A stretch of DNA of 64,000 nucleotides from Cellulomonas endophytica (lineage in GTDB: Bacteria > Actinomycetota > Actinomycetes > Actinomycetales > Cellulomonadaceae): positions 1-64,000 of the forward strand of contig NZ_RWJX01000017.1 in NCBI RefSeq assembly GCF_004123805.1. Direction: 5' to 3'. Position 1 is the stretch's first letter. Every line of letters begins with the position of its first letter. Below the pieces are notes generated by a model. That model was given only the letters and a program-made list of their open reading frames with translations. It ran no database searches and was not told the DNA's origin. Positions 1 through 64,000 of the stretch are shown piece after piece. Both the position numbers and the translations under genes were made by a program.

Positions 1-472
1 CCAGGTAGGCGCCGCGCACGTTCAGGCTCTGCCCCTGCCCACCGCGCAGCAGCAGCAATGAGACGAGGTTGGCGGCGGCGCCGACGACCGCGACGAGCAG
101 CATCACCCCGGTGGAGACCTCGGGCGGGTCGTTCCACCGCTGCAGCGCCTCCACGATGACCCAGATCGCCAGCACGGCCAGCAGGACCGCGTTGGCCAAA
201 GCCGCCAGGATCTCGGCGCGCATCAATCCGAAGGTGCGGGCCGCGGTGGCCGGGCGGGCGGCCAGCGACGCCGCGACGAGAGCGATCGCCACACCGCTGG
301 CGTCGGTGAACATGTGCCCGGCATCGGCCAGCAGCGCCAGGGACCCCGAGGCGAGCCCGCCGACGACCTGGATCCCGACGACCGACAAGGTGATGACGAG
401 CACGGCGAGCATCCGACGTCGATGCTGACCGGTGGCCGTGGCGGCCGCGCCATGGTTGTGTCCGGCGCTCAT
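1..472 (-). CDS. Cation diffusion facilitator transporter, 5' part only
   Basis: The first 157 codons of a CDF-family metal/proton antiporter are visible; the gene continues beyond position 1. The protein starts MSAGHNHG, a short His-bearing N-terminus, then has transmembrane segments with the CDF signature LLADAGHMFTD, whose His and Asp residues are the family's usual metal-site ligands. The family exports Zn, Cd or Co from the cytoplasm. The ATG at 470-472 overlaps the TGA of the upstream methyltransferase-like gene (ATGA), so translation is probably coupled. It is the last gene seen of a four-gene metal operon headed by an ArsR regulator. The substrate is inferred from the operon, not shown by the sequence. 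Confidence 0.85.
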   Translation of the reverse strand, partial: MSAGHNHGAAATATGQHRRRMLAVLVITLSVVGIQVVGGLASGSLALLADAGHMFTDASGVAIALVAASLAARPATAARTFGLMRAEILAALANAVLLAVLAIWVIVEALQRWNDPPEVSTGVMLLVAVVGAAANLVSLLLLRGGQGQSLNVRGAYL

Positions 473-1137
473 GGCACGTCTCCTCTCGTGGACGACGTGG
501 TCGCCGGATCAGTTCCCGCTCGGGGATACCGACCCATGCCGGGGACGAAGCGGCCCACGGTGCCGGCGTACCCGAGGTAGCTCGCGCCGTGCACCGCACG
601 CAGGTAAGGCTCCTCGACGCACCGCACCTGCAGCTGGACCGCCAGCACGAGGGCCACCAGCGCCGCGACGGTCAGGACCGTCGGAATCACCAGCGCGATC
701 CCGGCCAGGGCGACGACCATTGCGCTGAACACCGGGTTGCGCACCCGCGAGAACCACCCGTCGGTGACCAACGCGGTCCGCTCGGCAGGGTCGACACCTA
801 TCCGCCAGGACGACCCCAGCGCGCCCTGCGCTGCCAGCACCAGGACGAAGCCCACCAGTGCCAGCAAGGCGCCCACGACGACGCGCGCCACAGCGGTCGA
901 CTCGCGAGCGGGCAGTACTCCTGCCGCAGCCAGAGCAGGACCGAGTGCTCCGGCAACGAGCGCCACCACGAAAAGCACGCCACCCCACCAGCCCGCCGAA
1001 CCGACCGGCCCGCTGATGCCCCGGAAGCCGGCGCTGCCGGTTCGTCGACGGTGCACGTAGCTGCGCCAGCCAAAGGTCGCGGCGCACCCGATGGCGTAGA
1101 GCACCAGGGCGACCAGGCCTGCGTCCTCAGTCGTCAT
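469..1137 (-). CDS. Isoprenylcysteine carboxyl methyltransferase-like membrane protein
   Basis: A 222-residue polytopic membrane protein whose C-terminal half matches the ICMT/PEMT-like fold: a GSSWRIGVD segment, then LVTDGWFSRVRNPVFSA and the late motif RCVEEPYL, arranged as in bacterial proteins annotated methyltransferase family protein. I chose ATG 1137 (MTTEDAG); a GTG 45 bases upstream would lie deep inside the preceding gene. It overlaps that gene by 11 bases and the next by 4 (ATGA). Such genes often sit beside CDF transporters in actinobacterial metal operons, but their methyl acceptor is unknown. Function is inferred from family and context. Confidence 0.7.
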   Translation of the reverse strand: MTTEDAGLVALVLYAIGCAATFGWRSYVHRRRTGSAGFRGISGPVGSAGWWGGVLFVVALVAGALGPALAAAGVLPARESTAVARVVVGALLALVGFVLVLAAQGALGSSWRIGVDPAERTALVTDGWFSRVRNPVFSAMVVALAGIALVIPTVLTVAALVALVLAVQLQVRCVEEPYLRAVHGASYLGYAGTVGRFVPGMGRYPRAGTDPATTSSTRGDVP

Positions 1138-1777
1138 CGTCGTCCTCCACGAGCTCGCCCTCCCAGGCCTCCCTACCCTCATGCACGGCGAAGGCGGCGA
1201 TGACGAAGCCGGCGACGGGGTCCAGCCATGCCGCGCCTGTCAGCGCGTACAGCCCGACCCCGGCCAGCGTCGAGATCGACAGCAGCACGCAGATCCGCGT
1301 CTCGGCGGCGTCGGCCAGGATCAGGTTGTCGCCGAGTGCGCGGCCCACCCGGGTCTTGGCGGCAGCCAGCACCGGCATCACGACGATGGACGCCGCCAGC
1401 AACACCAGCGCGACCACGGAGGTGTCCGGCTCCTCCCCACCGACCAGGGCCCGGATGCCTTCGACGGTGACGTAGGCGGCGAGCAGGAAGAACGTGATGG
1501 CGACGGCCCGCAGCACGCGCCGCTCTTTCGCTTCGTCGGCGTGCCCGTGACGCAGCCGAGCGGCGAGGCGCAACCCGACCAGGACTGCGGCGATCGACTC
1601 GATGCCGGAGTCGATGCCGAAGCCGATGACGGACACCAGCCCGGCCAAGACCCCCACGGTGATCGCGACAGCGCCCTCGAGGACGTTGTAGGCGACGGTG
1701 AACTGCGCCAGTCGCAGTCCTCGCCGGGTGAGGGCTTCGGTCTGGACGGCAGTCAACGACGACGCAGATCCGCTCAC
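1127..1777 (-). CDS. Small cation transporter (CDF-related)
   Basis: A 216-residue protein with about six hydrophobic segments and the motif GFGIDSGIES in an early helix, plus LADAAETRICVLLS later, which are hallmarks of the short cation-transporter branch related to CDF proteins. It lacks the long C-terminal cytoplasmic metal-binding domain of classical CDF transporters and ends in an acidic tail (ELVEDDDDD). The preferred start is GTG 1777, which overlaps the TGA of the ArsR gene by four bases; a GTG 14 codons upstream would extend it into that gene. Role inferred: efflux of a divalent heavy metal under control of the neighbouring regulator. Confidence 0.75.
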   Translation of the reverse strand: MSGSASSLTAVQTEALTRRGLRLAQFTVAYNVLEGAVAITVGVLAGLVSVIGFGIDSGIESIAAVLVGLRLAARLRHGHADEAKERRVLRAVAITFFLLAAYVTVEGIRALVGGEEPDTSVVALVLLAASIVVMPVLAAAKTRVGRALGDNLILADAAETRICVLLSISTLAGVGLYALTGAAWLDPVAGFVIAAFAVHEGREAWEGELVEDDDDD

Positions 1778-2172
1778 CGCTGCCGCCCCTCGACGGATGC
1801 CGCGCCGTACGTAGGGCACAGCGTGACCGCGTCCCCAGTCACCGACAACAGCTGCTCAGCAGCACCGAGCAGCGCCAGAACCTGCTCAGGATGGTTCAAC
1901 GAAAACAGCGAGGCCCGCCCCTGCGGCCGAGAGCTGACTAGGCCGCAATCGCGCAGGCAGGCCAAGTGCTTAGAGACCGTGCTCTGAGCCAGACCCAAGT
2001 GGGCCGTCAGGTCCACCACACGGTGCTCCCCCAGCGCCAGATGCCGGACGATCACCAGCCGGGAAGGATCCGAGAACCCGTGGAACAAGCAGGCCGCAGC
2101 CGTCAGCGCCGCCGCTTCGACCTCGCCACTCACGTCGGTCGTACTCGCCTGAGCCCCCGCCAGCATCGCCAT
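1774..2172 (-). CDS. ArsR/SmtB-family metal sensor, CmtR-like
   Basis: A 132-residue winged-helix repressor. The HTH lies around residues 45-75 (AHLGLAQSTVSKHLACLRDC). The recognition helix carries Cys-x3-Cys in HLACLRDCGLV, the same placement as Cys57 and Cys61 of the mycobacterial Cd/Pb sensor CmtR. A C-terminal cysteine (VTLCPTYG) could serve as the third thiolate, like Cys102 of CmtR. The ELCVCDL metal box of SmtB/CadC-type sensors is absent. It heads the operon of membrane transporters at 1-1777 and probably represses it until Cd, Pb or a similar thiophilic ion binds. Start is ATG 2172, with a second ATG two codons in. Confidence 0.85.
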   Translation of the reverse strand: MAMLAGAQASTTDVSGEVEAAALTAAACLFHGFSDPSRLVIVRHLALGEHRVVDLTAHLGLAQSTVSKHLACLRDCGLVSSRPQGRASLFSLNHPEQVLALLGAAEQLLSVTGDAVTLCPTYGAASVEGRQR

Positions 2173-2344
2173 GCGCCGATGTTAACGGCTAATGCGCATC
2201 CGACACCAGCCTCTGGCTGTAAGACCACCAGAACGTCTAGCATCGACGCAACCAACGGCTTCCTCTTTAGGTCAGGCCAGCCCCCTCGGAACAGACACGA
2301 CGCTGCCCCCAGAATCGCGAGTTGAAGCGGGCAGTTCGCCCGAA

Positions 2345-2614
2345 CTACCCGACGCGCTGGATGATCTCGAAGCCTTCGGCGGCCGTGCGATCCAGGGTCG
2401 CGGTGCGGTCGTCGGCCCGGACGTCGAGCAGCGGCCCGGGAGGTGAGCTTCCCGCAGTGAACCCAGTGGCCGCTGACCTCGCCTTGAAGGAGTAGGTACC
2501 GTGGCCCGCAGCGCGCGTCGTTGTGGCGCTCGCGATGGCCTCGTCGGCACAGCCCCGATCGTGGCCCTGAGCCGCTTGAACGAAAGTCCTTATCTGGAAC
2601 TGTCGGCGGCGAGC
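2345..2614 (-). pseudogene. Possible 3' remnant of an unrecognised gene
   Basis: An 89-codon open frame without a usable start runs from just after a TAA (2615-2617) to a TAG at 2345-2347. Its translation reads like a real protein C-terminus, with stretches such as GHGTYSFKARSAATGF, LLDVRADDRTATLDRT and the end GFEIIQRVG, unlike the Arg/Pro-rich shadow frames around it. I do not recognise the family; the first stretch is reminiscent of a beta-sandwich repeat. The rest of 2173-2714 shows no gene; it would hold the promoter of the ArsR operon. Confidence 0.3.
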
Positions 2615-3010
2615 TTATATCCATCGTTGGTGTCAGGCAATGAAAGGGCGCGGGTGAACTCGTGGCGGCAGAAGATGCAATCGCGGCTAGGGGAAGCGGG
2701 GGTGGCACGGTCGCCTAAGCGGAGCGCACCGACGATCGATCGTCGTCTCCCAGCCCGGGCCGGTTGATTACCAGATGGGCAAGTTGGGCTGGAGGCGGTC
2801 CTGCGCTCGGTCCGCCGTCGCGCAGCCAGGTCGCCAGCGTACCCGTCGCGCCGTCACCGGCGAGACGCTCGAACCAGACCGGCGTGGTGCCCGCCCGGCG
2901 GCTGCCAGGTGCCGGCCTGACCACCACGACGTCGCCGCGGTTGCACTCGTCGAGGCACTCCACCAACGTCAGCCGGGCAAGGTCTTCCCTGGCGAGACGG
3001 CGTAGCCGCT

Positions 3011-3013
3011 CCA
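3011..3013. repeat. Target-site duplication, left copy
   Basis: CCA immediately left of the IS3 terminal repeat, repeated at 4316-4318 on the other side. Confidence 0.85.
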
Positions 3014-3028
3014 TGTCTCGTGTCGGGT

Positions 3029-3949
3029 TCAGTGGAGGCTCGGAACTGACGCTTCGACGGTCGTCGTAGCGGTGTTGTGACGGTAGTAGGTGTCCTCGAG
3101 TTCGGCGGGTGGGATCAGTCCGATCTCGCCGTGCAGGCGTCGGTGGTTGAACCAGTCGATGTACTCCGCGACGGCGATCTCGAGGTCGTCGATGCTCTTC
3201 CACGGTCCCTTGTTGCGGACCAGCTCGGCCTTGAACAGCGAGTTGAACGCCTCGGCCAGGGCGTTGTCGTAGGAGTCGCCGGTCGACCCGACCGACGCGA
3301 CCGCGCCGGCCTCGGCCAGGCGCTGGGTGTAGCGCACCGCGACGTACTGGACGCCCTTGTCGCTGTGGTGCGTCAGGCCGGTGACGTCGCGTCCTTCGCG
3401 CTGGCGGGTCCAGATGCCCATGTCCAGGGCGTCCAGCGCCAGATCGGTGCGCAGGCTCTTCGACAGCTGCCACCCGACCACCCGCCGGGAGTAGACGTCG
3501 GTCACGAAGGCGGCGTACACCCACCCGGTGAACGTGCGGCAGTACGTGATGTCGGCGACCCACAGCTGATTCGGGGCGGTCGCGGTGAAGTTGCGGTCGA
3601 CCAGGTCCGGACGGCTGTCCGGGCCCGCACCCGGGATCGTGGTGCGAGGACCCTTCGCGCGGCTGATCCCGCGCAGCCCGGCCGCGCGCATCAACCGGTG
3701 CACGGTGCAGCGCGCGACGCGGTGCCCTTGCCGGCGCAGTTCGGCGTGGACCTTGGTGATGCCGTAGACCCCGTAGTTCGCCGCGTGGACCTCCTCGATC
3801 ACCCGCGTGGTCGCGGCGTCGCTCACCGACCTGACCGACGGTGGCCGCGACCGGTGGGCGTAGTACGTGCTCGGGGCGACCTGCAGGTCCGTGCAGATCG
3901 GCTCGACCCCGAACTGGTCCTTGTGGGCGTCGATGTACTCGATGATCAC
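3029..3949 (-). CDS. IS3-family transposase OrfB (DDE integrase domain)
   Basis: A 306-residue protein with an HTH_21-like region (YGVYGITKVHAELRRQG, about residues 58-75) followed by the rve/DDE integrase core. Visible catalytic residues are Asp in LWVADITYC, Asp in THHSDKGVQY and Glu in NALAEAFNSLFK. The GTG at 3949 overlaps the orfA TGA by four bases; in this family the functional transposase is normally an OrfAB fusion made by -1 frameshifting near the overlap. The stop lies inside the left terminal repeat. No truncation is seen. Confidence 0.93.
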   Translation of the reverse strand: MIIEYIDAHKDQFGVEPICTDLQVAPSTYYAHRSRPPSVRSVSDAATTRVIEEVHAANYGVYGITKVHAELRRQGHRVARCTVHRLMRAAGLRGISRAKGPRTTIPGAGPDSRPDLVDRNFTATAPNQLWVADITYCRTFTGWVYAAFVTDVYSRRVVGWQLSKSLRTDLALDALDMGIWTRQREGRDVTGLTHHSDKGVQYVAVRYTQRLAEAGAVASVGSTGDSYDNALAEAFNSLFKAELVRNKGPWKSIDDLEIAVAEYIDWFNHRRLHGEIGLIPPAELEDTYYRHNTATTTVEASVPSLH

Positions 3950-4263
3950 CGCTGTGGGCGGTCGAGCTCCGCCGCGAAGAAAGCCGACGCAGACCTCAGG
4001 ATCGCGTTGGACCGGCGCAGCTCACGGTTCTCCCGCTCCAGCTCGGCCAACCGCTGGGCGTCCGACGTCGTCGTCCCGGGCCGGTCACCGGCGTCCACCT
4101 CCGCCTGAGTCACCCAGTTCCGCAGCGTCTCGGGGTTGATCCCGAGCTGCTCACCGACCCTGGCCAACGCGCCCTTGCGGGTCGCCGGGTCACGCCGCAG
4201 ATCGACCGCCATCCGGATCGCCCGCTCCCGAAGCTCGTCCGGGTACTTCCTCGGTGCTGCCAT
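3946..4263 (-). CDS. IS3-family OrfA (helix-turn-helix and leucine-zipper protein)
   Basis: About 105 residues: an HTH_Tnp_1 domain (KYPDELRERAIRMAVD, then LGINPETLRNWVTQAE) followed by a coiled coil (RLAELERENRELRRSNAIL) that in this family mediates dimerisation. It binds the element ends and supplies the N-terminal part of the OrfAB transposase. I chose ATG 4263, about 11 bases after an AGAGG; ATG 4272 is an in-frame alternative. It overlaps orfB by four bases. Confidence 0.9.
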   Translation of the reverse strand: MAAPRKYPDELRERAIRMAVDLRRDPATRKGALARVGEQLGINPETLRNWVTQAEVDAGDRPGTTTSDAQRLAELERENRELRRSNAILRSASAFFAAELDRPQR

Positions 4264-4315
4264 GACTCTCATCCTCTCGGGGAATGAGAGCCTCCATCAG
4301 ACCCGACACGAGACA

Positions 4316-4318
4316 CCA
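4316..4318. repeat. Target-site duplication, right copy
   Basis: CCA immediately right of the IS3 terminal repeat, matching 3011-3013. Confidence 0.85.
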
Positions 4319-4599
4319 TCTGCCCGCCCGGCAGAGGATCGCTGTCACCAAAGGTCTCGCCGACGCACAAGGAGCACGCGGTCAGCCCGGGGACACGGCT
4401 CACAGGCGTGGCGGTTGGATCGGCGGGCACGGTCCGACAGTACGTGTCACCCGCTCGCTGGCTCCAACTCGTGCGCGGGTGCATGGGCGACGGGAACGGC
4501 CGGTGCTTCAGAGGGGCGACCTAGGCACACCTGCTCCTGGACGAGTGCCTACAGAGGGAGTCGTCGTCTCTGGTGGGCCGTGCATCTACGTTTAGGTCT

Positions 4600-4618
4600 G
4601 GTCAAGGTTCGATGAAGG
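4600..4618 (+). promoter_or_regulatory. Direct-repeat operator, site A (upstream of response regulator)
   Basis: GGTCAAGGTTCGATGAAGG fits the 19-bp motif CATGAAGGTTCGATGAAGG found at five other places in the island. The right half-site is perfect and the left one (GTCAA) is degenerate. The half-sites are 11 bp apart, one helical turn, as in OmpR/PhoB-family binding sites. It ends 53 bp before the response-regulator start, consistent with autoregulation. Confidence 0.6.
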
Positions 4619-4671
4619 GCCGGAGCCGGGCTCTGCCTAGCGGTAGTTCGGGAGTCAGGGCGGACAAGATG

Positions 4672-5397
4672 ATGCCTGTGACCGCACCGACCTCCTCCCC
4701 CGCCCGCCGCGCTGTCGTCGTTGACGATGAGGAGGCGCTGGCGCGTCTCGTCGCTGGGTATCTCGAGCGCGAGGGGTACTTGACGACCGTGTGCCACGAC
4801 GGCGCTCGGGCTGTCGATGTGCTCCGCGAGGTCGACCCTGACCTGGTCGTGCTCGATCTGGGTCTGCCAGGACTGGATGGGGTGGAGGTGTGCCGGCAGC
4901 TGCGCGCGTTCTCGGACTGCTACGTCGTGATGCTCACCGCCCGCACGGAGGAGGTCGATACCTTGGTCGGCTTGTCCGTCGGCGCGGACGACTACATGAC
5001 CAAGCCGTTTAGTCCGCGTGAGCTCATGGCTCGAGTTGCTGCCCTGATGCGACGTCCGCGCCGCGCGGCGAGCGCCGTCCTAGCGGCCAGCGACGTCCTG
5101 GAGATTGGGGACCTGCGCATCGACGTCGAGGCCCGGGAGGTGCACCGCGCCGGGCAGGTGGTGCCGCTGACTCGCACCGAGTTCGACGTGTTGGCGGCCA
5201 TGGCGGCCAAGCCGGGGCGGGTGTTCGACCGCCGCGCCCTCATCGACACCGTGTGGGGCGCCGGGTGGGTCGGAGATGAGCACCTCGTCGACGTCCACGT
5301 GCTGCACGTGCGCCAGAAGCTGGGCGACACAGCTGATGCCCAGCGTTACGTCCGTACGGTGCGCGGAGTCGGGTACCGCATCGGAACCGGCACATGA
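4672..5397 (+). CDS. OmpR/PhoB-family response regulator of the island
   Basis: A 241-residue regulator. The receiver domain starts at AVVVDDEEALARLV (acidic pocket), with phospho-acceptor Asp in LVVLDLGLPGLDG, the conserved Thr in MLTARTEE and Lys in DDYMTKPFSP. The C-terminal winged helix has PLTRTEFDVLAAM and VRTVRGVGYRIG. I prefer ATG 4672 (ATG 4669 is adjacent). There is no clear Shine-Dalgarno, so the message may be leaderless; starts further up would overlap operator site A. The ATGA overlap with the kinase gene indicates a two-gene operon. Inferred role: control of the island's copper and envelope genes through the repeated direct-repeat motif. Confidence 0.93.
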   Translation: MPVTAPTSSPARRAVVVDDEEALARLVAGYLEREGYLTTVCHDGARAVDVLREVDPDLVVLDLGLPGLDGVEVCRQLRAFSDCYVVMLTARTEEVDTLVGLSVGADDYMTKPFSPRELMARVAALMRRPRRAASAVLAASDVLEIGDLRIDVEAREVHRAGQVVPLTRTEFDVLAAMAAKPGRVFDRRALIDTVWGAGWVGDEHLVDVHVLHVRQKLGDTADAQRYVRTVRGVGYRIGTGT

Positions 5398-6518
5398 CCG
5401 CCGCAACGCGCCGCCCGGCGCTGGCGAGGCACGGACTCGCCGCTCGCCTTCTCGCAGCCCTGGTGATCGTGCTGGCAACCGCCGCGATCACCGCGGGGTT
5501 GGTGGCGTCCGCCCTGGGGCCAGGGCTGTTTCACGACCACATGCTCCGCGCGGGTTTGCAGGACCATGACGCTGCTGTTCTCCACGCCGAGCAGGCGTTC
5601 CGTGACGCCAGCACCGTTTCCTTCGCCCTGGCTCTCGGCGCCGCAGCCCTCGCCGCCGCCGCGGTCAGCGTGGTGCTGACCCGCCGCATCGGCCGGTCTC
5701 TGGCGGCGGTGTCCACGGCCGCAGCACGCGTGGGAGCCGGTGCGTACGAGTCCCGCGTCCCGGACCCGGGTCTGGGAGCAGAGTTCGACAACCTCGCCCG
5801 CTCCTTCAACGCCATGGCCGACCGGCTGCACGAGGCCGACCGTCTTCGGGCACGGTTGCTGGCCGACGTTGCGCACGAGGTGCGGACCCCGGTGGCAACG
5901 ATCGCGGGCTACTTGGAGGCCGTCGAGGATGGCCTCCAGCCGCTGGACGCGACCACCATCGCCGTCCTTCGCGAGCAAGCGGCGCGACTAACCCGACTAG
6001 CGCAGGACCTGTCCGCCGTCACGCGTGCAGAAGCCGGGGACCTGACTCTGGATTTGGAGCCTGTACCTGCCGACGCCCTGCTCGGCGCCGTCGCTGCTGC
6101 GGCCGGTGAACGCGCTGCAGCCGCGGGCGTCGACCTCGAGCTCAAGATCGCGGACGGGCTACGGCCGCTTGTGGTGGACCGCACGCGGATCGCCCAGGTG
6201 CTGGACAACCTGGTAGCGAACGCGATCCGACACACCGGCGCCGGCGGCACGATCGTGCTGTCTGCCGACCGCGGTCCGGGTGAGCAGGTCGTGCTGGCAG
6301 TAGCGGACACCGGCGAGGGCATCGCGTCCGAGCACCTGCCGCACATCTTCGAACGGTTCTACCGTGCCGACACCGCACGCGATCGCGGCCGAGGTGGGTC
6401 GGGGATCGGCCTGGCGATCAGCAAGGCTCTGACAGAAGCGCACGGCGGCACCATCACCGCGGCCAGCGCCGGCCCCGGCAAGGGCGCGACTTTCACCCTG
6501 ACCCTGCCGGGCGCCTGA
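5394..6518 (+). CDS. Sensor histidine kinase of the island
   Basis: 374 residues. TM1 lies around residues 18-45 (LAARLLAALVIVLATAAITAG), followed by a very short extracytoplasmic loop containing FHDHM and HDAAVLHAE, which is His-rich enough to suggest metal sensing. TM2 is about residues 75-96, then a HAMP linker (LTRRIGRSL). The HisKA box is LADVAHEVRTPVATIAGYLE with the phospho-His. The ATPase domain has N box NLVANAIRHT, G1 VADTGEGI, F box FERFYR and G2 GGSGIGLAI. It is translationally coupled to the response regulator and ends 195 bp from the convergent ATPase gene. The ligand is not known; copper is inferred from context. Confidence 0.92.
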   Translation: MTAATRRPALARHGLAARLLAALVIVLATAAITAGLVASALGPGLFHDHMLRAGLQDHDAAVLHAEQAFRDASTVSFALALGAAALAAAAVSVVLTRRIGRSLAAVSTAAARVGAGAYESRVPDPGLGAEFDNLARSFNAMADRLHEADRLRARLLADVAHEVRTPVATIAGYLEAVEDGLQPLDATTIAVLREQAARLTRLAQDLSAVTRAEAGDLTLDLEPVPADALLGAVAAAAGERAAAAGVDLELKIADGLRPLVVDRTRIAQVLDNLVANAIRHTGAGGTIVLSADRGPGEQVVLAVADTGEGIASEHLPHIFERFYRADTARDRGRGGSGIGLAISKALTEAHGGTITAASAGPGKGATFTLTLPGA

Positions 6519-6712
6519 TCCGCACGACCGCTCGGCGCACCCGCGAGGCCAGGTCACCGCTGACGCGACTCGGCGGGCCGGTGTGCCGGTGGACGCCGGG
6601 CGTCAGCGACACCGTCGCGAGCCTCATCGCCCTCGCCGCTCGCCAGGGCCGCGCCACGTCCCACACCGACGGGCGGCAGGGGCGGCGCGACGTCGGCGCT
6701 GGCCGCGCCCTC

Positions 6713-9211
6713 TCAGGCCGGCGGCCCTGCGTGGTGGTCCTGCTGCCGTGGCAGTCGCAGCCGCTTGAGCAGCAGCGCGTTGACGGTGACGATGACGGTC
6801 GAGCCGGACATCGACAAGGCGGCGATCTCCGGCCGCAGCATGAGGCCCCAGGCAGAGAAGAACACGCCAGCAGCGATCGGCAGGGCGATGGCGTTGTACC
6901 CGATGGCCCAGGCCAGGTTCTGGTGCTCCTTGCGCATGGTCCCTCGACCGATGCGCATGGCGATCGGGACGTCGAGCGGGTCCGACCGCATCAGCACGAC
7001 GTCTGCGGTCTCGATGGCGACGTCGGTTCCGGCGCCGATCGCGATGCCGACATCCGCCTGCGCGAGAGCCGGGGCGTCATTGACGCCGTCACCGACCATC
7101 GCGACCTTCCTGCCCATCTGCTGCAGCCGGGCCACGTGCGTCGCCTTGTCCTGCGGCAGGACCTCCGCGATGACCCCATCGATCCCGAGCTGGCCCGCGA
7201 TGCGGCGGGCTGTGGCCTCATTGTCGCCCGTCAGCATGACGACCCGGACGCCGGCCTCGTGCAGTGATGTCACGGCGGCGCCGGCGCTCTCCCGGACGGC
7301 ATCCGCCAGGGCGATGACGCCGACGGCGCGGCGGTCGACGGCGACCAGGACCACGGTGCGGCCAGAGGCCGACAGCGCCTCCCGTCGCTCGTCCAGCTCC
7401 CCCAGGCGGATCTGCTCGCTGTCCATCAAGCGGCGGTTGCCGACCAGCACGCGATGGTGCCCCACCGAGGCCGATGCACCGTGCCCGGGCTTGTTCACGA
7501 AGTCGGTCGCAGCGAGCGTGGGCAGCCCCTTCTGCCGGGCGTAGCGGTCGACGGCCCGTGCCAGCGGGTGCTCGGACTCGCGCTCGACAGCCGCAGCCAG
7601 AGCCAACATCTCCTGTTCCTCCATGCCGGCGGCGACCACGTCGGTGACCTCCGGCTCCCCCTTGGTCAAGGTTCCCGTCTTGTCCAGGACCACCGTGTCG
7701 ATGCGCGCGGTGGCCTCGAGCGCCGTCGCGTTCTTGAACAGGACACCTCGACGAGCACCCAGGCCCGTGCCCACCATGATGGCCGTCGGCGTCGCCAGGC
7801 CGAGGGCGTCGGGGCAGGTCACCACGACCACAGTGATGGCGAACAGCATGGCTTGTGCCAGCCCTGCCCCGGCCAGCGTCCAGGCCGCGAATGTCACGGC
7901 GCCGCCGGCGAGGGCGACGAAGACGAGCCAGGACGCAGCGCGGTCCGCCAGGCGCTGGCCGGGCGCCTTGGAGTTCTGGGCCTGCTGCACCAGCTGCACG
8001 ATCTGGGCCAGCGCTGTGTCGGCGCCGACCCGAGTGGCCCGGGCGCGCAAGGCGCCGGTGGTGTTGATGGACGCGCCGATGAGGTTCGCGCCGGGCCCCT
8101 TGGCCACGGGTAGCGACTCGCCCGTGACCATCGACTCGTCGACCTCTGACTCACCTTGCTCGACCACCGCGTCGGTGGGCACCTTCGCACCGGGACGGAT
8201 GAGGAGCAGGTCGCCCACCTGGACCTGGGAGGTCGGGACCTCGACCGGGTGCCCGTCACGGATCACCAGCGCCTGGGATGGCGCCAGTTCGAGCAATGTG
8301 CGCACCGCGTCGTTGGCGCCACCGCGCGCCCGCATCTCCAGCCAGTGGCCCAGGAGCACGAAGGTGGTCAGCACGCTGGCGGCCTCATAGAAGACCTCGC
8401 CGCCGCCGGTCAGGGTCACCACCACGCTGTAGAGCCAGCCGGCGCCGACGGCCACCGCGACGAGCACCATCATGTCCAGCGTGCGTGCGCGGAGAGCTCG
8501 AGCGGCACCGTCGAAGAAGATCCACGCCGAGTAGAAGACGACCGGGATCGACAGCAGCAGCGAGAACACATCGTCGCGCAGCCCGAACGGGGCCGGAGCG
8601 TCGAAGCCGAGCACCTCGCGGCCGATGGGTGACCACAGCAGGATCGCGACGGACAGCAGCGCCGCCACGACGAGGCGGTTGCGCATGTCGCGGGCCATGT
8701 CCGCCATGGACCCGCCCCCGTGGTGACCGCCGTGTCCCATCGCGTCGTGAGCAGCGGGCGCCGCGTCATGCTCGGCGACGTGGTGGGACGTCCGGGGCGG
8801 CATCGCTGTGGGAACGGCGCCTGCCATGACGGTCTCCTCCGACGGGCCGTGACGTTGAGAGGGTGCTGCGTGAAGTGCGTTGCTCACCGCCGCGTGTGCA
8901 GGATCGCCGTGCCGGTCCACGCCGGCGGGCGCGACCTGTGCGACCGCGGTCCTCGGTTCGGCGAGGGGGTGGCACAGGTGCTCAGGCACGGACTGCCCGG
9001 AGCAGTGGAAGCCGCACTCTCTCACCCAGTCGCGTAGCTGGGCCAGGGTCGTCTGGTCTGGGTCGTACATGACGGTCGCGGTCTGCGACGCGGCGCTGGG
9101 CTCGACGGAGACGACCCCGGGACGTCGAAGCAGCGCCCGCTCCACGATGCGCTCCGAGGTGGCCCAGTGCAGTCCTGCCACATTGAGCACTGCTGAACTG
9201 AGTTGCTTCAC
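6713..9211 (-). CDS. Heavy-metal P1B-type ATPase (probable copper exporter)
   Basis: 832 residues. The N-terminus resembles an HMA domain, but the usual GMxCxxC is replaced by GLHWATSERIVE, so it lacks the metal-binding cysteine pair. A His-rich linker follows (MGHGGHHGGG). Actuator motif VTGES, phosphorylation motif DKTGTLTKG, SEHPLA and the hinge MVGDGVNDAPALA are present. The metal-channel motif is TCPDALGLATPTA, with Asp in place of the usual Cys or His. Late motifs GYNAIALP and MSGSTVIVTVNA fit CopA/CopB. I chose GTG 9211 because GAGGGAG precedes it; GTG 9241 is an in-frame alternative. A CsoR-type box (9255-9273) lies just upstream, and copZ is divergent. Confidence 0.9.
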   Translation of the reverse strand: MKQLSSAVLNVAGLHWATSERIVERALLRRPGVVSVEPSAASQTATVMYDPDQTTLAQLRDWVRECGFHCSGQSVPEHLCHPLAEPRTAVAQVAPAGVDRHGDPAHAAVSNALHAAPSQRHGPSEETVMAGAVPTAMPPRTSHHVAEHDAAPAAHDAMGHGGHHGGGSMADMARDMRNRLVVAALLSVAILLWSPIGREVLGFDAPAPFGLRDDVFSLLLSIPVVFYSAWIFFDGAARALRARTLDMMVLVAVAVGAGWLYSVVVTLTGGGEVFYEAASVLTTFVLLGHWLEMRARGGANDAVRTLLELAPSQALVIRDGHPVEVPTSQVQVGDLLLIRPGAKVPTDAVVEQGESEVDESMVTGESLPVAKGPGANLIGASINTTGALRARATRVGADTALAQIVQLVQQAQNSKAPGQRLADRAASWLVFVALAGGAVTFAAWTLAGAGLAQAMLFAITVVVVTCPDALGLATPTAIMVGTGLGARRGVLFKNATALEATARIDTVVLDKTGTLTKGEPEVTDVVAAGMEEQEMLALAAAVERESEHPLARAVDRYARQKGLPTLAATDFVNKPGHGASASVGHHRVLVGNRRLMDSEQIRLGELDERREALSASGRTVVLVAVDRRAVGVIALADAVRESAGAAVTSLHEAGVRVVMLTGDNEATARRIAGQLGIDGVIAEVLPQDKATHVARLQQMGRKVAMVGDGVNDAPALAQADVGIAIGAGTDVAIETADVVLMRSDPLDVPIAMRIGRGTMRKEHQNLAWAIGYNAIALPIAAGVFFSAWGLMLRPEIAALSMSGSTVIVTVNALLLKRLRLPRQQDHHAGPPA

Positions 9212-9254
9212 GATCCGCTCCCTCGTAGAAGACGCCGCCACGTCGCCGTCCCTC

Positions 9255-9273
9255 GATACCCCCGGGGGGTATC
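9255..9273. promoter_or_regulatory. CsoR-type copper operator upstream of the ATPase
   Basis: The palindrome GATACCCCCGGGGGGTATC matches the TACCCC-N-GGGGTA core of actinobacterial CsoR operators. It lies 43 bp upstream of the chosen ATPase start. No csoR gene is present in the window, so the repressor would act in trans. Confidence 0.75.
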
Positions 9274-9315
9274 AAGCCGCACAACTCCAGCGTGGTCGCG
9301 AGGCTTCCCAGGCGC

Positions 9316-9334
9316 CATGAAGGTTCGATGAAGG
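9316..9334 (+). promoter_or_regulatory. Direct-repeat operator, site B (ATPase/copZ intergenic region)
   Basis: CATGAAGGTTCGATGAAGG, with two perfect ATGAA half-sites 11 bp apart. It is oriented toward copZ and lies between the two CsoR boxes, so copper genes here may answer both to CsoR and to the two-component system. Confidence 0.65.
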
Positions 9335-9420
9335 CGTCGGCCGGGGACTCGGTGCTCGCGCTGGTCATAGGGCTGCGCAGGACGGACGCGGCAACAAGCC
9401 GCGCGGCGGCGGGTCGCGCC

Positions 9421-9439
9421 GGTACCCCTTGGGGGTATA
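9421..9439. promoter_or_regulatory. CsoR-type copper operator upstream of copZ
   Basis: GGTACCCCTTGGGGGTATA contains TACCCC and GGGGTA as an inverted repeat. It lies 54 bp before the copZ ATG, and its right half overlaps a possible -10 element (TATAGG). Confidence 0.7.
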
Positions 9440-9493
9440 GGGATGACGGCGAAGAAGGACGCATCGGCGTCCCTTGATGCCAGAGGAGCAGCG

Positions 9494-9718
9494 ATGAGCA
9501 CCGCGACGTATGCCGTCACCGGGATGACCTGCGGCCACTGCGTAGCTTCCGTGACCGAGGAGGTGGGCAAGATCGGTGGTGTCAGCGCGGTGGACGTGGA
9601 TCTGATCAAGGGCGGGATCTCTCAGGTCACCGTCGTCAGCGAGGCACCCGTACCGGAGTCAGTGGTGAGGACCGCTGTGGGTGAGGCCGGCTACGAGGTG
9701 GTGGACGCCACGGCGTGA
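9494..9718 (+). CDS. CopZ-like copper chaperone (HMA domain)
   Basis: A 74-residue single HMA domain with GMTCGHC at residues 9-15, the canonical Cu(I)-binding MxCxxC loop, and the beta-alpha-beta pattern ending EAGYEVVDA. It would bind Cu(I) in the cytoplasm and deliver it to the divergent ATPase. ATG 9494 is preceded by AGAGGAG at good spacing; an upstream in-frame start at 9443 has no ribosome site and would add an unrelated leader. The ATPase's own N-terminal domain has lost its cysteines, so this may be the only classical HMA chaperone in the locus. Confidence 0.93.
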   Translation: MSTATYAVTGMTCGHCVASVTEEVGKIGGVSAVDVDLIKGGISQVTVVSEAPVPESVVRTAVGEAGYEVVDATA

Positions 9719-10016
9719 TCAGTGCGAGCGGGTCGGCGCGTGGCAGGGCTTCGCCGTGCCGGTGGTGTTCGGTCTGGTACCGCTGGCACGGATGTCCCTG
9801 CCGAAGGGGCGATGAGGACGCCCTGATGCGGGCGCCGAACGCCTCGGCGGTAGGGAACCTCAAGCGGTACAGGACTGCTGTCGATAGGCATAGGGCGTCG
9901 AGCCCGCTCGAGGGTGGTACCAGGAGCAAGTTGTCCTCGGACCGCGCGTCCCGCGTCCCGCGTCTCGCGGTCGTGGCGGCTGGTTCGCCGCGCGGATCTG
10001 GGGAGGACGAAGAGAA

Positions 10017-10628
10017 ATGGACAGCATCTCGCGCATCGGGCAGCGGATGGCGGAGATCCAGACCCTGATCGGCGGTCCGCTCGGCTATGCCTCGGCCTCC
10101 GTCGGTGGGGCGGCCTCATCGTCGCCGTCCGGCGCCGCCGGCAGCGCGGGTGCGGCCTCCACGGGGACAGGTTTCGCTGACGCCCTGGACCAGGCCGTCC
10201 GGTCGTCGTCGTCCACCTCGGCCTTGCGCAACGCCCAAGGGGTCCCGGCGGATCTGGCGAAGTTCGGGAACGGCAACGTCCCGACCAGCGCGCTGCAGGA
10301 GGTCGGGGACACCGGGCACCGGTTGTGGGCGCCGGCAGGGGAGGCCCTCGAGGAGCTCCTGGCGACTGCCGCTCGAGATGGTGTCAGCATCGGCATCACC
10401 GATTCCTACCGCTCCTACGCAGCGCAGGTCGACCTGGTCAAGCGCAAGGGCTTGTACTCCCAGGGCGGCTTGGCGGCCGCACCGGGAACGAGCCCGCACG
10501 GTTGGGCGGTGGCGGTCGACCTGGACCTCGACGCACGTGCGCACACCTGGATGCGTGCGAACGCCGACCGTTTCGGCTTCGTGGCGGACACCCCCCGCGA
10601 GCCGTGGCACTGGGTCTTCAAGGCCTGA
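10017..10628 (+). CDS. M15-family D-alanyl-D-alanine carboxypeptidase (VanY-like)
   Basis: 203 residues. The C-terminal half is a VanY/M15 domain: DSYRSYAAQ, then SPHGWAVAVDLD (Zn ligands His and Asp) and EPWHWVF (third ligand region). There is no signal peptide. The N-terminus, ISRIGQRMAEIQTLIGG with a later FADALDQAV, resembles that of murein hydrolases encoded in actinobacterial flagellar clusters, which may mark export by the flagellar route. It would trim stem peptides of peptidoglycan. The upstream 298 bp (9719-10016) show no gene or clear promoter. Confidence 0.8.
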   Translation: MDSISRIGQRMAEIQTLIGGPLGYASASVGGAASSSPSGAAGSAGAASTGTGFADALDQAVRSSSSTSALRNAQGVPADLAKFGNGNVPTSALQEVGDTGHRLWAPAGEALEELLATAARDGVSIGITDSYRSYAAQVDLVKRKGLYSQGGLAAAPGTSPHGWAVAVDLDLDARAHTWMRANADRFGFVADTPREPWHWVFKA

Positions 10629-10951
10629 CCGCAGGCCCTCGCTCCTTTCGCGACCGGCGCCCGGCCGGCGACCGCGCACAGTGGCGTCGGACATCGACTT
10701 ACGCGCCGCCCCCGGTCCCGGTCGAGCTGCTGGCAGCGCGGATGTGTCCTGGGAGCCGCTCCTGGCGACGCGCGCGAGGCGGATGCGGCTCCCGTCCTCC
10801 GCTGAGCGCTTCGACGCGCCCACCACGCCAGGACGATGAAGGTTGGATCAAGAAGGGTGCGTCAACTCCTCGATCCGCTCGCGGCCGCCGATGCTGAGGT
10901 ACCGCACCGGCACGACGGCTTCCGCCGTGCCCGTTGAGAGCAGGTGGACTC
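10629..10951. other. Intergenic region without a gene
   Basis: 323 bp between the carboxypeptidase and the methyltransferase-like gene. Apart from operator site C near its right end I see no coding frame, hairpin or RNA gene. Confidence 0.5.
10835..10853 (+). promoter_or_regulatory. Direct-repeat operator, site C (upstream of the lnt operon)
   Basis: GATGAAGGTTGGATCAAGA has a perfect first ATGAA and a second half ATCAA with one mismatch, 11 bp apart. It is oriented toward the operon starting at 10952, ending 98 bp upstream of the GTG. Confidence 0.55.
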
Positions 10952-11938
10952 GTGAGCGCCAAGCCCCGGCCCGGGCATGACGGCCCTGCTCGGCAGCGCG
11001 CACGCCGCCTTGAGGTGCCCCGCGGCCCTCAGCAGGTGAAGGCGTGGTTGGAGTCCGATCCCGACCTGGAGGAGATGCAGGAACGCTTCCCCGCGGAGTG
11101 GGCGACCGTCCGCGCCAAGCTTCGGGAGTTGGCGTCCCGGGAGGACGACGAGGCCATCGCCGCCTACGTCCAGAGCGTCGCCCGGGCCGCTGCAGGCACC
11201 CGTGGCCCGGGACGAAGCGACGCTTCTGCGCAGGTCTCGTCGGAGGTGCGGCGACGGATGCTGGCAGCCGCCCTGCGGCAGATGTCCCTGTCGAGGGCCA
11301 CGGGGGTGAGCCAGGGCACGGTCCGGTTCAACCTCGTGAACGGGTGGGTGGCCCAGCGGTTGCTGTTCCGGCGTGGACTGGAACGCAAGCCGGTGTCGGT
11401 GCCGTGGTTCCGGCTCGTGTGGCCGCTGCTGCCTCAGCGGCGGTACCTGATGCCGCTGGTGACCCCTCAGGGGATCTACTGCTTCTACAGCAGCGCACTG
11501 ATCCGTCGCCTGGTCCGGTTGATCGATGGGCGCACATGTGTCGAGATCGCCGCGGGCGACGGGACCTTGTCCCGGTTCTTGCGGGCTGCTGGAGTGCCGG
11601 TGCATGCCACGGACGATCACAGCTGGTCACGCACCATCGACTTCCCCGAGGACGTCGAACGCCTCGATGCGCAGGCGGCCCTCGCCCGCTACCGCCCCGC
11701 CGTGGTCCTGTGCTCCTGGCCGCCGGCGGACAACGGCTTCGAACGCTATGTCTTCGGGACCGAGAGCGTGCAGACGTACATCGTCATCGGGACCCGCCAT
11801 CGGTTCGGGTCCGGAGACTTCGCGGGCTACCTGGCGCAGCATGCGTTCGAGATGCGTGAGGAACCGACGCTGAGCCGTCTGGTGCTCCCGCCCGAGCTCG
11901 ACCCGGCCGTCTACGTCTTCGAGCGCCGGCCAGGATGA
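10952..11938 (+). CDS. SAM-methyltransferase-like protein of unknown target
   Basis: 328 residues. The N-terminal half is helical and charged (VKAWLESDPDLEEMQERFP). A middle region begins VPWFRLVWPLLPQRRYLMPLVTP. The C-terminal half has a class I Rossmann pattern: CVEIAAGDGTLSRFL (motif I-like), VHATDD, then VVLCSWPPADNGF, where SWPP resembles the NPPY-type motif of N-methyltransferases. I do not recognise a characterised family or target. GTG 10952 is preceded by AGGTGG; TTG 10934 is an alternative. ATGA overlap with lnt makes it the first gene of the lnt operon. No signal peptide is seen, so it is cytoplasmic. Confidence 0.65.
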   Translation: MSAKPRPGHDGPARQRARRLEVPRGPQQVKAWLESDPDLEEMQERFPAEWATVRAKLRELASREDDEAIAAYVQSVARAAAGTRGPGRSDASAQVSSEVRRRMLAAALRQMSLSRATGVSQGTVRFNLVNGWVAQRLLFRRGLERKPVSVPWFRLVWPLLPQRRYLMPLVTPQGIYCFYSSALIRRLVRLIDGRTCVEIAAGDGTLSRFLRAAGVPVHATDDHSWSRTIDFPEDVERLDAQAALARYRPAVVLCSWPPADNGFERYVFGTESVQTYIVIGTRHRFGSGDFAGYLAQHAFEMREEPTLSRLVLPPELDPAVYVFERRPG

Positions 11939-13689
11939 CCACGGCGACCGACCTCGAAGACGCCCCGCGGGCAGCGGCCCCACGGCTGACCCTCGTCGCC
12001 CTGCTGCAGCGCCGCGGGGGCACGCGACGAGGACCACGGCACCATGCGCTGCGAGCTGGTGCACGCGCCGTGCTGTTCCGGGCAACGCTGGCGGGCGCGG
12101 CAGGCCTGGCGATCGGCGCCGCCTTCCCAGGACGGTCGTGGTGGCCGCTGGCCAGCATCGGCGTGGCTCTGCTGCTGGCTGCGGTGCACGGCTGCCGACC
12201 GACGTGGGCAGCATCGACCGCACTCCTGGCGGGGTCGGTGTTCTTCCTGCCGCATCTGTGGTGGGCGGTCGTGGCCTCGGGCTCGGTCCTGGGCTGGATC
12301 GTGCTCGCCCTCGCGCAGGCGTCCTCGTGGGCGGTGTTCGCCGTGTCCTGGGTCGTGGTGGCGCGCCTTCGCCCCGTGCGGACGCACCCGGGCGCACAGC
12401 CCTGGGTTGCAGCGGTGCTGTGGGTGGCTTTCGAACAGCTGCGCGCACAGTGGCCGCTGGGCGGCTTTCCCTGGGCTCTCCTGGCCTACTCGCAGAGCGA
12501 GAGCCCTCTGCTACGGCTCGCCCCGTGGGGCGGCTCGGCACTGGTGAGCGCAATGGTCGTCGTGCTGGGGGGCTACCTCTACCTGTGCGGCTGGTCGTTG
12601 CGCCGCCGTGCTTTACCTGCCGCCACCCGCAGCCTGGTCGCGGTCCTCGCCCTGTCCGCTGCTGCCGCGCTGACGCCGCACCCCACGCTCGTCGACGCCG
12701 GCACCATGCTGGTCGGCGTCGTGCAGGGCAACGTCCCGGGCCCTGAGCTGAGCGGGGAGCGACGTGCCCGGCAGGTGCTCGAGAACCACGTGCAAGGAAC
12801 ACGAGCCCTCGCCGAGGAGAGCTCGGCGGCCGAGCTGGACCTCGTCCTCTGGCCCGAGAGCTCCACCGACATCGACCCTCGCCGCGATGCTGCGGCGGCA
12901 CGGCGCGTGCAAGCAGCGGCTCTGGCCGTCCAGGCGCCGATCGCAGTGGGCACCCAGCGTTACGTCGCAGACGGCCGTTACAACGAGTACGTGCTGTGGT
13001 CCGCCCAGGAAGGGGCTTCGCCACAGGTCTATGCCAAGCAGCGCCCCGTGCCGTTCGGGGAGTACATCCCGGCCCGCGCGTGGATCCGGCGGCTGACAGC
13101 CGCAGTGGACCAGGTCACCGTGGACATGCTGCCCGGCGAAGGCACCGCCACGCTCGAGGTGCCCGTGCCCCGCCTCGCACGAGCGGTGCCGCTGGCCGTG
13201 GGCATCTGCTTCGAGGTCGCCTTCGACGAGCCGCTGCGAGATGCGGTGCGCGACGGCGGAGAGTTGATCGTCATCCCGACCAACAACGCCTCATTCGGGT
13301 ACACCCAGGAAGCCTCGCAGCAGCTGGCCATGGGACGCTTCCAAGCTGCTCAGCACGGACGTGCCCTCGTGCAGGTCTCCACCGTGGGGCACAGCGCGGT
13401 GATCTCCCCTGAGGGCGACCTGCTGTGGAGCAGCGGGCTGTTCACCAGCGATCGCACCGTCATGCAGGTCCCCCTGCGCACGGGGCTCACCCTGGCGGAC
13501 CGCCTTGGGGCGCTACCCGGTCGCACCGCCGTCGGTGCAGCTGTCGCTCTGCTGGCGGTCGGTGTGCTGACAGGCGGTCCCCCGCGCCGACAGCGCCGCA
13601 CGCTGCGAGGGTGCACCTGGTCCACCCGTGCGCGCGCCGAAGGTGCCGGCGCCGTGCACAGTGCCCCAACGGAAGGGCTTGCCCGCTGA
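11935..13689 (+). CDS. lnt: Apolipoprotein N-acyltransferase
   Basis: 584 residues. About seven N-terminal membrane segments (including WVAFEQLRAQWPLGGFPWALL) are followed by the nitrilase-fold periplasmic domain. Visible catalytic residues: Glu in LVLWPESS, Lys in YAKQRPVPFGEYIP and Cys in VGICFEVAFDE. A final membrane segment follows near residues 520-545. The enzyme transfers a third acyl chain from phospholipid to the N-terminal Cys of lipoproteins. It overlaps the preceding gene by ATGA, and an M23 peptidase starts 3 bp after its stop. It is downstream of operator site C. Its place inside a copper island is unusual. Confidence 0.92.
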   Translation: MTTATDLEDAPRAAAPRLTLVALLQRRGGTRRGPRHHALRAGARAVLFRATLAGAAGLAIGAAFPGRSWWPLASIGVALLLAAVHGCRPTWAASTALLAGSVFFLPHLWWAVVASGSVLGWIVLALAQASSWAVFAVSWVVVARLRPVRTHPGAQPWVAAVLWVAFEQLRAQWPLGGFPWALLAYSQSESPLLRLAPWGGSALVSAMVVVLGGYLYLCGWSLRRRALPAATRSLVAVLALSAAAALTPHPTLVDAGTMLVGVVQGNVPGPELSGERRARQVLENHVQGTRALAEESSAAELDLVLWPESSTDIDPRRDAAAARRVQAAALAVQAPIAVGTQRYVADGRYNEYVLWSAQEGASPQVYAKQRPVPFGEYIPARAWIRRLTAAVDQVTVDMLPGEGTATLEVPVPRLARAVPLAVGICFEVAFDEPLRDAVRDGGELIVIPTNNASFGYTQEASQQLAMGRFQAAQHGRALVQVSTVGHSAVISPEGDLLWSSGLFTSDRTVMQVPLRTGLTLADRLGALPGRTAVGAAVALLAVGVLTGGPPRRQRRTLRGCTWSTRARAEGAGAVHSAPTEGLAR

Positions 13690-13691
13690 TC

Positions 13692-15122
13692 ATGCGCGAT
13701 CCTGCTGCTCCTCTCATCCTCGCCGTTCGGTCTCGACGTCTGCGGCCAGCGCTGATAGCGGTCGTGCTTGCCGCAGGTGTGCTCGTTCCCGTCCTGCCTG
13801 TGCAGGCCGTGGGCGAGGACCCCGACGGTCTGCGCGAGCAGGACCAGGCGGCCGAGCAGCGGCAGGCCCAGGTGCGCGAATCGATCGAGGACCTGAGTGC
13901 CGACCTGGCTCAGGTCGTGCTCGAGCTGGAGAACACGCGCGCGCAGGTACCTGCCGCTGAAGCTGCCCTGCAGCGGTCTCGCCAGGCCGAGGACCTGGCG
14001 GTGCGGGAAGCCGACATGGTCGGGCGACAGCTGCAGGATGCCCGCGACGAGCAGGCCGTCATCAGCGAGAAGGTGCGCGTCGGACAGGAAGCGGCCGAAC
14101 AGGCGCGCACCTCCTTGGCCGAGCTGGCTCGACGGGCCTACCGCGGGGAGGCCACGGCCAGCGAGCTCGCGGCCGTGATGCAACCCGCGCGGCTGAGCGG
14201 CCAGGCGCGTGACACGGCCCTGCTGTCCGCGGCGCAACGCGCCCAGTCCCGGGTCTTCGCCCGCCTGCAGGAGCAGGCGAGCGCGGGGCGATCCGCCCAG
14301 TTCCGGCTCGAGAGCGTGCAGGAGCGGGTCGCCCAGCTCAAGGCAGAGGCTGACCAACGCGCCCAAGAGGCAGCTGCAGCCCGTCAGGAGGCAGTGCTGC
14401 AACGCGACCGGCTGGACGAGCTGCTTGCCTCGCAGAGTGAGCAGGAGGCTGTGATGGCCTCGAAGGTGACGCAGGCAGAGTCGGAGGAAGCGCGGATCCA
14501 GGCCGAGCGGGATGCGATCGCACGCGAGCTCGAAGCGATCGCGGAGCAGCAGCGCAACGCCGCTGCTGCCGCAGCAGCAGCAGCTGCAGCAGCAGAGGCC
14601 GCCGCGGCGGCGGCCGGACCCCCACAGGCAGCGCCGGCACCCATGCCGGCACCCGCGCCAGCAGCTCCGCCGGCCGCTCCGCCCGCAGCTCCGCTCGCGG
14701 GGGCCGGTGCTGGCGCGATGTTCGGCAATCCGACGGCCACGACGCCCATGTACGTCACCAGTGAGTACGGCAACCGGCTGCACCCGATCCTGAAGATCAT
14801 GCGGCTGCATGCTGGTATCGATCTGCGCGCGTACTGCGGCACCCCGATCTACGCGGCTCGGGACGGTCTGGTGCGCTGGGCGCAATGGCGCAACGGCTTT
14901 GGGAACCAGGTGATGCTCGACCACGGCTTGGTGGAGGGAAGGCTGCTAGCCACCAGCTACAACCATCTGACCAGCTGGGTCGTAGGTGGTGGGCAGCAGG
15001 TGCGCAAGGGTCAGCTCGTCGGCTACTCCGGCAACACGGGGCTATCGGGCGCCTGCCACCTGCACTTCGAGGTCTACCGCGACGGCACGACCGTCAACCC
15101 CCGACCGCTGCTGGGAATGTGA
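13692..15122 (+). CDS. M23-family peptidoglycan endopeptidase with coiled coil (EnvC/RipC-like)
   Basis: 476 residues. A signal peptide ends at about VLPVQA (residues 1-38), then a long coiled coil of Gln/Glu/Ala-rich heptads (about 45-290), an Ala/Pro linker encoded by a GCA-rich run, and a C-terminal LytM/M23 domain. Zn-site residues are RLHAGID and HLHFEV, with SYNHL between. The C-terminal 120 residues are strikingly like those of the chromosomal paralogue at 32251-33606. ATG 13692 follows lnt by 3 bp, so it is probably co-transcribed. No FtsEX partner is encoded nearby, which leaves open how it is activated. Confidence 0.9.
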   Translation: MRDPAAPLILAVRSRRLRPALIAVVLAAGVLVPVLPVQAVGEDPDGLREQDQAAEQRQAQVRESIEDLSADLAQVVLELENTRAQVPAAEAALQRSRQAEDLAVREADMVGRQLQDARDEQAVISEKVRVGQEAAEQARTSLAELARRAYRGEATASELAAVMQPARLSGQARDTALLSAAQRAQSRVFARLQEQASAGRSAQFRLESVQERVAQLKAEADQRAQEAAAARQEAVLQRDRLDELLASQSEQEAVMASKVTQAESEEARIQAERDAIARELEAIAEQQRNAAAAAAAAAAAAEAAAAAAGPPQAAPAPMPAPAPAAPPAAPPAAPLAGAGAGAMFGNPTATTPMYVTSEYGNRLHPILKIMRLHAGIDLRAYCGTPIYAARDGLVRWAQWRNGFGNQVMLDHGLVEGRLLATSYNHLTSWVVGGGQQVRKGQLVGYSGNTGLSGACHLHFEVYRDGTTVNPRPLLGM

Positions 15123-15161
15123 CAGCCCGAGCCGGTGAGGCCCGCGAGCACGATGAGAGAA

Positions 15162-15203
15162 GGGCGGTGTTCCCGAGCCGGCCAGGGCTCGAGAACACCG
15201 CCC
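15162..15203. terminator. Bidirectional hairpin terminator
   Basis: An 18-bp stem (15162-15179 with 15186-15203, one mismatch) and 6-nt loop lie between the convergent M23 and DUF305 genes. There is no long U tract, as is common in high-GC actinobacteria. Confidence 0.75.
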
Positions 15204-15224
15204 GAGGGCGACAGCCTGAGAGGC

Positions 15225-15848
15225 TCAGGCCATGGCATCCAGCATCTGCTGCATCTCGTCGATCTCGGCGGTCTGCGCCTCGACGATGTCCTGAGCGAGC
15301 TGGATGGCCTCGGGGTCGCTACCGTCCTCGATCTCCTGCTGCGCCATGTCGATCGCGCCCGTGTGGTGCGCGATCATGAGCTCCAGGAAGCGACGGTCGA
15401 ACTCAGCGCCGGACAGCGACTCCAGCTCCGTCATCGCCTCGTCCATGCTCATGCCGTCCATCTCCATGCCGCTGTGGTCCATGCCCTCCATCGACATGTC
15501 GGCGGAGGTCTCCTCGCCCCAGGCCTCCAGCCAGCCGGTCATGAGGTCGATCTCGGGGCCCTGGGCGTCGGCGATCCGCTGCCCCAGCTCCTGGATCTCG
15601 CTGGTGCTGCCCTTCTCCACGGCCAGGTTCGCCATGTCCAGCGCGCCGTTGTGGTGCTCGATCATCATCTGCGCGAAGCCGGTGTCGGCCTCGTTGTGCA
15701 CGTCGGCCACCGCCGACTGGCTGCTGGCGGGAGCTGAGGCGGCCGTCGTGCTCCCGCTGCCCTGCTCTGAGCTGGAACAGGCTGCCAGCGTCAGGGCCAG
15801 GGCGGCAGCGGTGGTGCCGGCCATCGCCCGGCGCATTCGGGTCTGCAT
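15225..15848 (-). CDS. DUF305 lipoprotein, Met/His-rich (probable copper-binding)
   Basis: 207 residues. A lipoprotein signal ends in LTLAACSSS (lipobox LAAC). Two ferritin-like DUF305 repeats follow: one has FAQMMIEHHNGALDMA, the other FLELMIAHHTGAIDMA. Between them is a Met-rich linker (MSMEGMDHSGMEMDGMSM). Paired His and Met residues suit Cu(I) or Ag(I) capture outside the membrane; DUF305 proteins such as CopM are tied to copper resistance. Divergent from the DUF3105 operon, with operator site D 263 bp upstream but oriented the other way. As a lipoprotein it is a likely substrate of the island's Lnt. Confidence 0.88.
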   Translation of the reverse strand: MQTRMRRAMAGTTAAALALTLAACSSSEQGSGSTTAASAPASSQSAVADVHNEADTGFAQMMIEHHNGALDMANLAVEKGSTSEIQELGQRIADAQGPEIDLMTGWLEAWGEETSADMSMEGMDHSGMEMDGMSMDEAMTELESLSGAEFDRRFLELMIAHHTGAIDMAQQEIEDGSDPEAIQLAQDIVEAQTAEIDEMQQMLDAMA

Positions 15849-16232
15849 GTCGTCTCCTTCGTGCGATCAGTTGCGCGGCGGGTCCTGTGGCGCCGCTTGC
15901 CGTGCCGGGCGGTGCGGTGGGCGGTGGTCCTCGTGTCCGGGCCATGCGCGCCCGTGGGCACGCACCGAGCCGTCGACACCGCGCCCAGCGCACCCCACGC
16001 CTGTCGTGCCGCGCCCGACAGGACACTCCGCTCGCGGTGAGCGCCAGTGTGGCGCCCGTCCATACCAACACGGCAGCTGGGAAGGAACGTGGCTCAGAAG
16101 TCCCGCTCGCCATGAAATTTCCATGAAGACGCGCCCAGGAGGACCGTCAGGGGCAGGTGGTCCTGCTCAGCACCGGAAGGCTGGTGTGCCCCGCGCCCCC
16201 TCAGGCGCACGGGTGGGAGCGGAAGGGGCGGC
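15849..16232. other. Divergent promoter region
   Basis: 384 bp between DUF305 (minus) and DUF3105 (plus). It holds operator site D at 16111-16129; no gene or RNA is recognised. Confidence 0.5.
16111..16129 (+). promoter_or_regulatory. Direct-repeat operator, site D (DUF305/DUF3105 region)
   Basis: CATGAAATTTCCATGAAGA has two perfect ATGAA half-sites 11 bp apart with an AT-rich spacer. It is oriented toward DUF3105, 103 bp from its GTG. Confidence 0.6.
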
Positions 16233-16910
16233 GTGAGCGCGTCACAGAGCAAGAGACTCCAACGAGCGGCGCTGCGGGCTGCCCGCCTGGCCGAGGCGCA
16301 GGCGCAGCAGCGCCGCGAACAGCAGCGCCGCGGCCGGGTCCTGGTGCAGATCCTGGCGTTGGGCATCGTCGGGCTGCTCGTGCCCACCGCCGTCGTCCTG
16401 GTGATCGCGTTCCGCCAGAAGGCCGCTGTGGAGGCGGCCGCCGGATCGCCGATCGCAGGCGAGCAGGTGATGAAGATCGCGGACACCGCGCACACCTCTG
16501 CGTCGGTGGACTACGACCTCGAGAGCGCCGCGACACCCCCAGCCGGCACCCTCCCCCCCACTGGGGGCGACCACGACCCGGCCTGGCAGTCCTGCGGGAT
16601 CTACGACACACCGGTCCGCACGGAGAACGCCGTGCACTCCTTGGAGCACGGCGCGGTATGGATCGCCTACAACCCCTCGCTACCGGAAGGACAGGTCGAG
16701 GACCTGGCGGACGTCGCCGACGCGCACCCCTACGCACTGCTCTCACCGATCCCAGACCTGGCGGCGCCGGTGGTGCTCTCCGCATGGGGAGTACAGCTCC
16801 AGCTGCCCTCGAGTGCGGATCCTCGCGTGGAGCCCTTTCTGACCCGCTACCTGCAGGGTCCGCAGAGCCCCGAGCTGGGCGCCGCGTGCAGCGGGGGGGT
16901 CAGCCAGTGA
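16233..16910 (+). CDS. DUF3105 membrane-anchored protein
   Basis: 225 residues. A basic cytoplasmic helix rich in Gln/Arg (residues 1-33) leads into one membrane segment (about 35-57) and an outward C-terminal DUF3105 domain containing GGDHDPAWQSCGIYDTPV and AVHSLEHGAVWIAYNP. Conserved His and Cys residues in these motifs could bind metal, but the function is unknown. GTG 16233 has GGAAGGGG just upstream. It is the first gene of an operon with the DUF418-like protein and gamma-glutamyltransferase and lies behind operator site D. Confidence 0.82.
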   Translation: MSASQSKRLQRAALRAARLAEAQAQQRREQQRRGRVLVQILALGIVGLLVPTAVVLVIAFRQKAAVEAAAGSPIAGEQVMKIADTAHTSASVDYDLESAATPPAGTLPPTGGDHDPAWQSCGIYDTPVRTENAVHSLEHGAVWIAYNPSLPEGQVEDLADVADAHPYALLSPIPDLAAPVVLSAWGVQLQLPSSADPRVEPFLTRYLQGPQSPELGAACSGGVSQ

Positions 16911-16971
16911 AGGGGAGCGTGTCGGGGACTGCTTGCCCTCCTTCCTCCGTTCCTGTCAGAAGAGGTCCCTG

Positions 16972-18192
16972 ATGCGTCCGTCGCGACGGCGGGACCACAC
17001 ACCCCGCGACGACCAGTCACCGACGGTGGAGGCGCCAGGCTCACCGCGCTCATCCCCGACGTCAAACGCTGCTGAAGCCGCGCCGGCACCGGCCTCCCCC
17101 GGACGACTGCTCGCCATCGATGCCGCGCGAGGTCTGGCCCTCGTCGGGATGGTCGTCGTCAACGTCGGGCCCTTGTCCGTGGAGGGCCTCTGGCAACGGC
17201 TGTACCTGCTGCCCTACGGCCGGGCTTCCGTGCTCTTCGTCGTCATCGCTGGGATCGGCATGGCCTTCTTCGTCCGCGCGCGCCGCACCCCCAATGGCCG
17301 ATGGCGAGCGTTGATCTGGCGCGCAGCCGTCCTGCTGATCGGAGGGTTGCTGCTGCAACGCACCACGGAGGACGTCGGGGTGATCCTGCCCGTGTACGGG
17401 GTCCTGTTCATCTCCGTGCTGGTGCTGCAGTTCCTGCCCCCGCCGGTCTTGCTGGGCGCCGCTGCCGTGCTCGCCGTCGTCGGCCCGGTCCTGTTCATCA
17501 GTCACGGCCTCGACGACGTCGGGCAGCATCTGGGCCCCCCGGCCCGGCTGGGTGACCCGTGGCCGGAGATCGCGCACGCGCTGCTGCTGTCCGGCCGCTA
17601 CCCGCTGGTGACCTGGGCTGTGCCGTTCCTGGTCGGCATGTGGGCCGGGCACCTCGACCACACCCGGGTTACGACGGTCCGTCGCCTGATCGCGTGGGGC
17701 GGTGCGCTGGCGGTGCTCGCCCAAGGAGCCAGCCAGCTGAGCCGCGCTCTGCTCGGCGAACGAGCCGACCAGGGGTACTGGCGGCTGCTGACCGGTACGG
17801 CCCACGGTCAGATGCCCCTGTGGCTCATCGGCAGCGTCGGCGGTGCGCTGTTCACCGTCGCAGTGCTGCTGCGCTGGTGGCCTCTGGTAGGACGCTGGGC
17901 GCGCCCGCTGGTCATGGCAGGGCAAATGGCCCTGACCCTCTACGTGCTGCACGTGCTGGTCCTGGCGATGCTGCGTCCGCCTGAAGACATCACCATCGCC
18001 ACCGGTGCGCTCCTGAGCGCTGCACTCGTCACCGGCTGCCTCGTCGTGGCAGTCCTGTGGCGCGCGACAGCGAGCATCGGGCCGTTGGAGTGGGTGCTGC
18101 GGGCGTCCTTCCTCACCGGCGCCGCGAGGACGAGGGTCCCGGCTGCTCCTGTCCCCCTTCCCGAAGCACAGATCAAGGACCAGCACCCGTGA
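16972..18192 (+). CDS. DUF418/heparan-glucosaminide acetyltransferase-like membrane protein
   Basis: 406 residues with about ten membrane segments. A Pro/Ser-rich leader precedes the family signature LLAIDAARGLALVGMVVVNV. Later features include RASVLFVVIAGIGMAFF, the cytoplasmic arginines RARRTPNGRWR and a C-terminal LYVLHVLVL segment. Such proteins are thought to move acyl groups across the membrane, with no defined substrate here. ATG 16972 is preceded by AGAGG at good spacing; an in-frame start at 16933 is less likely. The gene overlaps the next by GTGA. Possible role: envelope modification. Confidence 0.75.
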   Translation: MRPSRRRDHTPRDDQSPTVEAPGSPRSSPTSNAAEAAPAPASPGRLLAIDAARGLALVGMVVVNVGPLSVEGLWQRLYLLPYGRASVLFVVIAGIGMAFFVRARRTPNGRWRALIWRAAVLLIGGLLLQRTTEDVGVILPVYGVLFISVLVLQFLPPPVLLGAAAVLAVVGPVLFISHGLDDVGQHLGPPARLGDPWPEIAHALLLSGRYPLVTWAVPFLVGMWAGHLDHTRVTTVRRLIAWGGALAVLAQGASQLSRALLGERADQGYWRLLTGTAHGQMPLWLIGSVGGALFTVAVLLRWWPLVGRWARPLVMAGQMALTLYVLHVLVLAMLRPPEDITIATGALLSAALVTGCLVVAVLWRATASIGPLEWVLRASFLTGAARTRVPAAPVPLPEAQIKDQHP

Positions 18193-19907
18193 ACAGCACC
18201 TCGCCCTCCCCTGTTCGGTCGGCGACCCCGCGTCGGTGGGCCAGCAAGGCCGTAGCCGTCGCCGTCGGCCTGACCGTGGTCCTCACTGGATGCACGGACG
18301 ACCCGGCGCCGACGGCCAGCTCACCCCGAGCACCTTCGGCGGGCACCGCCAGCTCTCCCCCAGCGCCGTCGCCGTCGCCGTCGCCGTCGACGTCCTTGGG
18401 CGCCTTCGGGGTCAACTCCGGCCATCCCTCGGCCACACGTGCCGGCATGCAGATCCTGGAAGCCGGTGGCAACGCCGTCGATGCAGCGATCGCAACCGCC
18501 TTCGCAGATTCGGTCATGCAGCCGGCGTCATCGGGGATCGGCGGTGGCGGGGCCGCACTGGTCGTCGCCGACGGGCAAGCGCGGAGCTACGACTACCGCG
18601 AGGTGGTCAACGCTGCAGGCGTGGTGCCGCCGAGCGGGACCGGCATCCCTGGGTTCGTCGCCGGTCTGGACGAGCTGCACCGTGAGTACGCCACGCTGCC
18701 GTGGGCCGCTCTCCTGCAGCCCGCGATCGATCTGGCACGCACGGGCGCGCCGGTCTCGAGGTACCTGGCGCGCACGATCAACAGCTCCTTGGGTCAGCGC
18801 GTCACCGGTGCTCTCCCGCAGTTCCGCAACGCCGACGGGGCACCGCTGCAGGAGGGCGACCTTCTCGTACAGCAAGAGCTGGCCACGACGATGGCCGCTC
18901 TAGCAGAGCAAGGTCCTCGGAGCTTCTACACCGGAGAACTGGCGCAGACCGTGGTGGGGGTCGAGGGCGTCGATGCGTCCAGCCTGGCCGCCTACACCGT
19001 GCAGGCCTCTGAGCCGCCACGCGGGCGAGTCGGCGACTACACGATGATATCGGCATCCCCTGCCCTTCCAGGGGCGGCCATCATCCAGATGGTGCAGATC
19101 GCGGAGGCCGCCGGCATCGGGAGGGTTCCCGCGGGATCTGCCGAATTCGTCGACCTGCAGTCGCGCGCGTGGCAGGTCGCGGAGCGCTCCGTGCAGAGCC
19201 AGTTCGGCGACCCCGCCTTCGTGCAGGTCCCCACCGAGGCCCTCACCGATCCTGCTGCCAATGCTGCTCTAGCCCGGGATCTGCCGCCCGCGGTGTTCCA
19301 GGAGACCGGGCAGTCCTACGACGGGGCGCCGAACACGACTCACATCTCGGTCGTGGATGCCAACGGCATGGCTGTCTCCATGACGAACACGATCACCAAC
19401 TACTGGGGCTCTGGTCAGTACGTGGCCGGGTTCTTCATGAACGACCAACTCGAGCGTTTCCAGGACATCGGTGCCCAGGGAGCGAACAACCCACCGCTGC
19501 CGGGACGACGGTCGGTCACCTGGAGCAGCCCGTCCATGCTGCTCGATGACCGTGGCCGTCCGGCGCTCGTGATCGGCACCCCTGGGGGTCGCCAGATCCC
19601 CAACACCACCGCACAGGTGATCATGTTGTGGGCGTTGCAGCGCGTGAGCCTGGACGAAGCGGTGCGCACCGACCGATTCATCCTCGCGGACGGCGTCCTG
19701 CGGCTGGAATCAGAACGGCTCCGTACCGAGATGACGGCCCTCGGCTATCCCGTACGAGTGCATCCCGCCGATGCGCGTGCGGACTGGGGCTCGATCCAAG
19801 CCCTCCAGGTGAACTGGGACGAGCGCACGGTCTCTGGAGTCGCGGACGACCGCCGGTCGGCGGGAGTGGAGACCGCAGCCGAGGCGCCGCGGCAACCGGC
19901 CGGGTAG
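18189..19907 (+). CDS. ggt: Gamma-glutamyltransferase lipoprotein
   Basis: 572 residues. Start GTG 18189 overlaps the previous TGA. A lipoprotein signal ends in VVLTGCTDD (lipobox LTGC), followed by a Ser/Pro linker. The GGT core begins GVNSGHPSATRAGMQILEAGGNAVDAAIAT and includes SGIGGGGAALV. The autoprocessing Thr is in PNTTHISVVDANG, and the substrate-binding GTPGGRQIPNT follows. The enzyme would cleave gamma-glutamyl bonds outside the cell. Actinobacteria lack much glutathione, so the substrate may be imported glutathione, mycothiol-related compounds or another gamma-glutamyl peptide. The link to copper is positional only. Confidence 0.9.
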   Translation: MNSTSPSPVRSATPRRWASKAVAVAVGLTVVLTGCTDDPAPTASSPRAPSAGTASSPPAPSPSPSPSTSLGAFGVNSGHPSATRAGMQILEAGGNAVDAAIATAFADSVMQPASSGIGGGGAALVVADGQARSYDYREVVNAAGVVPPSGTGIPGFVAGLDELHREYATLPWAALLQPAIDLARTGAPVSRYLARTINSSLGQRVTGALPQFRNADGAPLQEGDLLVQQELATTMAALAEQGPRSFYTGELAQTVVGVEGVDASSLAAYTVQASEPPRGRVGDYTMISASPALPGAAIIQMVQIAEAAGIGRVPAGSAEFVDLQSRAWQVAERSVQSQFGDPAFVQVPTEALTDPAANAALARDLPPAVFQETGQSYDGAPNTTHISVVDANGMAVSMTNTITNYWGSGQYVAGFFMNDQLERFQDIGAQGANNPPLPGRRSVTWSSPSMLLDDRGRPALVIGTPGGRQIPNTTAQVIMLWALQRVSLDEAVRTDRFILADGVLRLESERLRTEMTALGYPVRVHPADARADWGSIQALQVNWDERTVSGVADDRRSAGVETAAEAPRQPAG

Positions 19908-19986
19908 GCGCGAGCCCGCCCCGCCGACGGACCCGGTTGTGCGACCACTTCGGAGAGGCCCATTCACGGTCCGGCGCGGGAGGGCG

Positions 19987-20514
19987 CTACTGGGTGACGT
20001 AGGTGGTGAAGTACACGTCCACCACTTCGCCCTCGTACGCCTCCTTCAGCTGCGTGGCCAACTCGGCCTTGAGCGCCTCGCGTCCCTCGGCCGAGCCCGC
20101 CTCCGCCAGGCTCCGCATCGAGAACAGGCCGATGGCCCTGTCCAACGCCTTCGCGGGCTCGAGGTCCTCGGCCACCTCGGCGGACAGCTGGAGCCCCAGG
20201 CCCAACCGCAAGTAGTGACCGTCCGCGAGATTGATGCTGATCGGATCCACGGCCTGAACGATCCCCAGCTCGACTTCTGGCTCGACCTGCTCGGTCGCCT
20301 GGGTGGCGGGCGTTTGAGAAGAGCCAGGGCCCAGCACGAACCAGTACGCCGCCCCCGCGCCCAGGACCAGCACCGCCACCAGTACCAGCACCAGCGGCCG
20401 GCGCCCCTTGCCCTTCGCCTTGCTGACGGGCGTGGCCGCCTCGGCCGGCTCAGGACTCGATCGCTGACCGATCTTGGCCTTGCTCGGATTTTCCACGATG
20501 CGCTGGTCCGACAT
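19987..20514 (-). CDS. fliL: FliL-family flagellar basal-body protein, orphan
   Basis: 175 residues. A cytoplasmic N-terminus rich in Lys (VSKAKGKGRRPL), one membrane segment (LVLVLVAVLVLGAGAAYWFV) and a periplasmic FliL domain ending VVDVYFTTYVTQ, the typical FliL end. FliL links stator and rotor in the flagellar motor. ATG 20514 has GAGAGG at about 6 bases. No other motor gene is present in the window. It lies 183 bp downstream of the F510_1955 lipoprotein gene on the same strand and might be co-transcribed with it. Confidence 0.8.
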   Translation of the reverse strand: MSDQRIVENPSKAKIGQRSSPEPAEAATPVSKAKGKGRRPLVLVLVAVLVLGAGAAYWFVLGPGSSQTPATQATEQVEPEVELGIVQAVDPISINLADGHYLRLGLGLQLSAEVAEDLEPAKALDRAIGLFSMRSLAEAGSAEGREALKAELATQLKEAYEGEVVDVYFTTYVTQ

Positions 20515-20697
20515 CAACTGACCTCTCTCATAAACGACGCGAACATTGATGGTGGTCTCTCGGTCCTCGGCGTCACAGCGCCCCCACAGAAGGCATTGAT
20601 CCGCCACGTCACTTACCAGGTCCCGCCACCGTCGATGCAACAGCGCGCCAGAACCCACCGAAGACGAAACGGGAGGCGACACGCGCGCCTCCGTCGA

Positions 20698-21573
20698 CTA
20701 CGAGGTGAAGGTCAGCCCCGAGTCCGCCGACAGCAGCACCCGCCCGTCCGCGACGACGACGACCTGCACCTGACCGTCCGGCATGAGCCAAGAGGCCAGG
20801 GCTTCTGGTGCCGGGGCTGCCTCGCCGGCTTCAGCCCAGCTGGTGCCGGCATCGCGGCTGAGGTAGATCACCCCGTCCGGCCCAACTCCCACGACAAGCT
20901 GAGCAGTGGTGAAGTGCACCAGCTGGAGCAACGGGGCGTCGGGGTCCTGCTGCCAACTGAGCCCGGAATCCGTCGCGCGCGCAAGCCCTTGCGAGCTGGT
21001 GGCGAGCAGAACCTGGCCGTCGTTCGCGCCTGCCATGGCGAAGATCGGCACAGGCGGCTTCGTCGACGTCCACGTCGTTCCGCCGTCCGGGCTGCTGAGC
21101 AGGTCCGCTCCGTCGTAGCCATGAATGCCCGTGCTGGTGACCGCCAGCGCGTGGAAGTCACTGGCTCCAGTGCGAGCCAGAGGTGTCCACGTCCGTCCAC
21201 CATCCGTGGACTCCAGCAGGCCCACCGGGTCCGGTAGGTCCTGGCCGGGCCCTGGATGACCGGAGGCGTAGAAGTGGTCCGGCCCGGCGACGACGAAGCC
21301 CATGAGGTCCATCGCCGGTCCCACCCTCGACGGCCCATCCTCGGTGTAGCGCAGCAGACCTTCGTGAGTGGCGACGTACAGGGTTGAGTCAGCAGGGTTG
21401 AAGCCCGCACCGTGAACGTGAGCGCCGAGCTCACCCGACCGGGCCGTCTCTGAAGGCGCAGCGCCGGTCGCCGGTCGTACACCAGGCCCCGAGCAGCCGA
21501 CGAGCACGATCAGAGCGCCGGCGATCCCCAAGCCGAGGACGGACCGGCGCCAGGACGAGATCGCGGCAATCAC
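20698..21573 (-). CDS. F510_1955-type beta-propeller lipoprotein
   Basis: 291 residues. A lipoprotein signal ends in LIVLVGCSGPG. The mature protein contains repeated BNR/sialidase-like Asp boxes (STDGGRTWTPL, SPDGGTTWTS, SRDAGTSWAE, SADSGLTFTS) and the opening HVHGAGFNPADSTLYVATHEGLL. These identify the F510_1955 glycosylhydrolase-like group, whose enzymatic activity is unproven. It would fold as a beta-propeller on the outer face of the membrane. Operator site E lies 59 bp upstream in the correct orientation. Another probable Lnt substrate. Confidence 0.82.
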   Translation of the reverse strand: MIAAISSWRRSVLGLGIAGALIVLVGCSGPGVRPATGAAPSETARSGELGAHVHGAGFNPADSTLYVATHEGLLRYTEDGPSRVGPAMDLMGFVVAGPDHFYASGHPGPGQDLPDPVGLLESTDGGRTWTPLARTGASDFHALAVTSTGIHGYDGADLLSSPDGGTTWTSTKPPVPIFAMAGANDGQVLLATSSQGLARATDSGLSWQQDPDAPLLQLVHFTTAQLVVGVGPDGVIYLSRDAGTSWAEAGEAAPAPEALASWLMPDGQVQVVVVADGRVLLSADSGLTFTS

Positions 21574-21631
21574 ATCGTGATTCTCGGCCGCTCAGCGCCC
21601 CGCCTGAGCCCGGAGGTGGCGCAACGGCAGG

Positions 21632-21650
21632 TCTTCATCAGACCTTCATG
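21632..21650 (-). promoter_or_regulatory. Direct-repeat operator, site E (upstream of the F510_1955 gene)
   Basis: On the minus strand it reads CATGAAGGTCTGATGAAGA, with two perfect ATGAA half-sites 11 bp apart, oriented toward the gene starting at 21573. Confidence 0.62.
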
Positions 21651-21770
21651 ACACCCGAAGTTCGTCGGACGTGCATACGCAGGACGAGCGCGCTGAGGGC
21701 TGGCAGGGTGATCGTCTGTCGAGCGATGGACCACCGACACGGGGTCGGACGGGATCGAACTCAGGCGCAG

Positions 21771-21810
21771 CGTGGCTGTGCGGGACCCGGGTCGGTCCCG
21801 CACAGCCACG
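21771..21810 (-). terminator. Hairpin terminator of the NlpC gene
   Basis: A perfect 17-bp stem (21771-21787 with 21794-21810) and 6-nt loop begin 2 bp after the NlpC/P60 stop codon. No U tract follows. Confidence 0.82.
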
Positions 21811-21812
21811 CT

Positions 21813-22649
21813 CTAGCCCACTCGAATGAAGGTGGGATTTGCCTGCCAGATCTCCCGAATCTGGATGGTCTTGCCCGGCACGGGAGCGTCCACCTGCAGG
21901 TTCCCGCCAGCGAAGATTGCGATGTGCCCCGGTGTCCAGATCAGGTCGCCGGGCTGTGCCTGCTCACGCGGGACCACCGTTCCCGCGCCGCGCTGAGCCG
22001 ACGAGGTCCGCGGCAGCGAGACACCGATCTGCGCGTAGACGTAGGAGGTGAAGCCGGAGCAGTCGAAGCCCGCCGGAGTGGTCCCACCCCACACGTAGGG
22101 GACGCCGACCAACCCTGCGGCGATCTCGACGACGGCGCTGCCGTTGGCGCTGGCGGGGGCCGGCGCCCCTACCGCCTCGGTGACGGTCGGCTCTTCTGGC
22201 GCCGGTACATCCTCGGCCGCGGCCTCAGGAGCCGGCTCCTCCGCGGACGAAGGCTCCAGGGTCTCCTGCAGCTCGGGCTCGGGCTCGGGCTCCTCGACCA
22301 CTGGCTCGGGCGGCGGCGGCGGCGGAGTCACAGCCGTGACCGCGGGAGCGTCGAAGGTCCACGTCGCCTCCGCTGGCGCGGTCACGAGCGGGGCGGCCGC
22401 CATGACCTGGCGCGCGGAGACGACGAGCGCCGTGGTGTCCACGGCGCCGTACATCTCGGTACCGGCCCCGGAGGGAGCGGCAGCGGCAGGCGCGGCCAGG
22501 ATCGAGACCGTCAGACCGCAGGAAGCCGCGACTGCACCGGCGCGCTGCCCCACTCGCGGCAACCGGTCCAGCACCACCACGGTCATGGGCGACAGGGGGG
22601 TGGTCGGTGGACCTTCGAGACGGTGACGGGCAGCGCAGGGCTGTGCCAT
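21813..22649 (-). CDS. NlpC/P60 peptidoglycan hydrolase
   Basis: 278 residues. A signal segment ends near LAAPAAAAPSG (residues 35-55). A Pro/Glu-rich linker (about 110-165) follows, then an NlpC/P60 domain: catalytic Cys in PAGFDCSGFTSYVY, His in GHIAIFAGG. The enzyme would cut D-gamma-glutamyl-diaminopimelate bonds in stem peptides. ATG 22649 has GGGAGAG about 6 bases upstream; upstream in-frame codons belong to the riboswitch leader. Expression is probably set by the c-di-AMP riboswitch in its leader and by operator site F further upstream. A strong hairpin follows the stop. Confidence 0.9.
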   Translation of the reverse strand: MAQPCAARHRLEGPPTTPLSPMTVVVLDRLPRVGQRAGAVAASCGLTVSILAAPAAAAPSGAGTEMYGAVDTTALVVSARQVMAAAPLVTAPAEATWTFDAPAVTAVTPPPPPPEPVVEEPEPEPELQETLEPSSAEEPAPEAAAEDVPAPEEPTVTEAVGAPAPASANGSAVVEIAAGLVGVPYVWGGTTPAGFDCSGFTSYVYAQIGVSLPRTSSAQRGAGTVVPREQAQPGDLIWTPGHIAIFAGGNLQVDAPVPGKTIQIREIWQANPTFIRVG

Positions 22650-22660
22650 GAGGAACTCTC

Positions 22661-22835
22661 CCGGCGCCTGTGAGGTGAGCTGTCGGGTTCGGGCGAGAGC
22701 TGCCCGGCCGGCGTCCACGCCGGCTTCACCCCAAGGACACCGAATGGTGCCCGCGAACGGTGGTTCCCCCACTCCTGCCAGATCGGTTCGTGGTGACTGG
22801 GGCGATGGCAGGACTCGGCGTCCGCCCGCAGCCAC
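22661..22835 (-). ncRNA. Cyclic di-AMP riboswitch (ydaO/yuaA type)
   Basis: The minus-strand leader of the NlpC gene contains the conserved blocks of this class in order: CGCCGAGTCCTGCC near the 5' end, GGGGGAACCACC, GGGGTGAAGCCGGC, then CCGAACCCGACAGCTCACC and CAGGCGCC just before the ribosome site. In actinobacteria this riboswitch commonly controls rpf, NlpC and other wall-hydrolase genes, generally switching expression off when c-di-AMP binds. The spacing from the 3' conserved block to the Shine-Dalgarno is about 5 bases. Outer boundaries are approximate. Confidence 0.85.
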
Positions 22836-23133
22836 CCGGCGGTCACCGGGCGAGCCGAGAGTAGAGGAACGCCTGCCCTCGTCAGGTACGCGCGGCCGCA
22901 CCGCTGCGGCGCTTGGAGGGATGCGGCCCCTGTTTCCGCTGCTAGTGGCCATCCTGGAGACCGTCCTGCGCGCACACCTTCATCAAAACTTCATGAAGCG
23001 ATGGACGGCACGCGAAGGAGCGGCACCGGTCGTGTCGTCGGACGTGCCGAGGGTGATGCTCGCTCACGCGCCTTCGCGACACAGTCGGCGTGCGCCCAGC
23101 TGCTGCACATCATGCGCGTTGGCCACGTGCGGA
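22836..23133. other. Leader/promoter region of the NlpC gene and element junction
   Basis: Besides operator site F there is no gene or RNA that I recognise. The NlpC promoter must lie between site F and the riboswitch. Past about 23000 the sequence leads into the conjugation relics. Confidence 0.4.
22977..22995 (-). promoter_or_regulatory. Direct-repeat operator, site F (upstream of riboswitch/NlpC)
   Basis: On the minus strand it reads CATGAAGTTTTGATGAAGG, with two perfect ATGAA half-sites 11 bp apart, oriented toward NlpC and about 140 bp before the riboswitch. Confidence 0.62.
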
Positions 23134-23616
23134 TCAGAGCTGTCGCTCGTCAGGGAACATGCCGTCTGGTGGGGCGGTGTACGGCAGTGGGTCGCCGCGG
23201 TTGTTGGTGTGCTGGTCGCCGTTAGAGCCGGCGAAGGGTCCGTCGGGGCTGAGCAGGATGGCCATGTGGTAGTCGGCGTGGTCGCGGTACCAGTGGCTCA
23301 TGCCGACCCCGGGGTCTTGGCGTAGGGCCTCCCAGGAGCGCCACATGACGGTCAGCCGGTTGACGGCTTCGTCGTAGTTCCACCAGTCGGCGGCCCAGCG
23401 CAGGCGGTGGCCGACGGGTCGGCGGTAGACGTACCGCAGCCACTCGCGCACAAACTCGTCGACCGACCCGTACACCGGCAGCGCCGAATCGGCGCGCTTG
23501 GTTCGGACCGCCCGCAGCGCCGAGTGGTCGACGACCCCCTCGGCCAGGGTGACGTCGTCGAGGTCCAGGTCCTCGTCGAGCGCGTCGTCGTAGGGCTCGT
23601 ACGCGGGCTGGCTCAC
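23134..23616 (-). CDS. DUF4913 protein (conjugative-element cargo)
   Basis: 160 residues. An acidic N-terminus (DDALDEDLDLDD) precedes the DUF4913 domain: VYGSVDEFVREWLRYVYRR, LRWAADWWNYDEAVNRL and MSHWYRDHADYHMAILLSPDGPF. The domain has no known activity but is found beside coupling-protein genes in actinobacterial integrative conjugative elements, as here. GTG 23616 overlaps the TGA of the upstream coupling-protein fragment by four bases. It looks full length. Confidence 0.8.
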   Translation of the reverse strand: MSQPAYEPYDDALDEDLDLDDVTLAEGVVDHSALRAVRTKRADSALPVYGSVDEFVREWLRYVYRRPVGHRLRWAADWWNYDEAVNRLTVMWRSWEALRQDPGVGMSHWYRDHADYHMAILLSPDGPFAGSNGDQHTNNRGDPLPYTAPPDGMFPDERQL

Positions 23617-24256
23617 CGCACGGCATCCGCACGCTCGAGCGCGTGGGACTCGGCCGTGGCGGCCTGCGCCGCGGCCAGGGTCGTCTCCGGCTGCGGGTCG
23701 TGCCGGGCGATCGAGGCCTTCACGGCTTCCGCGTGACGGCCGGTGGACCACGGTTGGGTGGCGATCAGCGTGGGGCGCGAGCCCGAGGCGAACACCACGG
23801 CGCGTCCGCGGGGCAGGGCGGCGAGGTCGGCCACGTCCATGATCCGTTCGCGGTGCAGCTGCTGGGAGACGGTGCGTCTGCCGGCCCCGGTAGGAACCGA
23901 GGCGGTGGCGCGGTCATAGTCGCCGATGGTGCGCGACAGGTCCTCGAGGAACCCGGTGTCAGAGGACCCGCCGCCGTAGGTGCGCACGTTGGACGCGGAC
24001 CACAGCTTCTTCATGCGTGCTCGCCCCAGACCTCCAAGCCCTGGGACCAGGACTGCAGGATCGTCATCAGCACGATCCCGCGGGACCGGTAATGGGAGTA
24101 CAGGTTCGGCAGCTCACGCCACCGGCACACGTTGGCGGCCTCGTCCAGCACCCCGAGCAGCGGGTTCCGCAGCCGCCCTCCGGGCGAGCGGGTGGCCAGC
24201 TCCTCGGCGGCCTCCGCCACGGCGACGGTCAGCGCTCCGACCAGCCCGGTTGACAC
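23613..24256 (-). pseudogene. VirD4/TraG-type conjugative coupling protein, truncated and frameshifted
   Basis: Two frames cover the C-terminal part of a type IV coupling ATPase. 24011-24256 encodes PLLGVLDEAANVCRWRELP and LMTILQSWSQGLEVWGE (TraM-recognition domain). 23613-24014 continues with MKKLWSASNVRTYGGGSSD. Homologues read through this junction with two residues between the glutamate of WGE and Met-Lys-Lys; here five bases occupy that place instead of six, so one base has been lost. The N-terminal two thirds, including Walker A, are absent. This is a relic of a mobile element, not a working transfer gene. The downstream part could still be translated. Confidence 0.75.
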
Positions 24257-24746
24257 AAGAGTAGCGCCGTCGCGATTTCTGAAACTGGCCCTGACTCCCC
24301 AGCTGGTGCTTCCTCACCACCCGACGAGGACCCTCGCGTGCAGCGTCAGCAGTGACGCGACAACTCGCGTTGCCTCGTGGTGCCAGAAGAGTCAGCCCCT
24401 CTTGTCAACGCTGGTTGTCGATGACGCGGAGCGTCGAGCTGACGGCCGCTCGATGCTCGTCGCGGCGAACGGCACGCGCACGGAGGGCATCGCACGGTGC
24501 GCGGCTGACGACCCCTGCTGCCTAGCGCAAACCACCATGCGTGCGCCTACGCAATCCTTCTCGTCGGGCCTGCGGATTTCGCGGTGAAGTTGCCGTAGTC
24601 GGTAACGACACCCTGCGCGCGCGGCCACCACAGGGCGCGAGGCCGACCGCCTCATGCGCGGTCGATGCGCCGGCACGGCACCGCGCGACCGTCCTCATGT
24701 TGCGTGAGGGACGCCCACAAGAGTTCCAGGTAGGGAGGAGGCGCCC
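24257..24746. other. Gene-free junction between conjugation relic and integrase module
   Basis: 490 bp in which no frame looks coding. It starts exactly where the truncated coupling-protein gene breaks off, so it may be scar sequence from a deletion. A good ribosome site (GGGAGGAGG, 24733-24741) at its right end belongs to the next gene. Confidence 0.45.
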
Positions 24747-25133
24747 TTGGGACGACGAGATCTTGTCCGGCGCGAGCGGGCGCGCCGTGCAGCTGCGAGC
24801 CGACGGGCCGTCGACGACACAGCCACCGGCTCCGCGCTGCTGACGCTGGTCGAGGACGCCCTCGCCGCACGGCGGATGCCGGTGGTGCAGCCGCCCGTCG
24901 CGCAGAAGGCCCCGACCGTCGTGGTGAGCAATGCAGAGGCTCGGCTCTTCACGGCTCTGGACCGCTGCCGGCACGCTCGGCTCGCCGCGCAGGAACGGGA
25001 AGCGGAGCTGGCGGCGGCGGTGGCCGCCGTGCACGGGGAGGGTAGGAGCTGGGCTGAGCTCGGTCGCGTGTTGGGCGTGAGCCGGCAGGCCGCTCGGCAG
25101 CGTTACGGCAGGGCGACCACAGGCGACGACTGA
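24747..25133 (+). CDS. Small helix-turn-helix protein
   Basis: 128 residues, very Arg/Ala-rich. A basic N-terminus (RRDLVRRERARRAAASRR) is followed by a helical middle and a C-terminal HTH: AAVHGEGRSWAELGRVLGVSRQAARQRYG. The start is TTG 24747, supported by GGGAGGAGG 5-6 bases upstream. The HTH is of the type common in actinobacterial hypothetical proteins near integrases. Probably a DNA-binding regulator of the element; no specific family is recognised. Confidence 0.65.
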   Translation: MGRRDLVRRERARRAAASRRAVDDTATGSALLTLVEDALAARRMPVVQPPVAQKAPTVVVSNAEARLFTALDRCRHARLAAQEREAELAAAVAAVHGEGRSWAELGRVLGVSRQAARQRYGRATTGDD

Positions 25134-25219
25134 GGCCGGGCTGTCCACCGCGACGGCAGGATCCAACCTTCAGCCGACGGGTGTAGCGATGTGATGCCGG
25201 AGACGGAGGGAGGGTGACG

Positions 25220-25528
25220 ATGGCCGTCGAGTACAGCGCCGTGACACCCGAGGAGGTCGCCGAGACGCTCGGCATCTCCTCGTGGTGGGTGCGGGAGCAG
25301 GCACGGCGCGGGCGCATCCCGCACCTCCGGTTCGGCCGCGGCCGGATCCGGCTTCTCCCCGAGCACGTCGACGCCCTCATCCGTCTGGCGACCGTCGAGG
25401 GCCGTCCCGCGGAGCCGCAGGCGGCCCCGAGCGCGTCGGCCGACCTCCGGGCGCTGGGCGCGACGGTCCGGTCCTTGCGCGCTCATGAGCAACGGCCGCA
25501 CGTCGCCGGCGATCCCCCGCTCTGCTGA
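25220..25528 (+). CDS. Excisionase-like MerR-type helix-turn-helix protein
   Basis: 102 residues. The N-terminal half is an excisionase/AlpA-like winged helix: YSAVTPEEVAETLGISSWWV, then GRIPHLRFGRGRIRLLPEHV. Such proteins bend DNA at att sites and steer the partner integrase toward excision. ATG 25220 has GGAGGGAGG at suitable spacing; GTG 25214 is two codons earlier. The 3' end overlaps the convergent NERD gene by 46 bases. The integrase is encoded about 1 kb away on the other strand. Confidence 0.75.
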   Translation: MAVEYSAVTPEEVAETLGISSWWVREQARRGRIPHLRFGRGRIRLLPEHVDALIRLATVEGRPAEPQAAPSASADLRALGATVRSLRAHEQRPHVAGDPPLC

Positions 25529-26322
25529 ACGGGTGCGCCGCTCGCTCGCGCGTGGCGGCCCGGCCGCAACACCTCCGCGATCTCCTCGAGGTCGCGGACG
25601 GGCCTGCGCCGCTGGGCGCGCAGCCGGTCGGCGAGCAGCTTGCCCTGGACGACGCCGACGCCGTCGACCGTCCGGCCGCCCTGCTCGACGTCTCCCCACC
25701 ACACCACGACCGGGTCCACCCACACGCGCCGTCCGCAGCGCTCGCTGATCTGAGCCGACAGCGCAGCGGCCTCGGCCCTCGCGCGGCGGACGATCGTCGA
25801 GACGTTGAGGGTCAACGCGTCGTCGTACGCGTGCCGGCCGACGAGGCCACCCTCCGCCGTCAGCTCGAGGCGGTAGCTCGACCACTTCGAGTTGAGGCAG
25901 TAGACCCCGCCGGGCCCGAGGACGACGTGGTCGAAGTTGACCGAGCCGTTCGCGAGGTCGTGCAGGACGGTCCACCCCTCGCGCTCGAGCCCGCGGAGCA
26001 CCTTGGCGGTCGCCTCCTCGCCGTAGGCGCCTTGCTCCCAGCTGGCGATGCCGACGGGCGGCGACGCGCGCAGGCAGATGATGCTCGCGAGCATCGCACC
26101 CGCGCACACGCCGACGGTGAACGCCTGGTCCCCGGGGACGAGGAGCATGACGAGACCGAGAGCGGTCGTCAGTGCGACGGCCACGGCGATCATCAGGACC
26201 CAGAGCCGGCTATGACGACGGAGCCACGCGCGACGCAAGGACGCGTACTTGCGTCGAGCCCTCGAGCCGGCTCGGCGTCGCTGGGCGCGGGCCTCCGACC
26301 AGCGCCGGTACGCGTGTTGCAC
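25483..26322 (-). CDS. NERD-domain membrane protein
   Basis: 279 residues. A strongly basic N-terminus (about 1-38) is followed by two membrane segments (LWVLMIAVAVALTTALGLVM and FTVGVCAGAMLASIICL). The NERD nuclease-related domain follows: WEQGAYGEEATAKVLRGL, VLHDLANGSVNFDHVVLG (Asp of a restriction-like site) and VYCLNSKWSSY, where the expected Lys is preceded by Ser and Asn is in the usual acidic position. The function of such membrane NERD proteins is unknown; nuclease or DNA-processing activity is inferred. It lies between excisionase and integrase genes, so it is likely element cargo. Confidence 0.75.
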   Translation of the reverse strand: MQHAYRRWSEARAQRRRAGSRARRKYASLRRAWLRRHSRLWVLMIAVAVALTTALGLVMLLVPGDQAFTVGVCAGAMLASIICLRASPPVGIASWEQGAYGEEATAKVLRGLEREGWTVLHDLANGSVNFDHVVLGPGGVYCLNSKWSSYRLELTAEGGLVGRHAYDDALTLNVSTIVRRARAEAAALSAQISERCGRRVWVDPVVVWWGDVEQGGRTVDGVGVVQGKLLADRLRAQRRRPVRDLEEIAEVLRPGRHARASGAPVQQSGGSPATCGRCS

Positions 26323-26400
26323 TCCCCCGTCATCGGGTCGTCATCGCGCCACGTGAGGCACGAGACGCCGTCATCGCCCGCGTGAGGGCGAAACGGCGCG

Positions 26401-27603
26401 TCACTGAGCCGAGGATGACGAGCGCAGCGCTTCCGATCCGAGCGCGATGCCGCTCATCGCCCGTCCTGCCGCGGCGGCAGCGGCCAGCTGCTGGTCGGGC
26501 AAGAGGTGCGCGTACGTCTCCGTGGTCGTCTTGATCGACTCGTGGCCGAGGCGACGCTGGAGCACGAAGAGGTCCGTGCCGGCGGCGATCATCCACGAGG
26601 CGTGGGTGTGTCGGAGGTCGTGCACGCGCGGGCGCTTCGTGAGGCGCGCCGCATCAGGGTCCTCGGTGCCGTCGGCGCGGCGGGGGGCGGCCGCTGCGTC
26701 GAGCGCCGGCGTCCACGTCGTCGTCCAGAAGCGCGAGGACGAGAGCTGGTTGCCGACGGTGTTGGTGAAGAGCAGCTCGTCGGGCGCCTTGGTCGCCACC
26801 AGCGGGAGCAGGACGTCGACGAGCTCGTCCGGGAGGGAGACGGTGCGCCGCGCCCGCTTCGTCTTCGGTGGGCCGACGTACCAGCGCCGGTTCTCGTCCC
26901 GCTTCCAGGCCTTCGTCACGCGGACCGTCGCGGGCCGCGCCGAGAGGTCGAGGTCGCCGGCGGTCAGCGCCGTCGCCTCTCCCCACCGGAGGCCGGTCGC
27001 GATCAGCAGCAGCACCAGAGGCTGGTAGTGCGACGGGACGTGGGAGAGCAGGAGGGCGAACTCCGCCTGCGTCAGGACCGTCATCTCGTCGTGGGTGGCC
27101 TGCGACTTGGGCAGCTCGACGCGCGCGCAGGGGTTGTCCGACCGGTAGCCGAGCCGGACGGCCGTCGACATCGCCGCCGAGAAGAGGCCGTGGACGTTCG
27201 CGATCGTCTTCGGCGCGTACCCGCGCGCGGACATGGAGCGCACCCAGGAGGCGATGTGCCGGTAGCCGATGGACGAGACCGGGTGCGGGCCGAGTACCGG
27301 GGAGATGTGGGCCGCGAGCTGGCGGCGGTAGTGGGACCGGGTGTCGGCACCCACGGACGTCAGCAGGTCGATGTGCTCGGTGACGACGTCGTCGACGGTG
27401 GGGCCGCGGTGACGCACGGCGTCGGCGATCCGGGCGGCCTCGACGGCGTGGCCGCCGGCCGCCTCGATGAGCTGCTGGGCGACGACGGCGTCGTTGCGGT
27501 CGTCGTACGTGAGGGAGGTCTGGCGTCCGGTGTCCGGGTCGCGCCACAGCACCGCGTAGGACCGCGTGCCGTCGCTGCGACGCCGCTCCCGCACCGAGGC
27601 CAT
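26401..27603 (-). CDS. int: Tyrosine-type integrase of an ssrA-targeting element
   Basis: 400 residues. An AP2-like arm-binding N-terminus (SVRERRRSDGTRSYAVLWRD), a SAM-like core-binding domain (VDDVVTEHIDLL) and a C-terminal catalytic domain follow. Visible catalytic residues: Arg in ATGLRWGEATAL, His-x-x-Arg in HDLRHTHASWM, His in LGHESIKTTTETY and the Tyr of TYAHL. ATG 27603 is preferred over a start nine codons upstream because homologues begin MASVRERR. Its 5' end is 80 bp from the 3' end of ssrA, a common integration site. It appears intact. Confidence 0.93.
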   Translation of the reverse strand: MASVRERRRSDGTRSYAVLWRDPDTGRQTSLTYDDRNDAVVAQQLIEAAGGHAVEAARIADAVRHRGPTVDDVVTEHIDLLTSVGADTRSHYRRQLAAHISPVLGPHPVSSIGYRHIASWVRSMSARGYAPKTIANVHGLFSAAMSTAVRLGYRSDNPCARVELPKSQATHDEMTVLTQAEFALLLSHVPSHYQPLVLLLIATGLRWGEATALTAGDLDLSARPATVRVTKAWKRDENRRWYVGPPKTKRARRTVSLPDELVDVLLPLVATKAPDELLFTNTVGNQLSSSRFWTTTWTPALDAAAAPRRADGTEDPDAARLTKRPRVHDLRHTHASWMIAAGTDLFVLQRRLGHESIKTTTETYAHLLPDQQLAAAAAAGRAMSGIALGSEALRSSSSAQ

Positions 27604-27607
27604 GCAC

Positions 27608-27675
27608 AAGAAGGTAGCCACCCGCGTCAACGAGTGGCTACCGTCTTGTCAACACGACCTGCGTTGTCGCAGGTC
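27608..27675 (-). terminator. Paired inverted repeats between int and ssrA
   Basis: Two hairpins: 27656-27663 with 27668-27675 (8 bp perfect, 4-nt loop), and 27608-27621 with 27634-27647 (14 bp, one mismatch). Read from ssrA, the second ends in TTCTTGTG and resembles an intrinsic terminator. They may instead, or also, be integrase or Xis binding sites at the att junction. Confidence 0.55.
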
Positions 27676-27682
27676 ACAGGGG

Positions 27683-28047
27683 TGGAGGTGGCGGGAATCG
27701 AACCCGCGTCCGATGACGAGGAACCAGGGCTTCTCCGGGCGCAGTCTGCTGCGATTTTCTCGGCCCTCACGATCACGCAGACGAGTCGTGAACAGGCCCA
27801 GTCGGCTGAGAGTCCCCGCAGCCACACCGACGATGGCTGCGAGCAGTGGCTCCCTAGATGACGCCAGTGACCGAGACGGGAGCTAGCTCGGGCTGACGGA
27901 CTTCAAGGCCTCGCTCAGGCGGCGAGGGTGAAGTCGGTGCGCTTGGAATCGGCACCTATGGGTTTGCGCGGGACATTAACGAGTTGACCGTGCGTTCTCG
28001 GCCCGCTTCTCCTGGATCGACGATCACCGTCGAAACCGATCACCCCC
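27683..28047 (-). ncRNA. ssrA: tmRNA (ssrA)
   Basis: The 5' end reads GGGGGTGATCGGTTTCGACG, the conserved tmRNA opening. The 3' end has the T-arm GCGGGTTCGATTCCCGC and acceptor strand CACCTCC, pairing with the 5' GGGGGTG. The tag frame (27915-27953) encodes ADSKRTDFTLAA followed by TGA, an actinobacterial degradation tag. The discriminator A is at 27683; the next bases are CCC, so the terminal CCA is not encoded here and must be added. The RNA rescues stalled ribosomes with SmpB, whose gene lies 3.6 kb away on the same strand. Confidence 0.95.
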
Positions 28048-28151
28048 TGTGCAGTTGTCAAGCTCCGGCCGTGGTGCTCAGGTGGCCGGCGTCCTCAGAC
28101 TACCCCTCCAACCCGGACGCCGTCCGCCCCATTCCCGGGCGCCGGGGCCGG

Positions 28152-29609
28152 TCAGGCCGCCGGACCCTCGGCCAGCGTGATCGTCGCCGCCTGCGAGGCG
28201 CCGGTGGTGGCCTGGGTCCAGACGACCTCGACCTCGTCGCCCGGCGCGAAGCCGGCCAGCGCGTCCGTCAGCTCCTGCGCCGAGGACACGGCGACCCCGC
28301 CGACGGAGGTGATGGTGTCCCCTGCCGCCAGCCCGGCGGCCGCTGCGGGGGCACCCTCGACGACGCCCGCGACCGTCGCGCCGCCCCCGGCCGGCCCGGT
28401 GGCGGTGCCGTCGGTCGCCACCTGCACGCCGAGGAAGGCGGGCAACCCGATCGTCACGGAGCCGGACGCGTCGCCCTCCTCGATCTGGCGGACGATCGCG
28501 AGGGCGTCGACGACGTCGATCGCGTACGCCACCGTCGTCGGGGCACCGCTGGAGGCCGCGGTGGTGATCCCGACGACCTCTCCCTCGGCGTCGAGCACGG
28601 GGCCGCCCGAGTCGCCGGACACGACCGCCGCCTCGAACTCGACGAGCCCGTCCAGGGTCTCCCCCGCGGTGACGCCGTCGCCCGAGGTGGTGATCGTCCG
28701 CTCCGTCGCCGTCACGGTGCCCTCCGCGGCGACGAGGTCGCCCGTCCCCTCCGCGTTGCCGACGGCGGTCACCGTGTCACCCGGGGCCACGCCGCCGTCG
28801 TCGTCGAGCGCCACGGTGGCGAGCCCGCTCGCCCCCTCCAGCTGCAGGACCGCCACGTCGTGCGCCGCGTCCGTGCCGACGACCGTCGCGGTGTACGTCT
28901 CGCCCGTGGACTCGACCGTCACCTCGACGGAGGTCGAGCCCTCGACCACGTGGTTGTTCGTCAGGACGAGGCCGTCCGAGGAGAGCACCATGCCCGTGCC
29001 GGCCGACCGCCCGCCGGAGTACCCCAGCGTGCTGACGATCGTCACCACCCCGGTCGTCTGGGCCGCGGTCGGTGCCGTCGTCGTCTGCGTCGTCGTGCCG
29101 AGGCCGTCCGACGGCACGCCGCGGCCCCGAGAGGCGCCCGGCAGGCCCGGCACGACCACGGAGCCGTCCGTGCTCCCGCCCGTGCTGCCGTCCGTGCTCC
29201 CGCCGGCGCTCCCGTCCGTGGCGTCTCCGCCGATCGACGGCACGAGGCCGTCCGTCGCGCCGTCCGCGGTCGTGCCGTCGTCCGTGGCCGTCGCGACGGC
29301 GGTGCCCTGCACCGTCGCCGTCGAGCCGGTCACGACGTCCAGGGCGACGGCGGTCCCGGCGCCGCCGACCGTCAGGCCGACGACGAGCGCCGCCGCCAGC
29401 CCGCCGGCCTGCCGGCGCCGGGAGCGGCCTGCCACGGCCTCGGCGGTGGGCACGGCCGGGCCCAGCGGGGCCGGCATCGGCACGGGCGGGACGGGCGTCT
29501 CCACCGGCGGGACGGGCGTCGCACCGTCGCCCGGCGGGAGGGGCGGCGGCGTCGTGGGCACGGTCGGGGTCGTCGTGGGGAGGGGCTGGGGGGTGTCGTC
29601 GTGCTGCAC
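28152..29609 (-). CDS. HtrA/DegP-like S1C serine protease with PDZ domain
   Basis: 485 residues. A Pro-rich cytoplasmic N-terminus (about 1-65), one membrane segment (LAAALVVGLTVGGAGTAVAL), a Gly/Ser/Thr-rich linker with GGSTDGSTGGSTDGS repeats, and a trypsin-like domain. Its triad is His in LTNNHVVEG, Asp in AAHDVAVLQL and Ser in VSGDSGGPV. A C-terminal PDZ domain begins near FLGVQV and includes PAAAAGLAAGDTITSVGG. It should act in envelope protein quality control. GTG 29609 has GAGGAG about 9 bases upstream; longer in-frame starts are Arg-rich and improbable. It is the first gene beyond ssrA. Confidence 0.9.
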   Translation of the reverse strand: MQHDDTPQPLPTTTPTVPTTPPPLPPGDGATPVPPVETPVPPVPMPAPLGPAVPTAEAVAGRSRRRQAGGLAAALVVGLTVGGAGTAVALDVVTGSTATVQGTAVATATDDGTTADGATDGLVPSIGGDATDGSAGGSTDGSTGGSTDGSVVVPGLPGASRGRGVPSDGLGTTTQTTTAPTAAQTTGVVTIVSTLGYSGGRSAGTGMVLSSDGLVLTNNHVVEGSTSVEVTVESTGETYTATVVGTDAAHDVAVLQLEGASGLATVALDDDGGVAPGDTVTAVGNAEGTGDLVAAEGTVTATERTITTSGDGVTAGETLDGLVEFEAAVVSGDSGGPVLDAEGEVVGITTAASSGAPTTVAYAIDVVDALAIVRQIEEGDASGSVTIGLPAFLGVQVATDGTATGPAGGGATVAGVVEGAPAAAAGLAAGDTITSVGGVAVSSAQELTDALAGFAPGDEVEVVWTQATTGASQAATITLAEGPAA

Positions 29610-29938
29610 GGTCGTTCTCCTCGTCGTGGTCCGTCCGGGGTGCTGGGCCAAGACCACACCCGGCCCCGGGACGCGGGCTGGGCCGGGCCTGGGCGCTCCC
29701 TGTGCAGCCGTCCGGGCGACGGGCGTGACCCGGACGACCGCCGCCGGCGGCCCGGCGCGGTCGACCGCGGGCCCCCGCGCGCGCGGCGCCGTGCCGGTGC
29801 GTACGGTGGAGCCCGGCGCCCAGAACCGACGCCAGGTCTCGATCGCGGCCCTGCCCGCGGCGTGGCCTCCCCGACGACGGTCGGACCGGCCCTGGACGGG
29901 CCTCGACCAGGACAGCGACACCAACAGTGGGAGCCACG

Positions 29939-30427
29939 GTGAACCTCGCCCAGCTGCCGGACTCCTTCGTGGAGGTCGAGCGGTGGACGATCGAGGCCAC
30001 GGAGGACCTGGCGCGTCTGCGCGCCGCGCTGCACCGTGCCCTGACCGGTGCCGACCTGCCGCCCCGTCGCGGGATCGGGGAGGTCCCCGAGAAGGCCGTC
30101 CTGGTGGCGAGCGAGCTCGCGACGAACGCGCTGCGCCACGGCCGTCCGCCGACCCTCGTCCGGCTCCTCAGCGACGGCCGGCGGTTCGCGGTCGACGTCG
30201 TCGACCAGGCGCCCCACGCGGAGCCGCGCATCGCGGGGGACCGGGCCCCCGGCGAGGGCGGCTTCGGCCTCATCCTCGCCCAGCGGGTGTCCCAGGGTGT
30301 GGGCTGGTACCGCGAGGGCGACCGCGCCAAGCACGTGTGGGCCCTGTTCGAGGCGTCCCCCGCCGCCGGGACCGAGATGACCGGCCTGTCGCACGCGGCG
30401 CAGCGGGCGTCGAACCCCGAGGCCTGA
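29939..30427 (+). CDS. RsbW-like ATP-binding protein (anti-sigma type)
   Basis: 162 residues. A GHKL/HATPase_c_2 domain has N box SELATNALRHG, a VDVVDQAPHAEP segment equivalent to G1, and G2 GGFGLILAQRV. There is no His-phosphotransfer domain. Proteins of this form act as anti-sigma serine kinases or stand-alone regulators in actinobacteria. GTG 29939 has GGGAG 5 bases upstream. No anti-anti-sigma partner or sigma gene is adjacent, so the target is unknown. Confidence 0.78.
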   Translation: MNLAQLPDSFVEVERWTIEATEDLARLRAALHRALTGADLPPRRGIGEVPEKAVLVASELATNALRHGRPPTLVRLLSDGRRFAVDVVDQAPHAEPRIAGDRAPGEGGFGLILAQRVSQGVGWYREGDRAKHVWALFEASPAAGTEMTGLSHAAQRASNPEA

Positions 30428-30480
30428 GCGCCCGGCGCGCACCACCTGCGCGTCGGCACCCCGCAGGCCAGGATGGGCCC

Positions 30481-31548
30481 ATGGACCTGCCCGTCATGCC
30501 CCCGGTCTCGCCGATGCTGGCGAAGTCGGTGAAGGACATCCCCCCGACGGGCCACGTCGAGCCCAAGTGGGACGGCTTCCGGACCATCGTCTTCCGCGAC
30601 GGCGACGAGGTGGAGCTCGGCAGCCGCAACGAGAAGCCCATGACGCGCTACTTCCCCGAGGTCGTGGAGGCGGTGCGGGAGCACCTGCCGCCGCGGTGCG
30701 TCGTCGACGGGGAGATCGTGGTGGTGACGGGGGACCGGCTCGACTTCGAGGCGCTCCAGCAGCGCATCCACCCCGCGGCGAGCCGCGTCCGCCTCCTCGC
30801 CGGCAGCACCCCGGCGTCCTTCGTCGCGTTCGACCTGCTGGCGCTGGGCGACGAGGACCTCACCGGCAGGCCCTTCTCCGAGCGGCGCCGCCGGCTCGAG
30901 GAGGCCCTCGCCGGGGTGCGCCCGCCCGTGCACCTGACCCCGGCCACCGCCGACCCCGCCGAGGCGCGGCGGTGGTTCGAGCAGTTCGAGGGCGCCGGGC
31001 TCGACGGGGTCGTCGCCAAGCCCCTGGACGGGACCTACCAGCCCGACAAGCGCACGATGTTCAAGATCAAGCACGAACGGACCGCCGACTGCGTCGTCGC
31101 CGGGCTGCGCCCCCACAAGACCGGCGCGGACCTCGTCGGGTCCCTCCTGCTGGGCATCTGGACCGCCGACGGCCGGCTGCAGCACGTCGGGGTGGCCGCG
31201 TCGTTCCCCATGGCCCGCCGCCGCACGCTCATGGAGGAGCTCGAGCCGTACCGGGACGTCGCGCTCGGGGAGCACCCCTGGGGCGACTGGGCGGACCAGA
31301 GCGCCCACGGGGAGAAGCGGATGCCGGGCGCGGTCAGCCGGTGGAACGCCACGAAGGACCTGTCCTTCGTGCCGCTGCGGCCCGAGCTCGTCGTCGAGGT
31401 CGCGTACGACCACATGGAGGGCGACCGGTTCCGGCACACGGCGCAGTTCCGCCGGTGGCGCCCCGACCGCGACCCGCGCTCGTGCACCTACGACCAGCTC
31501 GACGAGCCCGTCCGGTACGACCTGGCGGACATCCTCGCCCTGCGCTGA
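30481..31548 (+). CDS. ligC: ATP-dependent DNA ligase (LigC type)
   Basis: 355 residues. The nucleotidyltransferase domain has the adenylated Lys in VEPKWDGFR (motif I), then LGSRNEKPM and VVDGEIVV. MFKIKHERTADCVVAG covers motif V, and an OB-fold completes the protein. Length and order match mycobacterial LigC, an accessory ligase for repair rather than NHEJ LigD. The ATG is preceded by a -10-like CAGGAT and may be leaderless. It stands alone between the RsbW-like gene and smpB. Confidence 0.9.
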   Translation: MDLPVMPPVSPMLAKSVKDIPPTGHVEPKWDGFRTIVFRDGDEVELGSRNEKPMTRYFPEVVEAVREHLPPRCVVDGEIVVVTGDRLDFEALQQRIHPAASRVRLLAGSTPASFVAFDLLALGDEDLTGRPFSERRRRLEEALAGVRPPVHLTPATADPAEARRWFEQFEGAGLDGVVAKPLDGTYQPDKRTMFKIKHERTADCVVAGLRPHKTGADLVGSLLLGIWTADGRLQHVGVAASFPMARRRTLMEELEPYRDVALGEHPWGDWADQSAHGEKRMPGAVSRWNATKDLSFVPLRPELVVEVAYDHMEGDRFRHTAQFRRWRPDRDPRSCTYDQLDEPVRYDLADILALR

Positions 31549-31617
31549 CGGCGTCCGCGCCGCCGGTGCACGACCCGGCGTGGTGCGGCTCCTCGTCGCC
31601 CCACCCGGGCGGCGGGG

Positions 31618-32088
31618 TCAGCGGTCGCGCTTCTCGCGGATCGCCCGCTGGGCCTCGAGGTTGTCCTGCCGCTCGCGCAGGGCCTGCCGCTTGTCCCAGT
31701 CCTTCTTGCCGCGGGCGACCGCGATCTCGACCTTCGCACGCCCGTCGAGGAAGTACAGCGACAGGGGCACGATCGTCTGGCCCTTCTCGCGCGTGTCCTG
31801 CGCGAGGGACTCGATCTCGTGCCGGTGCAGGAGCAGCTTGCGCTTGCGCCGCGGCGCGTGGTTGGTCCACGTGCCCTGCGAGTACTCGGGGATGTGGACC
31901 CCGTGCAGCCAGGCCTCGCCGCCGTCGACCTCGCACCACCCGTCGACGAGGGACGCCCGCCCGGCGCGCAGCGCCTTGACCTCCGTGCCGGTGAGCATGA
32001 CCCCGGCCTCGAAGACGTCCTCGATCGTGTAGTCGTGCCGGGCCTTGCGGTTCGCGGCGACGAGCTTGCGTCCCTGCTCCTTCGCCAC
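31618..32088 (-). CDS. smpB: SsrA-binding protein SmpB
   Basis: 156 residues with the full SmpB pattern: [46 protein letters not shown] and the basic C-terminal tail [15 protein letters not shown], which mimics an mRNA in the A site. It delivers tmRNA to stalled ribosomes. GTG start. It lies on the same strand as ssrA, separated by three genes, and follows the ftsE-ftsX-M23 genes. Confidence 0.97.
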
Positions 32089-32250
32089 CGCGTGCCTCCT
32101 GCCCCTCGTCGTGCGTCGTCGTGCGTCCTCGTCGAGCGCCGTGCCCTGCGTGACGGCCCCCTCCGGCCCGACCGGGCCGACGGACGACCCTACCGTCCGG
32201 CCGCCCGCACGTCCGTGCGATATCGCCCAGGGCGCAGCGGGCGCACCGGT

Positions 32251-33606
32251 TCAGAGGCCGAGCAGGGGCCGCGGGTTGGTGACGTTGCCGTTGACGTACA
32301 CCTCGAAGTGCAGGTGGCAGGCGGCGGACGTGCCCGTGTTGCCCGAGTAGCCGATGAGCTGACCCTTGCTCACGCGCTCCCCCGCCCCCACGACGAACCG
32401 CGTCATGTGGTTGTAGCTGGACATGAGGGAGTTCCCGTCGACGAACCCGTGGTCGAGCATCACCTGGTTGCCGAACCCCGACCGCGCCCGCGCCCACTGC
32501 ACGGTCCCGTCGCGGCCGGCGTAGAGGGGCGTGCTGCAGTACGTGCGCAGGTCGATGCCGGCGTGCAGGCGCGTGTAGCCGAGGATCGGGTGCAGGCGCA
32601 TGCCGAAGTTCGACGTGACGTACATCGGGACGATGCTCGTCGGGTTCCCGAACAGCGCACCGCTGACCGAGCCCGAGGGCGGGGGCGCCGAGGCGGGCTG
32701 GCGGGCGCGCTGCTCCGCGATGATCGCCGACAGCTCGGACTGCAGGGCCGCCTCCTGCGCCGCCTGCTCGGCGAGCTGGCGCTCGAGGTCGCCGCGCTGG
32801 GCCTCCAGGGCCGCCTGCTTCGCCTGCTGCTCGGCCAGCAGCCGGTCGAGCTCGGCCTTCGCGGCCGCCGCCGCGGCGCGGGCCCGGTCCGCCTCGACGA
32901 CCTTCGCGTCGGCCTCCGCCTTGAGCTCGACGATCCGCTCGCGCACCGCGGCGAGCCGGGCCTGCGCGGACCGGTTGGCGGACTGCGCCGCCGTCAGCTG
33001 CTCGAGCACCTGGCTCTGCGTGCGCAGCGCGGTCGCCGCCAGCCCGTACCGCTCGGCGAAGTCCTCCACGCTCGTCGCGCCGAGCACCACCTCGAGGCTC
33101 GTGCTCGTCGTGCCCGTGCGGTAGGCCTGCCGAGCGAGCTCGCCGATGGCCCGCCGCAGCTCGGCCGTGCGGGCGTCGCCCTCGGTGATCCGGGCGCCGA
33201 TGCCGACCTCCTCGTCCTCCGCGGCGCGCAGCCGGTCGGCGATGAGGCCGGCCTCGCGCTGCGCCGCGTCGAGGGCGGCCTGGGCCGCGGCGAGCGCCTG
33301 CTCCGCGGCGGGGATCTGCCCCTGCACGGCGGCGAGCTCGGCCGTCGCCTGCTCCAGGGCGCCGCTCAGCCCCTCGAGCGAGGCCTCCGTCGCCTCGCGC
33401 GCGGCGGCGTTCTCCTCCGCGCGCCTCTCCGCGGCGGCACGGCGGTCGTCGAGCTCGTCGGCCAGCGCGGGCGGCACGACGAGGGCCCCGGTGACGGCGA
33501 GCGCGGCGACGAGGGCGGCCGCCGCCCGGCCGCGCACGCCGGGGCGCCGGCCCGTCGCCGTGGGGCCGGACGGGCGGCCGGGGCGGCGGGGGGCGGTGCG
33601 GCGCAT
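32251..33606 (-). CDS. M23-family EnvC/RipC-like peptidoglycan hydrolase
   Basis: 451 residues. The signal peptide ends near VVPPALADELDD. A long coiled coil (about 45-300) is followed by a short Pro/Ser linker and a C-terminal M23 domain with RLHAGID and CHLHFEV Zn ligands and SYNHM. It lies 1 bp after ftsX and is translated with ftsE-ftsX; in other bacteria FtsEX activates such coiled-coil hydrolases at the division site. It is paralogous to the island gene at 13692-15122. Confidence 0.93.
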   Translation of the reverse strand: MRRTAPRRPGRPSGPTATGRRPGVRGRAAAALVAALAVTGALVVPPALADELDDRRAAAERRAEENAAAREATEASLEGLSGALEQATAELAAVQGQIPAAEQALAAAQAALDAAQREAGLIADRLRAAEDEEVGIGARITEGDARTAELRRAIGELARQAYRTGTTSTSLEVVLGATSVEDFAERYGLAATALRTQSQVLEQLTAAQSANRSAQARLAAVRERIVELKAEADAKVVEADRARAAAAAAKAELDRLLAEQQAKQAALEAQRGDLERQLAEQAAQEAALQSELSAIIAEQRARQPASAPPPSGSVSGALFGNPTSIVPMYVTSNFGMRLHPILGYTRLHAGIDLRTYCSTPLYAGRDGTVQWARARSGFGNQVMLDHGFVDGNSLMSSYNHMTRFVVGAGERVSKGQLIGYSGNTGTSAACHLHFEVYVNGNVTNPRPLLGL

Positions 33607-33607
33607 G

Positions 33608-34522
33608 TCAGACCTTCGTGTAGCGGCTCAGGGTGACGATCGAGGAGATCGCCGCCAGCAGGATGGCGACGCCGACGAGCAGCGGCGCGATGGACCACAC
33701 CTCGTCGGCCCCGACGAACGGGATCCACGTGACGGTCCCGCCGAGCCACTCCTGCACGACGTTCTCCACGCCGAACCAGAGCCCCGCCACCGCCAGACCG
33801 GCGCCCACGGTGGCGGCGATGGCGCCCTCCAGCATGAACGGCAGCTGGATGAAGAAGGTGGAGGCCCCGACCAGACGCATGATCCCCGTCTCGCGGCGCC
33901 GGCTCAAGGCCGACAGCCGGATGGTCGTGGTGATGAGCAGGACCGCCGCGAGCAGCATCACCGCGGCCAGGCCCCCGGCCAGCAGGGTGGCGCGGTTGAG
34001 CACGAGGAACACCTGGTCGAAGAGGCGCCGCTGGTTCTCCACCGTCTCGACGCCCTGCCGGCCCGCCACGACGTCCGCCACCACGTCGTAGCGCGAGGGG
34101 TCCGTGAGCTTGATGCGCAGCGAGGCGTTCATGTCGTCGACGGTCACCACCGACGCCCAGAACTGGTCGTCGAACTGGTCCTGGAAGGACGCGTAGGCCT
34201 CCTCCTGGGACTCGTAGAAGACCTCGTCGACGTACGGGCCCGCCTCGGGCCCCTCCAGCGCGGACCGGACCTCCGCGAGCTGGTCCTCCGTCACCTCGCC
34301 CGACGCGCACGTGGGCTCCGACGACGTGGCCGGGCAGAGGAAGACCGACACCTCCACGCGGTCGTACCACTGGTCCTTCATCTTCGAGATCTGCATCTGC
34401 AGCAGGCCGGCGGCGCCGACGAAGGTCAGGGACACGAAGGTCACGAGGACGACCGAGATCGTCATCGACAGGTTCCGGCGCAGGCCGATGCCGATCTCGC
34501 TGAGGATGAACTGCAGTCGCAC
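33608..34522 (-). CDS. ftsX: Cell-division protein FtsX
   Basis: 304 residues, type VII ABC transporter fold: an N-terminal cytoplasmic segment ([20 protein letters not shown]), TM1 with a large extracytoplasmic loop containing two cysteines ([16 protein letters not shown]), then three more membrane segments and the cytoplasmic [15 protein letters not shown] coupling region. It passes ATP-driven movement of FtsE to the wall hydrolase encoded next door. It is downstream of ftsE by 30 bp and upstream of the M23 gene by 1 bp. Confidence 0.96.
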
Positions 34523-34552
34523 GGTGCCCCTCGCCTCGCTCTCGTCGGCCGC

Positions 34553-35242
34553 TCAGCGGTCCGAGCCGTACACGCCGCGGGACTGGTCGCGGACCAGCTC
34601 CCCGCCGGACAGCTCGACGACACGCTTGCGCATCTGGTCGACGATCTCGTCGTCGTGGGTGGCCATGACCACCGTGGTGCCGGTGCGGTTGATCCGGTCG
34701 AGCAGCCGCATGATGCCCAGGGAGGTCGTGGGGTCGAGGTTCCCCGTCGGCTCGTCGCACAGCAGGATCGGCGGCCGGTTGACGAAGGCCCGCGCGATGG
34801 CGACGCGCTGCTGCTCGCCGCCGGACAGCTCCCCCGGCTTGCGCTTCTCCTTGCCGGCCAGCCCGACGACCTCGAGCACGTCCGGCACGGTGGTGAGGAT
34901 GTGGTGGCGCGGCTTGCCGATGACCTGCAGCGCGAACGCGACGTTCTCGAACACCGTCTTGTTCGGCAGCAGGCGGAAGTCCTGGAACACGGTCCCGATC
35001 TGCCGGCGCAGCCCGGGCACCTTCCACGACGAGAGGGTCCCGAGCTCCTTGCCGGCGACGAACACCTTGCCCGCGCTCGCCCGCTCCTCGCGCAGCACGA
35101 GCCGCAGGAACGTCGACTTGCCGGAGCCCGACGCGCCCACGAGGAACACGAACTCGCCGCGCTCGACGTCGAGGGTCACGCGGTCCAGGGCCGGGCGGGC
35201 GCCGCGGTCGTAGACCTTCGTGACGTTCTCGAATCGGATCAC
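34553..35242 (-). CDS. ftsE: Cell-division ATPase FtsE
   Basis: 229 residues, complete ABC ATPase: Walker [11 protein letters not shown] loop FQDFRLLPN, signature [13 protein letters not shown], Walker [10 protein letters not shown] and H-loop VVMATHD. It pairs with FtsX on the cytoplasmic face to regulate septal peptidoglycan hydrolysis. GTG start at 35242. First gene of the ftsE-ftsX-M23 operon; 198 bp separate it from the prfB stop. Confidence 0.97.
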
Positions 35243-35440
35243 GGTCCTGCCAGTCCTGTCGGGGGCGGTCGCTGCTGCTGGTCGTGCCCGACCCTGGGCA
35301 CGCCGGGTCCTCGCCGGTGCCGCACGGGTGGTCGATCGAGGCTAGGCAGACGCCTCCGGGACACGGGCGCCGACACGCCGCGCCGGCGCCGAGCCTGGAC
35401 GTGCCCTGTGCGCCCGGCCGACCTCTCCCGCCCCGGGGCG

Positions 35441-36553
35441 TCAGGCCGCGGGGACCTGGCCGCGGCGCCAGCGGATGCCGGACTCGATGAAGCCGTCGAT
35501 GTCGCCGTCGAAGACCGCGGCCGGGTTGCCGACCTCGTGCTCCGTGCGCAGGTCCTTGACCATCTGGTACGGCTGGAGGACGTAGGAGCGCATCTGGTCG
35601 CCCCAGCTCGCCTTCACGTCGCCCGCCAGCTCCTTCTTCTTCGCGTTCTCCTCGCTCTGGCGCTGCAGCAGCAGGCGGGACTGCAGGACGCGCATGGCGG
35701 CGGCGCGGTTCTGGATCTGCGACTTCTCGTCCTGCATCGACACGACGATGCCGGTGGGCAGGTGGGTGATGCGGACGGCGGAGTCCGTGGTGTTGACGGA
35801 CTGCCCGCCCGGGCCCGACGAGCGGAACACGTCGATGCGGATGTCGGTCTCGGGGACCTCGACGTGGTCCGTCTGCTCGATGAGCGGGATGACCTCGACG
35901 GCGGCGAAGGACGTCTGGCGGCGGCCCTGGTTGTCGAAGGGCGAGATGCGCACGAGGCGGTGGGTGCCCGCCTCGACGGACAGCGTGCCGTAGGCGTAGG
36001 GCGCCTTGACCTCGAAGGTCGCCGACTTCAGCCCGGCCTCCTCCGCGTAGGACGTGTCCATGACCTTCGTCGGGTAGCCGTGGCGCTCGGCCCAGCGCAG
36101 GTACATCCGCAGGAGCATCTCGGCGAAGTCGGCGGCGTCGACCCCGCCGGCGCCGGCGCGGATCGTCACGACCGCGTCGCGCTGGTCGTACTCCCCCGCC
36201 AGCAGCGTGCGCACCTCGAGCTCGCCCATGTCCTTGCGGATGGCTGCGAGCTCGGTCTCGGCCTCGGCCAGGGAGTCCGCGTCGTCCTCCTCGGCGGCGA
36301 GCTCGAGCAGCGTCTCCAGGTCGTCGATCCGGTGGCCCAGGCGCGAGGTGCGCTCGAGCTCGGACTGCGCCGCCGACAGCGCGCTGGTGACGCCCTGCGC
36401 CTTCTCGGGGTCGTCCCACAGGTCGGGAGCGGAGGCCTCGGCGGACAGGCGCTCGATCTTGTCCCGGAGGGCCGCGGGGTCGCTCACCGCGCGGATGGTC
36501 TCGAGGGTGGCGCGCAGGGCGCGGATCTCGGCGGGGAAGTCGGTGGCTGCCAC
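35441..36553 (-). CDS. prfB: Peptide chain release factor 2
   Basis: 370 residues. It has the RF2 stop-codon recognition tripeptide SPF in [11 protein letters not shown] and the catalytic GGQ in [10 protein letters not shown]. It releases peptides at UGA and UAA. GTG 36553 gives [13 protein letters not shown], the usual actinobacterial RF2 N-terminus. No in-frame UGA or programmed-frameshift site is present near the start, unlike E. coli prfB. The GT9 gene ends 11 bp upstream. Confidence 0.96.
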
Positions 36554-36564
36554 GGCGGTCCAGG

Positions 36565-37803
36565 TTACCGGGTGGCCGTCGCCGTCCCGTCCGCCCGCGC
36601 GGGCAGCGTCACCTCGCTGCGGGCCGCGCCCGTGCCGAGCAGGTCCCGCACGTCGCCGAGCACCTCGTCGAGCCCGATCCCCGCGACGAACGACGGGTCG
36701 TGCTCGCAGCGCACCGACGTCCAGCCCACCTGCGTCACGTCGCTGCCGCAGACCGGGCAGTGCGTGGTGAAGGACATGTGCAACCGGTGCCGGGCGCGGG
36801 AGAACGGCGCCGCGTTGACGGCGTTGCCGAACCAGAAGAGGCCGACCGTCGGGGTCCCGATGGCCTGGGCGAGGTGGCGGGGACCGCTGTCGTTCGCGAG
36901 CACGGCGTCCGCGGACGCCAGGACGCCGGCGAGCCCGGACAGCGTCAGGCGGTCGGCGAGCGATCCCACGAGGCCCCGCGCCGGGCCGTCGAGCGTCTCG
37001 TCGGCGACGGCGAGGATCGTCTCCGCCGCGGGGACGTCCGTGGCGTCCCCGACGACGAGCACCTGCACCCCCTCGGCCGCGAGCGCGCACGCCACCGCGC
37101 CGAAGCGCTCCGCCGGCCAGCGGCGGCGGGGGTCGGTGGCCCCGGGGTGGATCACGAGCAGGCGGTCGGCCCCGGGGCGGCGGTGGGCCGCCGCGGCGCC
37201 GCGCTCGTCGTCCCGGACCGCGAAGCGCGGCTCCAGCGCGACGACCGGGGCGCCCGCGAGCGCCGCGACCTCCAGCCCGCGGTGCACCTCGTGCTGGTAG
37301 TACAGGTACGGCACCGTGCGCTCGAGGGGGGGCGCGTCCGGGGTCGCGAGGCCCACGGTGTGCCGGGCCCCCAGGCGCAGCAGGAACGGGTTGGAGTTGC
37401 GGCCCCCGCCGTGCACCTGGACCGCGAGGTCGAAGCGCCGGGCCCGCATGGCGTCGACGAACGCCTCGGACGCCGCCGGGTCGGGCGTCTGCCCCGCCGC
37501 CTCGCGCAGGCCCGGGGCGACGGGCAGCACCTCCACGCGGTGCACGGGCCCGGGCCGGTCGGCGAAGAGGGCGACGTGCATCGGCGTGCCGAGGAGCGTC
37601 ACCTCCGCCTCCGGGTAGGCAGCGGCGAGGGCCTCCATCGCCGGCACCGCGAAGAGCACGTCGCCCAGGCCGCCGCCGCGCAGCACCGCGATCCGCCGCA
37701 CCGCGTCGAAGCGCTCGCCGAGCGTCCCGACGACGGGGACGGCCACGGGCGCGGCGGCGGGGTGGGGGGCGGCGGCGGGTGCGGGGGTCGCGGCGGTGGG
37801 CAC
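36565..37803 (-). CDS. Glycosyltransferase family 9 (heptosyltransferase-like)
   Basis: 412 residues, GT-B fold. The N-terminal domain has [20 protein letters not shown] and [15 protein letters not shown]; the C-terminal domain has [18 protein letters not shown] and [22 protein letters not shown], the nucleotide-sugar site of GT9 enzymes. A late Cys-x2-Cys with another Cys and His ([15 protein letters not shown]) looks like a Zn knuckle. The adjacent divergent HldE suggests an ADP-heptose donor. The acceptor is unknown. GTG start. Confidence 0.85.
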
Positions 37804-38055
37804 GCGCCGTTCGTACCAGCGGCCTCCGGGGGCGGCAATCGGGTCCGCCGCGAGGTGGGACGCTCGTCACATCCGGGGGTCGCGGCTCGACGCGCGGCGG
37901 CGGTCCTCCCGTGCTTGTCTGGCGACGGCCGCCCCTCGGCGCACGCGCGCCCGCGCGTGGCGGTCCAGGAGGTCCGCACCCCGTCGGACCCGCCCCGTCC
38001 CCGCGTCGGACGGACCCGGACCGACGCGCTCGCCGACGACACCGGAGGTCTGCCC

Positions 38056-39777
38056 GTGCCCGGCTCGCCGATCACACCCGAGCTCGTGCAGGAGGTCCTC
38101 GGCGTCGCGCCGCACGTGACCGTCGTCGGCGACCTCGCCCTCGACGGCTGGTGGACCGGCCGCGCCCAGCGCATCAGCCGCGAGGCGCCCGCGCCCGTCG
38201 TGGAGGTGACCCGCCGCACGCACGCCCCCGGCCAGGCCGCCAACACCGCCGCGAACCTCGCGGCCCTCGGCGCCCGGGTGCGCCTCGTCGGCGTGGTGGG
38301 CGACGACCCCGACGGCCGCGAGCTCCTGGCGCTGCTCAGGGCGGCGGGCGTCGACGTCACCGGCGTCGTCGTCGACGGCCCGATCACGCCGGCCAAGAAG
38401 CGGGTGGTCGCGGGCGACCAGGTGCTCGTCCGGATCGACGAGGTGCGCGAGGAGCCGTGGCCGGCGGCGGCGCTCGAGGCCGTGGCCGCACGCGTCGGGC
38501 CCGCGCTCGCCGGCGCCGACGCGCTGCTCGTGTGCGACTACGGCGCCGGGATGCTCACCGGGCCCGTGCGGGCGGCGCTGGAGGTGGCACGGCCGGGGGT
38601 GCGGACGGTCGCCGTCGACGCCCACGACCTCGCGCCGTGGGCCGACCTGCGCCCCGACGTGGTGACGCCGAACGCCGCCGAGGCGGAGCTCCTGCTCGGC
38701 GTGCCGCTGGGGGACGCGGGCACGGGCGATCAGGTGGAGCGGCCCGCGGGCGGCCCGGCGGACCCCGGCGGGGACCGCGTCGACGAGGTCGTCCGTGCCG
38801 GCGCGGCGCTCCTGGCGGCCAGCGGCGCGGCGGCGGCCGTCGTGACGCTCGACGTCGCCGGCACCGTCACGCTCGAGCCCGGCCACCCGCCGCACCGCAC
38901 CTACGCGGAACCGGCGTCGGAGGCGCAGGCGTCGGGCGCCGGCGACACGTTCGTCGCGGCGCTCACGCTCGCCCGCGCCGCGGGGCTGCCGCTGGCCGTC
39001 GCGGCCGACCTGGCGCAGGCCGCCGCGGACGTCGTCGTGCACCGTCCCGGGACGTCCGTGTGCACGGCGGAGCAGCTCCTCGACCGCTGGCAGCGGCGGC
39101 GCGGGGCGCTGCCGGCGCACGAGCTCGTGGCCCGGCTCGCCGACGAGCGGGCGCAGGGGCGCCGCATCGTCTTCACCAACGGCTGCTTCGACGTGCTGCA
39201 CCGCGGGCACACGACCTCGCTGGAGCAGGCGGCCCGGCTGGGCGACGTGCTCGTGGTGGCGGTGAACGGCGACGACTCCGTCGCCCGGCTCAAGGGCCCC
39301 GGACGGCCCATCAACCCCGCCGAGGACCGCGCCGCCGTGCTGGCGGCCCTGGCGTGCGTGGACTACGTCACCGTGTTCGACACGGACACGCCCATCCCGC
39401 TGCTCGAGGAGATCCGCCCCGACGTCTATGCCAAGGGCGGGGACTACACGCCGGAGATGCTCGCCGAGGCCGGCGTGGTGCGGGCGTACGGCGGCGAGCT
39501 GCGGATGCTCGACTACGTGGCGGACCGCTCGACGACCCTCATGGTCGAGCGCATCCGCGAGGTCGGCGGCACCGTGCCCACCGCCCGCCCCGCCGGGGTA
39601 GCGGGTGGCCCCGCCGCCCCCGGTGCGCCGGGGTCCGGCGGCGGGAGCATCGTCGCGGACGTCCCCGCGGGCCGGGCGGCGGCAGGCGCCACGGCCGGTG
39701 AACCGCGCGCGACGGCACCGGCGACGCGGGGCGACCGCGGGGGTGACGCGGCCGGACCGACCCCGAGGTCGCGGTGA
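38056..39777 (+). CDS. hldE: Bifunctional heptose kinase/adenylyltransferase HldE (RfaE)
   Basis: 573 residues. An N-terminal PfkB-type kinase ([35 protein letters not shown] with catalytic Asp) is fused to a C-terminal nucleotidyltransferase ([40 protein letters not shown]), followed by a disordered Ala/Gly tail. It makes heptose 1,7-bisphosphate and later ADP-heptose from heptose 1-phosphate. GTG 38056 has GGAGGT 6-7 bases upstream. It overlaps the GT2 gene by GTGA. No GmhA or GmhB is encoded within the window. Confidence 0.92.
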
Positions 39778-40955
39778 CCGCCGCCGGCCGCGGGACCCGG
39801 CCCGCCGCCACCCGCTCCCGGCGCTGGTCGGGCGACTGGGCCCGGCCGGGGGCGCCCGTCGCGCCGCTCGTCGACGTCCTCGTGCCCACCGTCGGACGGC
39901 CGCCGGCGCTCGCCGTCACGCTGGCCGGGCTGGCCGCGCAGGACGACCCACCCTTCCGCGTCGTGGTCTCCGACCAGTCCGACGACGGCGCCGGGCCCGC
40001 CGACCCGGCGGTCCAGGCCATGGTGCGGGTGCTGCGCGCGCAGGGCCGGCCCGTCGAGCTCCTGCGCCACCTGCCGCGCCGGGGTCTGGCCGAGCACCGG
40101 GCGTTCCTCCTGGCGCAGGCCACCGCCCCCGCCGTGCTCCTGCTCGACGACGACGTGTGGCTCGAGCCCGGCAGCCTGGCCCGGCTGCACGACGCGCTGC
40201 GCACCCTGCGGTGCGGCTTCGTCGGGTCCGCCGTGCAGGGACTGTCGTTCCTCGACGACGACCGCCCCCACGAGCGGGTGGCGTTCGAGCGGTGGGAGGG
40301 CGAGGTCCGGCCCGAGCGCGTCCGGCGCGGGACACCGGCCTTCGAGCGGTGGCGCCTGCACAACGCCGCCAACCTCGCGCACCTGGCCGCGGGGCTCGAG
40401 GTCCCCGAGGACGGGTGGCTCCCCTACCGGGTCGCGTGGGTCGGGGCGTGCGTCCTCTACGACCGCGACGCGCTGCTCGCCTGCGGGGGGTTCGACTTCT
40501 GGGACCGCCTGCCCGAGCACCACTCCGGGGAGGACGTCGCGGTGCAGTGGCGCGTGCTCGAGCGCTTCGGGGGCGCGGGGATCGTGCCGAGCGGGGCCGT
40601 CCACCTCGAGGCGCCGACGACCCTGCCGCGGCGGGACGTCGACGCGTTCGACGTGCTGTTCGTCGAGGGCGGGGCGACGACGGACGAGGGGCGCGACGAG
40701 GGGCGCGACGAGCGGCGCGACGAGCGGCGCGACGAGGGGCCCGACGAGCCGCCGGAGATGCCGACGGGCGCGCGGCCGGTCGACGAGCGGCCCGGGACGG
40801 TCCGGGGCGACGGCACGGGCCGGCGGCGGACGTCGTCGGGACGTCCGTCGTCCGCCGTGGCGACGTCGGCCCGCGGGTCTAGTAAACCTGTGGCGACCGC
40901 GCACCGCCACGCCCTAGCCTCCGAGCAGCAGTCGTCGACCGGCCGAGGGAGGTGA
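39774..40955 (+). CDS. Family 2 glycosyltransferase
   Basis: 393 residues. A GT-A domain has VDVLVPTVGRPPALAVTL, the DxD-like LLLDDDVWLEPG and the acceptor-side HHSGEDVAVQWR. After about residue 300 the protein turns into a low-complexity Asp/Glu/Arg tail coded by a 12-bp repeat, then a basic region. GTG 39774 overlaps the hldE stop. Context suggests it adds a sugar, possibly heptose, to a surface glycan; neither donor nor acceptor is certain. Confidence 0.82.
   Translation: MTAAGRGTRPAATRSRRWSGDWARPGAPVAPLVDVLVPTVGRPPALAVTLAGLAAQDDPPFRVVVSDQSDDGAGPADPAVQAMVRVLRAQGRPVELLRHLPRRGLAEHRAFLLAQATAPAVLLLDDDVWLEPGSLARLHDALRTLRCGFVGSAVQGLSFLDDDRPHERVAFERWEGEVRPERVRRGTPAFERWRLHNAANLAHLAAGLEVPEDGWLPYRVAWVGACVLYDRDALLACGGFDFWDRLPEHHSGEDVAVQWRVLERFGGAGIVPSGAVHLEAPTTLPRRDVDAFDVLFVEGGATTDEGRDEGRDERRDERRDEGPDEPPEMPTGARPVDERPGTVRGDGTGRRRTSSGRPSSAVATSARGSSKPVATAHRHALASEQQSSTGRGR
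40683..40748 (+). repeat. 12-bp tandem repeat within the GT2 gene
   Basis: About 5.5 copies of GACGAGGGGCGC with small variations encode alternating DEGR/DERR units. The unit is a multiple of three, so copy-number change would keep the frame. Confidence 0.85.
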
Positions 40956-41056
40956 GACCCGTGCTCGTGCAGCCCCTCCCGGGTGCTCCCCGGCACGCGG
41001 CCCCGCCCGCGACCTGACCCTCGGGAGCGCCCGCCCCTCGGCGGAAGGCCGTTCCC

Positions 41057-42226
41057 GTGCACTCCTCAGCTCCCTCGTCCACCTCCACGTCCACCCCCAC
41101 GTCAGCCCCCTCCTCCCGGTCCGACGCCGGCCCCGGGCGCGGTCGTCCCCGCAGCGGGTACCGCGGTCCGGAGTCGCACCCGACGGACGACCCGGTCGAG
41201 CAGGATGGCGTCGACGCCACGCACCGCCGCCCCTCCGGCGGCCGACGCGCCCTCGTCCTCGGGGGCGGCGGGTCGACGGGCAACGCCTGGCTCCTCGGCG
41301 TCGTCGCGGGCCTGTCGGACGCCGGTCTCGACGTCACGGACGCCGACCTCACCGTCGGGACGTCCGCCGGGGCCACCGCTGCCGCCCAGCTCGGGGGCGC
41401 GACCCCCGCGACGCTCCTGGCCACCGCGCTCGCGCCCGTCCCCGGACGGCCGCCCACCCCGGACGGTCCCGACCGTTCCCACGGTCCCGACCGTCCCGAC
41501 GGAACCGACGGCTCGGGCGGTCCGCACCGTGGGCACCGCCCGGAGGACGGTCCTGCCCCTGGCCGCGGGCCCGGCCCTGCCTCCGACGCCGGGCGCGTCC
41601 GGGCGGCCGAGGACCACCTGCGCCGGATGCGCGACCTCATCGCGTCGGCCACGGGCGTCCCGGACCTGCGCCGCCGGGTGGCCGCGGCGGCGCTCGAGGC
41701 CGATGCCGCGTCGGACGGCCTGTTCTCGCAGCGGTGGCGCGCGGCCGTCGCCGCACGGCTGCCCGACCCGCGCTGGCCCGTGCGCACCGTGCTGCTCACG
41801 GCGCTGGACGCCCGGACGGCGGAGCCCGTCCTGCTGGACCGCCGCAGCGGCGTCGACCTCGTCGACGCGGTCGCGGCCAGCTGCGCGAGCGGCCTGCCCC
41901 ACCACGTCGCGGGCGTGCCGTACCTCGACGGCGGCTACCGGCGCGGCGAGAACGCCGACCTCGCCGCCGGGTACGAGCGGGTGGTGGTGCTGGCCCCGTT
42001 CGGGGGCCGGTCCCTCACCCCGCCGGCGTGGCGCCAGGACCTCGCCGCACAGGTCGAGGAGCTGCGGGCGGGCGGGAGCCGCGTCGCGACGGTGGTCCCC
42101 GACGCGTCGTCGGAGCACCTCTTCGGCGCGAGCGCCATGGACCTGTCGCTGCGCCCGGAGGCGGCCCGTGCGGGGTACGCCGTCGGCACGCGCCTCGTCG
42201 GGCCCCTCGCGGAGCTCTGGCGCTGA
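41057..42226 (+). CDS. Patatin-like phospholipase
   Basis: 389 residues. After a disordered leader rich in Ser/Thr/Pro (about 1-60), the hydrolase domain shows the oxyanion loop LGGGGSTGNAW, nucleophile motif TVGTSAGAT and catalytic Asp in YLDGGYRR. An inserted Asp/Gly/Pro-rich stretch (about 137-170) separates the early motifs from the rest. The enzyme would cleave acyl esters of lipids. GTG 41057 is the longest start; a later start nearer RRALVLGGGG is possible because the leader looks unstructured. Confidence 0.83.
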   Translation: MHSSAPSSTSTSTPTSAPSSRSDAGPGRGRPRSGYRGPESHPTDDPVEQDGVDATHRRPSGGRRALVLGGGGSTGNAWLLGVVAGLSDAGLDVTDADLTVGTSAGATAAAQLGGATPATLLATALAPVPGRPPTPDGPDRSHGPDRPDGTDGSGGPHRGHRPEDGPAPGRGPGPASDAGRVRAAEDHLRRMRDLIASATGVPDLRRRVAAAALEADAASDGLFSQRWRAAVAARLPDPRWPVRTVLLTALDARTAEPVLLDRRSGVDLVDAVAASCASGLPHHVAGVPYLDGGYRRGENADLAAGYERVVVLAPFGGRSLTPPAWRQDLAAQVEELRAGGSRVATVVPDASSEHLFGASAMDLSLRPEAARAGYAVGTRLVGPLAELWR

Positions 42227-42314
42227 CGGTGGCGGCGGCGGTGGCGGTGGCCGGACCGCACGGGTGCCGGGGCGGAGGGGCGGCGGGCACCGGGAGGCGC
42301 TCGCCGCCCCGGGC

Positions 42315-42899
42315 TCAGCCGTCCTCGCGGTCGGGGCTCTCCAGGCGGAAGAAGGCGCTGGTCGAGCCGTCCTTCTTCTCCTCCTGGTAGATGAAGTTCA
42401 GGCGGCGGGCGTCGAAGGTGGCGAACCACTCGTCCCAGCTCACGTGCACCAGGGCGTCGCTGTCACCGCCGAAGTCCAGGCGCAGCACGCCGAGGTGGTC
42501 GTCGTGCTCCGTGCCCTCGACCGTGGCTGGCACGCCGTCGCGCTCCTCGGCCCACCGCCGGATGACGTCGTGGTTCGTCGTCACGAGGCTGCGCCCCTGC
42601 CGCTCGGGCTCGTCGTCCGTGGAGGCGATCTCCTGCGAGTACTTCAGCGACTGCGAGGTGTCCGGGCCGGTGCGGACGTGGCCGCCGTCGGGGCCGGCGC
42701 CGCCGCTGTGGTCGCGGCTCTCGTCGACGTCGTCCGTCGCGGGCGCGCCGGCCGGGTCGCCCGCGCGGTCACCCCCGGCGTCGGCGACGGCCTCGACGAG
42801 CTCGTCCTTGCGCATCCCCGACCGTCCGGTGACGTCACGCTCCTTCGCCAGGTCGCGCAGCTCGTCGACGGTCTTGTCCTGCAGGTCCTCCGTGGCCAC
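42315..42899 (-). CDS. Rho N-terminal-domain protein with C-terminal uncharacterised domain
   Basis: 194 residues. The N-terminal 40 residues form a Rho_N/SAP-like motif (LQDKTVDELRDLAKERDVTG, RKDELVEAV). An acidic linker is followed by a conserved actinobacterial domain: QSLKYSQEIASTDDEPER, VTTNHDVIRRWAEER and WDEWFATFDARRLNFIYQEE. The second domain has no known function. GTG 42899 has GAGAGGGG upstream. It sits between patatin and the Tad operon, apparently monocistronic. Confidence 0.75.
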   Translation of the reverse strand: MATEDLQDKTVDELRDLAKERDVTGRSGMRKDELVEAVADAGGDRAGDPAGAPATDDVDESRDHSGGAGPDGGHVRTGPDTSQSLKYSQEIASTDDEPERQGRSLVTTNHDVIRRWAEERDGVPATVEGTEHDDHLGVLRLDFGGDSDALVHVSWDEWFATFDARRLNFIYQEEKKDGSTSAFFRLESPDREDG

Positions 42900-43032
42900 G
42901 CCGGTCCCCTCTCGTCGTCGCGTTCGCGTCGTCGCCTCCATCGGACGACGAGGCGCGGGAGGGCGCAACCGGGCCCTCCGTCGACGCGCGGGCCCTCTCA
43001 GGGCGGGCACGAGCTGCGGCGCCCCGCGGCGG

Positions 43033-43518
43033 TCAGGAGGTGCGGGCCACAGAGCGGGCCTGGACGGGGACGCCGTCGGTCCACGGGGCGAGCACGCCCC
43101 CGACGAACGGCACGGCGACGACCGCCGCCAGCCGCACCTCCACGGCACCGCCCCCGAGCGTGCGGGCGGCGAGGACGGCCACCGGCCCCGCGCCGCCGGC
43201 GCCCTCCGGCCCGGCGACGAGGGCGGCGTCGAGCGCGGCGTCGACCTCGGCGCGCACGCCGGCGTCGGACAGGGGGAGCCCGTCGTCCGGCAGCCCGCCG
43301 GCGTAGTAGGCGTCCGCGGCGAGCGCGTCCGCGGCGTCGAGCGCGACGAGGTCCGCGAGCGCGAGCAGGCGCTTGCGCTCCAGGTGCACGGAGGAGGCGG
43401 CGACCACGACGAGGACGAGCGCCGCCGCGACGAGCGTGAAGCCGAGCGCGAGGAGCGTGATGCGCCCCTCGTCGGGTCCGCCGCCGGCCCGCAGCCGTCG
43501 GGCGAGCGCCGCCCTCAC
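43033..43518 (-). CDS. TadG/TadE-like pilus-assembly protein
   Basis: 161 residues: an N-terminal membrane helix preceded by a basic tail and GRITLLALGFTLVAAALVLV, typical of TadG/Rv3660c-type proteins, then LERKRLLALADLVALDAADALA and an exported domain. GTG 43518 overlaps the stop of the previous Tad gene. It is the last gene of the Tad operon. Role inferred: minor pseudopilin or assembly factor of Flp/Tad pili. Confidence 0.72.
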   Translation of the reverse strand: MRAALARRLRAGGGPDEGRITLLALGFTLVAAALVLVVVAASSVHLERKRLLALADLVALDAADALAADAYYAGGLPDDGLPLSDAGVRAEVDAALDAALVAGPEGAGGAGPVAVLAARTLGGGAVEVRLAAVVAVPFVGGVLAPWTDGVPVQARSVARTS

Positions 43519-44051
43519 GGCGCGCCCCGGAAGCGGTCGACCGCCGCGGTGCGCGTCGCGCTGACCGGGACCTCCACCGGCACGACGTCGCGGACGACGG
43601 CCGGGACGAACGGCAGCGGCACGGCGACCCGGACGGTGGCGGTCACCGTGCTGCCCGCGGCGAGGCAGTCCGCCCCGGAGCAGCCCAGGGTGAGGGCCCG
43701 GGCCGGGTCGGCCGGCACGCCCTGGTCCGCGAGCGCCAGGCCCACGGCGGCGACGGCCCGTCCGGCACCGGCCGCGGGGTCCTCCGCGACGGCGTAGGCG
43801 CGCGCGGCGTCCCGGGCGGCACCCTCGACGGCGAACCCCGCCGCCTGCAGCTGCGCCAGGACGAGCACGAGGTAGACGAGCGGCACGAGCAGCAGGAGCG
43901 CCACCCCGAGGAACTCGACGACGGCGCTGCCGGCCTCGCCGGTGCCCCCCGCCCCGACCCCCGACGCGCGGGCCGCCGCCCACCGCGCACGCAGCGCCGC
44001 CCGCACCGGCGCACGCCCTGCTCCGAGGCCATGGCGCGGCAGGGCGCTCAC
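43515..44051 (-). CDS. TadE-like minor pseudopilin
   Basis: 178 residues. Basic leader, then the pilin-like EAGSAVVEFLGVALLLLVPLVYLVLVLAQ, with the Glu typical of TadE at position +5 of the processed helix, and an extracellular domain with a cysteine pair (LGCSGADCLA). GTG 44051 overlaps the preceding TadE-like gene by four bases. It should be processed by a prepilin peptidase, whose gene is not in this window. Confidence 0.8.
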   Translation of the reverse strand: MSALPRHGLGAGRAPVRAALRARWAAARASGVGAGGTGEAGSAVVEFLGVALLLLVPLVYLVLVLAQLQAAGFAVEGAARDAARAYAVAEDPAAGAGRAVAAVGLALADQGVPADPARALTLGCSGADCLAAGSTVTATVRVAVPLPFVPAVVRDVVPVEVPVSATRTAAVDRFRGAP

Positions 44052-44497
44052 GGCCCCTCCGCCAGCGCGTGCGCGGCGACCTCGACGGTCGCGGACGGGC
44101 CGAGCAGCCCGACCACCGGCAGCGGCGCGCGCACCGTGACCTCGACGACGTCGAGCCCGCCCACGGTCGTCCGGGCGACGGAGACGTCGTCGGCGTACGC
44201 CGGCGTCAGCGCCGCCCGCACCAGCGCCCGCGTGCGCTCGGCACCCTCGGCGGCGGTGCGCCCGGCGGCGGCGTAGCGCGCACCCTCGGCGGCGGCGTCG
44301 ACGAGCGTCGTCCGCACGTGGAGCGCCAGCGCGAGCTGGAGCACGGCGACGACGAGCACCGTCACCAGCGCCCCGACCAGGACGAACTCGACCGCCGCCG
44401 ACCCCTGGTCGCCGGCAGCCGGGCCCGTCAGGGCCCGGTGACGCCCGCGATCGCCGAGGAGAAGACGCCCTGCAGCGCGGGCGCCGCGACGAGCCAC
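44048..44497 (-). CDS. TadE-like pseudopilin
   Basis: About 149 residues from GTG 44497; an alternative is the CTG at 44431 that overlaps the preceding stop as CTGA, giving 127 residues and better fitting the tight spacing of the operon. The pilin helix is GDQGSAAVEFVLVGALVTVLVVAVLQLALAL compressed around the SAAVEF processing motif, followed by HVRTTLVDAAAEGARYAA. Member of the Tad operon; a minor pilin by inference. Confidence 0.72.
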   Translation of the reverse strand: MARRGARAAGRLLLGDRGRHRALTGPAAGDQGSAAVEFVLVGALVTVLVVAVLQLALALHVRTTLVDAAAEGARYAAAGRTAAEGAERTRALVRAALTPAYADDVSVARTTVGGLDVVEVTVRAPLPVVGLLGPSATVEVAAHALAEGP

Positions 44498-44787
44498 AGC
44501 GCCGTCACCAGGCCGGCCGTCATCAGCGTGACGAGCACCCAGCCCGGCACGTCGCCCCGGTCCTCCCGCAGCGCCGCCCCCAGCCGCAGCAGGGAGCGCA
44601 GGGACGCGTCGGCCGCCTCCCGGGCCATCTCCCCGGACACCGCGCGTCGCGACCGGCGGGGCAGCGTGGCCACCGAGGGCCCGTGCAGCAGGACCGCGCC
44701 CGAGGCGGTGGTGCGGTCGGCGGCCCGGCGCGCGGCGGCGTCGGGCAGGGGCAGCGCCGGCAGGTGCCGGACGGTGGAGCGGGACAT
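44428..44787 (-). CDS. Small single-span protein, Flp-pilin-like position
   Basis: 119 residues. A basic N-terminal 70 residues precede REDRGDVPGWVLVTLMTAGL and one hydrophobic helix with a short tail. In many actinobacterial Tad operons the Flp-type or DUF4244 pilin occupies this place after tadC. The typical ATAEYA pilin motif is not seen, so the assignment is tentative. ATG 44787 has GGAGGT 6-7 bases upstream. Confidence 0.6.
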   Translation of the reverse strand: MSRSTVRHLPALPLPDAAARRAADRTTASGAVLLHGPSVATLPRRSRRAVSGEMAREAADASLRSLLRLGAALREDRGDVPGWVLVTLMTAGLVTALWLVAAPALQGVFSSAIAGVTGP

Positions 44788-44916
44788 CGGGGACCTCCGG
44801 GAGGGGGTGGGACGGGACAGCGGTGGGACGGGTGAGGACGGCACGGCCGGGGACCGGGCCGACGGGGGCGTCGCGGCCGACGGCGCGCCGGGGGCCGGGG
44901 GCACGGGCGGGGGCGC

Positions 44917-45893
44917 TCACAGGCCCACCCGCAGCACCACGGCGCTGGGGAACACCGCGAAGAGGACGGTGATGGGCAGCAGCAGGAAGACGACGGGCAC
45001 CATCATCTGGACCTCCTTGCGCCCGCCCGTCTCGAGCAGCGCACGCCGGGCCTCCTCGCGGACGTCCTGCGCCTGCGCCCGCAGCACGTCCGCCAGCGGG
45101 GTGCCGCGCTCGACGGCGACGGACACGGCCTCGGCGAAGCGCGTGAGGGCGGCGACCCCGGTGCGGTCGGCCAGCGCGTCGAGAGCGACGCCCAGCGGCG
45201 CACCGGCGCGGGTGTCGGCGAGCGTGCGGCCCAGCTCCTCGGCGAGCACCCCGCGGGTGCTGCGCACGACGCGCTCGAGGGCGCCGACGGCCCCCTCCCC
45301 GGCGCCGACGGCGAGGGCCATGAGCTCCGCGACGGGTGGCAGCTCCAGCAGGAGCCGCTGCTCCCGGCGCCGCACGGCGCGACCGAGGGCCACGTCGGGG
45401 GCGAGGCCCCCGCCAGCGCCGCCACGACCACGAGCCCGAGGCCCGCGACCGGCGGGGCCCCACGCGTCGCGGCCGCGAGGAGGGCGAGCGCGAGACCCGC
45501 CGCGGCGCCGACCGCCCCGCCCACGACCTGCCCCGCGCGGAACCCCTCGGCCGTGCCCGGCCGCCCCGCCCGGACGAGCCGTCGCTCCAGCTCGGCCGTG
45601 GGCTGCCCGAGCCGGCCGACGAGGCGCGCGGCCTCGGCCACCGGCGGCGCGAGCAGGCGGCCCAGGACGGTGCCTGAGAACGGGCCCAGGAGCGGGCCCA
45701 GGAGCGGGCCCAGCACCGTCCCCGCCGGGCCCGGGAGGCCGTGGTGCGCGGGGACCGTGCCGCGGGTGCGCAGGTAGGGCGCCACCCGCTCCTCGAGCGT
45801 GACCCGGCGCGGCACGAGGACGGGCACCAGCAGCGCCGTGCCCAGACCCACGCCCAGCCCGGCGAGGGCCCCGAGCGCCCCGACGGCGCTCAC
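44917..45893 (-). pseudogene. tadC: TadC-like type II secretion F protein with apparent frameshift
   Basis: Two frames together make a normal T2SSF protein. The N-terminal half starts at GTG 45893 (SAVGALGALAGLG, LEERVAPYLRTRG). The C-terminal half has VALGRAVRRREQRLLLELPP and VVFLLLPITVLFAVFP and ends at 44917. The switch is at a run of five C (45407-45411, G on the coding strand); one extra base there would restore a 325-residue protein. Either the gene is broken or the base run is a sequencing error. It overlaps tadB by GTGA. TadC is an inner-membrane platform protein of the pilus. Confidence 0.8.
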
Positions 45894-46747
45894 CGCAGCA
45901 CCCGCGGGTCGTCGGGCAGCCGCGCGAGGCGGGCCATGAGGGCGTAGGCGACCGCGGAGACCCCGGCGCCGACCGCGAGGACCACGGCACCGGCCGGCGT
46001 CGCGAACGCCTCGGCCGCCTGCGGCCGCGAGGACAGGAGCACGAGGACGAGCCAGGGGGCGGCGACGGCCAGGCGGGCGGCGTGCACGGTCCAGGACTGC
46101 CGGGCCTCGAGCTCGCCCCGCGTGCGCAGGTCCTCGCGCAGGAAGCTCGAGAGGGTGCGCAGCAGGCGGCCGAGGTCCGTGCCGCCGACCTCGCGCGTGA
46201 GGCGCAGCGCCTCGACGAGCCGGTCGGCGACCGGGTCGGCCAGCCGCGCCTTGAGGGCGTCGAGGCAGTCCCCGAAGCGCCCGGTGGCCCGGTGGTCCTC
46301 CGCGAAGGCGACGAAGGGCGCGCGCAGCTCGAGCGGGCCGCGCTCGCCCACCTGCGCCAGGGCCTCGGGCAGGGAGAGCCCGGCCCGGACGGCGGAGGCG
46401 AGGTGGTCGACGACCTCCGGCCACAGGTGCCGCAGGCGCGCGCGTCGGCGGCGCGCACGCCCCTGGACGACGAGCAGCGGGCCCGCCGCGGCGAAGGCGG
46501 CGGCGCACGCCGCCGCGGCCGGGATCCGCACGAGGGCCAGGACCAGGAGGCCCGCCACCGCGCCCGCGCCGAGGCCGAGCAGGGCGAGCCGGTGCAACGG
46601 CACGCCGGGCAGCCCGGCCTGGACGAGGCTGTCGCGCAGCCGCGCGCCGGGCCCGTCGGCGCGGGCCGGTCGCGGGGGCGTGCTCCAGCACGCCCACCAC
46701 AGGCAGGCCAGCCCGGCCCCCAGGAGCAGACCCGTCACCACGCCCAC
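45890..46747 (-). CDS. tadB: TadB-like type II secretion F-domain protein
   Basis: 285 residues with membrane segments at the N-terminus, near 60-95 and in the last 70 residues. The T2SSF domain has RHLWPEVVDHLASAVRAGLSLPEAL and REVGGTDLGRLLRTLSSFLREDL. It forms the inner-membrane platform of Tad pili with TadC. GTG 46747 follows the tadA stop by 4 bp, and its stop overlaps tadC. Confidence 0.87.
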   Translation of the reverse strand: MGVVTGLLLGAGLACLWWACWSTPPRPARADGPGARLRDSLVQAGLPGVPLHRLALLGLGAGAVAGLLVLALVRIPAAAACAAAFAAAGPLLVVQGRARRRRARLRHLWPEVVDHLASAVRAGLSLPEALAQVGERGPLELRAPFVAFAEDHRATGRFGDCLDALKARLADPVADRLVEALRLTREVGGTDLGRLLRTLSSFLREDLRTRGELEARQSWTVHAARLAVAAPWLVLVLLSSRPQAAEAFATPAGAVVLAVGAGVSAVAYALMARLARLPDDPRVLR

Positions 46748-46751
46748 CCCG

Positions 46752-47984
46752 TCACCCCCGCCCGCGCAGCAGCGCCGCGAGGTCGACGCCGGCCAGGGCG
46801 TAGCGCTCGGCGTGGGGCGGGTAGCCGTCGGCCCGCACGAGCTCGCCGCCGCGCGTGGTGAAGACGTCCGCCGTCTCGACGACGCCGTCCTCCACCCGCC
46901 CCGGCACGGCGACGACCTCGCGCACCCGGCGCCGGCCGCGCCCGTCCTTGGCGAGGTGCACGACGAGGTCGACGGCCGTGGCGACGGTGGGCACGACGAA
47001 CCGGTGGGACACGTTCTCCCCCGCCAGCAGCGGCAGGGTGCACAGCTTGGTCAGCGCCTCGCGCGCCGACCCGGCGTGCAGCGTGCACATGGCGGGCAGC
47101 CCGGCGTTGAGGGCGATGAGCAGGTCCAGCGCCTCGGCCTCGCGCACCTCGCCGACGACGAGCCGGTCGGGCCGCATCCGCAGCGCCTCCTTCACCAGCC
47201 GGCGCAGCGGCACCTCGCCGACGCCCTCGAGGTTCGGCGGGCGCGTCTGCATCGCCACCCAGTCGCGCGCCTGCAGCCGCAGCTCGAAGACCTCCTCGCA
47301 CGAGACGATCCGCTCGCGCTCGGGCACCGCTCCGGCCAGCGCGTTGAGCAGCGTGGTCTTGCCGGCCTGGGTCGCGCCGGCGACGAGGACGTTGAGGCCC
47401 GCGCGCACGGACGCCCCGAGGAACGCCGCGACGCGGGGCGGCATGAGGCCGAGCGCGACGAGGTCCTCCAGCCCGCGGGCGCGCACGACGTGCTTGCGCA
47501 CGTTGACGCTCCAGTGCCGGCGCGTGACGTCGGGGATGACCGCGTGCAGGCGCTCGCCGCCGGGCAGGGTCGCGTCGACGAAGGGGCTGGACAGGTCGAG
47601 CCGCCGGCCGGACGAGGCGAGCATCCGCTCGACCAGGTCGCGCACCTGGCCGTCGGTGAGGACCGTCGTGGTGAGCTCGGACTCCCCGTCGCGGGCGACG
47701 AACACCTGGGAGGGGCTGTTGATCCAGATCTCCTCGACCGTCGGGTCGTCGAGGTAGCGCTGCAGGGGGCCGAACCCCGCGACGGCGTCGAGCACGTGGC
47801 GGCGGGCGGCGTCCGCGTCGGCGAGCGCGGGGACGGCGCCGAGCACCGCGCGCTCGTCGTAGGCGGCCAGCGCGCTGTCGACGAGCGCGGCCACCCCGCG
47901 GCGGTCCGCGGCCGGGTCGAGGCCGCGCCGGCGCACGAGCTCGCGCACCTCGCCCTCGAGCACGGCGATCCCCTCGCGCTGCAC
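46752..47984 (-). CDS. tadA: Tad pilus assembly ATPase TadA (CpaF)
   Basis: 410 residues. An N-terminal helical domain is followed by the GSPII_E core: DPTVEEIWINSPSQVFV, Walker A GATQAGKTT, Asp box PERERIVSCEEVFEL, Walker B VVGEVREAEALDLL and His box MCTLHAGSAREAL. It powers pilus extrusion in the cytoplasm. GTG 47984 has GGGGAGGGG 6 bases upstream; an earlier in-frame start at 48110 adds only a Thr/Arg-rich repeat. First gene of the operon tadA-tadB-tadC-pilin-tadE-tadE-tadG. Confidence 0.93.
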   Translation of the reverse strand: MQREGIAVLEGEVRELVRRRGLDPAADRRGVAALVDSALAAYDERAVLGAVPALADADAARRHVLDAVAGFGPLQRYLDDPTVEEIWINSPSQVFVARDGESELTTTVLTDGQVRDLVERMLASSGRRLDLSSPFVDATLPGGERLHAVIPDVTRRHWSVNVRKHVVRARGLEDLVALGLMPPRVAAFLGASVRAGLNVLVAGATQAGKTTLLNALAGAVPERERIVSCEEVFELRLQARDWVAMQTRPPNLEGVGEVPLRRLVKEALRMRPDRLVVGEVREAEALDLLIALNAGLPAMCTLHAGSAREALTKLCTLPLLAGENVSHRFVVPTVATAVDLVVHLAKDGRGRRRVREVVAVPGRVEDGVVETADVFTTRGGELVRADGYPPHAERYALAGVDLAALLRGRG

Positions 47985-48244
47985 GCGACCCCTCCCCTGC
48001 GTCCGCTCGACCCGGTGCGTCCGCTCCGTCCGGTGGGTCCGGTGCGTCCGTTCTGCCCGGAACGGTAGGGCGGCGCGAGGCCGCGGGACCGTCGTCCACA
48101 GGCCGCTCACCCGTTCGGCCCGCCGACGGCACCCGGGCGGCGGGCACCAGCACCCGGACGGCCCCGCCCGCCCCGGGTGCCGCCACGGCCCCGCCCCGGT
48201 GGCACTGCCCGGCGGCGGCGGTGCGGGCCAGTACCCTGGCGCCC

Positions 48245-48919
48245 GTGGCTCTCGACAACCCCGCGGCGCGGCTGCACGCGCTCCTCACGCGGCTCCAGGC
48301 CGCCGGGAGCAGCACCGTCTCCATCACCGGCGCGTGGGCGGCGGCGCTCGGCGTCGAGGCGTCCGCGGTCCCGGGACGGGTCGCGGCGGCGGCCCGGCTG
48401 CTCGACGACCTGGACCGGATGATCGCGCGGTCCGACGGCAGCAACATGCGCGCGATGTACCTGCAGTACGCGCCGCGCTGGCGCGAGGCGGTGCTCAGCC
48501 GCGAGCGCGGCTGGGGCAGCCCCTCCGACGCCCTCATCGACGCCGGCTCCCTGGCGACGCTGGGGGTCGTGGCCGACTTCCTCGCCGTCGAGGAGAGCGA
48601 GGGCATCGTGCCGCCCGCCGCGGAGATCGACGAGCTGCGCCGGTCCCTCGCGGAGGCCATGGACGCGGTCCGCGACGCCCACGACCTGCCGCCCGGCGTG
48701 CGCGGCCTCTTCCTCCACCGGCTGCACGACATGCTGTGGGCGCTGGACAACCTCGACCTCACCGGGCCCGACGCGGTGAAGGCGGTGCCCGAGCGCCTGG
48801 CCGGCCTCGTCGCGCTGCACCCCGCCATCCGCCGCTCCCCCGCCGTGAAGACCGTCATGGACACGGTCGGCGCGGCGTGGCAGGCCTTCACCCCGGTCGG
48901 GGACGCCGCCCGCGCCTGA
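48245..48919 (+). CDS. Conserved hypothetical protein
   Basis: 224 residues, mostly helical, no signal or membrane segment. Motifs: NPAARLHALLTRLQAAG, NMRAMYLQYAPRWREAV and LFLHRLHDMLWALDNLDLTG. I do not recognise a characterised family. GTG 48245 lies 6 bases after a -10-like TACCCT (48233-48238), so the mRNA is probably leaderless. Divergent from tadA. Confidence 0.65.
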   Translation: MALDNPAARLHALLTRLQAAGSSTVSITGAWAAALGVEASAVPGRVAAAARLLDDLDRMIARSDGSNMRAMYLQYAPRWREAVLSRERGWGSPSDALIDAGSLATLGVVADFLAVEESEGIVPPAAEIDELRRSLAEAMDAVRDAHDLPPGVRGLFLHRLHDMLWALDNLDLTGPDAVKAVPERLAGLVALHPAIRRSPAVKTVMDTVGAAWQAFTPVGDAARA

Positions 48920-48920
48920 C

Positions 48921-48960
48921 GGGACTCGTCGGGGCTCGTCGGGGCTCGTCGGGGCTCGTC
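48921..48960 (+). repeat. 10-bp tandem repeat
   Basis: Four units of GGGGCTCGTC (the first has an A), followed by degenerate copies to about 48985, lie directly after the stop of the upstream gene and before the epimerase promoter. Confidence 0.85.
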
Positions 48961-49011
48961 CCGGGCTCGTCCCGGGCCCGTCGGGCGCGCCCCGGGCGCT
49001 AGCGTGGGGAC

Positions 49012-49920
49012 GTGAACACGCCCCTCCCCTCCGGTGCCCAGCACGCGATCGCCCACGGCACCCACGCCGCCGTCGTCACCGAGGTCGGCGCCTCCCTGCG
49101 CCTGTACACGGTCGACGGCCGGGACGTCGTCCTCCCCTTCGCCGAGGACGAGCTGCCCCCCGCCTTCTCCGGCGCCGTCCTCGCCCCCTGGCCCAACCGC
49201 CTGCGCGACGGCGTCTACACCTGGGACGGGGACGAGCTGCAGCTCGGGCTGAGCGAGCCGCCGCGCGGCGTGGCGCTGCACGGCCTCGTCGCGAAGGTGC
49301 GCTTCGACCTCGTCGAGGCCGACGGTTCCTCCGTGACGCTCGCGCACGACCTCGTCCCCACCGACGGCTACCCCTGGCCCCTGCGCGTCGAGGTCACCTA
49401 CGCCCTCGACGACGACGGCCTGCGCGTCACCACGCGCGCGACCAACCCCGGCACCGCCACCGCGCCCTACGGCCTGGGCTTCCACCCGTGGCTCTCCCCC
49501 GGCGACGGCGCGGTCGACGACTGCACGCTCCAGATCGGTGCGGCGCAGCACGTCACCGTCGACGAGCGCCTGCTGCCCACCGGCACCGAGCCCGTGGCGG
49601 GCGGGTTCGACCTGCGCGCCCCCGTGCCCCTGCGCGGCGTCTCGCTCGACGACGCCTGGGTCGCGCCCGTGCGCGAGGCCGACGGCCGCACCTGGGCCCG
49701 GTTCACGCGCGGCGACGGCCGGACCGCCGCCCTCTGGGCCGACGCGACCTTCGAGGCCTGGCAGGTCTGCACCGGCGACGGCATCCCCCGCGTGGAGCGC
49801 CGCGGCGTCGCCGTCGAGCCCATGACCTGCATCGCCGACGCCTTCCGCACGCGCGACCTCCTCGTCGAGCTCGCGCCCGGCGCCACGCACGAGGCCGTCT
49901 GGGGCCTGCAGCTCCTCTGA
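49012..49920 (+). CDS. Aldose 1-epimerase family protein
   Basis: 302 residues. The beta-sandwich GalM-type fold has VLAPWPNRLRDGVYTWDG (substrate-binding Arg), GVALHGLVAKVRF (His), the catalytic His in YGLGFHPWLSPGD and VEPMTCIADAF near the end, as in YihR-like epimerases. It interconverts anomers of aldoses. GTG 49012 is preceded by CTAGCGTGGGGAC, which contains a -10-like TAGCGT, so the leader is very short. A strong hairpin follows. Confidence 0.88.
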   Translation: MNTPLPSGAQHAIAHGTHAAVVTEVGASLRLYTVDGRDVVLPFAEDELPPAFSGAVLAPWPNRLRDGVYTWDGDELQLGLSEPPRGVALHGLVAKVRFDLVEADGSSVTLAHDLVPTDGYPWPLRVEVTYALDDDGLRVTTRATNPGTATAPYGLGFHPWLSPGDGAVDDCTLQIGAAQHVTVDERLLPTGTEPVAGGFDLRAPVPLRGVSLDDAWVAPVREADGRTWARFTRGDGRTAALWADATFEAWQVCTGDGIPRVERRGVAVEPMTCIADAFRTRDLLVELAPGATHEAVWGLQLL

Positions 49921-49941
49921 CCGACGACGCAGGACGCACGA

Positions 49942-49972
49942 GGGCCCGGCGCGCACCCCGCGCGCCGGGCCC
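49942..49972. terminator. Hairpin terminator
   Basis: A perfect 13-bp stem (49942-49954 with 49960-49972) and 5-nt loop, followed by TTCGTC, between the convergent epimerase and DsbA-tail genes. Confidence 0.8.
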
Positions 49973-50003
49973 TTCGTCGTCCCCCGTCCCGGACGCCCGG
50001 ACG

Positions 50004-50231
50004 TCAGGCCGGCGGGGTCCCCGGCACGGCGCAGAGGCCGTCCTCGCACACGCCCGCGGCCGCGTCCCCGAGCAGCACGAACGGCGCCGGACCCGGAGTC
50101 CCGACGAGGGGCCCGCCCACGGCCGCTCCCCCGGTCGCGACGGCGGTCCCGGCCTCGCTCCCGGCCCCGCTCGTCACCTCGGTCGCGACCGCGGTCCGGC
50201 CGGTGGTCCCGGGCCCCGCGGGGGACGTCAC
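50004..50231 (-). CDS. Small frame encoding a Cys-x4-Cys tail overlapping the DsbA gene
   Basis: 75 codons starting at GTG 50231, overlapping the DsbA/FrnE stop by four bases. It is Gly/Ala/Thr-rich and ends AAGVCEDGLCAVPGTPPA. Actinobacterial FrnE-like proteins often carry a C-terminal tail with CGPDGCAVP, which this resembles, so it may be that tail moved out of frame by an indel, or a coupled separate peptide. Confidence 0.45.
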   Translation of the reverse strand: MTSPAGPGTTGRTAVATEVTSGAGSEAGTAVATGGAAVGGPLVGTPGPAPFVLLGDAAAGVCEDGLCAVPGTPPA

Positions 50232-50902
50232 GGCGCGACCGCCGGTGTGCGGTCCTCCACCGCCCGGGCGAGCGCGCCGGCGAACACCGCCGGGTCCTGG
50301 GCCCCGGAGACGCCGTACCGGCCGTCGACGACCGCGAAGGGCACCCCGGTGATCCCGAAGGCCTGCGCCTGGGCGAGGTCGGCCTGCACCGCGTCGGCGA
50401 ACCGCCGCTGCGTCAGCGCGGCGCGCACGGCGTCGGCGTCCAGGCCCACCTCCGCGGCGAGCGCCACGAGGTCCTCGACGGTCCCGATGCCGCGACCCTC
50501 CGAGAAGTACGCGCGGAAGAGGCGCTCGACCATGGCGTCGCCGTGCCCCTCCGCCGCGGCCAGGTGCAGCAGCTCGTGGGCCCGCAGGGTGCTCGTGTGG
50601 CGGGCGTGCGGCAGGTCGTAGGCCAGCCCCTCGGCAGCCGCGAGGTCGGTGATCTGGGCGTTCATCGCCTCGGCCTGCGCCCGCGGGACCCCCTTCACCG
50701 CCGCCAGGTGCTCCGCCGGCGAGGTCTCGACGCCGTCGCGCGCCTCGGGCGACAGGAGGAAGGAGTGGTACCGGACGACGACCTCGACGCCCGGGTGGTC
50801 CGCGGCGAAGCGCCGGCGGCCCTCCTCGAGCCGTCGCTTCCCGATGGGGCACCAGGGGCAGACGACGTCGGACCAGACGTCCACGTGCAGGATCTCGCTC
50901 AC
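50228..50902 (-). CDS. DsbA-family oxidoreductase (FrnE-like)
   Basis: 224 residues with a thioredoxin fold and helical insertion. The active site is SDVVCPWCPIGKRRLE (Cys-Pro-Trp-Cys, residues 15-18), and the cis-Pro loop is FGITGVPFAVVDGRYGVSGAQ. There is no signal peptide, so it is a cytosolic dithiol oxidoreductase or isomerase of the 2-hydroxychromene-isomerase/FrnE group. ATG start. Its usual cysteine-bearing tail appears in a different frame immediately downstream. Confidence 0.9.
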   Translation of the reverse strand: MSEILHVDVWSDVVCPWCPIGKRRLEEGRRRFAADHPGVEVVVRYHSFLLSPEARDGVETSPAEHLAAVKGVPRAQAEAMNAQITDLAAAEGLAYDLPHARHTSTLRAHELLHLAAAEGHGDAMVERLFRAYFSEGRGIGTVEDLVALAAEVGLDADAVRAALTQRRFADAVQADLAQAQAFGITGVPFAVVDGRYGVSGAQDPAVFAGALARAVEDRTPAVAP

Positions 50903-50981
50903 GGCCCTGCGAACGCCCCGGCCGGCCGCGCTGTTCCGGCGGGCCCGAGAGGGCCGCCGGCCCGGGGGTCAGGACCCGGCG

Positions 50982-52268
50982 TCAGCTGCCGTAGTACTCG
51001 CCGTCGGCCATGACACCGGGCAGGTACTCCCAGTGCCAGCGCTCGTACGGGCCGGAGCCGCCGGGCTGCGCCCAGTCGGGGTTCTCCCACCCGTACGTCC
51101 CGGCGTTGGCGTTCATCCAGGTCCAGCGCGCTCCCGTGGTCTCCCCCGAGCAGAGGTCGATCGCCAGGCCCCAGCCGTGGTTGCTCTTGCCGGGGGCGGC
51201 CGCCAGCCCGCCGCGGGTCGCCTTCACGGCAACCTGCTGGGCGTAGGTGCGGTAGCCCGAGGACAGGCACAGGTCCTCGCCGAAGCGGGCACGGAAGGCC
51301 TGGTTGAGCTCGGCGGCGGCCACGGCCGCGTCGGCGCGGATCTCGGTCGTGCCGTCCCACAGGGTGCACAGGTCGGACAGCGGGAGCCGGCCGTTCGCGG
51401 CGCCCGTGTTCACGACGATGCCGGTGCAGTCGGGCAGGGGGCCGCGGACCTCGGCGCGGCTGGCGGAGGCCAGGGCCCGCTCGACGGTGGTCGAGGCCAG
51501 CGAGGCCGGCAGGCCCGTGCCGCTCGCGGTGGGGGCGAGCGCGGTGACCGTGGAGGGCAGGTGCGGCCCGACGGCCGCGACGGCGGGGCTCGCGGCCTCC
51601 TCGCCGGTCAGCCCCTGGACGACCGGGACCGCGACCGCGGCGACGACGAGGGCCGCCAGGGCGCCGACGCGGGTGGCCGTGCGGCGCGCCGGGCGGGCCG
51701 GGGCGGCGGCCGTGCGACGGGCCCGGCGCGAGGGGGTGGCCTCGGCCACGGAGCGGCGCGTGCGGGTGTCGACCCGGCGCAGCGTGAGCGTGTCGCCGTC
51801 GTGCCCCGTGCTCGTCACGACGGTGCGCACCGGCCGGCCCGCGGCCGGGGTGCCCGGGAGCACCGGCGGGGTGAGGACGGGCGTGGCGGGCGCCGGCGTC
51901 CGGGGTGCGGCGGCGCCGCTCGCGACGAGGGCGTCCGCGGCACCGTCGAGGAGCGCGGAGCGCGAGGCGGCCGCGGCGCGCTCGCGCATCGCCTGCTCGC
52001 GCAGCTGGCGGCGCGTGAGGACCGGGACGGTCACGGCCTCGGCCGGCACGGCGGCGGGGACCGGGGCCGCGGCCGGCCGCGGGGGCGTGGTGCGGCCGAC
52101 GACGGGGACCGGCGCCGACAGCGGCGAGCCGTGCGGGGTGGGCAGGACGCCGGGGGCGGCGTCGTCCGGGTCGGTCGACGCGGTGCGGCGGGCCAGCGCA
52201 CGCTCCGCCTCACGGCGGGCGCGGCGGGTCGCCACGGCGGCGCCTCTCGACTGCACGGGCTCCTGCAC
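50982..52268 (-). CDS. M15-family peptidase, membrane anchored
   Basis: 428 residues. A long basic and Pro/Ala-rich cytoplasmic region (residues 1-205) precedes one membrane segment (VGALAALVVAAVAVPVVQGL), a linker, and a VanY-type domain: LCLSSGYRTYAQQ, KSNHGWGLAIDLC (Zn ligands His and Asp) and YERWHWEYLPG. It would cleave peptidoglycan stem peptides at the cell surface. The start is uncertain: GTG 52268 has GGAGG 4-5 bases upstream, GTG 52256 has AGGAG 3 bases upstream, and the frame stays open to 52421. Confidence 0.83.
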   Translation of the reverse strand: MQEPVQSRGAAVATRRARREAERALARRTASTDPDDAAPGVLPTPHGSPLSAPVPVVGRTTPPRPAAAPVPAAVPAEAVTVPVLTRRQLREQAMRERAAAASRSALLDGAADALVASGAAAPRTPAPATPVLTPPVLPGTPAAGRPVRTVVTSTGHDGDTLTLRRVDTRTRRSVAEATPSRRARRTAAAPARPARRTATRVGALAALVVAAVAVPVVQGLTGEEAASPAVAAVGPHLPSTVTALAPTASGTGLPASLASTTVERALASASRAEVRGPLPDCTGIVVNTGAANGRLPLSDLCTLWDGTTEIRADAAVAAAELNQAFRARFGEDLCLSSGYRTYAQQVAVKATRGGLAAAPGKSNHGWGLAIDLCSGETTGARWTWMNANAGTYGWENPDWAQPGGSGPYERWHWEYLPGVMADGEYYGS

Positions 52269-52656
52269 GACACCTCCGGCACGCGACCGGCCCCGGGGGG
52301 CGGCCGCCTCGACTGCGTGACCTGGCGCGACCGCGGGTCCCGGGCCCCGTGACACGGCGCCCGTCAGCGCGCGCGGCAGCGGAGCCGCGCGTGCGGTGGT
52401 GTGAGGGGCGCTCGCGAGCACGGGTGAACCGTCACCAGCGGGCGATCACGAAACCATAACGGCCGGATGCCGCCCGTCCAACCCCCTGCCCCGACCTGTG
52501 GACCGGCCGGGCCGCCGCGACCAGGGGCGACCACGCCTGCGGGCCCGACCTGTGTGACCAAGGTCTCGGGCCGCCGCCGTGCCGACCGCGCCACGACGTG
52601 CGAGGCCTCCGGCCGTCCCCGCGGCGCCCCGGACGGGACGGCGGGGGCGGTCCGGG
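52269..52656. other. Promoter region between M15 peptidase and CNNM gene end
   Basis: 388 bp without a credible gene. On the minus strand at 52443-52461 is CGTTATGGTTTCGTGATCG, two GTnAT-like half-sites 11 bp apart. This is a possible regulator site for the peptidase gene, but only weakly supported. Confidence 0.4.
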
Positions 52657-53769
52657 TCAGCGCAGCCGGCCCCGCTGCATCGCGTCCCGCACCTCGCCGA
52701 CGAGCTCCTCGAGGATGTCCTCCAGGAACACGACGCCCACCGTGCGCACCGGGCCGACCGCGTCGCCGACCGCGTCGCCCGCGTCGCCGTCCGCGGACCC
52801 GGTGGCCCCGGGCACGGCCGGCTCGACGACGCGCGCGAGGTGCGTGCCGGAGCGCTGCATCGCCGCGAGCGCGGCCTCCACCTCGTCGTCGGGGGCGACG
52901 ACGGCCAGCGTCCGCCACCGCCACGTCGGGACGGGCGCGTCCCGCGTGGCCCCGTCGGCGTAGAGCACGTCCTTCACGTGCAGGTAGCCCGACGGCGTCC
53001 CGTCGGGCCCGAGCACGGGGAAGCGGGAGAAGCCCGTCCGTGCCACGAGGTGCTCGAGGTCGTCCGGCGTCCCGGTCGGGGGCAGGCACACGAGCTGCGC
53101 CACGGGCACCATGACGTCCCGCGCCGTCCGCTCGGAGAACTCCAGCGCCCCCGCGAGCAGTCCCTGGGAGTCCTCGAGGAGGCCCTCGGCCTGCGAGCGC
53201 TCGACGATGCTCTGCACCTCCTGCGCCGTGTACGCCGAGGAGACCTCGTCCTTCGGCTCGACGCCGACGGCCCGCAGGGCGTGGTTCGCGAGCCAGTTGA
53301 GCGCGCCGATGACGGGGCGCACGACCCGCCCGATCCACACGAGCGGCGGGCCGAAGACCAGGACCGCCCGGTCCGGGCCGGCGACCGCGAGGTTCTTCGG
53401 CACCATCTCGCCGAGGACCACGTGCAGGTACACGACGAGGAGCAGCGCGACGACGAACGCGATGGGGTGCGCGAGCGCGGTGCTGACGCCGACCGCGTGC
53501 AGCGGGTCCTCGATGAGGTGCGCGATGGCCGGCTCGGCCACCACGCCGAGGCTCGTCGAGCAGACGGTGATGCCGAGCTGGGCGCACGCGAGCATGAGCG
53601 AGACGTGCTCCATGGCCCACACGACGGTGGCGGCGCGCCGGTCGCCGGCGTCGGCCAGGGGCTCGATGGCGCTGCGCCGGGCGGAGATGATGGAGAACTC
53701 GGCGGCGACGAAGAAGGCGTTGCCCGCGAGCAGCAGCACCGCCAGCAGCAGGGCGGGCCCGGCGCTCAC
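52657..53769 (-). CDS. CNNM/CorC-type membrane protein with CBS pair
   Basis: 370 residues. A DUF21/CNNM membrane domain (about 1-190: NAFFVAAEFSIISARRSAIE, VLGEMVPKNLAV) is followed by two CBS domains (RTARDVMVPVAQLV, GFSRFPVLGPDG; VGVVFLEDILEELVGEV). The CBS pair carries an inserted GDAGDAVGDAVG stretch. No C-terminal CorC_HlyC domain is present. Such proteins are linked to Mg or other cation efflux and sensing. GTG 53769 overlaps the stop of the upstream paralogue by four bases. Confidence 0.88.
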   Translation of the reverse strand: MSAGPALLLAVLLLAGNAFFVAAEFSIISARRSAIEPLADAGDRRAATVVWAMEHVSLMLACAQLGITVCSTSLGVVAEPAIAHLIEDPLHAVGVSTALAHPIAFVVALLLVVYLHVVLGEMVPKNLAVAGPDRAVLVFGPPLVWIGRVVRPVIGALNWLANHALRAVGVEPKDEVSSAYTAQEVQSIVERSQAEGLLEDSQGLLAGALEFSERTARDVMVPVAQLVCLPPTGTPDDLEHLVARTGFSRFPVLGPDGTPSGYLHVKDVLYADGATRDAPVPTWRWRTLAVVAPDDEVEAALAAMQRSGTHLARVVEPAVPGATGSADGDAGDAVGDAVGPVRTVGVVFLEDILEELVGEVRDAMQRGRLR

Positions 53770-55121
53770 CGCGCCCCCTCCCGCTCGCCGTCGCCGGCCC
53801 CGGGGCCCCCGTGGTCGGCACCCCGGAGGTCCGGCGCGACCCGCACCCGCTCGACCCGCCGGCCGTCCATCCGCTCGACGCGCACGAGCACGTCGTCGGC
53901 GCGCACCTCGTCGCCCACCGCCGGGATCCGGCCCAGGGTGTGCATGACGAGGCCGCCGAGGGTCTCGTAGGGGCCGTCCTCGGGGACGCTCAGGTGCGTC
54001 ATCTCCTCGAGCTCGTCGGGGCGCGTGGTCCCCGGCAGCAGCCAGGAGCCGTCCGGGCCGCGCAGCACGGAGACCTGGCGCGGGTCGTGCTCGTCGGCCA
54101 CCTCGCCGACGAGCTCCTCGACGACGTCCTCGAGCGTCACGACGCCGGAGGTGCCGCCGTACTCGTCGACGACGACCGCCATCTGGAGGCCGTGGTCGCG
54201 CAGCTCGACGAGGAGGGGCCCCAGGCGGACCGTCTCCGGCACCCGCGGCGCCTCGACCATGAGCGCGCCCGCCGGCACCTCGCCCCGCCGGTCGTGCGGC
54301 ACGGCGATGGCGCGGCGCAGGTGCACCAGGCCCACCACGTCGTCGGAGGAGTCCCCGATGACGGGGAAGCGCGAGTGCCCGCTGCGGGCCGCCAGCCGCA
54401 TGACGTCCACGGCCGTCTCGTCGCGCCGCACGGTCCGCATGCGCATCCGGTCCGTCATGACGTCCACGGCGGTGAGCTCCTCGAAGTCGATGGAGTTCGT
54501 CAGCAGCGTGGCGGTCGACTGCTCGAGCGTGCCGTGCTCGGCGGAGCGCCGGACGAGGGCCGCCAGCTCCTGCGGCGAGCGCCCGCCGGAGAGCTCCTCG
54601 CGGGGCTCGACGCCGAAGCGCCGCAGGATCCGCTCCGCCGTGCCGTTCAGCGCGGCGATGACCGGCCGGAGCGCCGTGGTGAACCCGCTCTGCGCCGGCA
54701 CGACGGCCTGGGCGGTGCCGAGCGGCCGCGAGATGGCGAAGTTCTTGGGCACGAGCTCGCCGAAGAGCATGGAGAACCCGTTGACGAGCACCACGGTGAG
54801 CACGCCGGCCACGACGCCGCCCACGGCGGGGCCCAGCGGCGAGCCCTCCAGGGGCAGGCGCAGCAGGCGGGCGACGGCGGGCTGCGTCGTGTAGCCGAGC
54901 AGGATCGTCGTCATCGTGATGCCGACCTGGGCGCCGGACAGCTCCGTCGACAGGCGGCGCAGCGCCCGCACGACACGGCCCGTGCGGCGGTCCCCGGGGG
55001 CGGCCTGCCGCTCGACGAGGTCCGCGTCGAGGGTCACGAGCGAGAACTCCGCGGCCACGAACACCGCGGTGCCCGCCGTGAGCAGGACGCCGAGGAGGAC
55101 CAGGCCCCAGTCGCCTAGCAC
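53766..55121 (-). CDS. CNNM/CorC-type membrane protein with CBS and transporter-associated domains
   Basis: 451 residues: DUF21 membrane domain (VFVAAEFSLVTLDADLVERQ, FGELVPKNFAISRPLG), a CBS pair (TAVDVMTDRMRM, GHSRFPVIGDSSDD, GTSGVVTLEDVVEELVGE) and a C-terminal CorC_HlyC domain (GSWLLPGTTRPDELEE, TLGGLVMHTLGRIP). Probably cation transport or its regulation, as for the paralogue downstream. GTG 55121 begins VLGDWGLVLLG; the reading frame continues upstream but is Pro/Arg-rich and not gene-like. Confidence 0.9.
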   Translation of the reverse strand: MLGDWGLVLLGVLLTAGTAVFVAAEFSLVTLDADLVERQAAPGDRRTGRVVRALRRLSTELSGAQVGITMTTILLGYTTQPAVARLLRLPLEGSPLGPAVGGVVAGVLTVVLVNGFSMLFGELVPKNFAISRPLGTAQAVVPAQSGFTTALRPVIAALNGTAERILRRFGVEPREELSGGRSPQELAALVRRSAEHGTLEQSTATLLTNSIDFEELTAVDVMTDRMRMRTVRRDETAVDVMRLAARSGHSRFPVIGDSSDDVVGLVHLRRAIAVPHDRRGEVPAGALMVEAPRVPETVRLGPLLVELRDHGLQMAVVVDEYGGTSGVVTLEDVVEELVGEVADEHDPRQVSVLRGPDGSWLLPGTTRPDELEEMTHLSVPEDGPYETLGGLVMHTLGRIPAVGDEVRADDVLVRVERMDGRRVERVRVAPDLRGADHGGPGAGDGEREGAR

Positions 55122-55334
55122 GGGGCCGGCCGGCGGGGGTCGGCGCCCGCGGCGCGGGGGCGTGGGTCGGCAGGGTGCTGCCGGGGGGCGGGGGGCCGGC
55201 GGAGGGGGCGGGCGAGGGGGGTCGCGCGCGCACGCCGGCTGGGACTTGAGCCGCTCATGGTGGACGCGATCATAGGGCCGGGTGCCCGGACCGGCACGGC
55301 CACGGCGGGCGCGCGGCATGGCACCCTGGGCCCC

Positions 55335-56102
55335 ATGGCCACCGTGACGCCGGCGGGCTCCGGCACCTCGCCCCGCGTGCTCGTCGTCGAGGACGAGCCC
55401 GCCATCGCCCAGGCGATCGCCCGGCGCCTGGCGGCGGAGGGCTGGACGGTCGAGACCGTCGGGGACGGGCTCGCGGCGGTGCCCGCCGCCTCCCGGATGC
55501 GGCCCGACGCCGTCGTGCTCGACGTCATGCTCCCGGGCATCGACGGGCTCGAGGTGTGCCGCCGCATCCAGGCGGAGCAGCCCGTGCCCGTGCTCATGCT
55601 CACCGCGCGCGACGACGAGACGGACATGCTCGTCGGGCTCGGCGTCGGCGCGGACGACTACATGACGAAGCCCTTCTCCATGCGCGAGCTCGTCGCCCGG
55701 CTCAAGGCGCTCGTCCGGCGCTCGGAGCGGGCGCGGGCCGCGGCGGCCGTGGCGGTGCAGGCCGCGCCCGAGGCCCCCCTCGTCGTCGGCGACGTCACGG
55801 TGGACCGCGCGCAGCGGCGCGTGGTGCGCCACGGGGAGGAGGTGCACCTCACGCCCACGGAGTTCGACCTGCTCGTGGCGCTGGCCTCGACCCCGCGCAC
55901 CGTCCTCACCCGCGAGCGCCTCCTGGAGCAGGTGTGGGACTGGGTCGACGCGAGCGGCACCCGCACCGTCGACTCCCACGTGAAGGCGCTGCGCCGCAAG
56001 CTCGGTCCCGACCTCGTGCGCACGGTCCACGGCGTGGGGTACGCGTTCGAGCCCGCAGAGCCCGCGGAACCCGCGGAGCCCGACGGGTCGGCCGCGGGGT
56101 GA
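55335..56102 (+). CDS. OmpR/PhoB-family response regulator (chromosomal)
   Basis: 255 residues. Receiver domain: VLVVEDEPAIAQAIARRLAA, phospho-Asp in VVLDVMLPGIDG, MLTARDDE and DDYMTKPFSM. A linker rich in Ala precedes the winged helix (HLTPTEFDLLVALA, VRTVHGVGYAFEP). The C-terminus repeats AEPAEPAEP. ATG 55335 is the best start; it is preceded by a -10-like CACCCT and may be leaderless. GTGA overlap with the kinase gene. The regulated genes are not evident. Confidence 0.92.
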   Translation: MATVTPAGSGTSPRVLVVEDEPAIAQAIARRLAAEGWTVETVGDGLAAVPAASRMRPDAVVLDVMLPGIDGLEVCRRIQAEQPVPVLMLTARDDETDMLVGLGVGADDYMTKPFSMRELVARLKALVRRSERARAAAAVAVQAAPEAPLVVGDVTVDRAQRRVVRHGEEVHLTPTEFDLLVALASTPRTVLTRERLLEQVWDWVDASGTRTVDSHVKALRRKLGPDLVRTVHGVGYAFEPAEPAEPAEPDGSAAG

Positions 56103-57232
56103 GCGTCCCGCGGCACGGGCGCACGCCGGGCCGGCTGCCGCGCCCCGTGCCCGGCCGCGTCGCGCCGGGCCCGGGGGCCGCCGGCGCCGCGGCGCGGGTG
56201 CAGCGGCTGGACGTGCGGCCGCTGGACCGGCTGAGCTCGCTGAAGATCAAGCTCGGGGTGCTCGTCGCCGCGACGGTGTCCCTCGCCGCCTTCCTCACCT
56301 GGGCGGGTCTGCACTTCGCGCTCGGCCCCACGCGGACCCTGCCGGTGGCGGTCCTCGTCTCCCTCGTCGTGACGCAGCTCCTCGCGCGCGGCATGACCTC
56401 CCCGCTGCGGGAGATGACCGCAGCGGCGCGCGCCATGGCGTCCGGGGACTACTCCCAGCGGGTGCGGGCCACGAGCCGCGACGAGGTGGGCCAGCTCGCC
56501 GACGCCTTCAACACGATGGCCGCCGACCTCGAGCAGGCGGACCTGCAGCGCCGCGAGCTCGTCGCCAACGTCTCGCACGAGCTGCGCACGCCCGTGGCGG
56601 CCCTGCGAGCCCAGCTCGAGAACGTCGTCGACGGCGTGGAGGAGCCCGACCGGGCCACCCTGGCCACGGCCCTGGCCCAGACGGAGCGCCTCACGCACCT
56701 GGTCTCCACGCTGCTGGACCTCTCGCGGCTCGAGGCCGGGGCCGTCGCGCTCGACCTCGACGACGTGCCGCTGCGCCGGATGCTCGACGAGGCCGCCGGC
56801 GAGGCGGCGCTCGTCGCCCCCTGGAAGCACCTGAGCTTCCCCGTGCGGGTCGAGCCCGAGGACCTCGTGGTGCGGGCCGACGAGGCGCGGCTGCACCAGG
56901 TCGTCGCCAACCTCCTGCAGAACGCCGTGCGCCACTCCCCGACGGGCCGGCCCGTCGCGCTGCACGCCACCCGCGCCGGCGGCGAGGTCTGGCTGGAGGT
57001 GGTCGACCAGGGGCCCGGGATCGCGCCGGACCAGCGCCAGAAGGTGTTCGAGCGGTTCGTCCGCGGCAACGTCCCCGCGGTGACGGGCCAGCACTCGACG
57101 GGCGGCACCGGCCTCGGGCTGGCGATCGTGCGCTGGGCGGTGCAGCTGCACGGGGGGCAGATCGAGGTCGCCGACACCCCCACGGGCTGCACCATGCGTG
57201 TGCGGCTGCCGCAGCGCCCCGTCACGGCGTAG
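56099..57232 (+). CDS. Sensor histidine kinase (chromosomal)
   Basis: 377 residues. A basic/Pro-rich N-terminus is followed by two close membrane segments (LGVLVAATVSLAAFLTWAGL and LPVAVLVSLVVTQLLARGM) with almost no outside loop, then HAMP (SPLREMTAAARAMASGDYSQ) and HisKA with LVANVSHELRTPVAALRAQL. The ATPase part has NLLQNAVRHSP, VVDQGPGIAP, FERFVRG and GGTGLGLAIVRWA. The small loop suggests sensing within the membrane or through a partner. Coupled to the response-regulator gene. Confidence 0.92.
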   Translation: MSVPRHGRTPGRLPRPVPGRVAPGPGAAGAAARVQRLDVRPLDRLSSLKIKLGVLVAATVSLAAFLTWAGLHFALGPTRTLPVAVLVSLVVTQLLARGMTSPLREMTAAARAMASGDYSQRVRATSRDEVGQLADAFNTMAADLEQADLQRRELVANVSHELRTPVAALRAQLENVVDGVEEPDRATLATALAQTERLTHLVSTLLDLSRLEAGAVALDLDDVPLRRMLDEAAGEAALVAPWKHLSFPVRVEPEDLVVRADEARLHQVVANLLQNAVRHSPTGRPVALHATRAGGEVWLEVVDQGPGIAPDQRQKVFERFVRGNVPAVTGQHSTGGTGLGLAIVRWAVQLHGGQIEVADTPTGCTMRVRLPQRPVTA

Positions 57233-57450
57233 GTGCCCCCTCTCCCCGTCGCGGAGCCCCTGGCGCAGCCCCGGGATCGGCCCCGAGGCGCATGGGGTGC
57301 CGATGACCTGCGACGGCCCCGCCGGTGGCCTGCGCTTGACCGGTGCTCCCGGTGGTGCGCACCACACCGGGGCCGCGCCCGGGCGGGGCCGCGCCCGCGT
57401 CCCCCGTCCGACGTAGGGTTGGGGGGTCGAGAACCCGGCCGACGACGACG

Positions 57451-60400
57451 ATGCCGGAACCGCAGGCGGAAGTGGGCGAGCCCAGCGTGACGCAGAACGC
57501 CGAGTCATCCTCCAACCGCGCCGACTTCGGTGCGAACGAGTGGCTCGTGGACGAGCTGTACGAGCAGTACCAGCAGGACCGCAACGCGGTCGACCCCTCG
57601 TGGTGGGAGTTCTTCGAGGGGTACCGGCCCGGCGAGGCCGGTGGTGACGGCGCGGCCGGGGACGGCCCGGCGACGACGGGCGCCCCACCGGCCCCCGCCA
57701 CGACCCCGGCCGCGACCCCTGCCCCGACTCCGGCCCCGTCTCCGTCTCCGGCCCCGTCACCCGCGGCGACCGGTGCGGCGTCGAACGGCACGTCGTCGGG
57801 CGGCGAGCGGCGGCCGCGGACGACGAGCGCGAGCGACCCCATGCCGGTGCCCGCGGCGACCGCGCCGCGCAAGCCCGTGGCGCCGGCCGAGCCGTCGGCC
57901 CCCTCCCCCGCCGTCGCCGAGCGCAAGGCCGCGGCGGCGCCCCCCGTGACGCCGACGGCGACCCCGCCGGCCGGCCCGCACCCGGCCGACGTCGAGACGC
58001 CCTCGCCCGTGGCGACCGCCCAGCCGACGACCGCGCCCTACGCGGAGGCCGCCCGGCTGCAGTCGCCGACGGTGGCGCCGGAGACGACGGACGACGTGCA
58101 GAAGCTGCGCGGCCCGGCGGCGCGCGTGGTGACGAACATGGAGTCGTCCCTCGAGGTCCCGACGGCCACCTCCGTGCGCGCGGTGCCGGCCAAGCTCATG
58201 GTCGACAACCGCATCGTCGTGAACAACCACCTCGCCCGCGGGCGAGGCGGCAAGATCTCCTTCACGCACCTCATCGGCTTCGCGCTGGTGGAGGCCCTCG
58301 CGGACCTGCCGGCGATGAACGCGGCCTACACCCTCGTCGACGGCAAGCCCGGCGTCCTGACGCCCGCGCACGTCAACCTCGGCCTCGCGATCGACCTCGC
58401 CAAGCCCGACGGCACCCGCCAGCTCCTCGTGCCGTCCATCAAGAAGGCCGACACCCTCGACTTCGCCCAGTTCTGGGCGGCCTACGAGGACGTGGTGCGC
58501 CGCGCCCGGGGCAACAAGCTGACCGTCGAGGACTTCCAGGGCACGACGATCTCGCTGACGAACCCGGGCACCATCGGCACGGTCCACTCCGTGCCCCGGC
58601 TGATGCAGGGCCAGGGCACCATCATCGGCGTCGGCGCCATGGACTACCCCGCCGAGTTCGCGGGCACGTCCGAGGACCGCCTCTCCCAGATGGGCGTGTC
58701 GAAGGTCCTCACGATCACCTCGACCTACGACCACCGGATCATCCAGGGCGCACAGTCCGGCGACTTCCTGCGGATCCTGTCGACGAAGCTGCTCGGCGAG
58801 GACGGCTTCTACGACCGCGTCTTCGCGAGCCTGCGGGTGCCCTACGAGCCCGTGCGGTGGGTCCGCGACGCGCCGACCGACCCGGACGCGGAGGCCGTCA
58901 AGCCGGCGCGCATCGGCGAGCTCGTGCACTCCTACCGCTCGCGCGGCCACCTCATGGCGGACACGGACCCCCTGGCCTACCGCCAGCGGCGCCACCCGGA
59001 CCTGGACATCCAGAGCCACGGCCTGACGCTGTGGGACCTCGACCGGATCTTCCCCACCGGCGGGTTCACCGGCAAGCCCCGCAACACGCTGCGCCAGGTG
59101 CTCTCCCTGCTGCGCGACTCGTACTGCCGCACGATCGGCATCGAGTACATGCACCTGCAGGACCCGCGCCAGCGCCGCTGGCTGCAGGAGCGCCTGGAGT
59201 CCGGCTACGCCCGCACCCCCCGCGAGGACCAGCTGCGCATCCTGCGCCGGCTCAACGCGGCGGAGGCCTTCGAGACGTTCCTCCAGACGAAGTACGTCGG
59301 GCAGAAGCGGTTCTCCCTCGAGGGCGGCGAGTCCGTCATCCCCCTGCTCGACGCGATCCTGTCGAAGGCCGCGGACAACGGCCTCGACGAGGTGGCCATC
59401 GGCATGGCGCACCGCGGGCGGCTCAACGTCCTGGCGAACATCGCCGGCAAGTCCTACGCCCAGATCTTCAGCGAGTTCGAGGGCAACCAGGACCCGCGCA
59501 CGGTGCAGGGCTCGGGCGACGTCAAGTACCACCTCGGCACGGAGGGCGTCTTCACCGCCGAGTCCGGCGCCACGACGGCCGTGTACCTCGCGGCCAACCC
59601 CTCGCACCTGGAGGCGGTGGACCCGGTGCTCGAGGGCATCGTCCGCGCCAAGCAGGACAAGATCGACCTCGGCGGCGACGGCTACTCCGTCCTGCCGCTG
59701 CTCATCCACGGCGACGCGGCGTTCGCGGGGCAGGGCGTGGTCTTCGAGACCCTCAACCTCGCCCAGCTGCGCGGCTACCGCACCGGCGGCACGGTCCACG
59801 TCATCATCAACAACCAGGTCGGCTTCACCACCGGCCCCTCGTCGTCGCGCTCGGGCCAGTACGCCACCGACATGGCCAAGGGCCTGCAGATCCCGATCTT
59901 CCACGTCAACGGGGACGACCCGGAGGCGTGCGTGCGGGTGGCCGAGCTCGCGTTCGAGTACCGCGAGCAGTTCGACCGCGACGTCATCGTCGACATGGTC
60001 TGCTACCGCCGCCGCGGCCACAACGAGGGCGACGACCCCTCGATGACGCAGCCGCTCATGTACAACCTCATCGAGGCCAAGCGGTCCGTGCGCAAGCTGT
60101 ACACGGAGGCCCTCGTCGCGCGCGGCGACATCACGATGGAGGAGGCCGAGGCGGCGCTGCGGGACTACCAGCAGCAGCTCGAGCGGGTCTTCACCGAGAC
60201 GCGCGAGGACGGCTGGACGCCCCGGGCCGCCCCCGACGACGACCGCGTCGCCGGCCTGGAGCGCCCGGAGTCCCAGCGCGAGGACGCCGGCGTCATGGTC
60301 GGGTGGCGGACCGCCGTCCCCGAGGCCGTCCTCGAGCGCATCGGCACGGCGCACACGCGGCCGCCGGAGGGCTTCACGGTCCACCCGAAGCTCGCGCAGC

Positions 60401-61461
60401 TGCTGTCCAAGCGGGAGCAGATGTCCCGCGAGGGCGGCATCGACTGGGGCTTCGGCGAGCTGCTCGCGTTCGGGTCGCTGCTCCTCGAGGGCACGCCCGT
60501 GCGGCTGGCGGGGCAGGACTCCCGCCGCGGCACCTTCGTGCAGCGCCACGCGGTGCTGCACGACCGCGAGACGGGCGCGGAGTGGACGCCGCTGCTGTAC
60601 CTGTCGCAGGACCAGGCGAAGTTCTTCGTCTACGACTCCTCCCTCTCGGAGTTCGCCGCGCTCGGCTTCGAGTACGGCTACTCCGTGGAGCGTCCCGAGG
60701 CGCTCGTGCTGTGGGAGGCGCAGTTCGGCGACTTCGTCAACGGCGCGCAGACGATCATCGACGAGTTCATCAGCGCCTCGGAGCAGAAGTGGGCGCAGCG
60801 CTCGAGCGTCGTGCTGCTGCTCCCCCACGGCTACGAGGGCCAGGGCCCGGACCACTCCTCGGCGCGCATCGAGCGGTTCCTGCAGATGGCGGCGCAGGAG
60901 AACATGACGCTGGCGCAGCCGTCGACGCCCGCGTCGTACTTCCACCTGCTGCGCCGGCAGGCCTACGACCGGCCGCGCCGCCCGCTGGTGGTCTTCACGC
61001 CGAAGTCCATGCTGCGCCTGCGCGCCGCGGCCTCGCCGGTCGCGGAGTTCACCACGGGCACGTTCCGCCCCGTCATCGGCGACGACCGGGCCGCCTCGCG
61101 GCCCGAGGCCGTCGACCGCGTGCTGCTGTGCTCGGGCAAGGTCTACTGGGACCTCGTGGCCGAGCGCGACCGGCGCAAGGACGAGCGCACGGCGATCCTG
61201 CGGTTCGAGCAGCTCTACCCGCTCGACGCCGACGGCGCCCGGCGCGCGCTCGCACCCTTCGACGGCGCCGAGCTCGTCTGGGTGCAGGACGAGCCGCGCA
61301 ACCAGGGCCCGTGGAGCTACGTCTCCATGCACCTGCCGCAGATGCTCGAGAAGGCCGTCCGGGTGGTCTCGCGGCCCGAGTCGGCCTCGCCCTCGACCGG
61401 CTCGGCGAAGAAGCACCACGCCCAGCAGGAGGAGCTCGTCGCGCAGGCGTTCGACCGCTGA
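57451..61461 (+). CDS. kgd: Multifunctional 2-oxoglutarate dehydrogenase/decarboxylase (Kgd/OdhA)
   Basis: 1336 residues. The N-terminal signature is [18 protein letters not shown], followed by a long Pro/Ala/Thr linker (about 60-210). The E2-type succinyltransferase domain (about 215-460) includes [18 protein letters not shown] with the DHR motif. The E1 thiamine-diphosphate part includes [17 protein letters not shown], the Mg/ThDP motif [17 protein letters not shown] with INNQVGFTT, and [19 protein letters not shown]. This is the actinobacterial E2-E1 fusion of the TCA cycle, normally inhibited by GarA/OdhI. A -10-like TAGGGT lies at 57413. GTG 57487 is an alternative start. Confidence 0.97.
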
Positions 61462-61504
61462 CGCCCGGCGGGGCCGGGACCACCGCCCCGCGGCGCCGCA
61501 CGGC

Positions 61505-61534
61505 ACGGCCCGTCCCCACCTGGGGGCGGGCCGT
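61505..61534. terminator. Hairpin terminator after kgd
   Basis: ACGGCCCGTCCCC (61505-61517) pairs with GGGGGCGGGCCGT (61522-61534) around a 4-nt loop, 43 bp after the kgd stop. Confidence 0.7.
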
Positions 61535-61641
61535 CCGCGTGTGCGCACCGGGCACGGCCGCCCGCCCTGCGAGACTGGCGCGGGTGCCCGGGCGCCGGCG
61601 GCCGGCCGGACCGCCGGGCACCGCGGACGAGGAGGAGCACC

Positions 61642-62238
61642 GTGGGCGAGACGCCGCTGCGGGTCGTGGTGGTGGGCGACGAGCTGGCCGCGGGGGTGGG
61701 CGACCCCCGGGCCCTGGGCTGGGTCGGGCGCGTCGCCGCGCGCACCCTCACCGCCGACCCGCTCACCGTCCTCACGCTCGCGGTCCCCGGCGAGACGAGC
61801 AGCGCGCTCGGCGCCCGGTGGGAGGACGAGACCGTCCGCCGGCTCGCGCCCGACGCGGACAACCGCCTCGTCGTGGCGCTGGGCCGGGCCGACCTCACCT
61901 CCGGCCTGTCGCTGGCGCGCAGCCGCCTGAACCTCGCCAACGTGCTCGACGTGGCCGAGCAGCGCCACCTGCCCACGTTCGTCGTCGGGCCGCCGCCCGG
62001 GGCGCCCGCGGACGGCCCGCGCATCCAGGACCTGTCCGCCGCCTGGGCCGACGTGGCGACGCGGCGACGCGTGCCCTACGTCGACACGTACGGGCCGCTC
62101 GCCGCGCACGAGCAGTGGCTGTCCGACCTCGCCGCCCACCACGGCGTGCCCGGGCAGGCGGGCTACGGGCTCATGGCGTGGCTCGTGCTGCACACGGGCT
62201 GGCACGCCTGGCTCGGCGTGCCGGACGACACGCCCTGA
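61642..62238 (+). CDS. GDSL/SGNH-type hydrolase
   Basis: 198 residues. The block I position reads VVVVGDELAAGVGDPRALGW, with Glu where the nucleophile Ser of GDSL normally lies. Later blocks are LVVALGRADLTSG (Asn of GxND replaced by Arg-Ala-Asp) and a C-terminal LAAHHGVPGQAGYGLMA instead of the usual DGxHP. The fold assignment is sound, but the catalytic residues are largely lost, so activity is doubtful. GTG 61642 has GGAGGAG upstream. No signal peptide. Confidence 0.68.
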   Translation: MGETPLRVVVVGDELAAGVGDPRALGWVGRVAARTLTADPLTVLTLAVPGETSSALGARWEDETVRRLAPDADNRLVVALGRADLTSGLSLARSRLNLANVLDVAEQRHLPTFVVGPPPGAPADGPRIQDLSAAWADVATRRRVPYVDTYGPLAAHEQWLSDLAAHHGVPGQAGYGLMAWLVLHTGWHAWLGVPDDTP

Positions 62239-62265
62239 CGGTCGCGTCCGGCCGGTGCCGCCCGG

Positions 62266-63354
62266 TCAGCGGGTGGCGCCGGCCGAGCGCAGCGCGAGCG
62301 CCAGGTCCTGCGGCGCGGACGCCACGGCCAGCGCGTCCTCGAGCGCCACGGCCCCGTCCCGCACGAGCCGCTCGAGGTGCTGGTCGAACGTCTGCATGCC
62401 GTAGAAGCCCCCCTCCCGCACGAGGTCGAGCAGGGGCGGGGCGGCGTCGGGCTGCACGATGGCCTCCGCGGTCCGACCCGTGTTCACCAGCACCTCGAGC
62501 GCGGCGCAGCGGCCGAGGCCGTCGGCCCGGGGCACGAGACGCTGCGAGACGATGCCGCGCAGCGTCTGCGCCAGCGCCACCCGCACCTGCTGCTGCTCGT
62601 GCGGCGGGAAGAAGTCGACGATCCGGTTGACCGTCTCCGCGGCGTCGATGGTGTGCAGCGTCGACAGGACCAGGTGTCCCGTCTCGGCGGCCTGGAGCGC
62701 CGCGCGCACCGTCTCCGTGTCGCGCATCTCGCCGATGAGGATGACGTCCGGGTCCTGCCGCATGGCCGCACGCAGCGCCACGGTGACGTTGGCGGTGTCC
62801 TGGCGCACCTCGCGCTGCGAGACGATCGCCTTCTTGTCCGCGTGCAGCACCTCGATGGGGTCCTCGATCGTCACGATGACGACCTCGCGCAGCGTGTTGA
62901 CCAGGTCGACCATGGACGCCAGCGTCGTCGTCTTGCCCGAGCCGGTCGGCCCCGTGACGAGGACGAGCCCGCGCGGCTCGAGGGCCAGGCCGCCGACGAC
63001 CTCCGGCAGCCCGAGCTCGGACAGGGACTGCGCGCCGACGGCCACGCGCCGGAAGACGAGCCCGTCGGTGCCGCGCGCCTGGTAGGCGTTCACCCGGAAG
63101 CGCCCGACGCCGGGCAGCGAGTAGGCGAAGTCCGCCTCGTGCGTCCGGTGGAACGTCTCCGCGAGGTCGTCGGGGAGCACCTCGGCGAGGATCGCCCTCG
63201 TGTCCGCCGGGCGCAGGTCGTCGACCTCGAGGCGGCGCAGCCGGCCGTCCACCCGCACCCGCGGGGCCGACCCCACCTTGCAGTGCAGGTCGGACCCGCC
63301 CGACGCGACGAGGGCGTGCAGGAACGGGACCACGGACTGGGGCGCGTCGCTCAC
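62266..63354 (-). CDS. pilT: PilT-like twitching-motility ATPase
   Basis: 362 residues. An N-terminal PAS-like domain with GGSDLHCKVGSAPRVRVDG is followed by the GSPII_E core: Walker A TGPTGSGKTTT, Asp box IVTIEDPIEVLH, Walker B DPDVILIGEMRDTET, the His box LSTLHTIDAAETV and the AIRNLIRE-like region replaced by TAEAIVQPDA. It powers pilus retraction in type IVa systems. No pilB or pilC lies within the window. GTG 63354 is close to a G-rich stretch that may serve as ribosome site. Divergent from the bL37 gene. Confidence 0.87.
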   Translation of the reverse strand: MSDAPQSVVPFLHALVASGGSDLHCKVGSAPRVRVDGRLRRLEVDDLRPADTRAILAEVLPDDLAETFHRTHEADFAYSLPGVGRFRVNAYQARGTDGLVFRRVAVGAQSLSELGLPEVVGGLALEPRGLVLVTGPTGSGKTTTLASMVDLVNTLREVVIVTIEDPIEVLHADKKAIVSQREVRQDTANVTVALRAAMRQDPDVILIGEMRDTETVRAALQAAETGHLVLSTLHTIDAAETVNRIVDFFPPHEQQQVRVALAQTLRGIVSQRLVPRADGLGRCAALEVLVNTGRTAEAIVQPDAAPPLLDLVREGGFYGMQTFDQHLERLVRDGAVALEDALAVASAPQDLALALRSAGATR

Positions 63355-63522
63355 CCCCCTCGCATCGGCCGCGACGCGGCGGCGGTGAGCGGACGGGGCA
63401 CGGCTCCGACCGGCGGACCGGCCCTCCACCCCGTCCGGGGGCCGCCGTCCGGGTGGGGCGGCCCGGTGTGGGACCATGGGGGCGCACGGGCGCGCCGGCG
63501 CCCGACCCGGAGGAGAACACCC

Positions 63523-63597
63523 ATGAGCAAGCGAGGCCGCAAGCGCCGCGCCCGCAAGGGCAGCGCGTCGAACCACGGCAAGCGTCCCAACGCCTGA
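63523..63597 (+). CDS. Ribosomal protein bL37 (24 residues)
   Basis: A tiny, very basic protein beginning MSKRGRKRRARKG and ending NHGKRPNA, nearly matching the 24-residue bL37 found in mycobacterial 50S ribosomes. ATG 63523 has GGAGGAG at 63510-63516 with good spacing. A strong hairpin follows the stop. Such short genes are often missed in annotation. Confidence 0.85.
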   Translation: MSKRGRKRRARKGSASNHGKRPNA

Positions 63598-63633
63598 GCC
63601 GGTCCGTCGCGACCGGCCGGCAGGGCCGGCACG

Positions 63634-63668
63634 ACGAGGGCCCGGGTGCATCGCACCCGGGCCCTCGT
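63634..63668. terminator. Hairpin terminator
   Basis: A perfect 16-bp stem (63634-63649 with 63653-63668) and 3-nt loop between the convergent bL37 and rsrA genes. Confidence 0.88.
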
Positions 63669-63717
63669 GCTGCCCGCACCGACCCGCTCGGGTCCGCGCA
63701 CGGGGACGTCGGCGGTG

Positions 63718-64000
63718 TCAGTCCGCGGCGGCCTCGGCCGTCGTCGGGCCGGCCACGGTGGTGATCCGCAGCGCCGCGATCGTGCTGTGGATGCGCACGC
63801 GCAGCGCGGCCGGGGCCTGCTCCTGGCAGCCGCGGCGCACGAGGACCTTCATCGCCATGTCGACGTCGTGCTCCTTGACGCACCCGACGCAGCCGCCGTC
63901 CAGGTGGGCCCGGATGCGCGCGGCCTGGTCGGCCCCGAGCTCGTCGTCGAGGTACTCCCAAAGGCGCAGCATGGCCTCGTCGCAGTCGCAGCTCTGCGCG
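63718..64000 (-). CDS. rsrA: Mycothiol-system anti-sigma-R factor RsrA, 3' part
   Basis: The C-terminal 93 codons of a zinc-binding anti-sigma factor; the 5' end lies beyond the window. The frame enters from the right with AQSCDCDEAMLRLWEYLDDEL, of which the Cys-Asp-Cys and the following helix are typical, and continues with HLDGGCVGCVKEHDV. In RsrA the redox Zn site is a Cys plus His-x3-Cys-x2-Cys; here the spacing reads His-x4-Cys-x2-Cys. It would bind and inhibit SigR until disulfide stress. An internal ATG at 63972 is not the true start. Confidence 0.85.
   Translation of the reverse strand, partial: AQSCDCDEAMLRLWEYLDDELGADQAARIRAHLDGGCVGCVKEHDVDMAMKVLVRRGCQEQAPAALRVRIHSTIAALRITTVAGPTTAEAAAD

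Follow-up and report, generated by a model that had tools for sequence, protein, structure and literature searches.

A c-di-AMP riboswitch and a putative CopR-type operator stacked on an NlpC/P60 gene in copper islands of Cellulomonas

The locus and its setting

The window analysed here is a 64,000-nucleotide stretch of Cellulomonas endophytica (contig NZ_RWJX01000017.1, positions 1 to 64,000), the features of which are collected in Table 1. On the minus strand, a TGAAG direct-repeat box is followed after about 160 bp by a c-di-AMP riboswitch aptamer, which is separated by a single base from an ATG at 22649 and an NlpC/P60 gene. This ATG, directly 3' of the aptamer, is likely to be the start codon. 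A mechanically called open reading frame of 379 amino acids (start at 22952) was dropped because it runs through the aptamer, and because the start behind the aptamer gives a protein that aligns with its relatives. The Cys, His and Asp that it shares with these relatives fall in the motifs DCSG, GHIAI and VDAP, and we take them to be the catalytic residues; the N-terminus was judged by eye to be of the secretion type. In a draft genome carrying another island peptidase (L192, G034:C1), the catalytic His is replaced by Gln. The inverted repeat behind the stop codon is possibly a terminator hairpin lacking a T run, and it was not called by the terminator scan. Since the BNR-repeat gene downstream has a box of its own, the NlpC/P60 gene is probably a single-gene unit.

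Table 1. Features of the window discussed in the text, in order of position
Feature	Position	Strand	Remarks
CopRS-like response regulator	4573-5397	+	Start uncertain; box at 4602-4617, near the copR start
CopRS-like histidine kinase	5394-6518	+	Pair spans 4573-6518
Metal P-type ATPase with HMA domain (CopA-like)	6713-9241	-	Box at 9318
CopZ-like ORF	near 9495	+	Read by eye
BNR-repeat gene	20698-21573	-	Like the F510_1955 genes of other islands; own box at 21633-21648 (-)
Perfect 18-bp inverted repeat	21770-21811		Arms 21770-21787 and 21794-21811; directly 3' of the NlpC/P60 stop codon; sequence reading
NlpC/P60 (C40) peptidase	21813-22649	-	278 aa; PF00877, 80 bits; island-type paralogue
Pseudoknot 3' strand, GGGAGAG	22656-22662	-	Shine-Dalgarno-like sequence; 8 nt between GGAG and ATG
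Pseudoknot 5' strand, hairpin loop GCUCUC	22695-22700	-	From sequence and RF00379 alignment; hairpin precedes CCCGAACCC
c-di-AMP riboswitch aptamer (ydaO/yuaA class, RF00379)	22651-22814	-	Covariance model, 67.9 bits
Putative promoter and leader	22815-22973	-	Between operator and aptamer; no clear -10
Putative CopR-type operator (site F), TGAAGTTTTGATGAAGGTGT	22974-22993	-	17 of 20 bases equal to the C. glutamicum CopR site
Tyrosine integrase	26401-27630	-	Adjoins tmRNA gene, 27680-28047

A mobile setting of the region is plausible because the tyrosine integrase adjoins the tmRNA gene. No second copy of the tmRNA end was found within the window, and the 3' end at 27681-27707 recurs with one mismatch on contig C104 (14563-14589; L288). 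This second site may be the far end of an integrated element, since the surrounding 13 kb contain no tRNA or tmRNA gene. A TraG/TraD-type C-terminal domain (23613-24256, minus strand) is split over two frames beside a DUF4913 gene, and looks like the remains of a decayed conjugation gene. Furthermore, the ALIL frameshift pseudoknot of an IS3-type transposase (3872-3985, minus strand; 83.6 bits) marks an element adjoining the CopRS genes.

The riboswitch and its proposed Shine-Dalgarno pseudoknot

A sequence-only reading of this DNA had recognised a ydaO-class leader at 22661-22835, and had proposed a covariance-model search of the minus strand as a check. This search returned a full-length match to RF00379 (model positions 1-134 of 134) that scored 67.9 bits, well above the gathering score of 38, with an E-value of 1.3e-13 for the 64-kb window, and it was the sole family match at E<=1 in 22500-23100. 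The class was thus correctly named, whereas the coordinates had been shifted by 10-20 bases relative to the model match. When aligned to the RF00379 model, the leader contains the conserved blocks GGGGGAACCA, UUGGGGUGAA, GCCCGAACCCG and CAGCU.ACCUC. In the length of the match and the intact blocks it resembles the family at large, from which it differs in being a second, accessory copy, found in copper islands and on a plasmid. A diadenylate cyclase domain is encoded in the same genome. The plain fold of the leader is unremarkable (z -1.72), and folding of this kind cannot show a pseudoknot. In the minimum-energy fold without a pseudoknot (22640-22820, minus strand), GGGGAAC of the conserved GGGGGAACC block pairs with GUUCCUC just before the ATG, a predicted pairing that possibly represents a ligand-free alternative structure.

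The last strand of the aptamer is the Shine-Dalgarno-like sequence itself, and it is complementary to the loop of an aptamer hairpin, with a computed energy of -10.6 kcal/mol for the loop-tail duplex of the window. In other leaders the two strands have changed (e.g., GCUCC with GGAGC, CUUCC with GGGAG, and UCUCC with GGAGA). Among 99 distinct leaders (147 of 152 leaders were parsed, five failing the loop parser), duplexes of loop and Shine-Dalgarno sequence with their own partners averaged -9.21 kcal/mol against -8.38 kcal/mol (sd 0.135) when partners were dealt out at random, and none of 2000 deals was as low, a control that leaves relatedness among the leaders in place. The identity of the final aptamer strand with the Shine-Dalgarno sequence, together with its co-variation with the loop, favours a riboswitch acting on translation rather than on transcription.

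The crystallised ydaO aptamer of 108 nucleotides is described in a paper that mentions a pseudoknot, and the aptamer sequence printed there can be read as having matching loop and tail strands (PMC5393176). In Corynebacterium glutamicum, high c-di-AMP lowers the reporter protein but not the mRNA of the nlpC riboswitch, for which a CTCC/GGAG pseudoknot has been proposed (PMC9960051). That gene (cg2402) resembles the one described here in three ways (PMC9960051): (i) a ydaO-class aptamer precedes an NlpC/P60 gene with no canonical terminator, (ii) CUCC of the riboswitch is complementary to GGAG of the ribosome site, and (iii) the promoter is also under other regulators, namely the response regulators MtrA and EsrR, and GlxR. 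However, copper is unmentioned in the main text of that study, and no CopR site was noticed in it (PMC9960051). In the window, by contrast, a CopR-type site lies upstream of an island paralogue, and the comparison of leaders adds support for the proposed pseudoknot.

An alternative is that the riboswitch works through transcription, by attenuation, as has been argued for Streptomyces, and not through ribosome binding. The C. glutamicum study cites precedents from Streptomyces and Bacillus, and reports that the presence of the riboswitch lowered the transcript at any level of c-di-AMP (PMC9960051). We nevertheless regard attenuation as unlikely at this locus, where one base between the end of the aptamer model and the ATG leaves a terminator no room, the terminator scan of the region found no terminator-like site after the aptamer, and the pseudoknot strand is the co-varying Shine-Dalgarno sequence.

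The CopR-type box and its place upstream of riboswitches

Upstream of the aptamer lies a TGAAG-N6-TGAAG box, TGAAGTTTTGATGAAG (22978-22993, minus strand). The sequence-only reading had placed an operator at about 140 bp; the operator is present, but the near end of the box lies 164 bp from the first aptamer base. At one mismatch or fewer, the window contains 7 such boxes against 0.54 expected from shuffles, one of which (13958) is inside an M23 gene, leaving six sites. Five exact boxes occur in the whole 4.2-Mb assembly: three belong to the copper island, and the other two lie close to a second cluster of CopRS and DUF305 on contig C88 (L217). A reversed control pattern occurs 0 times. In the 81 genomes of the genus, boxes number 118 against 35 for the reversed pattern, and chance occurrence was rejected on these two comparisons.

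The operator is equal in 17 of 20 bases to the C. glutamicum CopR site TGAAGATTTgaTGAAGATTT, proven by EMSA, which occupies positions -59 to -78 relative to the start of copR (PMC3140484), and it agrees with 15 of the 18 specified positions of the direct repeat TGAAGATTTnnTGAAGATTT, including the tandem TGAAG repeat with its 11-bp period. The CopRS pair encoded in the same island is itself preceded by a box. In the retrieved loci, 17 copR homologues have at least 60% identity to the regulator of the window, whose own copR is counted among them, and a few of the 17 share a contig. A box lies 300 bases or fewer upstream of 13 of these 17, and the same holds for 2 of the 10 weaker homologues. In view of the 17-base match to a proven site and the boxes before these close homologues, the TGAAG box is best read as a CopR-type operator, its binding by CopR being putative. 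The name CopR for the window's regulator rests on domains, neighbours and box, rather than on comparison with the C. glutamicum protein. The C. glutamicum CopRS regulon shares the direct repeat, a site upstream of copR and a copper-export ATPase among its targets, and it differs in that the targets named are copper oxidase, export and neighbouring genes, with NlpC and P60 absent from the main text (PMC3140484).

The placement of the box was surveyed in 81 genomes of the genus, 79 of which carry RF00379 above cut-off; all 102 matches, including that of the window, were examined. The genus and family scans used the stricter filters of Infernal, which lose weak matches. A sense box with at most one mismatch lies upstream of the riboswitch in 17 of the 102 leaders (13 exact, 4 with one mismatch), starting at -88 to -214 from the aptamer, though three of the 17 (L126, L128 and L130) encode identical proteins and were counted apart, so that independent events are overstated. 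Sorted by neighbours, 21 of the copies are island copies, 17 of which have the box, and the remaining 81 all lack it (Fisher p 6e-16), the neighbours being scored by tblastn against the CopA, CopR, CopS, DUF305 and BNR proteins of the window with thresholds set after the neighbour table was known. One of the 17 (L112) has a BNR neighbour alone within 8 kb. No sense box lies upstream of any of the 60 riboswitch copies that are the single copy above cut-off in their genome, although one of these (L121) has just 19 bases upstream. When 600-nt stretches were drawn at random from these loci, 57 of 5050 contained the box. All these counts are of sequences, not of independent events, and relatedness inflates counts and shuffle controls alike. 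Within 600 bases upstream of the island copies that lack the box, four in number, there is only one box with two mismatches (at -521 of L198). Two matches below cut-off lie outside the 102 (G056:C202 and G061:C510), the former with an exact box 121 bases upstream. Exact boxes also lie upstream of the riboswitch in antisense at L253 and L064 (-130 and -298).

Stacking of a riboswitch and an operator on one NlpC/P60 gene, as originally proposed from the window, is real, and within the genus it is kept in most island copies and in none of the non-island ones. Its conservation in relatives fits the proposed integration of copper stress with envelope turnover, as far as comparison of sequences can suggest.

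Of 16 distinct leaders, 9 have a TANNNT hexamer between the box and the aptamer that starts exactly at +54, counted from the start of the box, whereas none of 5000 block shuffles gave more than 3; the nine form about five groups of similar sequence. Such a fixed distance would be expected if a response regulator binds upstream of the -35 region. The leader of the window lacks TANNNT at +54, with TAGCAG at +49 as the nearest candidate, and a scan for sigma-70 consensus promoters gave no hit in it.

The box could instead serve another island promoter or another OmpR-type regulator, leaving the peptidase outside copper control. TGAAG repeats with an 11-bp period are a general form of OmpR-family sites, which would suit this alternative, as would the want of a good -10 at the shared distance in the window. 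Moreover, computed CopR sites of C. glutamicum beyond the proven one are unconfirmed as targets (PMC3140484). Against this stand the like box before most close copR homologues, its tie to copper-island copies and the -10-like hexamer at a fixed distance in 9 of 16 leaders, and we hold this alternative to be improbable.

Descent, spread and proposed control

In a tree of 147 peptidases, all 19 box copies fall in one clade of 30 (SH-aLRT 92, under the program's mark of 95), together with 8 of 12 boxless island copies and 3 members with no copper genes found nearby, and the core peptidase copies are placed elsewhere. The four boxless island copies outside the clade are L064, L213, L214 and L256. 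The box label requires 6 changes on this tree, which carries a long-branch warning from the program that includes the row of the window. The tree omits L212 and L233 (repeats of L130 and L037), and L200, L225 and L239, which have no readable peptidase frame. The simplest reading is mainly one island lineage that spread with its riboswitch in copper islands, with some separate recruitments and some gains or losses of the box.

Beyond the genus, Actinotalea solisilvae has two stacked leaders, L033 (riboswitch 61.8 bits, box at -172) and L034 (riboswitch 60.2 bits, box at -171), with CopRS nearby. Another genus (L289) has a riboswitch of 66.5 bits and a box with one mismatch at -149, with CopRS, CopA and M23. 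The plasmid p110066 of Cellulomonas sp. C5510 carries one stacked leader (L212, probably from the molecule that also supplied L130), and the genes around it encode a multicopper oxidase, P-type ATPases, Lnt, Lgt, DUF305 and a two-component system. A sense box was found in 0 of 40 riboswitch matches from other genera of the family, of which 5 have copper-type neighbours; nearly all 40 come from the top of the score list, with G121 skipped and one G085 match and a second G145 match taken out of order. Copies on a Cellulosimicrobium plasmid and on Kineococcus pKRAD01 (L213 and L214) combine riboswitch and peptidase among copper-type genes, with no box. On pKRAD01 of Kineococcus radiotolerans, the riboswitch and C40 peptidase lie among CopC, FliL, Lnt and cytochrome biogenesis genes, and no box was found in 20 kb. 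In an order-wide profile search with the island protein, 68 of 396 genomes had hits at E<=1e-60, the best of which came from the same family, and a few of these hits were inspected for the box.

The gene is best explained as an island-specialised paralogue of the actinobacterial NlpC/P60 endopeptidase with a c-di-AMP riboswitch, drafted into a copper regulon. Copper would activate the CopS-CopR pair of the island, and phosphorylated CopR would bind the TGAAG direct repeat so that transcription starts downstream; both the copper response and CopR binding are what we infer from the site match and the observed conservation. The mRNA would open with the c-di-AMP aptamer, and when ligand is bound the pseudoknot would hold GGGAGAG and block translation. 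Low c-di-AMP would open the Shine-Dalgarno site, a ligand response and sign to which the parts and positions of the leader, the observed co-variation and the C. glutamicum precedent all point. We consider it probable that the island-borne wall endopeptidase is under copper AND-NOT c-di-AMP control, and the arrangement, which recurs in many related islands, suggests that synthesis of the wall enzyme is limited to conditions of high copper in which the c-di-AMP level allows it. Shared ancestry of island and core copies, with two box-bearing aptamers at just 42 bits and one below cut-off at 36.3 bits, would suit a riboswitch that hitch-hiked from the core gene and is now a relic of no importance to the island copies. 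This is very hard to credit when the remaining box-bearing aptamers lie between 52.6 and 77.4 bits, in the range of core copies, the window's copy at 67.9 bits outscores the core copy of the same genome at 48.8 bits, the conserved aptamer blocks are intact, and the loop and Shine-Dalgarno strands have changed together in island copies.

Copper AND-NOT c-di-AMP control could be extended to a true coincidence gate, in which copper itself lowers c-di-AMP (e.g., by poisoning a metal-dependent cyclase), and the endopeptidase is switched on both via CopR and by release of the Shine-Dalgarno sequence. This is a doubtful extension; if it were true, copper islands would read the envelope state of the host. 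As a speculation, the riboswitch may keep a wall endopeptidase that is dangerous when mistimed tied to the host's own c-di-AMP signal.

Each of the parts is already known, and their conserved stacking in copper islands appears to be a new arrangement of them. Among the matches listed from the open PMC literature, which includes few subscription papers, no title or abstract opening joined a c-di-AMP riboswitch with copper regulation. The stacking would tie c-di-AMP, a messenger known for the control of potassium and the wall, to copper resistance, and the wall hydrolase brought in by a metal island may still answer to the second messenger of its host. The 99 distinct leaders also offer comparative support for the proposed translational mechanism, whereby the pseudoknot of the aptamer itself masks the ribosome site. 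Further envelope enzymes are encoded in several of these copper islands, by VanY, M23 or Lnt genes.
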